From positions 1 through 36,150 of the forward strand of contig JAGPGT010000009.1 in the NCBI GenBank assembly GCA_018055905.1: 36,150 nt of DNA. Direction: 5' to 3'. Shown here one piece after another: positions 1-36,150 of this stretch (position 1 is its first letter; each line of letters opens with the position of its first letter). The translations under genes and the position numbers were made by a program. This DNA comes from Phycisphaerae bacterium. Its GTDB lineage: Bacteria; Planctomycetota; Phycisphaerae; Sedimentisphaerales; Anaerobacaceae. Below the pieces are notes generated by a model. The model had not been told where the DNA came from. It made no database searches and saw only the letters and a program-made list of their open reading frames with translations.

Positions 1-105
1 CTGACCTTTGGTTTGGATATGCCCAAGGCGCTGCGCGCGGTAGTCTTCGCAGGTCCCATGGCCATCAGCTTTCCAGTGCTCGCCTGGGTTTTCCTCGTCT
101 ATTAG
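1..105 (+). CDS. C-terminal end of a membrane protein (partial)
   Basis: Frame 1 is open from the window edge to a TAG at 103-105 and encodes the last 34 residues of a protein that starts outside the window. The fragment is strongly hydrophobic, ending in a segment like AISFPVLAWVFLVY, which suits a last transmembrane helix close to the C-terminus. No family can be assigned from so little. The next gene on the same strand follows at once, so the two may be co-transcribed. Confidence 0.5.
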   Translation: MTFGLDMPKALRAVVFAGPMAISFPVLAWVFLVY

Positions 106-130
106 GCCGGCAGACTCCCAGGAAGAGAGA

Positions 131-469
131 GAGACTACGAGATATTACTGTCCAGGATGTTGGAGAGACTTCGCGGAGGACTTGACGCAGTGTCCTGAAT
201 GCGGATTGGATATCCGGTGCTTCTACAATTCCAAGGATTATTTCGAGAAACTGATTCTTGCCCTTAACCATCCTCAGCGACAGACGCCGCTGCGAGCTGC
301 ATGGATTCTGGGGCAACGGCGGGAACTACGGGCGGTCAGCGCTCTGATCGGACTGATCCGAAACACCGACGATGTCTACATCGCCGTTGCGGCGGTCGAA
401 GCCCTGGGCAAGATCGGCACGCCGGCGGCTCTGGTATTCGTGGAGACATTGACCGACGCAGAAATCTGA
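131..469 (+). CDS. small zinc-ribbon plus HEAT-repeat protein, start uncertain
   Basis: The reading frame ending at 469 carries a CPGC (codons at 149-160) and a CPEC (191-202) pair, a four-cysteine zinc ribbon. It is followed by about 70 residues with HEAT/PBS-lyase-like helices (RAAWILGQRRELRAVSALI and AAVEALGKIGTPAAL). The frame is open back to a TAG at 41-43, but no ATG, GTG or TTG lies upstream of the ribbon. The first usable start, TTG at 182, would cut off the first cysteine pair. A purine-rich GGAAGAGAGAG at 121-131 looks like a ribosome binding site, and 131-133 (GAG) sits where a start would be expected. The 5' end given here is therefore the likely coding extent, not a proven start. 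Such proteins are usually protein-protein interaction modules; the function is unknown. Confidence 0.55.
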   Translation, partial: ETTRYYCPGCWRDFAEDLTQCPECGLDIRCFYNSKDYFEKLILALNHPQRQTPLRAAWILGQRRELRAVSALIGLIRNTDDVYIAVAAVEALGKIGTPAALVFVETLTDAEI

Positions 470-525
470 TATGGTAAAACGATTTGCTACCGCTTGCCAT
501 TTGAATCCGCTCCTTCCAGACACGT

Positions 526-1458
526 TTAGAACCGCCGGAAATCGTTCACAAACCATCGATAGACCGAGCCAATCTGCTCCGCGTCCACCTTGCCGTCCCA
601 CGCGGCGACCGCATATCGCAACGACAAGGGTTTGTCGGCGGGCACAACCAACGGCTCTGCATGGAGATTCAGTGTCGCAGAGATGTAGGCGAAGGGGGTG
701 GCCATCGTGAACCAAGTGGTTGGGCGGAAGTTGTCGGGGTGACCGAACATGGCCACCGTCACGGGCTTGCCGTCGACCGCCGCGGTGTAGGCGCACCAGT
801 TCGATTGAACAAGCCGCTCTTCGCCCCGGAAGATCGTTCCTTCCTTACCATCGGCGTTGAAGAAGTCGCTTCCATCCATCGATCGCACGAATCTCAAACC
901 CAGCCCGAAGTAGTGCGAACCGGACAGAGTCACTTGTTGGATGCCCTTGGGAGGCTCGAAATCACTTTGCCACACCAACACGGTGGCGTTCACTTCAGGC
1001 ACCCGGCATACGGTGACACTGCGGCTCTCCAGCAGAGAGGGAGGCCGGTCCTGGGAGGCGATCCAACGAATCCTCTCTGTGAATCCCGCACGGGCCGCAC
1101 CCTTCCGCGAGTCAACCCGCGTACTGTCAAATCCCTCGTGCTGCTGGTGTCCTGCCGTCGGCGTTTCTTCCCAGAAGTTCACCCCATCGACCGCGACCGC
1201 AAACATGAGGGCATGGTGGTGCAGATGGTCCCAAGGCGCATCCAGCAGGAAGTTCACGCCACCAGGAGTATAGAGCTCCTTGAGGTACGGCTTGAATGGC
1301 ACGCTGTTGTAGCGGTACTGAAGAACCAGCGATTCGCCCGCTCGGATAAACACGCTGTTGGCATCCGTCGTGAGTTGAAAAGACTGCTGTGCCTGCGCAG
1401 GCGGCAAACCGGCAAGTACGACGACCAGCGCGACAAACAGCAAGTTCAATCGAATCAT
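526..1458 (-). CDS. secreted DUF6807 (PmoA-like) family protein
   Basis: 310 residues. The ATG at 1456-1458 is chosen because GGTGG lies 7 bases upstream; another ATG at 1474-1476 overlaps the previous stop but has no visible binding site. The N-terminus (MIRLNLLFVALVVVLAGLP..AQA) is a clear Sec signal peptide. The mature part shows DUF6807 features: HLHHHALMFAV near the middle, GLGLRFVRSMDGSDFF, and a late FGHPDNFRPTTWFT segment. Members are often labelled 'methane oxygenase PmoA', a misleading name; they occur mainly in Planctomycetota and Bacteroidota, usually beside sugar-catabolism genes. The gene directly follows the TIM-barrel isomerase-like gene and is probably translated from the same mRNA. 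A role in processing a sugar or glycoside outside the cytoplasm is inferred; the exact reaction is unknown. Confidence 0.8.
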   Translation of the reverse strand: MIRLNLLFVALVVVLAGLPPAQAQQSFQLTTDANSVFIRAGESLVLQYRYNSVPFKPYLKELYTPGGVNFLLDAPWDHLHHHALMFAVAVDGVNFWEETPTAGHQQHEGFDSTRVDSRKGAARAGFTERIRWIASQDRPPSLLESRSVTVCRVPEVNATVLVWQSDFEPPKGIQQVTLSGSHYFGLGLRFVRSMDGSDFFNADGKEGTIFRGEERLVQSNWCAYTAAVDGKPVTVAMFGHPDNFRPTTWFTMATPFAYISATLNLHAEPLVVPADKPLSLRYAVAAWDGKVDAEQIGSVYRWFVNDFRRF

Positions 1459-1475
1459 GGACGGTCCACCTTTCA

Positions 1476-2300
1476 TCAAACAAACTGCTTGAGATGCTGG
1501 ATGCTTCGCTCGGCCTGCTCGATCGTGCCGCACTCGACGCTGAAGACGATGTCGCGAGAGATCGTCTGGCAGACCTCGACGACCTTCTTCCAGTCGATGA
1601 CGCCGTCGCCGCAAGCGCAGCCGACCGGGGTACCGGTGACCTTGCCTCGCTCGGCGGTCGATTGCTGGATCGAGATGTCCTTGGCGTGCAGATGGACGAG
1701 GCGGGTCTTGACGTGTTTGAGCCACTTGATCGGGTCCTGCCCACCAAGATAACTGTTGCCCGTGTCGAAGTTGATGCCGATGGCCTTGGATTTCACGAGC
1801 TTCTGGATACGGTCCAGGCCCTCCGGCGTCTTGCTGTACTGCTGATGTGGTTCGATGCCGATCAGGATGCCGCGCGGCTCGGCCACAAGCGAAGCCTCCT
1901 TCAGCGTGTAGCGAATCAGCGTGAAGTCTTCGTCTTCGGTCGTCCAGGCGGACTTGGGGCCTTCGTCCGTGTTGACCACCGGCGCGCCGCACTCGGCGGC
2001 GAAGCGAATCGCCTGCTTGAGGTACTCCGTGCCGATCTCCGGCTTGCACAGGGGCGTGTGGGCCGAGAGGCCGGAGAGCTTGATACCGGCCTTCTCGCAG
2101 GCCCGCTTCACTCGATACGGGTCGTCCAGCATTGAAACGCTGTGAAAGTACCCCGCCTCGCTGAGCAGCTCGCGGCCCCAGTGCACCATCGGCTCGACGT
2201 ACTCGTAGCCCAGTTGGGCCGCCTTCTCGACGCCCCACTCGAAAGATTTGTCCGCGTGCCGGACAAATTCCATGTTCACTCCGATCCCGATCTTGCCCAT
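1476..2300 (-). CDS. sugar phosphate isomerase/epimerase-like TIM barrel protein
   Basis: 274 residues, of the xylose-isomerase-like TIM-barrel superfamily (COG1082, AP endonuclease 2 fold). The ATG at 2298-2300 has AAAGGAG 8 bases upstream; the GTG a few codons earlier overlaps that site and is rejected. The usual metal-ligand set can be read in order on successive strands: Glu in GIEPH, Asp in INFDTGN, His in LVHLHAKD and Glu in FSVECG. No signal peptide, so cytoplasmic. The next gene encodes a secreted DUF6807 protein only 18 bases downstream, a pairing typical of planctomycete sugar or keto-sugar catabolism. The family includes isomerases, epimerases and keto-sugar lyases/hydratases; the substrate cannot be read from the sequence. 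Confidence 0.85.
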   Translation of the reverse strand: MGKIGIGVNMEFVRHADKSFEWGVEKAAQLGYEYVEPMVHWGRELLSEAGYFHSVSMLDDPYRVKRACEKAGIKLSGLSAHTPLCKPEIGTEYLKQAIRFAAECGAPVVNTDEGPKSAWTTEDEDFTLIRYTLKEASLVAEPRGILIGIEPHQQYSKTPEGLDRIQKLVKSKAIGINFDTGNSYLGGQDPIKWLKHVKTRLVHLHAKDISIQQSTAERGKVTGTPVGCACGDGVIDWKKVVEVCQTISRDIVFSVECGTIEQAERSIQHLKQFV

Positions 2301-2327
2301 TTTCGTCACTCCTTTACAGAACGACCC

Positions 2328-3635
2328 CTATCCCACCGGCCACCAGCGGATAGCCAGAAACGCCAGCGATAAGCCGGCGATCAACCACATCGCTCCACGA
2401 ATCTCCCTGAATCGGCCCCGAACGACCTTCAAAACGACGAACGATACGAATCCCAGCGCCAGACCCAGGCTGATCTGATAGCTCGCCGCGATCATCACCA
2501 CGATAATCAACGAGGGAATCAGCTCATCGGCCTTGCGGAGATTGATCTTTCGGGCCTCCTTCATCATGAAGTACCCCACTACGATCAAGGCCGGCGCGGT
2601 TGCATAGCCAGGCACGATTGCAATCACCGGGACGAAGAACATCGCCAGGAGAAAGAGTACCCCGGTCACCACGGCGGTAAAGCCCGTCCGACCGCCCTGC
2701 TCGATGCCGGCGGCGGACTCGACGTAGGACGTAGTCGTCGAAGTCCCCAACAAAGCTCCGATCATCGTCGCGACCGCATCGATGCCGAGCAGGCGATCCA
2801 GGCCGCGGATCTGGCCTCGCTCGTCACGCATGCCTGCCTTCTCGCAACAGGCGACCAGCGTGCCGATGCTGTCAAACAGGTCGATGAACATCAGGGTGAA
2901 GATGCTGCCCCAGAGGCTGATCTTCATTGCGCCGACGATATCCAGGTGCAAGGCGACCTTGTACACGGGCCAGTCGAGCGACACCCAACCAGCGGGCTTA
3001 TTCACATAGCCAAGCAACCCCGCCGTGATGGTCGCTACGAAGATGCCGATCAGCAGAGAGCCTTTGACCCGAAGCGCACTGAGCGCGATCATCACCGCCA
3101 ATCCGAGCAGGCCGATCCAGACCGTCGCTTGCCTTACGTCGCCAAATGCGAACAACGTCTTTTCATCCCGCAGGATCAAGCCCAGATTGCCCAGGCCGAT
3201 GAAGGCGATGAATAGGCCGATGCCCACAGCGATGGCTGCGATCAGACCCTGGGGAATCGCTTCGACGAGCTTCTTTCGCAGACCGATCAACGTCAAGATT
3301 AGAAACACCAGGCCCGAAATGAAGACCGCCCCCAGGGCAGTCTGCCAACTGACCTGCTCCCGCGCCACGAGCGTGTAAGCGAAAAAGCTGTTGAGCCCCA
3401 TGCCGGGGGCCATAGCGATGGGAGCCTTGCCGAAGAGCCCGGCGGCGATTGTCGCAATGGCGCTCACGAGACACGTCACGGCGATCTGGGCGTTCTTGTC
3501 CATGCCGGCGTCGCCCAGAATGTTCGGGTTCACGAAAATGATATAGGCCATGGTCAGGAAGGTCGTGACTCCGGCCACCGTCTCGGTCCGCAGATTTGTG
3601 CGATGCTTCTCGAATTTGAAGCGGTCTTTCAGCAT
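2328..3635 (-). CDS. NCS2-type purine permease, AzgA/PbuG family
   Basis: 435 residues with many hydrophobic helices, matching the length of AzgA/PbuG (COG2252) adenine/guanine/hypoxanthine:cation symporters. Diagnostic motifs are VAGVTTFLTMAYIIFVNP at the N-terminus and MAPGMGLNSFFAYTLV about 80 residues in. Later segments IDLFDSIGTLVACCEKAG and GTSTTTSYVESAAGIEQGGRTG match the conserved substrate-binding repeats. The ATG at 3633-3635 has GAGG about 7 bases upstream, overlapping the stop of the preceding nucleosidase gene. That gene would release adenine, so adenine or another 6-oxo/6-amino purine is the likely substrate. It sits in the inner membrane. Which purine it carries cannot be decided here. 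Confidence 0.9.
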   Translation of the reverse strand: MLKDRFKFEKHRTNLRTETVAGVTTFLTMAYIIFVNPNILGDAGMDKNAQIAVTCLVSAIATIAAGLFGKAPIAMAPGMGLNSFFAYTLVAREQVSWQTALGAVFISGLVFLILTLIGLRKKLVEAIPQGLIAAIAVGIGLFIAFIGLGNLGLILRDEKTLFAFGDVRQATVWIGLLGLAVMIALSALRVKGSLLIGIFVATITAGLLGYVNKPAGWVSLDWPVYKVALHLDIVGAMKISLWGSIFTLMFIDLFDSIGTLVACCEKAGMRDERGQIRGLDRLLGIDAVATMIGALLGTSTTTSYVESAAGIEQGGRTGFTAVVTGVLFLLAMFFVPVIAIVPGYATAPALIVVGYFMMKEARKINLRKADELIPSLIIVVMIAASYQISLGLALGFVSFVVLKVVRGRFREIRGAMWLIAGLSLAFLAIRWWPVG

Positions 3636-3644
3636 TCCGCGTCC

Positions 3645-4487
3645 TCATTTCCCCAGATTTTCGAGAACCTCGACGACCAGTCGCACCGCGTTCTTGGCCG
3701 CCAGGGCATAGAATTTCTGCTTGTCCACAACCGCGCTGTGGTCGGCCTTGTCGGCGATGCTGCGAAGGACCAGGCACCCGATGCCGCGTTGGTGACAGAT
3801 CTGCGCGACGGCCGCCCCTTCCATATCCACCACATCGGCACCAAACATCTCCGCCAGTTTGCGACTCTGGGTTTGGGACGCCACGAAGGTGTCGCCTGTG
3901 ACGAGCGTCCCGACGACAACCCGTGGGGGGCGTTGGCCGTTGAAATGGTCGATCGGGTCGAAGGTCGTTGTGCCCGCCGCGTGTCGGGCGGCGGCCAACA
4001 GGTCGGGGTCGGCGGGGAAAAACGTGGGGTTCGTCTCCTCCGTCAGGCGATTTCTCACACCACCCGGCTCCAGTCCCACCGGTCCGATGTAGCCCATGTC
4101 GTGATGAGCGGTCCGTCTGGCGACGACGATGTCCCCCGGCTCCAGATTGGGATCGATGGCCCCCGCGATTCCCGTGAGCACCACCCGCGTCGGTTGGAAA
4201 TGCTCGATCAGGAGGGTGGCCACCATGGCCGCATTGACTTTTCCGACACCCGTCCAGGCGACGACGACAGACCGGCCCGCGATCCGGCCGGACGTGAATT
4301 GGATGCCTTCGAACTCCAGCGACACGGCCTCCGCCAGTCTGGCCTCAAGTTCCGCGACGTCCTGCGACGAAGCGCCGAGGACCGCCACCGGTCGCGTGGA
4401 AACACCAGGCGCTCGAACCGAAGTGCAGGAAACCAGCGATAGGAGAGACGCGAGGCAGACCATCATTATCACAAGGCATCGGGCCAT
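3645..4487 (-). CDS. lipoprotein MTA/SAH nucleosidase-like protein
   Basis: 280 residues. The ATG at 4485-4487 has AGGAG 6 bases upstream; longer readings run into the tRNA gene. The start MARCLVIMMVCLASLLSLVSC is a lipoprotein signal peptide with an LVSC lipobox (Cys21). From residue 32 it is a PNP/UDP-phosphorylase-fold nucleosidase of the MTAN type: GVGKVNAA, GIAGA, GDIVV, VVDMEGAAVAQ (Glu223) and RSIADKAD (Asp246), equal to catalytic Glu174 and Asp197 of E. coli MTAN. The loop that holds Glu12 in E. coli reads GASSQDV, so Asp43 replaces that Glu. The family hydrolyses MTA, SAH and 5'-deoxyadenosine to adenine plus a ribose derivative, normally in the cytosol; export would be unusual. The purine permease follows 9 bases downstream. 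Confidence 0.8.
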   Translation of the reverse strand: MARCLVIMMVCLASLLSLVSCTSVRAPGVSTRPVAVLGASSQDVAELEARLAEAVSLEFEGIQFTSGRIAGRSVVVAWTGVGKVNAAMVATLLIEHFQPTRVVLTGIAGAIDPNLEPGDIVVARRTAHHDMGYIGPVGLEPGGVRNRLTEETNPTFFPADPDLLAAARHAAGTTTFDPIDHFNGQRPPRVVVGTLVTGDTFVASQTQSRKLAEMFGADVVDMEGAAVAQICHQRGIGCLVLRSIADKADHSAVVDKQKFYALAAKNAVRLVVEVLENLGK

Positions 4488-4524
4488 GACTTCTCCTGCA
4501 CCAGCCTGCAATCCATGGGCCAAA

Positions 4525-4608
4525 TGCGAGCGAGAGGAGTCGAACCTCCACGTCCTTACGGACACCAGGACCTAAACCTGGCGCGTATGCCAGTTCCGCC
4601 ACGCTCGC
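4525..4608 (-). tRNA. tRNA-Leu (anticodon UAG)
   Basis: An 84-base cloverleaf on the minus strand. The acceptor arm GCGAGCG (4608-4602) pairs with CGCTCGC (4532-4526), with A as discriminator. The anticodon stem CCAGG/CCTGG holds the loop TTTAGGT, giving anticodon TAG. The long variable arm GTCC..GGAC is typical of class II leucine tRNAs, and the T-arm GGAGG-TTCGACT-CCTCT is intact. The CCA end is not encoded. The lipoprotein nucleosidase gene starts 37 bases downstream with no visible terminator in between. Confidence 0.95.
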
Positions 4609-4633
4609 AGCGGGTTTTTCGGATCTCGGAGTC

Positions 4634-4662
4634 ATTATGCCCCGCCGGGCAGGTCATGGCAA
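4634..4662 (-). promoter_or_regulatory. sigma-70-type promoter of tRNA-Leu
   Basis: On the minus strand TTGCCA (4662-4657) and CATAAT (4639-4634) are separated by exactly 17 bases and lie about 25 bases upstream of the tRNA 5' end. This is a near-consensus housekeeping promoter and leaves a short leader before the mature tRNA. It may also drive the downstream nucleosidase/permease genes. Confidence 0.7.
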
Positions 4663-4808
4663 CCGAAATTCATCCTCGCGCGGCGTATCGGGAAAATTGG
4701 GACAGACCTCCCACCCATTAGGAGAATCCCCTCTACCGCACCTCCTGGCAACACGATGGACAGGGTGGTACCCTGCCGTCCGGAATAGCCGGGGAGGGGG
4801 TACACGGC

Positions 4809-5852
4809 CTACTCCGCATGACGAGCGGCAGACGAACCGGAAGGATGCATTTCCGACTCGCTTGCCAGCCGGCTTCGCAGCATCCGTTGAACTTCCTTGA
4901 TGTCGCCACGGACCTCGTCCACAGACCGCCCCTGAATCATCGCGACCTCGTCAGGCTCCCACCCGTCGAGCACATGCAAAGTGAATGCCCTCCGCTGGGG
5001 GGAAGGGACATCGCTCAGTTGCGTCATAACCCATTTCATCTGATCGATGGCCGCCAACTGGATCCAGGGTTCGTCCGCTTCAGAGCTGGGCAACACATCT
5101 TCGAACGTCACCAGATGAGGAATTTCCCAAACGGGGGTGTCGTCGGCGAGAGGACTTTCCAAGTGTTGACGGACGGAGTCATACACTTCGGCCGGAGCGG
5201 CGAGGGGCAAAGCCTTTCCCGCCGTGGCGATTTGCTCATCAAGGGTTTCATGCAAGAGTTGAGTCAGCCAGACCTCCAAAGGCCGGCGGTCATCCCACCG
5301 GTCCAGACGGGACCACGCCCGCACGATGACTTCGTCGAGCAGATCGTCCACCACCACCTGTTCACGTCCGATCCGCCCCTGCAACTCGGCAATCATCAGC
5401 TCTTGGCGGGCATGATCCGAAAGCCTTTCCATCAAAGGGGTCAGAAGACGGAAAAATGCCTCTTTGTCCAGACTGCAGGGTTGCGGCCTCAGTTTCGACT
5501 CCACCGACCGGGACAACTCCTTACGGTACCACTTGCGGTCGTGCAGGTGCGCGCGACGGACTAGATCCTTGTGTCGTCGGATTCCTCCGACCAACTTGTC
5601 GACCGCCGCGTCGATCGCCTCCCGATCCGTCGGTGACGAAACCTCTGCGGCCAACGAACCGGTGGGCAAGAGCAGAACGACACGCACGTCATGCCGCTTG
5701 GGCTTGTGCGTCACGGTCAGACGCAATTCCCGTTGATCTTCCGGGAATCGCGTCAGAAGCCTCTTGATCCTCGGAACCTTCTGTTGCCAGTAAGACTTGA
5801 TGGCCTCCTTCTGCCAGTCCGGACAATCCTGAAACACGATGTGGTCCGACAT
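4809..5852 (-). CDS. HPF/RaiA-like domain fused to sigma-70-like regions
   Basis: 347 residues; ATG at 5850-5852 with GGGAG and AGGGA upstream. Residues 1-115 look like the ribosome hibernation factor HPF/RaiA fold: an alternating pattern of DWQKEAIKSYWQQKVPRIKR, RELRLTVTHKP, HDVRVVLLLPTG, and a helix REAIDAAVDKLVGGIRRHKD with the basic tail. Residues 130-210 resemble sigma region 2 (FFRLLTPLMERLSDHARQEL, DDLLDEVIVRAWSRLDRW). Residues 275-330 resemble region 4 with a helix-turn-helix (LSDVPSPQRRAFTLHVLDGW, EPDEVAMIQGRSVDEVRGDI). HPF proteins bind the 30S decoding centre in slow growth; sigma domains bind RNA polymerase and DNA. The region-2 core is divergent, so true sigma activity is unproven. 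It follows the two PAC2 genes by 60 bases, probably in the same transcript. Confidence 0.7.
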   Translation of the reverse strand: MSDHIVFQDCPDWQKEAIKSYWQQKVPRIKRLLTRFPEDQRELRLTVTHKPKRHDVRVVLLLPTGSLAAEVSSPTDREAIDAAVDKLVGGIRRHKDLVRRAHLHDRKWYRKELSRSVESKLRPQPCSLDKEAFFRLLTPLMERLSDHARQELMIAELQGRIGREQVVVDDLLDEVIVRAWSRLDRWDDRRPLEVWLTQLLHETLDEQIATAGKALPLAAPAEVYDSVRQHLESPLADDTPVWEIPHLVTFEDVLPSSEADEPWIQLAAIDQMKWVMTQLSDVPSPQRRAFTLHVLDGWEPDEVAMIQGRSVDEVRGDIKEVQRMLRSRLASESEMHPSGSSAARHAE

Positions 5853-5911
5853 TCCCTGTCACTCCCGATAAACTCAACCGGGTCGGCCCGCCCGGCCCCG
5901 ATCACAGCAGT

Positions 5912-6751
5912 CTATCCATGCCTGCGAAACGCCCCCCGGATGGCCTCGATCAGTTCGACTTGCTCGTGGCTCTCCAGGGACTCCCCCTGCTCAAGCCTCT
6001 GGATCCTGGCGTCGATCTCGATGTCCTCTTGCCGCAGGTTGGCGAGCATTTCCTCCTGTTCTTTTACACGTTGGTCCAACTCCTCAGTCTCATAATGCCA
6101 GCCGAGGATCCGACTTAACAACAACACAGCCGATCGGATCGCCTGGGCGTCCTGGCGATCGGAAAGGTAAAACGGCACCTCAAGCCAAAGCCCCGCCGCC
6201 TGGAGACCCCTGCGCCCGGCCAACCAGAGCAGATACGTGCTCATGTGCGGCGTCCCCTGCCAACGCAACCCGATGGGCAGGTGCCATTTGAGTTTGCGCT
6301 GGACCTCGACACTGTTGAAAACCCCGAATACCCTGCGGTCGAACGTGTGAGGGATCATCGACGCGATGCCGTTGACCGTGTACACAGACTCCACCTTGAA
6401 GCACTCCGCCAAGTCCAGCACCGCGCTGAGAAACTCATACCGTCGCGATTGGGGCTCGTCGGACCGCAACAGCAGCAGTTTACTGTGATCATCGTGGAAG
6501 AACCGGCTCTGCGGGAATGTCGCAATGTTGCTCTCGACGGTCACCCCGCCCACCGCGAAAAAATCCGTCGGTTCGATCTGGCAAAAACTGCGCCCGCCGG
6601 CGGCGTGGGCCAGGAAATCGGCCACACCCCGGCTCACATCCCCGACATCCTTCATCCAGCCCACAATCAACGAAGGTTTCTCCAGCCTTGGTTGCGACGT
6701 GAAGCGAAAGATTTCAGGTCTCCTTGTGGGAATCGTTTCTAAAGAGCTCAT
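5912..6751 (-). CDS. PAC2 family protein (second of a tandem pair)
   Basis: 279 residues. The ATG at 6749-6751 lies inside the end of the preceding PAC2 gene (38-base overlap) with TGGAG 7 bases upstream. The fold is the PAC2/COG2047 type: KPSLIVGWMKDVGDVSRGVADFL, an EPTDFF segment, SRFFHDDHSKLLLLRSDEPQ, VESVYTVNGIASMIPH, and LWLEVPFYLSDRQD. The C-terminal 65 residues (about 215-279) are a charged coiled coil. PAC2 proteins are homologues of eukaryotic proteasome assembly chaperones; bacterial members are mostly uncharacterised. It lacks the glycine-rich GAGVTTIHH loop of its neighbour, so the two probably form an unequal heteromer. No signal peptide; cytoplasmic. Confidence 0.8.
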   Translation of the reverse strand: MSSLETIPTRRPEIFRFTSQPRLEKPSLIVGWMKDVGDVSRGVADFLAHAAGGRSFCQIEPTDFFAVGGVTVESNIATFPQSRFFHDDHSKLLLLRSDEPQSRRYEFLSAVLDLAECFKVESVYTVNGIASMIPHTFDRRVFGVFNSVEVQRKLKWHLPIGLRWQGTPHMSTYLLWLAGRRGLQAAGLWLEVPFYLSDRQDAQAIRSAVLLLSRILGWHYETEELDQRVKEQEEMLANLRQEDIEIDARIQRLEQGESLESHEQVELIEAIRGAFRRHG

Positions 6752-7616
6752 CGATATGCTCCAGAATATCCTTCTGTTCCGCTTCGGTAATCGGACCCAA
6801 GTCTGACCGCCTGGGGCGCCGTAGGATCTTCATCTCCTCTCGAATCTGCTCGGGGAGTTCGTCCGCGGCCGCCAGTGCCTCGAGGACCTGGTCAATGTTC
6901 GCATTCACCTTCTCGGCGGTCTCCTGGAGCTCTCGCAGATCCATCGGCACCTGGAGGATCTCGCCGAGGACTTCCAATATGGAAATCGACGCCTTCGGAT
7001 AGGGCCATGGGGCCCCCTGCAGATAGTAAGGGACCTCCCCCATCAGACAAATCGCCTCCACCTCCCTGCTCTTGGCCACTCCCAACAATAGGCCGTTGAG
7101 ACCGGTGATGGCTCCTTCGCCTTGCCGGTCCCCAATCTCCGACATCAGGATGGTGTTGGAGTATTCACGAATCTCGCAAATCAGATTCGGCTGGTTCGGT
7201 ACCGCCCACACTTTCGGCTTGTTCGTATGGTGAATCGTCGTTACCCCCGCGCCCGCCGTGTAGATCCTGCGGCAACCCAGCATATCCGCGACATCCAGAA
7301 CCATTTCAGCCATCTCGTAAGTCTTGTTGGGATCCGAGGGCTGCTGCTCACCTACGAGAAAGACAAAATCTCGTTGCGGTCCGTGAAAGGCATAGAATCG
7401 GGTCGCAGGAAAGCGCATTTCTTCAATCAACCCGTTGACGATCAAGGCTCGGGAAGGCTCAAAAAAGCCCTCCGGCTCGATCTCCCCAAAGGGTTCGGCC
7501 TCCGTCAGTCGTCGCATTGTGTTGACGGCGACCAGTCCGACTCTACCGATCCCGGACCAGCCGCAGATCATGACAGGTTGCTTGAGATCGGGTTGACAAT
7601 ACAGTCGCACGCCCAT
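6714..7616 (-). CDS. PAC2 family protein (first of a tandem pair)
   Basis: 300 residues, ATG at 7614-7616 with AAGGAG 6 bases upstream. Typical PAC2 (proteasome assembly chaperone 2-like, COG2047) features: MICGWSGIGRVGLVAVNTM near the N-terminus, EIEPEGFFEP, FVFLVGEQQPSD, MLGCRRIYTAGAGVTTIHH, TGLNGLLLGVAKSREVEAICLMGEVPYYLQ. The C-terminal third (about 215-300) is a charged helical/coiled-coil tail. It overlaps the second PAC2 gene, showing translational coupling. No proteasome subunit, Pup ligase or Mpa gene lies in this window. The function in this organism is unknown; an adaptor or assembly role is inferred only from the family. Confidence 0.85.
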   Translation of the reverse strand: MGVRLYCQPDLKQPVMICGWSGIGRVGLVAVNTMRRLTEAEPFGEIEPEGFFEPSRALIVNGLIEEMRFPATRFYAFHGPQRDFVFLVGEQQPSDPNKTYEMAEMVLDVADMLGCRRIYTAGAGVTTIHHTNKPKVWAVPNQPNLICEIREYSNTILMSEIGDRQGEGAITGLNGLLLGVAKSREVEAICLMGEVPYYLQGAPWPYPKASISILEVLGEILQVPMDLRELQETAEKVNANIDQVLEALAAADELPEQIREEMKILRRPRRSDLGPITEAEQKDILEHIDELFRNDSHKET

Positions 7617-7637
7617 GACAACTCCTTCCCCATCCTT

Positions 7638-7664
7638 GAGGTCGCACTTTGCCCCTGCGACCTC
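7638..7664 (-). promoter_or_regulatory. perfect 9-bp inverted repeat in the PAC2 leader
   Basis: GAGGTCGCA (7638-7646) and TGCGACCTC (7656-7664) pair perfectly around a 9-base loop. The element sits 22 bases upstream of the first PAC2 start codon and just downstream of an AT-rich TATATATT that could be a -10 box. No T-run follows on the minus strand, so a simple terminator is unlikely; an operator or an RNA hairpin near the ribosome binding site are the options. Confidence 0.5.
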
Positions 7665-7752
7665 TCGCTACAGAATATATAGGGTTGGAGTCGCCGAATG
7701 GTTCGGTTCGGCGTCGGGAAATGGCATGCGAACCCAAGAACCGTTAGCACGA

Positions 7753-8205
7753 TCAAAACAACATCTTGACCAGATCGTCAGGCTCGAGTCGAAACATTGA
7801 GCCTTTGCCTTCGAAGAACCCGTGCATGGCAATCATGTGCATCCCCAGATCCGACCAGCGTACGACCTCGTCGGAGTCCGTGCGCCGGACGGTGGTGATC
7901 CGTTTGAAGTAACGACCTTGATGCCGCCACGGACAGGGGGAAGATCCCCGGGTCTCGTCCACCTGGGCCTCCCGGCCTGGAGCGATCTCCACCCACAGCC
8001 CCTGCGCCGCGGCGGCTTTGTTCGTGATCTCCTGCATCCGTGCGGCTAGTTCCTTGACGGTCATACCCAGACGAGACAACTGCCCCACATCCGCGTCGAT
8101 CACTTCAATCACGCTACGCGGGTCATCGCCCATGAAGCCGCCGGCCACCAAGGCAGAGCTCCTCAACGTGATGTTCAGTTTCTGTTCGTCCGGTCCCTGT
8201 TTCAT
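7753..8205 (-). CDS. unknown small protein in the nqr operon
   Basis: 150 residues; ATG at 8203-8205 with GAGGGG upstream, 9 bases after the nqrF stop. Not recognised. The N-terminal half alternates strands and helices (KLNITLRSSALVAGGFMGDD, SVIEVIDADVGQLSRLG, TVKELAARMQEITNKAAAAQ), and the C-terminal half is rich in Arg, His and Met (RYFKRITTVRRTDSDEVVRW, LGMHMIAMHGFFEGKG). No signal peptide, no membrane helix, only one Cys. Its position directly after nqrF and tight spacing imply co-expression with the sodium pump; an accessory or regulatory role is a guess. Confidence 0.7.
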   Translation of the reverse strand: MKQGPDEQKLNITLRSSALVAGGFMGDDPRSVIEVIDADVGQLSRLGMTVKELAARMQEITNKAAAAQGLWVEIAPGREAQVDETRGSSPCPWRHQGRYFKRITTVRRTDSDEVVRWSDLGMHMIAMHGFFEGKGSMFRLEPDDLVKMLF

Positions 8206-8214
8206 ACGGTCCCC

Positions 8215-9318
8215 TCACGCGAATTTGTCGTAGAACACCCGATCGTTCGTAACACCCAATTCGTTGAGGACTTTGATCGAGGCTTCGATCATGCCCGGAC
8301 TGCCGCACAAATAGGCTTCGCAAAAAGCCCCGTTCGTCACGTCCCGCTGCACGGCCTGCGTAACTAAACCGGTCTGACCGTTCCAAGTTTCCCCCTCCTG
8401 GGGCTTTGCGACCACCGGCACGAACCGGAAATTCGCCAGGTCCGATTCGAATTGTCGCATCTCCTCGACCATGAACATATCTCTGACCCGATTGGCCCCG
8501 AAGAAATACACCGCCTCCCGTTGGTTCTGCGTGTTCTTCATATGGTGCAGGATGCACTTGATCGGAGCCATGCCCGAACCACCGGCGATGAAAACAATCG
8601 GTGCCTGCGTGTCCGAGAGACGAAAGCTCCCATAAGGACCGTTGAACCGCATTTCATCGCCCTCTTTGAGATGGTTGAAACAATAGGTCGTGCAGATCCC
8701 GTTGGGTACCAGGCGAATGATCAGTTCGATGATCCCTTTCTCCGCAGGGTCTGAGGCAATTGAATAAGCCCGATACACCGGCGTCGGGCTCTTTTCGTAT
8801 GCCGGTGTTTGCAGTTGGACGTACTGACCGGGGATATAATCCATCGTCGCCGGTTCGACCAACTGGAAGCGAAACAGTTTGATGTCGTGTGTAAGATCTC
8901 GGATCCTCGTACAACGGGTTATATACTCACGAATCGAGAACAACTCCCGCGGGATCTGGATCCGCAGATCGTTCTTGACCTTGACCTGGCAGGACAACCG
9001 CACTTGGGCCGCCCGCTCCTCCTTGTTCAAGTACGGCTCCTCGGTCGGAAGGATCGCTCCGGCGCCTTCAAGCACCTTCACCTTGCACAGGCCGCACGTG
9101 CCTCGTCCGCCGCAGGCGCTGGGGATGAAGATCTTCTCCGCCGTCAGCATCGACAACAAGGGCTTGCCTCCCTGCACGGTTAATTCCCGCTCCTCGTTGA
9201 TGGTGATTTTGCACGGGCCGTAATCGGCGAGGAATCGTTCGGAAACGACCAAACCCGCCGCCAAGGTCGCCGCGATAGAGCTTACAATCAAAATGGAAAG
9301 AAGCGTCGAACCGAGCAT
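8215..9318 (-). CDS. nqrF: NqrF, NADH-oxidising subunit of Na+-translocating NADH:quinone reductase
   Basis: 367 residues; ATG at 9316-9318 with GAGGGG upstream. One N-terminal transmembrane helix (residues 5-25) anchors the protein. Residues 35-120 form a plant-type [2Fe-2S] ferredoxin domain with Cys69, Cys75, Cys78 and Cys110 (CGGRGTCGLC motif). The FAD domain has RAYS at 183-186, and the NADH domain has GGSGMAP at 246-252 and CGSPGM near 338. NqrF takes two electrons from NADH and passes them through FAD and the 2Fe-2S cluster to the membrane subunits. It is about 40 residues shorter than the Vibrio protein. It is the last recognised nqr gene here, 25 bases after nqrE. Confidence 0.95.
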   Translation of the reverse strand: MLGSTLLSILIVSSIAATLAAGLVVSERFLADYGPCKITINEERELTVQGGKPLLSMLTAEKIFIPSACGGRGTCGLCKVKVLEGAGAILPTEEPYLNKEERAAQVRLSCQVKVKNDLRIQIPRELFSIREYITRCTRIRDLTHDIKLFRFQLVEPATMDYIPGQYVQLQTPAYEKSPTPVYRAYSIASDPAEKGIIELIIRLVPNGICTTYCFNHLKEGDEMRFNGPYGSFRLSDTQAPIVFIAGGSGMAPIKCILHHMKNTQNQREAVYFFGANRVRDMFMVEEMRQFESDLANFRFVPVVAKPQEGETWNGQTGLVTQAVQRDVTNGAFCEAYLCGSPGMIEASIKVLNELGVTNDRVFYDKFA

Positions 9319-9343
9319 CAAAACCCCTCGAATTCCGTCTGGT

Positions 9344-9946
9344 TCACCGTCCCTGGAGTACCCCTGCGAACCCGATAAAGCCCAATGCCATCAGGCCCGC
9401 CAGAATCAACGTAATCCCAGGGCCTTGTAAGCCGCGAGGGATGCGGTCGTTAGCCAACCTCTGCCGGATGCCGGCCATGGCCATGATCGCCAGAAACCAG
9501 CCGACGCCGCTGCCGAAGGCGTAGCCGATTGTGGCGACGAAGCTGTAGTTGCGAATCACCATGAACAGCGCCGCCCCAAAAATCGCACAGTTGACCGTGA
9601 TCAGAGGCAGGAAGACCCCGAGTTGTTGATACAGCAAGGGCGAATACCGCTCCACCGCCATTTCCACGAACTGCACAAAGGCCGCGATGATGATAATGAA
9701 CAGGATGAATCGAAAGTACTCCAGACCCAACGGAACCAAAACCAGGTGATAGGCCACCCAATTGAGCGACGTTGTGCACGTCATGACGAAGATGACCGCC
9801 AGGCCCAGGCCGAACGCCGCCTTGATCTCCCGAGAGACCCCGATGAACGGACACAGCCCCAGGAAGTACGCCAGCAGGATGTTCTGCGTGAAGATGGCCG
9901 CGATGAATACGACGAAAGCCTCTCCGATCTCGGCGCTCAGGTTCAT
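9344..9946 (-). CDS. nqrE: NqrE, membrane subunit of Na+-NQR
   Basis: 200 residues with six predicted transmembrane helices, the RnfA/NqrE/NqrD fold. The ATG at 9944-9946 overlaps the nqrD stop as ATGA and has GGAGG 7 bases upstream. Cys32 (LGLCPFIGV) and Cys120 (TVNCAIFG) match the conserved cysteines that, with those of NqrD, hold the iron centre in the middle of the membrane. EYFRFILFIIIIAAFVQFVE and NYSFVATIGYAFGSGVGW are family-typical stretches. It works as a pair with NqrD in the sodium/electron path. Confidence 0.95.
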   Translation of the reverse strand: MNLSAEIGEAFVVFIAAIFTQNILLAYFLGLCPFIGVSREIKAAFGLGLAVIFVMTCTTSLNWVAYHLVLVPLGLEYFRFILFIIIIAAFVQFVEMAVERYSPLLYQQLGVFLPLITVNCAIFGAALFMVIRNYSFVATIGYAFGSGVGWFLAIMAMAGIRQRLANDRIPRGLQGPGITLILAGLMALGFIGFAGVLQGR

Positions 9947-10575
9947 TTCTTTGCCTCCTGTCCTCTCTGCTGGACCCATCGAAAGAACCAGACCACCATG
10001 GCCAGCATGAAGAACGCCCCCGGCGGGGTCACCATGATGATCCACTTGTCCCAGGCGGGCCCCGAGAAGAACGGAACCGGCCGGCCCAGAAACGTCCCCA
10101 GTCCGAGCAACTCGCGGGGCACCGCGATGAGCAGCAGGATGAACGTATAGCCCAGCGCGTTGAAGAAACCGTCGAGGAACGCTTTGCCGGGCGGCTGGTT
10201 GTTCGCGCAGGCCTCGCACCGTCCCATCACGATGCAGTTGGTGATGATCAGACCCACGTACGGCCCGAGATTGGCCCGCATGGACGGCCAGTAGGCCCCC
10301 AACATGACATCCACGATGATCACGTAGAACCCAATGATCAGGGTCTCGACCATCATGCGGATGTTCCGAGGCGTGTAGTTGCGAAGGATCGAGACGGTAG
10401 TAGCGCTGAGCGACAGCGCAAACACCAGCCCGACACACATCACGAGGGTGTTCAGAACGAGATTCGTCACCGCCAGCGTGCTACAAATCCCAAGGACCTG
10501 GCCGAAGATCGGGTTGTCCCGCCACAAGCCCTGCATCGCAATGCTCGGGGTCTTGGCCCCTGGCGTCGGAGTCAT
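9943..10575 (-). CDS. nqrD: NqrD, membrane subunit of Na+-NQR
   Basis: 210 residues; ATG at 10573-10575, overlapping the nqrC stop by four bases (ATGA). Six helices of the RnfE/NqrD type. Cys31 (LGICSTLAVTN) and Cys114 (ITNCIVMGRCEA) match the conserved iron-binding cysteines; two more cysteines, 120 and 123, follow in the second motif, which gives CxxxxxCxxC rather than a single Cys. Helix signatures RNYTPRNIRMMVETLIIGFYV and ELLGLGTFLG are typical. The C-terminus is short and positively charged. Confidence 0.95.
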   Translation of the reverse strand: MTPTPGAKTPSIAMQGLWRDNPIFGQVLGICSTLAVTNLVLNTLVMCVGLVFALSLSATTVSILRNYTPRNIRMMVETLIIGFYVIIVDVMLGAYWPSMRANLGPYVGLIITNCIVMGRCEACANNQPPGKAFLDGFFNALGYTFILLLIAVPRELLGLGTFLGRPVPFFSGPAWDKWIIMVTPPGAFFMLAMVVWFFRWVQQRGQEAKK

Positions 10576-11201
10576 GGCAAGCCCCCTTCGCCGTCGAGAC
10601 CGGCCCGCCAGTCCCGAATGGCCTGATTGATCATACTCTCGACCCTCACGCTCGTCTGCGTGGCACCGGTGACCGCATACACATCGTTCTGGCCCAGATC
10701 CGCGCCGGGCCGGCGTATGGCGATCGGCCTTTCACCCGGTGCGAGCGTCCTGCCCTCGAACTGGCTGCGGAACGCAGGCTTGACGATCTCCGCCCCCAAA
10801 CCCGGCGTCTCGCTCTGCTCGTAGAACGCAATCCCGGTCACGGTCTTCCTGTCGGCCGCGACGCCGATGATGCCGCGAATGGGCGCCCAGAACCCCTGCC
10901 CTTGAAAAGGCACCGCATAGGCGACGATCTGTCCATCCTGTTGCAGGGTGTATGCACCACCGGTGGAGGCGTCCGGCGGGCGGACCCGCTCGGTAAACCG
11001 CTGGTGGATCTGGGCCCCGCGCAGAGGCTGCGTCTGGCCTTCCTCGACGGGCAGAACCTGGAGCACCGCCACCTCCAGGGCCTGCCTGGCGTTGGCCTGG
11101 ACTCGCTCTCGCGTCAAAGCCGATAATCCGATCACGACCGAGCTGAACGCCGCGGTGACGATGAACATGTAGACGACAGGATAGGCACCGGTCTGACGCA
11201 T
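10572..11201 (-). CDS. nqrC: NqrC, FMN-binding subunit of Na+-NQR
   Basis: 209 residues. The ATG at 11199-11201 overlaps the nqrB stop (TGATG). One N-terminal transmembrane helix (about 8-29) is followed by a periplasmic FMN-binding domain. The covalent FMN site motif TGATQTS ends the domain with Thr181 as the expected attachment residue. Earlier signatures are GFWAPIRGIIGVAADRKTVTG and SETPGLGAEI. At 209 residues it is nearer the length of RnfG than of Vibrio NqrC (about 257), so it may lack the extra insert. In the complex, electrons pass from the NqrD/E iron centre to this FMN and then to NqrB. Confidence 0.93.
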   Translation of the reverse strand: MRQTGAYPVVYMFIVTAAFSSVVIGLSALTRERVQANARQALEVAVLQVLPVEEGQTQPLRGAQIHQRFTERVRPPDASTGGAYTLQQDGQIVAYAVPFQGQGFWAPIRGIIGVAADRKTVTGIAFYEQSETPGLGAEIVKPAFRSQFEGRTLAPGERPIAIRRPGADLGQNDVYAVTGATQTSVRVESMINQAIRDWRAGLDGEGGLP

Positions 11202-12307
11202 CAGGCGATAGGCTCCTTCCCCTGCCGTCTGCGGGCAGCCGACGCTGCGAGGGTCTTGACGCCATAATCGATGATCGGCGCGAACATGTTGCCGATCAGG
11301 ATGGAGAACATCAGACCTCCGTTGAAGATCGAGAAGTTCCGGATCACCACGCTGCACGTGCCGATAAGGGCCGCATAGATCCCACGACCCAGTTCCGTTT
11401 TGGGCGCGCTGACCGGATCGGTCGCCATGAAGAACGCGCCGAACAGCCAGCCGCCGCCCAGCAGCGCGGTCACCGCCGACGGCACCGGCGGCACCCCCGC
11501 CCAGTGGAGGATCTGGCTCAGCAGAGCATACGTCAAAACAACCGTGACGATGATCGTTCGGCTGGCGGTCCTGGAGAAGAACAGATACAGACCGCCGATC
11601 ACGACCAGCAGAATGCTGGTGACGCCCATCGTCCCGCTGACCCGTCCGAAGAAGAGCCGTTTCCAGAACGAATTTCGGTCCACATGAACCGTCTGGTCCT
11701 CCGGAATGTCGAATGGGATCTGTGCCTGGGCCTTGCCATCTGAGATCAGAACCATCCGCCCCGATTTCAAATACGCCAGGGGAGTGGCCCCCGTGACGGC
11801 TCGGGGCGACGACGGAGAAATGACAGAGGGAGTTCCCTCCCCCTCTGGGGACACAGCCGTGGTCCACCGATCCAACGCCCCCCATGTCCCTTCGGCCGCA
11901 GGCGACCAGACCGCGGTCATCGCCACCGGGAAACAGACGTAGACGAAACACCGACCCGCCATGGCCGGGTTGAAGAAATTCCGTCCGAAACCGCCGAAGA
12001 TCTCCTTCGTGAACATGATTGCGAAGACGGCACCGACCGTCAGGACGTGCCACGGAACCGTCGGCGGCATGATCAGAGCGAGAATCGTCGTCGTAACGAA
12101 GACCGACTCCGTAACGGGTTCGCCTCGCAGGCGGGTGAACACATACTCGACGGCGAACCCGACCGCGCCCGACCAGAGAATCATCGCCAAGCTCCGCCAG
12201 CCGAAGTAATACACCGACCCCACCACACAGGGCATTAACGCCAGCAGAACGCGGCGCATCATCATCTGCTTGAGCAACAAGCGTTTCGGTTTCTTCCGTG
12301 ACACCAT
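11201..12307 (-). CDS. nqrB: NqrB, FMN- and quinone-binding membrane subunit of Na+-NQR
   Basis: 368 residues from the ATG at 12305-12307; a TTG 60 bases upstream is possible but lacks a clear binding site. About ten transmembrane helices of the NqrB/RnfD family. Hallmarks: KEIFGGFGRNFFNPAMAGRC near residue 110, VTGATPLAYLKSG with Thr175 as the covalent FMN site, and GGGWLFGAFFMATDPVSAPKT in the second half. In the Vibrio enzyme NqrB carries covalent FMN and riboflavin and forms the sodium channel. Here it is shorter (368 versus about 415), closer to RnfD. It is the first gene of the cluster, where nqrA would normally precede it; nothing like NqrA lies in the 141 bases upstream. Confidence 0.93.
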   Translation of the reverse strand: MVSRKKPKRLLLKQMMMRRVLLALMPCVVGSVYYFGWRSLAMILWSGAVGFAVEYVFTRLRGEPVTESVFVTTTILALIMPPTVPWHVLTVGAVFAIMFTKEIFGGFGRNFFNPAMAGRCFVYVCFPVAMTAVWSPAAEGTWGALDRWTTAVSPEGEGTPSVISPSSPRAVTGATPLAYLKSGRMVLISDGKAQAQIPFDIPEDQTVHVDRNSFWKRLFFGRVSGTMGVTSILLVVIGGLYLFFSRTASRTIIVTVVLTYALLSQILHWAGVPPVPSAVTALLGGGWLFGAFFMATDPVSAPKTELGRGIYAALIGTCSVVIRNFSIFNGGLMFSILIGNMFAPIIDYGVKTLAASAARRRQGKEPIA

Positions 12308-12448
12308 AGGTTCACAGACTAGAGGAACACCACATCCGGCCGACAATCGGATAATCCCATATGGCAAGAACCTTCACACCGACGGCGTTCCCTGCACCGC
12401 CGAATGAAGAGCATAACCTGCCTCGGCGCCCGTTCATTGTAAGCCTCC

Positions 12449-14395
12449 TTATGCATTCGGCAAGAGCAGTTCGAGCAATTCCGCCCGCTGCGAAAAGTCG
12501 GGTGCGAGAACGTGCGCGCCGGCCTTGATCAGGCGGGCACGTTTTTCGAGGTTCAGCCCATAGCGCCGGATCTCGTCGGACGCGATGCCGATCGCCAAGC
12601 CGCCTCGTTTTCGGGACTCTCGCAATTCGACCGGACCGTCACCAAAGACGGCTAGTTCCGGCCCTTGGAGGTTATGCTCTTTCAAAATTCGGTCGAGAAC
12701 CATCTTCTTGGAACAACTGTCGATATCGCCGACGGCGCCGTAGATGCCGCCGTTGAAGAATCTGGCGTATCCGAGAGCCTCGGCTTCCGCAACCACGTCC
12801 GCGTGGTCCGTGCCGCTGGCCAGGTAGAGCGTCACCCCACGATCTCGCAACGTCTGGAGAAATTCGACCCCCCCTTTGATCGTGAAATCGGTCACGTCAA
12901 GCTGGCCTCGCCTGAGCTTGGTCAGGCGCTCGTTCACCATCTCCATCAGTGCGTCGTTGTAGACCCGTTTGTAGCCGAAACGGTCCAGAATCTGGTCCGC
13001 CGGCACGATGCCGAACTCGCGGACCATACCGACCAAGCCCTCCATCTGCACAATGGTCTGGATGCCGGTGGATTTGTCGATGAAATCCAGGACTCGCGCG
13101 CGAACCTTGTGGTAGAGCGACTCGTCCGCCGTCGCATATCGATCGCCCAGGATGGCCTTAATCATGACCGGAGCCATGATCCCCTCCCACCCCTGGCGCA
13201 ACGTGCTGATCGTTCCGTCGTTGTCGAAAACCGCGTGGCGAATGGAAGGCTGTGACCTGTGATCCGTGAGCCGTCGCCCGGGGTACACGTCATGAGCCAG
13301 GGGCCACTGCCCTGTGATCTCGATCTCCGTTCCCGGCAGGTACTTCGCCTTCCGCGGGTTCTCCGCCAGTTCCGGCTCGTAGATGAAGTCGGGGTCCTGG
13401 GCCACCCCAAGGATTTCGTCGCCGCTGGCGGTACCCGTCTGGAAGAGCTTTTGGACTGTAACCGCAGCGGCAAAATTGGCGAACTCGGCCGCCTCCGCCG
13501 GCGCAACGCCGGCGCCCAAGCACAAGGCCAGCGCGCTGGTCACGGTATCCCCCGCGCCGACCGGATCGAGTTTCGTGAGCAGTTGAATACCCGGGATCTG
13601 GTGGACACCGGAGCTGTCGACCGCGAGGATTCCCTTGGCGCCGCGGGTCAGAAAAACCGGTTTATGGAACCAACTATAGAGGTTCAACGCATATCGCTTC
13701 ACCTCGTCGAGCGACGGGTTCTCATCCCGCGCGATCTGCACACCGTTGAGACGAGCCGCTTCGCGATCGTTGATCTTGCGGATGATGTGCTTGAACCGGT
13801 CGCCGAAATGGCGTGAATCGAGCAAAATGGGTAGGTTCGGGTAGTCGGCGAAAATTCTGTTGGCTTCGTCGATGAATGATTCGTTTGTGATGCTGCCAGG
13901 CACTTGCTGGTTGACGATCATCGCGTCGACACTCTGGAGCGTGTCGCGGATCCCTTCGAGCAACGCAGCGTCGGTCGCGGCGCTCCGCTTGTTGAAAAAG
14001 CCGAAATCGATGCGGGGTTCCTCCCGTTCATCCAGGTACGGCTTGCCGAACGCGACGGTGTCGTAGTCTTCCTTCTGTACAACGAGACGCGTCGTATCGA
14101 CCCCGAGTTGGTCGAACTGCCGCCGAAGTTCCCGGCCGAAAATATCGTCGCCGATCACACCCACGACCCCAATCGACCGGGGCTTGAGCGCCGCCAAGTT
14201 CGCCACGACGTTCGAGGCGCCGCCGAGCGAGTAATAGTGCCGCCGAACCGCTCTTGCCTGGAGCCCCGTCTCTTCGGAGACCTCGGAACCCCTCGGATCC
14301 AACATCCAGTATGCGTCGATACAAAAATCACCGTAAACCGCCACGCGGGTCTGCTCGATCCTGCTCAGAATCTCTTTGATGCGATGTTGATCCAT
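12449..14395 (-). CDS. PfkB-family sugar kinase fused to HAD hydrolase
   Basis: 648 residues; ATG at 14393-14395 with CAGGA about 6 bases upstream. Residues 1-340 are a PfkB/ribokinase-type kinase resembling RfaE/HldE domain 1: VYGDFCIDAYWML at the start, SLGGASNVVANLAAL, a late DPVGAGDTVTSALALCLGAG with the catalytic base Asp. Residues 385-648 are a HAD phosphatase of the phosphoglycolate type: DNDGT (Asp391 nucleophile), LASGTD, and FGDGPVEL. The linker (about 376-382) is encoded by a short heptamer repeat. A kinase plus a phosphatase on one chain recalls the heptose route (HldE kinase then GmhB phosphatase), but the HAD type differs from GmhB. It follows the unknown and AGE genes as a likely operon. 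The substrate is not known. Confidence 0.85.
   Translation of the reverse strand: MDQHRIKEILSRIEQTRVAVYGDFCIDAYWMLDPRGSEVSEETGLQARAVRRHYYSLGGASNVVANLAALKPRSIGVVGVIGDDIFGRELRRQFDQLGVDTTRLVVQKEDYDTVAFGKPYLDEREEPRIDFGFFNKRSAATDAALLEGIRDTLQSVDAMIVNQQVPGSITNESFIDEANRIFADYPNLPILLDSRHFGDRFKHIIRKINDREAARLNGVQIARDENPSLDEVKRYALNLYSWFHKPVFLTRGAKGILAVDSSGVHQIPGIQLLTKLDPVGAGDTVTSALALCLGAGVAPAEAAEFANFAAAVTVQKLFQTGTASGDEILGVAQDPDFIYEPELAENPRKAKYLPGTEIEITGQWPLAHDVYPGRRLTDHRSQPSIRHAVFDNDGTISTLRQGWEGIMAPVMIKAILGDRYATADESLYHKVRARVLDFIDKSTGIQTIVQMEGLVGMVREFGIVPADQILDRFGYKRVYNDALMEMVNERLTKLRRGQLDVTDFTIKGGVEFLQTLRDRGVTLYLASGTDHADVVAEAEALGYARFFNGGIYGAVGDIDSCSKKMVLDRILKEHNLQGPELAVFGDGPVELRESRKRGGLAIGIASDEIRRYGLNLEKRARLIKAGAHVLAPDFSQRAELLELLLPNA
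13250..13270. repeat. three degenerate CYGTGAN heptamers inside the kinase-HAD gene
   Basis: CTGTGAC, CTGTGAT and CCGTGAG follow each other without a gap. On the coding strand they encode the linker between the two enzyme domains. The complement reads as TCACRGN heptamers, matching the unit at 20045-20065. Confidence 0.6.
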
Positions 14396-14399
14396 ATTT

Positions 14400-14467
14400 A
14401 TCCTGAATTTGAAAACCGAAGCACGAATATCGAAACAAATCCAAGACTCAAAACCCAACTAGTCCAA
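14400..14467. repeat. array of degenerate heptamers ending in CAA/GAA
   Basis: Nine heptamers can be laid out: atcctga, atttgaa, aaccgaa, gcacgaa, tatcgaa, then a three-base break, aatccaa, gactcaa, aacccaa, a two-base break, and agtccaa. On the minus strand the units read TTCGNNN and TTGGNNN. The array occupies most of the 114-base gap between the unknown gene and the kinase-HAD gene and runs into the ribosome binding site of the latter. Confidence 0.65.
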
Positions 14468-14509
14468 GTGCTTTCGCCGAGCAAGCCAGAGCGATTTTGA
14501 GTGCCGCGA

Positions 14510-15541
14510 TTATGATGATTCAACAATTTGCTGGTATAAGAGCGGAATCGTCTGTTTCTGGTCCCCCTGGATATAGAGTCCTCGTCCTCCAAATGCCTCG
14601 GGAATCCGGGTAACAACGCTCTTTTGGTCGCGGAAGTAGTAACCTTGCGACGCTTCATCGGCCATCTGCCGTGGGTTATGTTCGCGCAGATCGAAGTCTG
14701 CCGTAAGAATCCCCCGGGGCACGTTGCCCACATTGGCAGCCATCGACACCGCCTTGAGTAACACCTCGGGGCCGGTGACCGCACTGCCGATGTTCAAGAC
14801 GACGCCGCCCTTCGTAAGCTTGCAAACCTCGTTTGAATAGAGGAGAAAATCCCGGCCGGAACAGCCGCCTTTGGCCTGGCCGTCGAAACTCGGGTGCTGG
14901 TCAATCACATCGACGCCAATCCCGACGTGAACCGTCAGCGGAATGCCCTTTCGATAACAAGCCGCCAGTACACTGACCTCCGGGTGCGCAAACCGCGTCG
15001 GCGAACCGGGCTTGGCCGCGATCGCCAACACCTGTTTTCGAAAGGATTCGTCGCAGATCATCCGCCCGAGCGTCTCGCCGTAACCGAGCTTGTTCCGGTT
15101 GCCCACGGACAGAGCCGCGTTGATGTAACCGAACTCGTAGGCCATGCCGAACTGGCCTTTGTCCAGGGCCGCCGGAACGTTTTCACTCGTCTCCCCGATC
15201 AGAGCCAGTTCAAAATCGTGAATGCTCGTGGCGCCGTTGCCGGCAACCAACGTCAAGCAGTCACGCTCGACCAAATCCACGAGCAACGGCCCCAAACCAT
15301 TCTTGATCAGGTGCGCGCCGGTGAACAGAATCACCGGCTTGTCCTCCCGCCGAGCGGCGATGACCGCCTCGGCGACTGCGTGAATCCCTTCGCGGACCGA
15401 CGGAGGAACCTCGAACGCGCCGCTGCCGGCATGCCGCGGAAAGACCAAATCGTTCAACCGGACTTTGTTCCTTCGCGTCGCCAACGGGTAGGTCTTGACC
15501 CGCCCGGCGTCAAACGCCTTGTATCTGCCCTCGTATTCCAT
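14510..15541 (-). CDS. unknown protein, loosely deoxyhypusine-synthase-like
   Basis: 343 residues from the ATG at 15539-15541; a TTG directly after the AGE stop is an alternative. Not firmly recognised. The N-terminal part reads VRLNDLVFPRHAGSGAFEVP; the core has KPVILFTGAHLIKNGLGPLL, TLVAGNGATSIHDFELALIG and, later, LTVHVGIGVDVIDQHPSFDG and VVLNIGSAVTGPEVLLKA. These glycine-rich turns after beta strands suggest a Rossmann-type nucleotide-binding fold, and the general shape recalls deoxyhypusine synthase, but the lysine region of that enzyme is not identifiable. From memory similar proteins occur beside heptose/envelope sugar genes in deltaproteobacteria; this is not verified. No signal peptide. 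It lies between an AGE epimerase and the kinase-HAD fusion, implying a sugar-related role. Confidence 0.6.
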   Translation of the reverse strand: MEYEGRYKAFDAGRVKTYPLATRRNKVRLNDLVFPRHAGSGAFEVPPSVREGIHAVAEAVIAARREDKPVILFTGAHLIKNGLGPLLVDLVERDCLTLVAGNGATSIHDFELALIGETSENVPAALDKGQFGMAYEFGYINAALSVGNRNKLGYGETLGRMICDESFRKQVLAIAAKPGSPTRFAHPEVSVLAACYRKGIPLTVHVGIGVDVIDQHPSFDGQAKGGCSGRDFLLYSNEVCKLTKGGVVLNIGSAVTGPEVLLKAVSMAANVGNVPRGILTADFDLREHNPRQMADEASQGYYFRDQKSVVTRIPEAFGGRGLYIQGDQKQTIPLLYQQIVESS

Positions 15542-15562
15542 TCTCTGCAACGTTCTCCGCAA

Positions 15563-16834
15563 TCAACCCAGCAGCCGTTCGAGTCGCTTGATGGACTCGA
15601 CCATGCAGCGAATCGTGTGATAATTGACCTTCCAGGAATGGCTCATGTGCGTCCAGATCGGTTTGCCCTCGCGAGTCATCAGCGGCCACCACTCGCCGAC
15701 TGGATGGTTGATCATCTTGTCGAACACAAACCGATGCACGTTGTAGTAGGCGGGCCAGTATTCGTCGAGTCCGAACCGCAGGCAGCCTTCCAACATTCCG
15801 ATCATCACTTCCGCCTGCTGCCAGAACTCCTTTTCCCGGTCATAGACGCCGCCGGCATGCGGACCTTCAACGTAAACACCGCCGTATTCCCAGTCGATTC
15901 CGTTGTCCCGGCCATGGTCCATCGCCTGCTTGATCACTTTGCGGTATTCGTCCCAATGAGAACCCAGCACATCGGTGGCATGAGCCAGCAACCAGGCAAA
16001 CTCAACATTATGTCCGGCGGAGGTGTTGTCCTGGGCGTTCGGTTTGGCCCCGCCCTCGGCGAAGCGGTCCCACCCCCACACGATGTCAAACTTGATCTGC
16101 GGCGCGACTTTCCAATCGACGGTGAATTGCGGAATCCCCGTGGCGTATTTGGGATGCAAAATCCGTTTGACCAACAACTCGATGTCCTCGAGCAGGGTGC
16201 GACGGTGAATGCTTTGACCGGTGCATTCGAGCATGTTCGTGAATGCCTCCATCAGGTGCATATGCACGTCGAGGGTCTTGCGGTCGCCGCCCTGGGGGCC
16301 GGGACCGCACAGGTCCCAATTGCGTTCGAACATCTCGAAGAACCCGCCGTACATTGCGTCGGCTCCATACTTCTTGACCAAATCGAACGTCTTCTCGGCG
16401 TACTCCTTGCCACGGGGGTCGCCGGTAGCCATCGTGTATTCGGTCAGGGCGTACATCGCAAAACTCAGGCCGTACATGATCTTTTTGTCGATTGCGACCT
16501 CGCCCTTACGGTTGGTCGTCCAGAAGAACCCGCCGTACTCTCTGTCCCAGACCTTGTCGAGGACGAAATTGACGCCATGCTCGGCGTACTGGGCACACCG
16601 GCCTGCGCCGTAGCCGGCGCGGTGGGCGGCCGACATCGAGTAGATCGTCCGCATCTGGGCCAGCATCGACTTCTCGTCGTAACCGGTGTCCTTTCCGTCT
16701 TTGTCAAAGTGCGTGTTGAACCCACCGTAGACATCATCCTTGCAACGGTTCAGCCAGAACGGCAACAGTTCCGTGGTCAGATGACGTTTGCACTCATCCA
16801 GACACGCCGCAATCTGCTTTCTCTCCACGGCCAT
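15563..16834 (-). CDS. AGE-family epimerase (cellobiose 2-epimerase/N-acylglucosamine 2-epimerase type)
   Basis: 423 residues; ATG at 16832-16834 with AGGAGG 8 bases upstream. An (alpha/alpha)6-barrel AGE enzyme. Typical segments: YGGFNTHFDKDG at the start, SMLAQMRTIYSMSAAHR, YGGFFWTTNRKG, KTLDVHMHLMEAFTNM, AGHNVEFAWLL with His275, EFWQQAEVMIG, GEWWPLMTREG and KVNYHTIRCMVESIKRL with the second catalytic His. The last motif is closer to cellobiose 2-epimerase or mannose isomerase than to the N-acetylglucosamine enzymes. The family moves the hydroxyl at C2 or isomerises aldose to ketose. No signal peptide, cytoplasmic. It is the first gene of the cassette that ends with the kinase-HAD fusion. 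Confidence 0.88.
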   Translation of the reverse strand: MAVERKQIAACLDECKRHLTTELLPFWLNRCKDDVYGGFNTHFDKDGKDTGYDEKSMLAQMRTIYSMSAAHRAGYGAGRCAQYAEHGVNFVLDKVWDREYGGFFWTTNRKGEVAIDKKIMYGLSFAMYALTEYTMATGDPRGKEYAEKTFDLVKKYGADAMYGGFFEMFERNWDLCGPGPQGGDRKTLDVHMHLMEAFTNMLECTGQSIHRRTLLEDIELLVKRILHPKYATGIPQFTVDWKVAPQIKFDIVWGWDRFAEGGAKPNAQDNTSAGHNVEFAWLLAHATDVLGSHWDEYRKVIKQAMDHGRDNGIDWEYGGVYVEGPHAGGVYDREKEFWQQAEVMIGMLEGCLRFGLDEYWPAYYNVHRFVFDKMINHPVGEWWPLMTREGKPIWTHMSHSWKVNYHTIRCMVESIKRLERLLG

Positions 16835-16894
16835 TCCGTAATCCTCCTATTCTCCATAGCATCGCAGGGGCGGACGCCCGCCCGCAAGTCCGTC

Positions 16895-16922
16895 ATCATA
16901 TCGCCGACAGCAGAAGCTGCAA
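16895..16922 (-). promoter_or_regulatory. possible promoter of the AGE cassette
   Basis: On the minus strand TTGCAG (16922-16917) and TATGAT (16900-16895) are 16 bases apart, about 60 bases upstream of the epimerase start. The spacing is good, both boxes are one or two bases from consensus. A plausible housekeeping promoter, not proven. Confidence 0.4.
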
Positions 16923-16984
16923 GAGCGGATGCGACAGGAAATACCAACGACGAGCATCCCGCGATCGAGTACAATGTCCCCGTG

Positions 16985-17656
16985 ATGAAGATCACCTCGA
17001 CAATACGATCCATCCGGTCGGATCTGCAAAGGACCGCCGTGTTCTTTCTCGCCGCGAGCGTGCTGGCCGCCGGCTGCGGTTCAACCGCAACCGAATCAGT
17101 GGCTGTGTGGACACGAGAATCAGGGGGAGTCGCCGTACCCACGCAGAAAAACGAAGGGGAGGATCCGCCGGCGTTGGTCTTCGTCGAATTCGTCCGGACC
17201 CCGCAGGACGTGGTGGATCGAATGCTCAAAATGGCTCGCCTGACCCCAAACGACGTGGTTTGCGACCTCGGCTGCGGGGACGGACGCATCCTCGTCACCG
17301 CAGCCAGACGTTATGGATGCCGCGCGGTCGGATACGACTTGGACCCGCTCCGCATCGCGGAGACCCGGGAGAACGCCAGCCGTCAGAGGGTATCGCACTT
17401 GGTCACAGTCGCACAGAAGGACGTCTTGTCGGTGGATCTGGAGGGTGTGAGCGTCGTTACGATCTACATGGGCAGCGAGATCAACACCCAATTGATCCCG
17501 CAGTTGAGCCGCCTGCGCCCCGGGGCGAGGATCGTTTCGCACGACTTCGGTATCGGCGACATCCCGCCGGACAAGATTGAGACGATGATCTCCCATGAAG
17601 ACAACCGTCGGCACAGGATTCTCTTGTGGCGATGCCCTCTGGCACCCACCAAGTAA
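16985..17656 (+). CDS. SAM-dependent methyltransferase with an export signal
   Basis: 223 residues; ATG at 16985-16987 (a GTG one codon earlier is also in frame) with no clear ribosome binding site. Residues 17-31 are hydrophobic and end in VLAAGC, a signal peptide with a lipobox-like cysteine (Cys31). From residue 63 follows a class I methyltransferase domain: TPQDVVDRMLKMARLTPNDV, motif I DLGCGDGR (94-101), then AVGYDLDPLRIAETRENA, and VVTIYMGSEINTQLIPQLSRL. These resemble the FAM173/ATPSCKMT-type lysine methyltransferases. SAM is a cytosolic cofactor, so export would be odd; the hydrophobic part may be a membrane anchor with the domain inside. It is transcribed away from the AGE cassette and converges on the HEAT gene. 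Confidence 0.8.
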   Translation: MKITSTIRSIRSDLQRTAVFFLAASVLAAGCGSTATESVAVWTRESGGVAVPTQKNEGEDPPALVFVEFVRTPQDVVDRMLKMARLTPNDVVCDLGCGDGRILVTAARRYGCRAVGYDLDPLRIAETRENASRQRVSHLVTVAQKDVLSVDLEGVSVVTIYMGSEINTQLIPQLSRLRPGARIVSHDFGIGDIPPDKIETMISHEDNRRHRILLWRCPLAPTK

Positions 17657-17813
17657 CCCTCTATTTCAGAAATGACGGAGCAGAACAGGCTTTCGATAAA
17701 AGCGGTATCGCTCAGGATGGTCCGTCGGCCCCCGGCGAAACGGGACACTCTCGTCGAACTACTGAGAAGACTGGTTGTCTCTGCCTGACCAGAAATCCCG
17801 ACAGACGAGGAAC

Positions 17814-19661
17814 TCAGCTCCTAGCTTGGTCGAGGATCAGATTCTTGACCTTCTGGCTGGGCAGGTTCAAGGCGCCGAACGCCGCAGCCGCCGCGGCTCG
17901 AATACCGGCATCCGTCTCGGTGGACTGAATGAGAGCGTACATCGCCGCGACGCTTGTATCGGGCAAGAGGTTGCCATAGAGCTTGGCGGACTCGGCCAAG
18001 GCCTCAAACGCTGCGATCTGAACGTTCATTTCCTCAGCAGAGTTCATCGCAACGTCGGTGATGGCCCGTTGGGCACTAGGACTGTTGATATAAGCCAAAG
18101 TCTGACAGGCCAAAACCTGGATCTGCTGCTGCGAGTCCTTCGTGGCGGCCATCAGAGCGGGTAAAGCCTGCGAAAGATCAATCACCGGATTGCGGCTGAT
18201 GGCCAGCTTGTACATCGCCTGGACCGACCGCAACGCATAGCTCTCGGCCAGTTCCTCAGACCATTGGCCCAAAGACACAGCTTGTCGACCACTGCGACTC
18301 AGAGCCTCGGCAAGATTCTGCACGACGATTCTGCTCTCGACGAACTGCTCCCGCGGTCCGGCGTTGCCGATAGCGATCGCAGCACTGTAGCGAACCGCGC
18401 GATCCTGGAACGATAGGGCCTGCAAGAGCGGCTGAGACGGTCCCAGTGTGTACATCAGAGACTTCTCACCGGCGGTGGTCGCCAAGGCTTCGACGGCGCC
18501 CAACGCCACAGCGGCGTTGCGGTCATTGACCCCGCGGGCCAGAGCCTGATGGAGATACTCGGGACCGGCCGTGGTGGCGTAAACCGAGGCGGTCGCGTGA
18601 TTCTCGCCGAAGTACTCGGGCATCGGGAGACCGGTGGATTCGGCTTTGAAGAAAGCTGCCAGCCAAAGGCCGATCGCCAAACCAAACTGGTCGTCGGCCC
18701 GCAGGGACCACTCACAGCACCGCATGGTCATCAACTCATGGAAATAGGCCTGATCCACCGGCGTGCGAATCAGCCGGCCGGTCTGACGGTCCCAAAACCA
18801 AATGTTCGCGAAGTCCACATCCGTCGGGGGAGCCAGCGATTCGTCGTGGTAGTAGTACCGCTCGGCCAGTTGGTAGAACATCGCGGACGCAACGCCGCCG
18901 GCAGCCCGCGGGTCGATCTGGCGAATGCTCTCAGAAGCGAGGTTCCTCAGATCCAATGCCTGGGAGGTCTCGACGATGAGTTTCAGATACGGCAGCGACT
19001 GCGGATATCCGATCCGGCCCAGCGCCCGAACGACCTCGGCCTTGAGCTGGTCGTTGTCGGTCTGGAGCGCTGCGGTCAGAGGGCGAATCGCGGGCCGTCC
19101 GATCTTCGGCAAAACCTCGATCAGGTCGGCCAGCTTGACCTCGTAGGCGGGATTGCGGATCGCTTCGGTCATCGCGTCCAGCATGAAGGGCACCGCGTAT
19201 TCGCCGGCATCCTGGAGCCGTCGCGTGGCCGTCATTTTGCCTCGAATCGTCGTGCTGAGCCGCTGGATCTCCTGGACAATCAGCTTAGGCTCGGTCCGCC
19301 GGAGAAACCGTCCTTGGTCGACCACCGCCAGAACCTCCCGGGTCAACTTGGCCAATTCGTCGTCATGGGCGGTTTCAGCGGCCTTCATGGCCACCTGATA
19401 GCCCTGTTGGTTCTCTTCGACAAGCTTGAACAACTCAGCCGGATCGGGATTGCTCTGGAGTACCGCCTTGGCGTAGGCCTTGGCCAGATCAAGCCGACCG
19501 ATCTTGGTGTAGTGGAGAAAGTCGTTCCAGTTGTCGGCCAGACTCCGGGAGGGCTGCTGAACGCCGGTGACTGGAGACGCGGTCAAATTCTGCGTAAAAC
19601 CGGTCCCAACGAAGAAACATCCGATAACCAGAATGCACGCGAGGGTTCGTCCGCTCAACAT
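17814..19661 (-). CDS. large secreted HEAT-repeat protein
   Basis: 615 residues; ATG at 19659-19661 with GGAG 8 bases upstream. The start MLSGRTLACILVIGCFFVGTG is a signal peptide. The N-terminal third has helical repeats and the stretch EYAVPFMLDAMTEAIRN. HEAT units recur, e.g. IGRPAIRPLTAALQTDNDQL, LKAEVVRALGRIGYPQSLPY, and near the C-terminus MNVQIAAFEALAESAKLYG and AGIRAAAAAAFGALNLPSQK. Between them lies a less regular region with FANIWFWDRQTGRLIRTPVD. Typical of Planctomycetota periplasmic scaffolds; function unknown. A strong promoter lies 177 bases upstream. Confidence 0.85.
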   Translation of the reverse strand: MLSGRTLACILVIGCFFVGTGFTQNLTASPVTGVQQPSRSLADNWNDFLHYTKIGRLDLAKAYAKAVLQSNPDPAELFKLVEENQQGYQVAMKAAETAHDDELAKLTREVLAVVDQGRFLRRTEPKLIVQEIQRLSTTIRGKMTATRRLQDAGEYAVPFMLDAMTEAIRNPAYEVKLADLIEVLPKIGRPAIRPLTAALQTDNDQLKAEVVRALGRIGYPQSLPYLKLIVETSQALDLRNLASESIRQIDPRAAGGVASAMFYQLAERYYYHDESLAPPTDVDFANIWFWDRQTGRLIRTPVDQAYFHELMTMRCCEWSLRADDQFGLAIGLWLAAFFKAESTGLPMPEYFGENHATASVYATTAGPEYLHQALARGVNDRNAAVALGAVEALATTAGEKSLMYTLGPSQPLLQALSFQDRAVRYSAAIAIGNAGPREQFVESRIVVQNLAEALSRSGRQAVSLGQWSEELAESYALRSVQAMYKLAISRNPVIDLSQALPALMAATKDSQQQIQVLACQTLAYINSPSAQRAITDVAMNSAEEMNVQIAAFEALAESAKLYGNLLPDTSVAAMYALIQSTETDAGIRAAAAAAFGALNLPSQKVKNLILDQARS

Positions 19662-19837
19662 CAAGACGTCTCCAAAATCCTTCCCGTTGCCCATTTCGGG
19701 ACTTCGCCCGACTGCACACGGCGTGAACAAGCGGTTCGTAAGACCCCTACCTCGCGGCGATTGCAGTCGGGCAGCCCATTTCTTTCGTGACGGTTACAAA
19801 CAACAAGCCGTCGTAAGTATTCGGCTCCAACGCATTT

Positions 19838-19866
19838 ATACTAAAGTCAATTAGCCCACCTGTCAA
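19838..19866 (-). promoter_or_regulatory. sigma-70-type promoter of the HEAT gene
   Basis: Minus strand: a perfect -35 TTGACA (19866-19861), 17 bases, then TAGTAT (19843-19838). It would give a leader of about 170 bases before the HEAT-protein start. Confidence 0.65.
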
Positions 19867-19871
19867 CAAAA

Positions 19872-19923
19872 AACCCATTTCCCCCAGACCCCCATCCCCT
19901 TAGTAAAAATCAAAAAATGGGTT
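19872..19923. repeat. 9-bp inverted repeat with AT-rich spacer
   Basis: AACCCATTT (19872-19880) and AAATGGGTT (19915-19923) are perfect complements, 34 bases apart, just upstream of the -35 box of the HEAT-gene promoter. Possible regulator binding site or hairpin. Confidence 0.4.
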
Positions 19924-20284
19924 CCTTCGGTTTTCGTGTACTTCGATCCCGCCCGAAGTGGGCAGGCCGGGGGGACTTTTGCACTTTTCGCCGGCAGCAT
20001 GGACGGCGTGCGACGCACGCCTGGCGAGTGGTCCGTGCCCGGCGTCTCGGATCACGGGTCACGGATCCCCCCTCCATGCCATTGGTTCACAGCGCAAAAT
20101 CTCCTTCGCCCACCGATGGGAGCGTGCCGGAACCACAAAAGTGTGCGAAAGAAGACCCTTCCGTAAAAGGTGGCAAGAACGCCGGTGGGCGAAAGACTGG
20201 GTGAACAGGTCATAAACTCCCCCCTTCTCCAGGCCCCAGACGTGCCAGGAGTCATGTGTGCGAGCTGCTGCGAGACTCGGAAGA
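19924..20284. other. gap without a convincing gene
   Basis: No reading frame here has a believable start, composition or motif. The stretch holds the heptamer repeat at 20045-20065 and two fragments that partly mirror each other (ACTTTTGCACTTTTCG at about 19975 and CACAAAAGTGTGCGAAAG at about 20136). It may be decayed or mobile repeat DNA. Confidence 0.4.
20045..20065. repeat. three TCACGGN heptamers
   Basis: TCTCGGA, TCACGGG and TCACGGA follow directly on each other. The unit is the same as that at 13250-13270 read on the other strand. Confidence 0.5.
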
Positions 20285-20530
20285 TTATGAGTCCTTATAG
20301 TGCCGCACTTTGTCGCGGGTCAGGCCCTCGCCGATCAGCGAGAACAGAAGCAATTCCGCCGAGATCAGCAGGTACAAGGGGCCCAGCAGGATGCTGGAGA
20401 TCAACGCGAATTCCCGCATCCCCCGATCCCAGGCCCGCCGGTCGCAGTGGAGAGCCGCCACTTCGGTGGCGAAGTAGGCCAGCACGCCCGACAAGACCCA
20501 AACTGACACCAGCACCAACGCCACAGCCAT
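20285..20530 (-). CDS. small membrane protein, two helices
   Basis: 81 residues from the ATG at 20528-20530 with AAGGA about 9 bases upstream (a TTG 21 bases earlier is the alternative). Two hydrophobic helices: AVALVLVSVWVLSGVLAYFA and ALISSILLGPLYLLISAELL, joined by a charged loop with CDRRAWDRGMREF, and a charged tail. No family recognised. It stands alone with its own promoter-like -10 box, 85 bases upstream. Confidence 0.6.
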   Translation of the reverse strand: MAVALVLVSVWVLSGVLAYFATEVAALHCDRRAWDRGMREFALISSILLGPLYLLISAELLLFSLIGEGLTRDKVRHYKDS

Positions 20531-20619
20531 GGTTGCATCCTTCCGACGCAAGGATCGTAATGGCTTCGACAGTGCTTACGCCAGCACAAACTCCAATAGC
20601 CCCCCCTCTTCCTCTGTCT

Positions 20620-20625
20620 ATTATA
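20620..20625 (-). promoter_or_regulatory. consensus -10 box (TATAAT) of the small membrane protein gene
   Basis: Minus strand TATAAT at 20625-20620. No good -35 hexamer stands 16-18 bases upstream, so it may be an activator-dependent or extended promoter. The leader to the ATG is about 85 bases and contains a small GTGCT..AGCAC hairpin (20572-20587). Confidence 0.45.
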
Positions 20626-20831
20626 TCCTCCGATAGAGAAAAAAGTGCAGGAATTCCGCGTTTTTTTTCTTACCTCTCCCGATGCCTTTCGCAACAATCA
20701 CCCCCAGAGAAAACCGGTTGCGATGAAGCGGCTGATGAGCCCAGCGAGAGCCAAACGTAGTGGGTGATTATGCCGGGACCGAAGCCCGCCGATACACTGG
20801 CCGCGATGAACAGATGGATCTCCCGGCCAAG

Positions 20832-22475
20832 TTACTTCGTCGCAAGGCCGACCACCCGAGCGATTTCCTGCTCGGTGAGGCTCTCGCCAAGGACCACCTT
20901 GGGAATCCGCGTCCAGCCGACCAAGTTGAAAAGCTTCACGCGGACCTCGTAGGATGCGTACGTCGGGAATCGCACAACCACGTGCGTGAAGGCCAACCCC
21001 TCCGTCACTCGCTGGATGGACCGAACGTGCGGATCGGGATTGGCTGCGTTGTGCTGGCTGGGGCAATCGAAGTTGTCCAGCCAAACGGTGTCCAGCCGGC
21101 CCGAGGCGTCCCAGACCTCCACGCACCATGCCGCCGGATAGTTGCGCACGTTGATCCTGTCCAAAGCGTTCTGCGCCTGTCGAGCGGCATCGGAGGACTC
21201 CAGGGTTAGCGTTTCGAGAATCGTCTTGACCTGCGGACCCAAGCCCACCAGCCATTCGACAGTCTGGGTCACGACCCACGGGTCGCGGTCGTTCAGCAAC
21301 GAGCGGATCGAGTCCAATGTCATCGCGGGGGCGGAGGCCGCTTGGGTCTGGACCTCTTCGAAGACCTCCGCGCTGCGAAGCGTTTCGTCGCTGCCGTTCA
21401 CGCGTCCGCCAACCAGGAGCACCGCCCCCGACTCCAGACTTGTCGCGGTGAAATCCCTCCATCGCGGAGCGGCCATCAACATCGGGGCCAGCTCGAACGT
21501 CCCGCTTTCCGGGCAGTAGATCTCGACCGCCCGCGAATCATAGTTGCCGCCGAAGATCGCGATCCTCCCGCTGGGCAGCGGCGCGGTCAGCGCCCCGCTG
21601 CGTCCCAGGCCCAGCGCCGGGCCTTCGCTGATCGTCGAGGTGTGCGGATCAAAGACCTCTGTGCTCCGCATCCACACGTCCGAAGGGTAGAATGTGCCGC
21701 CCAGGATCAGGACCCGCCCATCCGGCAGCAGCACGCTGCAATGGGAGTACCGCGGGTGCAGCAGCGACGTGCGGATACGGCCGGACCGGCCCGCGTTGGT
21801 GTCGAACAACTCCAGCGAATCCAACGTCACCGGCTCGGATGACCGATTGGCATAGTTGTACCCGCCACAGATCAGCGCCTGATACTCGTTGACCAGCACC
21901 GCGCTGTGGGCGACGCGGGGCGAGGCCAGGTCGCCCAGACCTCCGAACCGGCGTGTCCGCGGATCGAACAGCCCGCAGGCGGCCACGGGATTGGTGTCGA
22001 TATCCGAGCCGGCGCAGATGAAGACCTTCCCGTCCGGTAACGGCACGAGAACCGGAAATCGGATGAATCCGCCCGGGTATCCATTGACAGCGGGGATGTA
22101 CTGTTCCGTCAGGTAATCGAAAATGCAGTCGTGCTCCCCGTCGACGAGCAGGACGTTGCCGTCGGGCAACGTGACGCCGACGACATCGCCAAACCACCGC
22201 GTAGCCCTGCTGGTGACGAACGTCTCTGTCGCAGGATCGAACAGCTCGACGTCGGTCCGCCCGAAGCCGGCGAACAAGCCCACGCGTCCGTCCCCGAGCA
22301 GGGATGCGACGTGTCGCTGCCGAGCGGCATTAGGCGACTGTACCGTCGAACGGGTCTGATAGGTATAGCCGCCAAGAGCCTGCGAAGCCCCCGCCAGAAC
22401 CAGGACCGAAACCACCAGAATCGAACCGTGCAGACCCTTCCTTTTTGCCTTACGTATCACCGTCGATGATGTCAT
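20832..22475 (-). CDS. secreted Kelch-like beta-propeller protein with HEAT-like segment
   Basis: 547 residues; ATG at 22473-22475 with GGGAGG 7 bases upstream. A signal peptide follows a basic N-terminus (RKAKRKGLHGSILVVSVLVL). Residues 45-385 hold Kelch/galactose-oxidase-type blades, each with an S-V-LL-DGRVLI-GG pattern: HVASLLGDGRVGLFAGF, HSAVLVNEYQALICGGYN, HCSVLLPDGRVLILGGT, TAPLPSGRIAIFGGN, ATSLESGAVLLVGG. Residues 400-460 read as a HEAT pair (SIRSLLNDRDPWVVTQTVEW, SSDAARQAQNALDRIN). The C-terminus (WDASGRLDTVWLDNFDCPSQ on) is a unique domain. No enzyme residues recognised; likely a binding or scaffold protein outside the cytoplasm. Confidence 0.82.
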   Translation of the reverse strand: MTSSTVIRKAKRKGLHGSILVVSVLVLAGASQALGGYTYQTRSTVQSPNAARQRHVASLLGDGRVGLFAGFGRTDVELFDPATETFVTSRATRWFGDVVGVTLPDGNVLLVDGEHDCIFDYLTEQYIPAVNGYPGGFIRFPVLVPLPDGKVFICAGSDIDTNPVAACGLFDPRTRRFGGLGDLASPRVAHSAVLVNEYQALICGGYNYANRSSEPVTLDSLELFDTNAGRSGRIRTSLLHPRYSHCSVLLPDGRVLILGGTFYPSDVWMRSTEVFDPHTSTISEGPALGLGRSGALTAPLPSGRIAIFGGNYDSRAVEIYCPESGTFELAPMLMAAPRWRDFTATSLESGAVLLVGGRVNGSDETLRSAEVFEEVQTQAASAPAMTLDSIRSLLNDRDPWVVTQTVEWLVGLGPQVKTILETLTLESSDAARQAQNALDRINVRNYPAAWCVEVWDASGRLDTVWLDNFDCPSQHNAANPDPHVRSIQRVTEGLAFTHVVVRFPTYASYEVRVKLFNLVGWTRIPKVVLGESLTEQEIARVVGLATK

Positions 22476-22594
22476 CTTCGAACCTCCCATCGCGCGGAAT
22501 CGCAGAACCGATCCGAGCCGTTCCCCATCTGCATCGCCCCTCGTCCTTGGCTTTGACCGATACCCTCCTTGTTGATAGTCCATCGGCCCATCTG

Positions 22595-22600
22595 ATTATA
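22595..22600 (-). promoter_or_regulatory. -10 box (TATAAT) facing the Kelch gene
   Basis: Minus strand TATAAT at 22600-22595, 120 bases upstream of the Kelch start. The usual -35 position has no good match; instead a palindromic AACCGGTT lies just upstream (around 22611-22618), possibly an activator site. Confidence 0.4.
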
Positions 22601-22826
22601 CCCTTTAGGAACCGGTTACTCCACCTAGCAGGGAAAATTGCACGCCGGTAGCGGTGTGAACGTGGCTATGCTCTCGGGCGCACCGGTTTCGTAGCTGACC
22701 GGACAACCGTCTTCGGTCATCAATGGCAGCAGCACACTACCCCAGTGTTATCAGACCGGTCCCATACCCGGCGATTCCTGCTCCAGAGCTGCCCTTCTTA
22801 GATTGATGTCATTATTTGACCAGGAA

Positions 22827-22874
22827 TGCTGGGGTCCCTGGGTCGGCTTGGCAAATCGCACCCTGGGACCAGCA
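22827..22874. repeat. imperfect long inverted repeat
   Basis: TGCTGG-GG-TCCCTGGGT (22827-22843) faces ACCCTGGGACCAGCA (22860-22874): 14 paired positions, a 2-base bulge and one central mismatch around a 16-base loop. Either a structured RNA or a binding site for a dimeric regulator. It lies 230 bases upstream of the hydrolase operon. Confidence 0.45.
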
Positions 22875-23104
22875 GTCTCAGCAGATCCAGCATGATCACT
22901 GATCTCCCCTGTCCAACGAACAGACCGCATGCCCACCCTTGCTTCGGAGTGTCGTCGCCGATACCATGACGCTCGTTGACTTTGCGACATGTGAATGGAA
23001 CCGACCAAAGCGGATGACACCATGACGGAATCGAAGGTGCAAAGGCAACCGGAATGCCTATTGGTTCCGACGATCGGGATCAGACTATCTCACAAGGAGA
23101 ACGG

Positions 23105-25441
23105 ATGAAACACATACACAACTTCCTCGCCGCCTGGAGTGTAATGTTCGCATGGCTCGGGATGCTTTCCGCAGCCGCTGATTCATTGCCGCCGACCGAT
23201 CCACGACCGTCCGTCGCATGCGACCACTTCCCTGACCGCGTGCACGCCTTCGTCTGGCGGAACTGGGAGATGGTCTCGCTGGAGCGGATGGCTGAGGTGC
23301 TCGACACGACCCCCCAGAAAATCCGTGACATGGGCCTGTCCATGGGGCTCCCGCCTCATCGAACGCCTCCTGCAGAGTATCAGGAGCGAGGATACATCAC
23401 CCTTATCCGGCGGAACTGGCACCTCCTGCCCTATGAGCAACTCCTCGAACTGCTGGCCTGGGGTGCCGACAAGCTCGCCTTCGCTCTGCGCGAGGACGAT
23501 TTCCTGTGGATCAAATTGGGTTCGTTTAAACCGTCCTGCCCGACGCTGCGGTACGTCGAGCCGAATGAGGCCACCGCCAAGCGGTGTGAACAAATCAAGA
23601 CGATCGTCGCGTCGAACTTCGCAGAGGAGTTCACAAAGCCCTGGACACCGCGGTTCGAGTTCCTCCGAAGCCTGTCGACTGCGAACCCCGAGCCGAGCCC
23701 CCGCGTCTCGTCCGCGGGCGACCCAAAGATCCGCTTCCTCTATTCCTATTGCGGCGTCTTTGGCGACCCGCTGCTAAACCCCGAACTGGACCCGTATCCT
23801 GACGGCCTGCTCCAACAACTCTCCAACCTTGGAGTCAACGGCGTCTGGCTTCACGTGGTTTTGCGGCAACTTGCCCCGAGCGATCTCTTTCCGGAAGAAC
23901 GTACAAGCTGCACGCAGCGGATCGCCACTCTGCGACGACTCGTCGAGCGAGCGAGGAGCTACGGTATTGACATCTACCTGTACATGAACGAGCCGCGGGC
24001 GATGGGGGCTTCATTCTTCCAAGGCCGCGAACATCTGCGAGGTGTCCAGGAAGGCAACCATTTTGCCCTGTGCACCTCGACGCCTGAGGTCCGCCAGTGG
24101 CTCGCAGACTCCCTGACTTACGTCTTCAAACAAGTACCCGATCTGGGAGGCGTTTTTACCATCACCGCCTCGGAGAACTTCACCAACTGCTACAGTCACA
24201 GCCACACCGCGGCGGGCTGTCCCCGCTGCTCGAAACGTTCCGGACCCGAAGTGATCGCGGAAGTCAACCACACGATCGCAACCGCTGTGCATGCCGCAAG
24301 CCCCACCGCCAAGGTAATCGTTTGGGATTGGGGTTGGCCCGACGGCACCGACGCAGGCTGGGGCAAACCTGACTGGGCCTCGCAGATCATCGACGCCCTA
24401 CCCAAAGACGTATATCTGATGTGTGTGAGCGAATGGGGCAAACCCATCGTTCGCGGCGGCGTCGCCAGCGGTGTGGGCGAGTATTCCATCTCCTCCGTCG
24501 GTCCCGGGCCGCGAGCTTTGCGCCACTGGGCCCAAGCCAAAAAGCGAGGCCTCAAGACGCTCGCCAAGGTCCAAGTCAACTGCTCGTGGGAACTCTCGGC
24601 GGTCCCCTACCTGCCTGTGATGAACCTCGTCGCACAGCACTGCCGCAATCTGTCGGACACAGACATTGACGGCCTGATGCTCAGTTGGAGCGTCGGCGGA
24701 TACCCCTCTCCCAACCTGGCGCTCGTGAGGCAATTCGAATCCGAGCCCGCCCCCACGATCGAGCAGGCGTTGGCGACCGTCGCCCGATCTCGCTACGGCG
24801 TCGACGCAGCCCAAGACGTGCTCTCCGCGTGGTCGAAGTTCAGCGAGGCTTTCGCGGAATACCCCTTCCACGGCGGGTTCGTCTATACCGGCCCGATGCA
24901 GTGCGGCCCAAGCAACCTCCTGTACGCCAAGCCGACCGGCTACGCCGCGACAATGGTTGGCTTCCCCTACGATGACCTGAACCAATGGCGAGCGATCTAT
25001 CCCGCGGAGGTTCTGAGGACGCAATTCGAGAAGATCACCGTCGGCTGGCAGGAAGGTCTCGCGATCCTTGACCACGCGCAGAACAAAGCGACAGCCGCAG
25101 TCCACCGTGCGAACCTGCAAATCGATCACACGCTTGCGGAGGCGGCAGGCCTCCACTTCCGCAGCGTGGCCAACCAGATTCGCTTTGTCATGAGCCGCGA
25201 CGCGCTGCTCTCGGGCTCGCTCCCGCCGAACCAACGCAAAGCGTACAGTGAAACCGCCCGAAATACTTTGCAGGACGAGATTCGTACGGCCAGTCGCCTT
25301 TTCGCGTTGACCCTACAAGATTCTCGTATCGGGTACGAGGCTTCGAACCATTACTACTATTTGCCTTTGGATCTCGTGGAAAAAGTCATCAACTGCCAGC
25401 ACATTCTCGACACCGCATTCGCGGAGGCAGACGGATTGTGA
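23105..25441 (+). CDS. secreted TIM-barrel protein, putative glycoside hydrolase
   Basis: 778 residues; ATG at 23105 with AAGGAG 5 bases upstream; an earlier in-frame ATG at 23054 lacks a binding site. Signal peptide MKHIHNFLAAWSVMFAWLGM. Residues 35-150 contain two helical repeats that look like degenerate helix-turn-helix units: FVWRNWEMVSLERMAEVLDT and IRRNWHLLPYEQLLELLAWG. From about residue 205 a TIM barrel follows: LYSYCGVFGDPLL, LSNLGVNGVWLHVVLRQLAP, RARSYGIDIYLYMNEP, TITASENFTNCYSHSH, CPRCSKR, KVIVWDWGWPDG. It resembles beta-hexosaminidase-like or alpha-glucuronidase-like barrels, but the DE motif of GH20 is absent. The C-terminus is helical. First gene of a four-gene secreted hydrolase set. 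Confidence 0.7.
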   Translation: MKHIHNFLAAWSVMFAWLGMLSAAADSLPPTDPRPSVACDHFPDRVHAFVWRNWEMVSLERMAEVLDTTPQKIRDMGLSMGLPPHRTPPAEYQERGYITLIRRNWHLLPYEQLLELLAWGADKLAFALREDDFLWIKLGSFKPSCPTLRYVEPNEATAKRCEQIKTIVASNFAEEFTKPWTPRFEFLRSLSTANPEPSPRVSSAGDPKIRFLYSYCGVFGDPLLNPELDPYPDGLLQQLSNLGVNGVWLHVVLRQLAPSDLFPEERTSCTQRIATLRRLVERARSYGIDIYLYMNEPRAMGASFFQGREHLRGVQEGNHFALCTSTPEVRQWLADSLTYVFKQVPDLGGVFTITASENFTNCYSHSHTAAGCPRCSKRSGPEVIAEVNHTIATAVHAASPTAKVIVWDWGWPDGTDAGWGKPDWASQIIDALPKDVYLMCVSEWGKPIVRGGVASGVGEYSISSVGPGPRALRHWAQAKKRGLKTLAKVQVNCSWELSAVPYLPVMNLVAQHCRNLSDTDIDGLMLSWSVGGYPSPNLALVRQFESEPAPTIEQALATVARSRYGVDAAQDVLSAWSKFSEAFAEYPFHGGFVYTGPMQCGPSNLLYAKPTGYAATMVGFPYDDLNQWRAIYPAEVLRTQFEKITVGWQEGLAILDHAQNKATAAVHRANLQIDHTLAEAAGLHFRSVANQIRFVMSRDALLSGSLPPNQRKAYSETARNTLQDEIRTASRLFALTLQDSRIGYEASNHYYYLPLDLVEKVINCQHILDTAFAEADGL

Positions 25442-25528
25442 AATAACCCCACTGAGAACATCGTCCTAGCACGTACTGGAGATTCTCGTCGGAGTCCAGT
25501 CCAATACAGGGCACAGGAGATCCCATCG

Positions 25529-27112
25529 ATGAAACAGATCGCAATGATCGCTCTGCTCGTTTTCCTGCCGGCCGGCTTGACCACAGCCCAACCGAATATG
25601 ACGGCAGACGCCCCCGCCGTAAGCGTCCCGCCGGAGTCGTTCTTCAACATGGTTCGCGAGAACGACCGCGAGGCGGCCCGGCAGTTCTACAAGAAGTATA
25701 TTGACGTCAAGGGCCTTCCGGTCGCGGCGTCGGCGGAGGTCGCAGACCTGGCCCTCCAGAGGACCTACGAGATTGTTACCCATATGCTCGCGGGACGACC
25801 CGACGTCCTCCAGGCAATGGCCGAGCGGGGTATGTATTTGATCATCATCGGCAAAGATCAGGTCTATACCGACATGCCTGAGTACCGCAGAAGCCCGAAC
25901 CCGGACTTTCAGAACGAGCGAGTCCGTGGCACCGGCGGCCTGCCCACCAGCTTCGGCGAGGAGAACCTCCTGAGCCTGCCCATTGACCGCTATGACGACG
26001 AGAGCATCGCGGTCCATGAGTTCTGCCACACGATCGACAGCACACTGAGCCGGATCGATCCGACTTGGCGGGAACGCAAGAATGCGGCCTACCAGAACGC
26101 CCTTAGGAACGGGCTCTACTTCAACACCTACGCAGGCTCCAATTCCGCGGAATACTGGTGCGAGATCGCTCAGGCATACTTCGACTGCAATCGCGTCAAC
26201 AACTGGAACCATGGACCGATCGGCCACCGCGAGCAACTCAAGGCCTATGACCCCGTCGGCTACGAACTGTGCCGAACGGCATTCAATCTGAGCCCCGAGC
26301 AGGACTGGCGATACAAATGGCTCCAGGAATTGCCGAACGTGACGCGCCCGCCGGAGCGGTTCAAGATTGATCCGTACTACACCAAGTTCACCTGGGCCCG
26401 CGAGTTCGTCGTCGTTGGGCGACAAGCCAGCAACGAGGCCCTCTTGCACGCCAACGAAACCATCCGCCGGATGTTCGCCTACCGGCACGACATCCTCAAG
26501 GCCTTCATCGCCGAGGGCATGAAGTTGGTTGTGCTGGGGCACGACGAGCGGATCAGCGATCTGCCTGAGTACAAGCAGCTCAGCGATCCCAAGGCCATCG
26601 ACGCCTTGTCCCGGTATCTCACCTATATGCCTGAAATGAAGCTGCTGGTCGTGGGCGAGGAGAACGTCTTGGCGAACCCCCGCGACATGTACGTCGGCGA
26701 CTGCCAGGTGATCCGCGTCTTCGCAGATGCGATCCACCGCGTGACGGGCACGAGACCGTTCGATCCGGATTTCGAGAACCGCCCCCGCGGCGTCTGGCAG
26801 CAGTACGAGCTTCGCGTTCAACGACTGGACGAACGTTTCGACGCCAGGCTCAAGGAACTCTTCGAGAGGGCAACCGCCGCAGGCAAATGGCAAGGCACCT
26901 CCGCCCTCGCAGATCGCACCGCCTACTGGACGGCAGGTGTTCTGGCATACTTCGACGCCCTGGGACATGACGACGCGCCAAACGACGCTGCCCATCCGAT
27001 CGACACGCGGGAGAAGCTCAAGGCTTACGACACCGACCTGTTCGCCCTTGTCAACGAGACGATGGCCTATGAAACGAAAGTCGATTGGCGATATCGACCC
27101 TACCGACAATAA
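25529..27112 (+). CDS. secreted duplicated metalloprotease-like protein (second half inactive)
   Basis: 527 residues; ATG at 25529 with AGGAG upstream; signal peptide MKQIAMIALLVFLPAGLTTAQ. Two copies of one domain. Copy 1 (about 75-275) has the zinc motif HEFCH at 163-167 and, downstream, SAEYWCEIAQAYFD, whose Glu is a likely third ligand as in lethal-factor-like peptidases. Copy 2 (about 305-527) repeats the layout: RRMFAYRHDILKAFIAEGMK matches THMLAGRPDVLQAMAERGMY, GEENVLANPRDMY matches GEENLLSLPIDRY, and REKLKAYD matches REQLKAYD. The HExxH place reads IRVFADAIH and the third-ligand place TAYWTAGVLAYFD, so the zinc site is lost. The first half may cleave peptides; the second may bind or regulate. 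The next gene is a dipeptidyl peptidase. Confidence 0.75.
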   Translation: MKQIAMIALLVFLPAGLTTAQPNMTADAPAVSVPPESFFNMVRENDREAARQFYKKYIDVKGLPVAASAEVADLALQRTYEIVTHMLAGRPDVLQAMAERGMYLIIIGKDQVYTDMPEYRRSPNPDFQNERVRGTGGLPTSFGEENLLSLPIDRYDDESIAVHEFCHTIDSTLSRIDPTWRERKNAAYQNALRNGLYFNTYAGSNSAEYWCEIAQAYFDCNRVNNWNHGPIGHREQLKAYDPVGYELCRTAFNLSPEQDWRYKWLQELPNVTRPPERFKIDPYYTKFTWAREFVVVGRQASNEALLHANETIRRMFAYRHDILKAFIAEGMKLVVLGHDERISDLPEYKQLSDPKAIDALSRYLTYMPEMKLLVVGEENVLANPRDMYVGDCQVIRVFADAIHRVTGTRPFDPDFENRPRGVWQQYELRVQRLDERFDARLKELFERATAAGKWQGTSALADRTAYWTAGVLAYFDALGHDDAPNDAAHPIDTREKLKAYDTDLFALVNETMAYETKVDWRYRPYRQ

Positions 27113-27166
27113 TCGGGCCTGCGGCGTTCGGGCCGGAATTGAAAGGATCGTGTTTTGAGGACAACA

Positions 27167-29452
27167 ATGGATAGAACTGTATGGGGCACATCGCTCGGCA
27201 CGCCCCTGACCCTCGCGATCGTCGCTGTTTCGATCGCGATGGGAGCGACGGAGGAATCGCCTCAGGGCCGTTACGGACCGCCGCGTCGTGTCGAGGGCTA
27301 CTACAAAGGCCAGATCACGCCGCATTGGTTTGCAGACAACCAACGCTTCTGGTATCGCAACGATTTGACCGGCGGGACGAAAGAGTTCATCCTGGTCGAT
27401 GCGGAACAAGGAACCAGACAACCTGCATTCGATCACGCCAAGCTCGCGGCCGCCCTGTCGAAGACCGTCGGCAGCGAGTACAAGGCAGATCGACTGCCCT
27501 TCGACACGATCGAATTCGCCGATAACGGCAAGATCATCCGATTCGCAGTCGAGCAAACCAGCTGGGATTGCGACCTCGCGTCGTACGCCTGCACGAAATC
27601 AGACGAAGCGATGGCGTTACCCTCTGCCGACCGGGACCAAGGCGCCGAGGCATCTGTTCGGCGACGGGGAACGGGCCAGGGACGTGTCCCCTCGCCCGAC
27701 TCTCCCGACGGCAAGTGGACCGCCTTCATCAAGGACCACAATGTCGTCATCCGACCCAAGGAAGGAGGCGAAGAGATCCGGCTCAGCGCCGACGGCGTCG
27801 AAAGCAACGCCTATGACCGGATCTCCTGGGCCCCGGACTCCAAAACTCTTGTGGCATTTCGGATCGAGCCGGGCGATGGGAAGGAAGTCTATCTCATCGA
27901 GTCGTCCCCCGCCGGCGGCGGACGGGCCAAGTTCTCCAAGCGGCCCTACTCCCTACCGGGCGACAAGTTCGCGACCTATGAGCTGAACCTGTTCGACGTC
28001 GAGGGCCGCAAGCAGATCAAGCCCGAAGTGGACAAGCTCGAACTCGACTGGCAGACGCCGAAACTGCGATGGATGAAGGATCAACGTCACTTTACTTATG
28101 AAAAGGTGGATCGCGGGCACCAGCGGTTCCGTGTAATCGAGGTCGACTCACACACAGGCCAGGCTCGCAACCTCATTGACGAGAAGACCGAGACCTTCAT
28201 CTGGACCGCCCACACGGAGAACCTCGGACTCTCGCTGGTCACCTGGCTGGACAAAACCGACGAGATCGTCTACGCTTCCGAGCAGAATGGGTGGCGACAC
28301 CTCTATCTCATCGACCCCGAGAAAGGCGAGGTTCGCAACCAGATCACCCAGGGCCAGTGGGTCGTGCGAGGAATCGATCGGATCGACGAGGACACCCGTC
28401 AGATCTGGTTCAACGCCTCCGGGCGAAACACAGATGAAGATCCCTACTTTCTCCATTACTACCGCATCAACTTCGATGGCACAGGCCTCGTGGCTCTGAC
28501 CGAAGGCAACGGGAACCATTCGATCCAGTACTCGCCCGACCGTCGTTATCTGATCGACACGTACAGTCGCGTGGACATGCCTCCCGTGCACGAGTTGCGC
28601 CGCGTCTCCGACGGCAAACGGATCTGTTCCCTGGAAAAGGCTGACATCAGTGAGCTGATTGCCAAGGGATGGACCGCGCCCGAAGTGTTCGTCGCAAAAG
28701 GCCGCGATGGAAAGACCGATATCTGGGGAATCCTCTGTCGGCCCAAGAACTTCGACCCATCAAAGAAGTATGCGGTTATTGAACAGATCTACGCCGGACC
28801 GCAGAGTTCTTACGTTCCCAAGAGTTTCAGTCCGACGTCGCGGTTCGCTTCGCTGACGGACCTCGGATTCGTCGTCGTACAGATGGACGGCATGGGCACT
28901 GCCAACCGATCGAAAGCGTTTCACGACGTCTGTTGGCACAACCTCAAAGACGCGGGCTTCCCCGACCGCATCCTGTGGCACCAGGCTGTCGCCGGGAAGT
29001 ATTCGTGGTACGACATCGACCGCGTCGGTGTCTACGGAACCTCCGCCGGCGGCCAAAACGCCGCAGGCGCAGTGTTGTTCCATCCGGAGCTCTACAAAGC
29101 CGCCGTCGCTGCCTGCGGGTGCCATGACAACCGCATGGACAAGGCCTCCTGGAACGAGCAGTGGATGGGCTACCCGGTGGGACCGTGGTATTCCGAGTGC
29201 TCGAACATCGACAACGCCGGTCGGCTCAAAGGCAAGTTGTTCCTGATCGTCGGCGAAATGGACAACAACGTCCCGCCGGAATCGACGATGCGGTTCGTTG
29301 ACGCCCTGATCAAGGCGGGCAAGGATTTCGACCTGCTCGTCGTGCCCGGTGCCGGGCACGGCATGGGCGGCGCGTACGGCCAGCGACGGATGCAGGATTT
29401 CTTTGTGCGTCATCTGCTCGGGGTCGAGCCCCCCGATCGCAATGGCACATGA
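27167..29452 (+). CDS. secreted S9 family dipeptidyl peptidase (DPP IV-like)
   Basis: 761 residues; ATG at 27167 with GAGG upstream (TTG at 27155 overlaps that site and is rejected). Signal peptide with a hydrophobic stretch TPLTLAIVAVSIAMG. Residues 35-470 form the DPPIV_N beta-propeller (HWFADNQRFWYRNDL, SPDGKWTAFIKDHNVVIRP, ISWAPDSKTLVAFRIE). Residues 490-761 form the alpha/beta hydrolase: nucleophile Ser626 in YGTSAGGQ (GTSAGG rather than the usual GWSYGG), Asp699 in GEMDNNVPP and His731 in PGAGHGMGG. S9 enzymes cut dipeptides from the N-termini of peptides, often after Pro. Exported to the periplasm or surface. It lies 54 bases after the metalloprotease-like gene. Confidence 0.9.
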   Translation: MDRTVWGTSLGTPLTLAIVAVSIAMGATEESPQGRYGPPRRVEGYYKGQITPHWFADNQRFWYRNDLTGGTKEFILVDAEQGTRQPAFDHAKLAAALSKTVGSEYKADRLPFDTIEFADNGKIIRFAVEQTSWDCDLASYACTKSDEAMALPSADRDQGAEASVRRRGTGQGRVPSPDSPDGKWTAFIKDHNVVIRPKEGGEEIRLSADGVESNAYDRISWAPDSKTLVAFRIEPGDGKEVYLIESSPAGGGRAKFSKRPYSLPGDKFATYELNLFDVEGRKQIKPEVDKLELDWQTPKLRWMKDQRHFTYEKVDRGHQRFRVIEVDSHTGQARNLIDEKTETFIWTAHTENLGLSLVTWLDKTDEIVYASEQNGWRHLYLIDPEKGEVRNQITQGQWVVRGIDRIDEDTRQIWFNASGRNTDEDPYFLHYYRINFDGTGLVALTEGNGNHSIQYSPDRRYLIDTYSRVDMPPVHELRRVSDGKRICSLEKADISELIAKGWTAPEVFVAKGRDGKTDIWGILCRPKNFDPSKKYAVIEQIYAGPQSSYVPKSFSPTSRFASLTDLGFVVVQMDGMGTANRSKAFHDVCWHNLKDAGFPDRILWHQAVAGKYSWYDIDRVGVYGTSAGGQNAAGAVLFHPELYKAAVAACGCHDNRMDKASWNEQWMGYPVGPWYSECSNIDNAGRLKGKLFLIVGEMDNNVPPESTMRFVDALIKAGKDFDLLVVPGAGHGMGGAYGQRRMQDFFVRHLLGVEPPDRNGT

Positions 29453-29491
29453 TCGTCGAACGGCATCACCCCTTGCGATCGAAAGGACAAC

Positions 29492-31990
29492 ATGATTAGA
29501 ACACAACTTGCCGGTGTCACACTGACTCTGCTGTGGGCCGCTTCGCTCCAAGCGGCCAAGGCCACAATCACCATCGACCCCCGTCAAAAAGGCCCAGCGA
29601 TCAATCCTCGCATGTACGGGATCTTCCTGGAGGAGATCAACCACGGCGTGGACGGCGGTCTGTACGCCGAGTTGATTCGCAATCGAGGTTTTGAGGACTC
29701 CCGCCCACCGGAAGGATTCACACACCACGATGGCCGCTGGCTCGACGCCAAGGGATATGACGCCGGCTTCTCGCAGTTCGGCTACACGACCAATGGCATC
29801 CCCTTCTGGTCGCTGATCCGAGAAGGCCAAGCCAAGGGCACGATGTCACTTGAAACCACCGGCGGCATCACCGAGCAATCCCGGCATTGCCTTCGCTTGG
29901 AAATCGAAGACCCTGCCGGCGGTCGCTTTGGTGTTGCGAACATGGGTTTCTTCGGGATCGGTGTCAGGGAAGGTCAAAAGTACAATCTGTCGCTCTATGC
30001 AAGAAGCGAGGCTGAATTCACGGGACCCCTCTCGGTCCGGTTGGAAGACCGTGACGGGAAGCCCATCACCAATGCAGCGACCATTCAAGGCTTCGACGGT
30101 CTCTGGAAGCAGTTCAAGGTCACGCTCACCGCCTCGGCCACAAACCCCAAGGCTCGCCTGGTGATCCTGGCCGGCGCCAAGGGTACAGTTTGGCTGGACT
30201 TCGTGTCGCTGTTTCCCCAGACAACCTGGAAGAACCGGTCCAACGGTCTGCGGTCCGACATCGCCCAGATGATCGCGGACTTGAAACCCGGCTTTGTCCG
30301 TTTCCCCGGCGGCTGCGTCGTCGAAGGCGGCACCGTCGAAACCGCATACAATTGGAAACGCACGATCGGTCCGGTCGAGACCCGTCAGGAATGCTGGGGC
30401 CCCTGGAACTACCGCTTCACGCATGGGATGGGGTTATACGAATACCTCAAGTTCTGCGAGGATCTCGGGGCTGAGCCTCTGTGGGTGGGCTTCTGCGGCC
30501 AGACCTGCATCTTCCGCCAGATGGAGAACGTCCCCATGGAAGAGATGGGCTGGGTACGGGACAATTTCCTGGACCTGGTCGAATACGCCAACGGCCCTGC
30601 GGATTCCAAGTGGGGCAAGCTCCGCGCCGAAGCGGGTCGGCCCGAGCCCTTCAACCTCAAGTACATCGAGATCGGCAACGAGAACGCCGAGAAAGCCTAC
30701 GAAGAACGTTACCGATTCATCTATGAGGCAATGAAGGCTCAATACCCGGATCTGATCTACCTGGCGGATCTTTCGTATTACCGGATGCCTGCCGACCTCT
30801 ACCAGATCGCGGATCGCCACTACTACAACAATCCTGCATGGTTTTTAAACCGCTTCAACGAATATGACGACCGCGACCGTAGGCAGGCCCCCTTGTACCT
30901 GGGCGAAGTGGCGGTGACCTCGCAAGATGGCGGCCGCTACCGCGGTAACCTGCTGGCGGCATTGGCGGAGGGAGTCTACCTCATGGGCTGCGAGCGCAAT
31001 GCCGACACGGTGCAGATGGTCTCTTACGCCCCTTTGTTGGCACATGTAGAGGGGCGGACTTGGGATTGGCATGGTATGATCTACCACGACGGCACACGGG
31101 TCTTCGGCACCGTATCTTATTACCTCTGGAAACTCTTTGGCCTCAACCGCCCGAGTTACACGGTCCAAACCCAAGTAACACTCGATGCGGCCACGCCCTC
31201 GGCGATCGCAGGCACGATCGGCGTGGGCACATGGAACACCGCTGCCGAGTTCAAGGACATCCGCGTGGAGAAAAACGGCCGGATTCTCTATGCTTCCGAT
31301 TTCACCCAGGGCGCCGCGAACTGGAAGGAAGACGGCGGTTCGTGGGCCACGGTCGATGACGCCTACCGCCAGAACCGCGAGATCGTGGGCTTGAGCTGTT
31401 TTGGCGAAGAATCCTGGTCCGACTACACGCTCACACTCAAGGCCCGCAAGATCCGCGGACCTGAGGGGTTCCTCGTGGTCTTTGGCCGCAAGGGCCAAAG
31501 CAAGTTCTGGTGGAATATCGGCGGTTGGGGCAACACTCAGCACGCCATCGAATTCAACCAGAGCCCGGTGGGACGCGGTGTTCGCGGCCGGATCGAAACC
31601 GATCGCTGGTACGACGTCAAGATCGAACTGGAGGGCAACCGCATCCGCTGCTATCTCGACGGCGCATTGATTCACGACGCGACCGCCCCGACGACGGAAC
31701 ACTTCTATGCCACTGCAGGTCGGGATGAAGCGACGGGTGAACTGGTCATCAAGGCCATCAACACCGCCGCCGAGCCGATCGCAGCCACGCTGACACTGCA
31801 GGGCTTAGACAGCATCAGACTCGACGCCAAAGTCACCGTCCTAACTTCGGTTGACCTTATGGACAACAACAGCCTCGACGAGCCGACCCGCGTGATCCCA
31901 AACGAACGCCCAATCCATATGGGCGGCAGCGAATTCGACCACGAGTTCCCCGCCCGATCGCTTACCATCTTACGAATCCAAGCAAAGTGA
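29492..31990 (+). CDS. secreted GH51-type alpha-L-arabinofuranosidase
   Basis: 832 residues; ATG at 29492 with AAAGGA upstream; signal peptide ending about residue 21. The catalytic barrel is GH51: RMYGIFLEEINHGVDGGLYA, FVRFPGGCVVEGGTVETAYNW, acid/base Glu397 in EIGNEN and nucleophile Glu472 in LGEVAVTS. Between about residues 125 and 235 a beta-sandwich resembles a CBM4/9-type module (VRLEDRDGKPITNAATIQG). Residues 575-740 add a concanavalin-like laminin-G/DUF1080-type domain (GPEGFLVVFGRKGQSKFWWN, DRWYDVKIELEGNRIRCYLD) inserted before the C-terminal beta domain. GH51 removes terminal arabinofuranose from arabinan, arabinoxylan or arabinogalactan. Last gene of the set, 39 bases after the peptidase. 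Confidence 0.93.
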   Translation: MIRTQLAGVTLTLLWAASLQAAKATITIDPRQKGPAINPRMYGIFLEEINHGVDGGLYAELIRNRGFEDSRPPEGFTHHDGRWLDAKGYDAGFSQFGYTTNGIPFWSLIREGQAKGTMSLETTGGITEQSRHCLRLEIEDPAGGRFGVANMGFFGIGVREGQKYNLSLYARSEAEFTGPLSVRLEDRDGKPITNAATIQGFDGLWKQFKVTLTASATNPKARLVILAGAKGTVWLDFVSLFPQTTWKNRSNGLRSDIAQMIADLKPGFVRFPGGCVVEGGTVETAYNWKRTIGPVETRQECWGPWNYRFTHGMGLYEYLKFCEDLGAEPLWVGFCGQTCIFRQMENVPMEEMGWVRDNFLDLVEYANGPADSKWGKLRAEAGRPEPFNLKYIEIGNENAEKAYEERYRFIYEAMKAQYPDLIYLADLSYYRMPADLYQIADRHYYNNPAWFLNRFNEYDDRDRRQAPLYLGEVAVTSQDGGRYRGNLLAALAEGVYLMGCERNADTVQMVSYAPLLAHVEGRTWDWHGMIYHDGTRVFGTVSYYLWKLFGLNRPSYTVQTQVTLDAATPSAIAGTIGVGTWNTAAEFKDIRVEKNGRILYASDFTQGAANWKEDGGSWATVDDAYRQNREIVGLSCFGEESWSDYTLTLKARKIRGPEGFLVVFGRKGQSKFWWNIGGWGNTQHAIEFNQSPVGRGVRGRIETDRWYDVKIELEGNRIRCYLDGALIHDATAPTTEHFYATAGRDEATGELVIKAINTAAEPIAATLTLQGLDSIRLDAKVTVLTSVDLMDNNSLDEPTRVIPNERPIHMGGSEFDHEFPARSLTILRIQAK

Positions 31991-31997
31991 AAGAAAC

Positions 31998-32036
31998 GGC
32001 GGAGAGCCGACGAGAGCCGCCCACCGAGTCTCCGCC
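31998..32036. terminator. 8-bp inverted repeat between convergent genes
   Basis: GGCGGAGA (31998-32005) and TCTCCGCC (32029-32036) flank a 23-base loop in the 55 bases between the GH51 and beta-helix stops. It has no T-run, so a weak bidirectional terminator at best. Confidence 0.3.
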
Positions 32037-32045
32037 ATGAAGCGG

Positions 32046-34382
32046 CTATCGGACATCCACCTGACGCCAAGGATGCTCGTAGGGCCCCATTTCTTCGACT
32101 GGGATCGGCGACGCAAGAGGCAACTGGCGACACGCAGCCTCAGCGTCGAGGGATTCGTCGGTCACGATGTTGAGGGCCGATTTCTGCAGGCCTCCGTCCC
32201 GCAGGAACGTGACGCCGCAATGGGCGAAGAAATTGCGGGCAATGAGATTTACATCGGCACCGGTCTTCAAGTTGGCCAGTTCCGGATAGCGGGTCGAATA
32301 CAACGTCTCGCTTGCCTGCGAGAGAAACGGCTCAATCGATTCCAGCCAACGTTTCTCGCCCCAACGGCTGAAGCTAATCCCGGCGAAACAGTCGATAAAG
32401 ACGTTTCCGTCGACGAGATTGTCCTTGCCGCCGTGGATCTGGACGCCGCCGAAAAGAACCGCGCCGCAACGTTCGAAGAGATTACCGTGAAGCGTGATGC
32501 CAGAGATCATGTCGTCCAAGCGAATGCCGGCCGCGCCGCAGTGGGTGCCGCCGAGGATATCGCTCCAGCGATTCCAGCGAATCACAACGCCGCGATAGAG
32601 CGGATTGCCGAACATGTCGATCCCCCCCTGGTCGTCGGATTCCTGCACCACATGGCGGATCACATTCAGCTCGATCAGATGGTCGTTGCCCTCGATCCTC
32701 ATCGCAGACGACGGCATTCGTTCGAAAAGGTTGTGAGCGATGCGATTGCCGCAACCGTCGAGGTGCACTGCGGGCGTATACGTGCGTTTGAGCCGCGAGA
32801 TGTCGTAGACGGTGCAGTTCTCGATGAAGTGACCGCCGGGAGTAAGGACCTTGCGGTCGCCGCCCGCTACGCGCGTCCCGCCGCATCCGAGCGTGTGCAT
32901 CGTGCAACCGAAAACGCCGTGGCGCAGGCCTCCGTCGACGACGATTGCGTCGCCGCCAAGCCGCCGGAGAGTACAACCAGCGATCAGGCAGTCGGATCCG
33001 CCGCGGATGTGGATACCGTCGCCGCGGGCTTCCTGGAACGTCAGTCCTAGGATTATCACGTGACTGACGTCGTTCATCATGATGAAAGGCCGGTCCGCGA
33101 CGCTCAGGATGGTCTCGATCTTCGACGGATCAGCCCCCTCCGGGGGAAGCCAGTAGAGAATTCCCGACCGTCGGTCGAGATACCACTCGCCGGGCGAATC
33201 GATCTCACGGAAGAGATTGATTGCGTAGTATCGCTGATCCTTGCGGTAACCATAGTGTGAGTACGGCTTGGCCAGCGTGAATGCCTTCGTGTCCGCGTCG
33301 ATCTGCGCAACCTTCTGGTACTCCTCGAACCAATCCCAAAACCAGTAGCCATAGAGACAAACATCGGGCTCATCAAGCCAGCGGCTCGGGCGGTCTTCGA
33401 CATATTGGAACTTGCCGTCCTTGCAGCCCTTGATCGAACCCCATTGGGTGAAGGTATCCGTACCCAGGATCTCACCGGTCTTGACGAAACCTTCGTTGGG
33501 CCAGCGCGCGAGCGTCTGCGGGACGCCGTCCGCGAACAGCTCCGGCCGCTTGCGAAGAGCCGTCGCATCGCCCAGGTCGGCCACCCCAAGAGCCTTCACA
33601 TCCGCTTGAAGCACGCGGTCGCGAACCACGGGATCGAGCTTGTCTCGCAGGTTCGCATCGCCGATCGGCTGCCATTGTGTGACCCGGACCCCGCCACGAA
33701 AAACCGGCACTTGACCGGGTTGTGCCTGATAGACTACCGGCGCCTCGGCCGTTCCCGAATCCTCCGCGGACAGCGTAAATGGCTGCCCTGCGGTGTAATC
33801 GCCGCCTGCGATCAGAATCTTCACGCCGCCCTTGGGAAACGAGCCTTTCTTCAGCGCCCGCACGGCGTCTCTGGCTCTGACAAGACTCCGAAAAGGCTTG
33901 GACTGCGAACCATCGTTTTGGTCGTTTCCCGTCGGTGCCACATAGAACACGACACCAGGCTCGGGCAGGGAAGGCAACTGCACTCGATAGGCGATCGGAT
34001 CGCGTCCGGGCCAACCTTGTTTTCGACGATCTTCCTCTGCGAGCCAACGCTTGGCCATGTCCTGATACAACCGTGGCACGCTCTTGTCGGCCGCCAGCCG
34101 TTGCCAGGCCGTGTTGGCGGTCGTGGAATCACCGCGTGTCGTCGCCGTTTGCGCAAATCCCAGCAGAGCCAAGCCGCGAACGAATGCCGGGGCGGACGCG
34201 TCTTTGGCGACAGCATCAAACCCCTGGGCCGCCGCGTCGAATCGGCCATCCGTCAGGGCCTTGGCTGCTGCCTCCAACCCGGGCGAACAGGACCCAGGCG
34301 TCTGGCCTGCCGCGTCCACGTGGAGAATAGTGATTGTCATGAAGCCCAGCAAAAACAGAAATGTTCGCACTTGTCGTTTCAT
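32046..34382 (-). CDS. secreted right-handed beta-helix protein, GH141-like
   Basis: 778 residues; ATG at 34380-34382 with AAGGA upstream. Signal peptide MKRQVRTFLFLLGFMTITIL. Residues 30-120 are TPR-like helices (RFDAAAQGFDAVAKDASAPA). From about residue 143 a parallel beta-helix begins: FYVAPTGNDQNDGSQSKPFR, LVRARDAVRALKKG, QTLARWPNEGF, IILGLTFQEARGDGIHIRGG, CTLRRLGGDAIVVDGG, CGNRIAHNLFERMPSSAMRI, HCGAAGIRLDDMISGITLHG. The opening and the ARWPNEG segment resemble GH141 (fucosidase/xylanase) proteins that act on pectin or xylan side chains. The catalytic pair cannot be fixed here. It ends converging on the GH51 gene, with the DegT gene upstream. Confidence 0.8.
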   Translation of the reverse strand: MKRQVRTFLFLLGFMTITILHVDAAGQTPGSCSPGLEAAAKALTDGRFDAAAQGFDAVAKDASAPAFVRGLALLGFAQTATTRGDSTTANTAWQRLAADKSVPRLYQDMAKRWLAEEDRRKQGWPGRDPIAYRVQLPSLPEPGVVFYVAPTGNDQNDGSQSKPFRSLVRARDAVRALKKGSFPKGGVKILIAGGDYTAGQPFTLSAEDSGTAEAPVVYQAQPGQVPVFRGGVRVTQWQPIGDANLRDKLDPVVRDRVLQADVKALGVADLGDATALRKRPELFADGVPQTLARWPNEGFVKTGEILGTDTFTQWGSIKGCKDGKFQYVEDRPSRWLDEPDVCLYGYWFWDWFEEYQKVAQIDADTKAFTLAKPYSHYGYRKDQRYYAINLFREIDSPGEWYLDRRSGILYWLPPEGADPSKIETILSVADRPFIMMNDVSHVIILGLTFQEARGDGIHIRGGSDCLIAGCTLRRLGGDAIVVDGGLRHGVFGCTMHTLGCGGTRVAGGDRKVLTPGGHFIENCTVYDISRLKRTYTPAVHLDGCGNRIAHNLFERMPSSAMRIEGNDHLIELNVIRHVVQESDDQGGIDMFGNPLYRGVVIRWNRWSDILGGTHCGAAGIRLDDMISGITLHGNLFERCGAVLFGGVQIHGGKDNLVDGNVFIDCFAGISFSRWGEKRWLESIEPFLSQASETLYSTRYPELANLKTGADVNLIARNFFAHCGVTFLRDGGLQKSALNIVTDESLDAEAACRQLPLASPIPVEEMGPYEHPWRQVDVR

Positions 34383-34454
34383 GAAAGTTGTGTCCTTCGC
34401 GATGGAGATAGAGTGGGGGCGCTACGCACGTCGCCCCTGTAATAAAACCAACGA

Positions 34455-35804
34455 TCAGACCAACTTGTCGCGGTTCTCGTAGATCTTGGCGATCGCGTTG
34501 GCGATATCGTCCATGTCCTGCTTGCTTGTCAACAACAGTTCCTGACTGATCCACACCGCCTCTTGGCAGAGCCGATCATTGTCCGGATAGCGCAACTCTT
34601 CGCGATACCGATCCAGGCGGGCCTTGGGGAACGCCCGTTTGAAGTTCTTGGAGCTCAAGGTGGCCTCGATCAGACCATCATTGTACTGCGGGCCATACCC
34701 ACCGCTGCACGGAACCCCCTCGGCCCTCAGCGCCGCCATGAATTTCTCGCGGGGAACATTGTTGAAATGCTCTTTGAGATAGCGGAAGGGATACAGATGG
34801 TATACGGCCCTGGTCACGCCTTCATACAACTTGTGCGGAACAATTCCCGGGATGTCCTTGATCTTCGACGTTAAGTACTGTCCGTTCGCCCAACGCAGCT
34901 CTGTGTCGGCCTCCAAACGTTTCATCTGCGTCAACAAAATCGCGGCCTGATACTCCGTCATCCGGCGGTTGTTCCCGCTGATGGGGTATCCACTGGTCTT
35001 GGGCATGCTGCCGTAGGGCCGCCCGCAATTGTGATAGGAGTGCACCCGGTCCATCAGTTCGTCATCATTGCCGACCACCGCGCCGCCTTCGCCACAGGGC
35101 AAGTGCTTGGAGTTCTGGAAGCTGAAGCACCCAAGATCGCCGATCGTGCCGCAGGACCGGCCTCGCCATTGGGCCAGCCACGCCTGGCAGGCATCCTCAA
35201 TCACCTTGAGATTGTGCTTCTTGGCGATTTCTGTGATACGGTCCATGTTCGCCGGGATACCGAGGATGTGCACAGGCAGGATGGCCCGCGTATTCTCGGT
35301 GATTCGCTCCTCGATCTTGTCCGGATTGATCTGGAATGTCTCAGGGTCGGTGTCCGCAAAGACCGGCAGTGCGCAGGACTCCAGCACCACATTGTAGGTG
35401 GCGATAAAGGTGTACGGCGATACGATCACCTCGTCGCCCACGCCGATATCGAGCATGCGAAGGGCCGTCAGCAGCGAATTGGTCCCATTGCACATGGCCA
35501 CACATCGTTTGGCGCCGAGCAGTTTCGCGTACGCCTCTTCGAATTGGGAGACTGTTTTGCCCTGTCCTCGGAACCAATTGCCGCTGCGAAGAATTTCAAG
35601 CACCGGTTCTTCCGCGGCCTTGTCCCACACGGGCCAACTCGGCCAGCGTTTCGTCCGAACGGGTTGGCCGCCCAATAGCGCCAGCTTGCCTGCGCTGGTA
35701 CCGAGCCCGCCCCAGGCGGGCATCCCCCTCGACCCGATCGCCGCAAGCGTTCCGGCCGAGGCCGCACCCATGAATTGTCGTCGAGTCATGTTGGATGTGT
35801 TCAT
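34455..35804 (-). CDS. Tat-exported DegT/DnrJ/EryC1-type aminotransferase
   Basis: 449 residues; ATG at 35802-35804 with AAAGGA 6 bases upstream (the GTG at 35819 contains that site). MTRRQFMGAASAGTLAAIG is a twin-arginine signal. From residue 40 the DegT fold follows: WPVWDKAAEEPVLEILRSGN, CVAMCNGTNSLLTALRML, GDEVIVSPYTFIATYNVV, HNLKVIEDACQA, then FQNSKHLPCGEGGAVV, where Lys233 is the PLP-binding lysine. The late NNRRMTEYQAAILLTQM motif is typical. The family transfers amino groups to keto-sugars, normally in the cytosol; export as a folded PLP protein by Tat fits the signal but makes the role unclear, since amino donor and substrate would have to be outside. It follows the beta-propeller gene by 11 bases, probably in one operon with the beta-helix gene. 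Confidence 0.85.
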   Translation of the reverse strand: MNTSNMTRRQFMGAASAGTLAAIGSRGMPAWGGLGTSAGKLALLGGQPVRTKRWPSWPVWDKAAEEPVLEILRSGNWFRGQGKTVSQFEEAYAKLLGAKRCVAMCNGTNSLLTALRMLDIGVGDEVIVSPYTFIATYNVVLESCALPVFADTDPETFQINPDKIEERITENTRAILPVHILGIPANMDRITEIAKKHNLKVIEDACQAWLAQWRGRSCGTIGDLGCFSFQNSKHLPCGEGGAVVGNDDELMDRVHSYHNCGRPYGSMPKTSGYPISGNNRRMTEYQAAILLTQMKRLEADTELRWANGQYLTSKIKDIPGIVPHKLYEGVTRAVYHLYPFRYLKEHFNNVPREKFMAALRAEGVPCSGGYGPQYNDGLIEATLSSKNFKRAFPKARLDRYREELRYPDNDRLCQEAVWISQELLLTSKQDMDDIANAIAKIYENRDKLV

Positions 35805-35815
35805 TTCTGGTCCTT

Positions 35816-36150
35816 TCACTTGCGGATGCTGATCAAATCGGTTTTCGGCGGCTTGGCGTCGTTGACCCTGGCCAGGCAGTAGACCGTGCCGTCTTTTCCG
35901 ACCGCGATGGAATTCACGTAATACGGACGCCGGCCGTCCTCATAGAAGATGGGACCGTGATCGGTATATTTGCCCGCGGGGATGTCGTACGTGATCAGGT
36001 GGAGGTTCTCCAATCCCTTGGACTCGCCCATCGCGGTTTTGGACTTGCCGGCGAGACGTTTTCCGTCAACATAAATGGGGCCACCGGTCAGATAATATAG
36101 GGTCTTGCCGTCGGGTCCGAGGGTGAAACCCAGGTAGCCATAGCTGAACT
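35816..36150 (-). CDS. C-terminal part of a beta-propeller-like protein (partial)
   Basis: The reading frame enters from the right edge and ends at TGA 35818-35816; 111 residues are visible. Repeats of the type LGFTLGPDGKTLYYLTGGPI and VNSIAVGKDGTVYCLARVND indicate the last blades of a beta-propeller with DGK/T turns. The start, signal and function lie outside the window. Directly upstream of the Tat-exported aminotransferase in the same direction. Confidence 0.75.
   Translation of the reverse strand, partial: FSYGYLGFTLGPDGKTLYYLTGGPIYVDGKRLAGKSKTAMGESKGLENLHLITYDIPAGKYTDHGPIFYEDGRRPYYVNSIAVGKDGTVYCLARVNDAKPPKTDLISIRK

Follow-up and report, generated by a model that had tools for sequence, protein, structure and literature searches.

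A ribosome hibernation domain fused to a degenerate sigma-factor-like module in Planctomycetota: a possible ribosome-docking sigma mimic

The window, a 36,150-nt stretch of DNA from a Phycisphaerae bacterium, contains a gene whose product joins an HPF/RaiA ribosome hibernation domain to a C-terminal half in which the predicted structure has sigma2 and sigma4 folds in their usual order (Table 1). The gene is real, is under purifying selection in both halves and is not decaying. Judged by sequence, its sigma half probably does not work as a sigma factor and probably does not recognise promoters. We tentatively propose that the protein is a ribosome-docking sigma mimic, similar to PhyR in its logic, that engages a partner of sigma factors (an anti-sigma factor or the clamp of RNA polymerase [RNAP]) instead of DNA.

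Table 1. The fusion gene and its parts, in window coordinates
Feature	Position	Strand	Residues	Remarks
HPF-sigma-like fusion gene	4809..5852	(-)	347 aa	ATG start; stop codon included
HPF/RaiA domain	5550..5852	(-)	1-101	b-a-b-b-b-a; basic K25, R28, R31, K86, R93, K95 and R99 kept
Linker helix	5478..5549	(-)	102-125	predicted, low confidence
Sigma region-2-like domain	5211..5477	(-)	126-214	DLLDEV...RAW...W signature; region 2.3/2.4 acidic
D173	5334..5336	(-)	173	sigma70 Q406-equivalent core-contact position; D or E in 25/25 family members
Sigma2-sigma4 linker	5067..5210	(-)	215-262	fast-evolving
Sigma region-4-like domain	4851..5066	(-)	263-334	most DNA-contact residues lost, yet under purifying selection
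Degenerate recognition helix	4884..4922	(-)	311-323	VDEVRGDIKEVQR

Two unrelated Pfam domain families match non-overlapping parts of the 347-residue chain, and structure comparison (Foldseek, VIA-align) confirms both folds in the predicted structure, a model of modest confidence. The initial annotation had placed HPF/RaiA in the first 115 residues and sigma regions 2 and 4, with a helix-turn-helix, at residues 130-210 and 275-330. These boundaries were nearly right, and the HPF/RaiA domain was borne out by a Pfam match above the cut-off and by a fold match. For the C-terminal half, sigma-like folds were recovered at residues 126-214 and 263-334, but the implied working sigma factor with a DNA-binding helix found no support: DNA-contact and promoter-melting positions are lost or charge-reversed, every member has a change at the best-conserved core-contact residue and eight members lack sigma4. 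Pfam, NCBIfam and a profile built from 16 family members (A3) all matched both domains rather than one only; run against PDB sequences, the A3 profile by itself picks up ECF sigma factors (5.6e-18) as well as HPFs (2.3e-13).

A full-length copy is present in five of the nine genomes of the genus, the window's own included, and the other four copies are 61-76% identical to the protein of the window with the whole layout kept; the layout is therefore neither a frame artefact nor due to chance. Within the genus, dN/dS was ∼0.11-0.21 for the whole chain where synonymous sites were unsaturated, ∼0.07-0.12 for the HPF part and, equally low, ∼0.06-0.11 for the sigma4-like part; synonymous sites are close to saturation, which makes all these values rough. 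Constraint is clearly weaker on the sigma2-sigma4 linker than on the domains (0.38-0.39 where measurable). Because its dN/dS is as low as that of the HPF part, the sigma4-like part must be retained for some function. The weak scores of the sigma half against single Pfam models could point to a chance open reading frame (ORF), a chimeric assembly or gene decay, but full-length orthologues in five separately assembled genomes of the genus, the grouping of members from across the phylum into one clade in either domain tree and dN/dS values of roughly 0.1-0.2 already refute this explanation, to which we give practically no credence.

Judged from sequence, the HPF half looks more normal than the sigma half. 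Pfam Ribosomal_S30AE (PF02482) matches residues 16-96 (1.3e-7; 32.7 bits against a cut-off of 23.7), NCBIfam yfiA matches residues 16-99 (8.8e-6), and Listeria HPF matches residues 16-102 in a phmmer search against PDB sequences. The S30AE profile also matches 14 of 16 members of the fusion family. Fold prediction, which the initial annotation had suggested as a check, gave an HPF-like N-terminal half: residues 1-98 of the model match V. cholerae HPF (4hei_A; Z 12.1, 2.0 Å over 90 residues), as well as other ribosome-bound HPF/pY structures (8uu4_w, Foldseek probability 1.00). At seven positions of helices 1 and 2 compared with canonical HPFs, the basic character is shared, and all seven are basic in the window protein and in its genus. 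Among more remote members, G168 keeps 7/7 and the others keep 2-6/7; with so few basic positions in some of them, ribosome binding may not be universal in the family. The C-terminal dimerisation domain of long HPF (lHPF; PF16321) had no match in the window protein up to an E value of 10. An ordinary, stand-alone HPF is encoded elsewhere in the same genome (G000:C350), and the fusion is therefore an extra, regulatory-looking copy. Separate HPFs were also among the matches listed for several other fusion genomes in a family-wide S30AE search, which lists the strongest matches, does not have the diverged fused HPF domains among them and is not an unbiased count.

In the C-terminal half, Pfam Sigma70_r2 (residues 161-201; 4e-4, score 20.6 against a cut-off of 24) and Sigma70_r4_2 (residues 274-315; 7.8e-5, 22.7 against 25.7) match just under their cut-offs, and NCBIfam sigma70-ECF (TIGR02937) spans residues 161-329 (1.4e-8, 34.5 against 42.9). 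Searching PDB sequences with phmmer matched CnrH to residues 148-199 and SigG1 to residues 145-332. The structure model likewise shows a sigma fold: the best structural matches of residues 123-336 are sigma-anti-sigma complexes, namely RpoE-NepR (5uxx, Z 14.1), SigW-RsiW (5wuq, Z 12.2) and CnrH-CnrY (4cxf, Z 12.1), and PhyR-NepR (4qic) matches the same residues with Z 10.5. The PhyR_sigma-like Pfam model matches residues 279-316 of the window protein weakly and 10 of 16 members overall (best 1.5e-7), and the NCBIfam PhyR model matches 13 of 16 (best 3.3e-8), while ordinary sigma models fit the module equally well or better. The receiver domain of PhyR (Response_reg) had no Pfam match in the window protein; we rejected membership in PhyR for lack of this domain and keep PhyR as an analogy.

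The features by which sigma factors read promoters are largely lost. Q406 of sigma70 is a core contact that is important for core binding, and the equivalent position is D or E in every fusion (25/25), compared with Q in 15 and S in 2 of the 17 extracytoplasmic-function-type (ECF) sigma factors of the window's own genome. In an alignment of 17 fusions with these 17 ECFs, the median charge of region 2.3/2.4 was -3 in the fusions versus +5 in the ECFs (p 1e-6) and that of the region-4 recognition helix was -1.5 versus +3 (p 2e-5); with one representative per lineage, p was 3e-5 and 3e-4, respectively. The -35 element is contacted by T168, K170, T171, R172 and R175 in SigW and by R149, T169, R171, S172 and R178 in SigE (PMC6713349). 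The window protein aligns E313, R315, G316, D317 and E320 with the SigW contacts, and H293 and Q322 with SigE R149 and R178 (SigE numbering by our own count); R315 is the only promoter-contact residue kept at the SigW and SigE positions compared. Eight of the 25 members (G449, G473, G695, the second G673 copy, G753, G708, G720 and G646) end after the sigma2-like part and have no sigma4. Two of them, G695 and G753, come from single-contig, nearly complete genomes, and inspection by eye of the three frames after the stop codon found no hidden sigma4 in G695, G449 and further sigma4-less members. All members retain the region 2.2 signature and the aromatic residue in region 2.3. No part is better conserved than the region 2.2 helix signature, D-x-x-D/E-E...A...W, which is found even in members without sigma4. 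The module has the sigma2/sigma4 folds of an ECF and misses the curated cut-offs, the basic promoter-contact surfaces and the core-contact Q.

We searched for other copies with profiles built from the genus proteins and then from the 16 members (A3), and of the 392 phylum genomes sampled, 17 had the fusion, as did 6 of 317 genomes of the class; one search of genome contigs returned only two close orthologues. The search for copies proposed in the initial annotation has thus yielded a family of ∼25 proteins in 12 families, scattered through Planctomycetota. The fusions fall on one side of a branch from 21 canonical HPFs in the HPF-domain tree (100/99) and from the 17 ECFs of the window's genome in the sigma tree (97/99), both trees being built from short domains and the latter with an ECF sample from one genome. 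Because they form one clade in both trees, the data are consistent with a single old fusion that was then inherited or transferred patchily. One contig, G673:C44, carries two fusion paralogues ∼17 kb apart (L075, L205), one with sigma2 and sigma4 and one with sigma2 only.

The genes beside the fusion differ between lineages, and therefore the context gives no partner and a conserved operon partner was ruled out. PAC2 genes are found in the window and FlgE, BON-domain, histidine kinase, GH113, CHAD, EamA and L19 genes elsewhere. Among the neighbourhoods compared across lineages, no anti-sigma gene is conserved beside the fusion. Only in the related genomes G588 (L079 5601-7479) and G612 (L081) do an ECF-like sigma gene and a gene with a weak zf-HC2 match, a possible anti-sigma factor, lie 1-3 kb from the fusion, and these form a candidate partner pair. 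Directly upstream of the fusion in the window, on the same strand, are two neighbouring PAC2-family genes with a slight overlap (proteasome assembly chaperone-like; 5912-7616, (-)). Just downstream is a tRNA-Leu (4524-4609, (-)), which is overlapped by a GTG-started nucleosidase ORF (3645-4565) whose annotated start is probably too far upstream. Within the genus, core genes are found close to the fusion: in G004 (L013) and G005 (L015) a TatD-like gene and dnaG (read from the N-terminus), in G004 also the start of rpoD (Sigma70_r1_1), and in G001 (L012) rplS (L19), which adjoins it. In G168 it adjoins flgE. Farther along the window, the ORFs at 23054-25438 (+, 795 aa) and 25469-27556 (-, 696 aa) have no Pfam match at 1e-5; the second largely overlaps a long ORF on the opposite strand and may not be a gene.

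How could such a protein work? Its fold and retained basic residues suggest that the HPF domain would occupy the mRNA/tRNA channel of idle 30S subunits. The ECF-like module would be a protein-binding decoy for a normal partner of sigma2, with sigma4 helping where it is present. The likeliest partner would be an anti-sigma factor, by analogy with partner switching by PhyR; how much free mimic is available to titrate the anti-sigma factor would then depend on the state of the ribosome pool, and translational shutdown would be coupled to a stress regulon. As a second choice, the partner may be the beta' clamp, with polymerase tethered or blocked at hibernating ribosomes. Binding to ribosomes, the choice of partner and the resulting coupling are all inferred. 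It is plausible that ribosome hibernation is linked to the control of transcription, and it is a fair guess, short of an expectation, that the protein is a single-chain coupler: its HPF half would read idle ribosomes or occupy them and its sigma-mimic half would govern an anti-sigma factor or RNAP, so that the ribosome pool would directly set a transcriptional programme in Planctomycetota.

We favour a sigma mimic because sigma-anti-sigma complexes are the best structural matches, PhyR models match and promoter-reading features are lost. The proposal is weakened because no anti-sigma gene is conserved beside the fusion and ordinary sigma models match at least as well as those of PhyR, because members with sigma2 only cannot imitate a whole sigma factor clasped by an anti-sigma factor, and because remote members lose basic HPF positions and the structure model is modest. 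A role in which the sigma2-like domain binds the beta' coiled-coil of RNAP in the absence of a promoter, so that hibernating ribosomes hold the RNAP core or exclude it, seems to us somewhat unlikely. Conservation of the region 2.2 helix signature, also where sigma4 is gone, would fit it, as would the contact of sigma2 with the beta' coiled-coil in ECF-RNAP structures (PMC6411747), and it would be a one-protein version of the separate Rsd and RMF/HPF of E. coli, where Rsd and RMF coordinate RNAP and ribosome hibernation (PMC6904343). However, the D/E found in every member at a position that is Q in most sigma factors examined may weaken canonical clamp binding.

We rate as rather unlikely that the degenerate sigma fold has no link to transcription and is only a structural, ribosome-side extension, which would bind another ribosome site or a second ribosome or would dimerise, comparable to the C-terminal domain of lHPF or the CBS module of HibA. 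HPF is fused to other modules elsewhere, the most recent case being HibA, whose CBS module also binds the ribosome (PMC13324472), and the sigma-like part is degenerate and variable. On the other hand, the sigma2 signature and the sigma fold are conserved in very divergent members and the sigma2 and sigma4 parts are under purifying selection in the genus, which suggests that sigma-type surfaces still matter. Far less probable is an active ECF sigma with an unusual promoter, whose activity would be released when the HPF domain senses free ribosomes. Although the two-domain fold is ECF-like, R315 of the recognition helix is kept and some Planctomycetota ECFs carry extra domains, regions 2.3/2.4 and the recognition helix are acidic, the core-contact position is D/E, the Pfam r2 and r4 scores are under the cut-offs and natural members exist without sigma4. 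Charge, the Q406 position and the loss of sigma4 ruled out a working ECF sigma as the main reading.

The HPF-sigma fusion is apparently undescribed so far: as the initial annotation had supposed, no described protein of this layout was found in the open-access literature searched, which is weak evidence of absence. Bacteria that stop growing have to switch off ribosomes and RNA polymerase at the same time, and a hibernation domain and a sigma mimic in one chain would, if true, be a physical link between both shutdowns. Next to PhyR, the family would be a second architecture for a sigma mimic and, next to HibA, a new kind of HPF fusion, and its natural sigma2-only members would reveal which sigma surface matters. 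We would assign the fusion to the HPF kind by its sequence, as it has the HPF domain and lacks the full set of ECF features, with PhyR as an analogy only.

Compared with known systems, the N-terminal 101 residues share with HPF/RaiA (YfiA, pY; PF02482) the fold, a score above the Pfam cut-off and the basic helix positions, but they have a diverged N-terminal strand and a longer alpha1-beta2 loop and form their own clade (100/99). Unlike lHPF, the fusion has no PF16321 domain and carries the sigma-like module in its place. With the ECF (group IV) sigma-70 factors RpoE, SigW and CnrH it has in common the order of the sigma2/sigma4 folds, the region 2.2 signature and the W of region 2.3, whereas its promoter-contact surfaces are acidic, its Q406-equivalent is D/E, its linker is long and variable and sigma4 is sometimes absent. 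In PhyR of Alphaproteobacteria, the sigma-like module does not act as a sigma factor and works on an anti-sigma factor; like PhyR, the fusion appears to join to a sensing domain a sigma-like module without promoter-binding surfaces, which PhyR models and structures match, but it has an HPF domain instead of a receiver, belongs to a different phylum and has no known NepR-like partner. HibA of Archaea also joins a hibernation (HPF/RaiA) domain to another module, in this case a ribosome-binding CBS module and in reversed domain order (PMC13324472). E. coli achieves a joint shutdown of transcription and translation by coupling RNAP and ribosome hibernation via Rsd and RMF/HPF, which are separate, co-regulated proteins and not one chain (PMC6904343).
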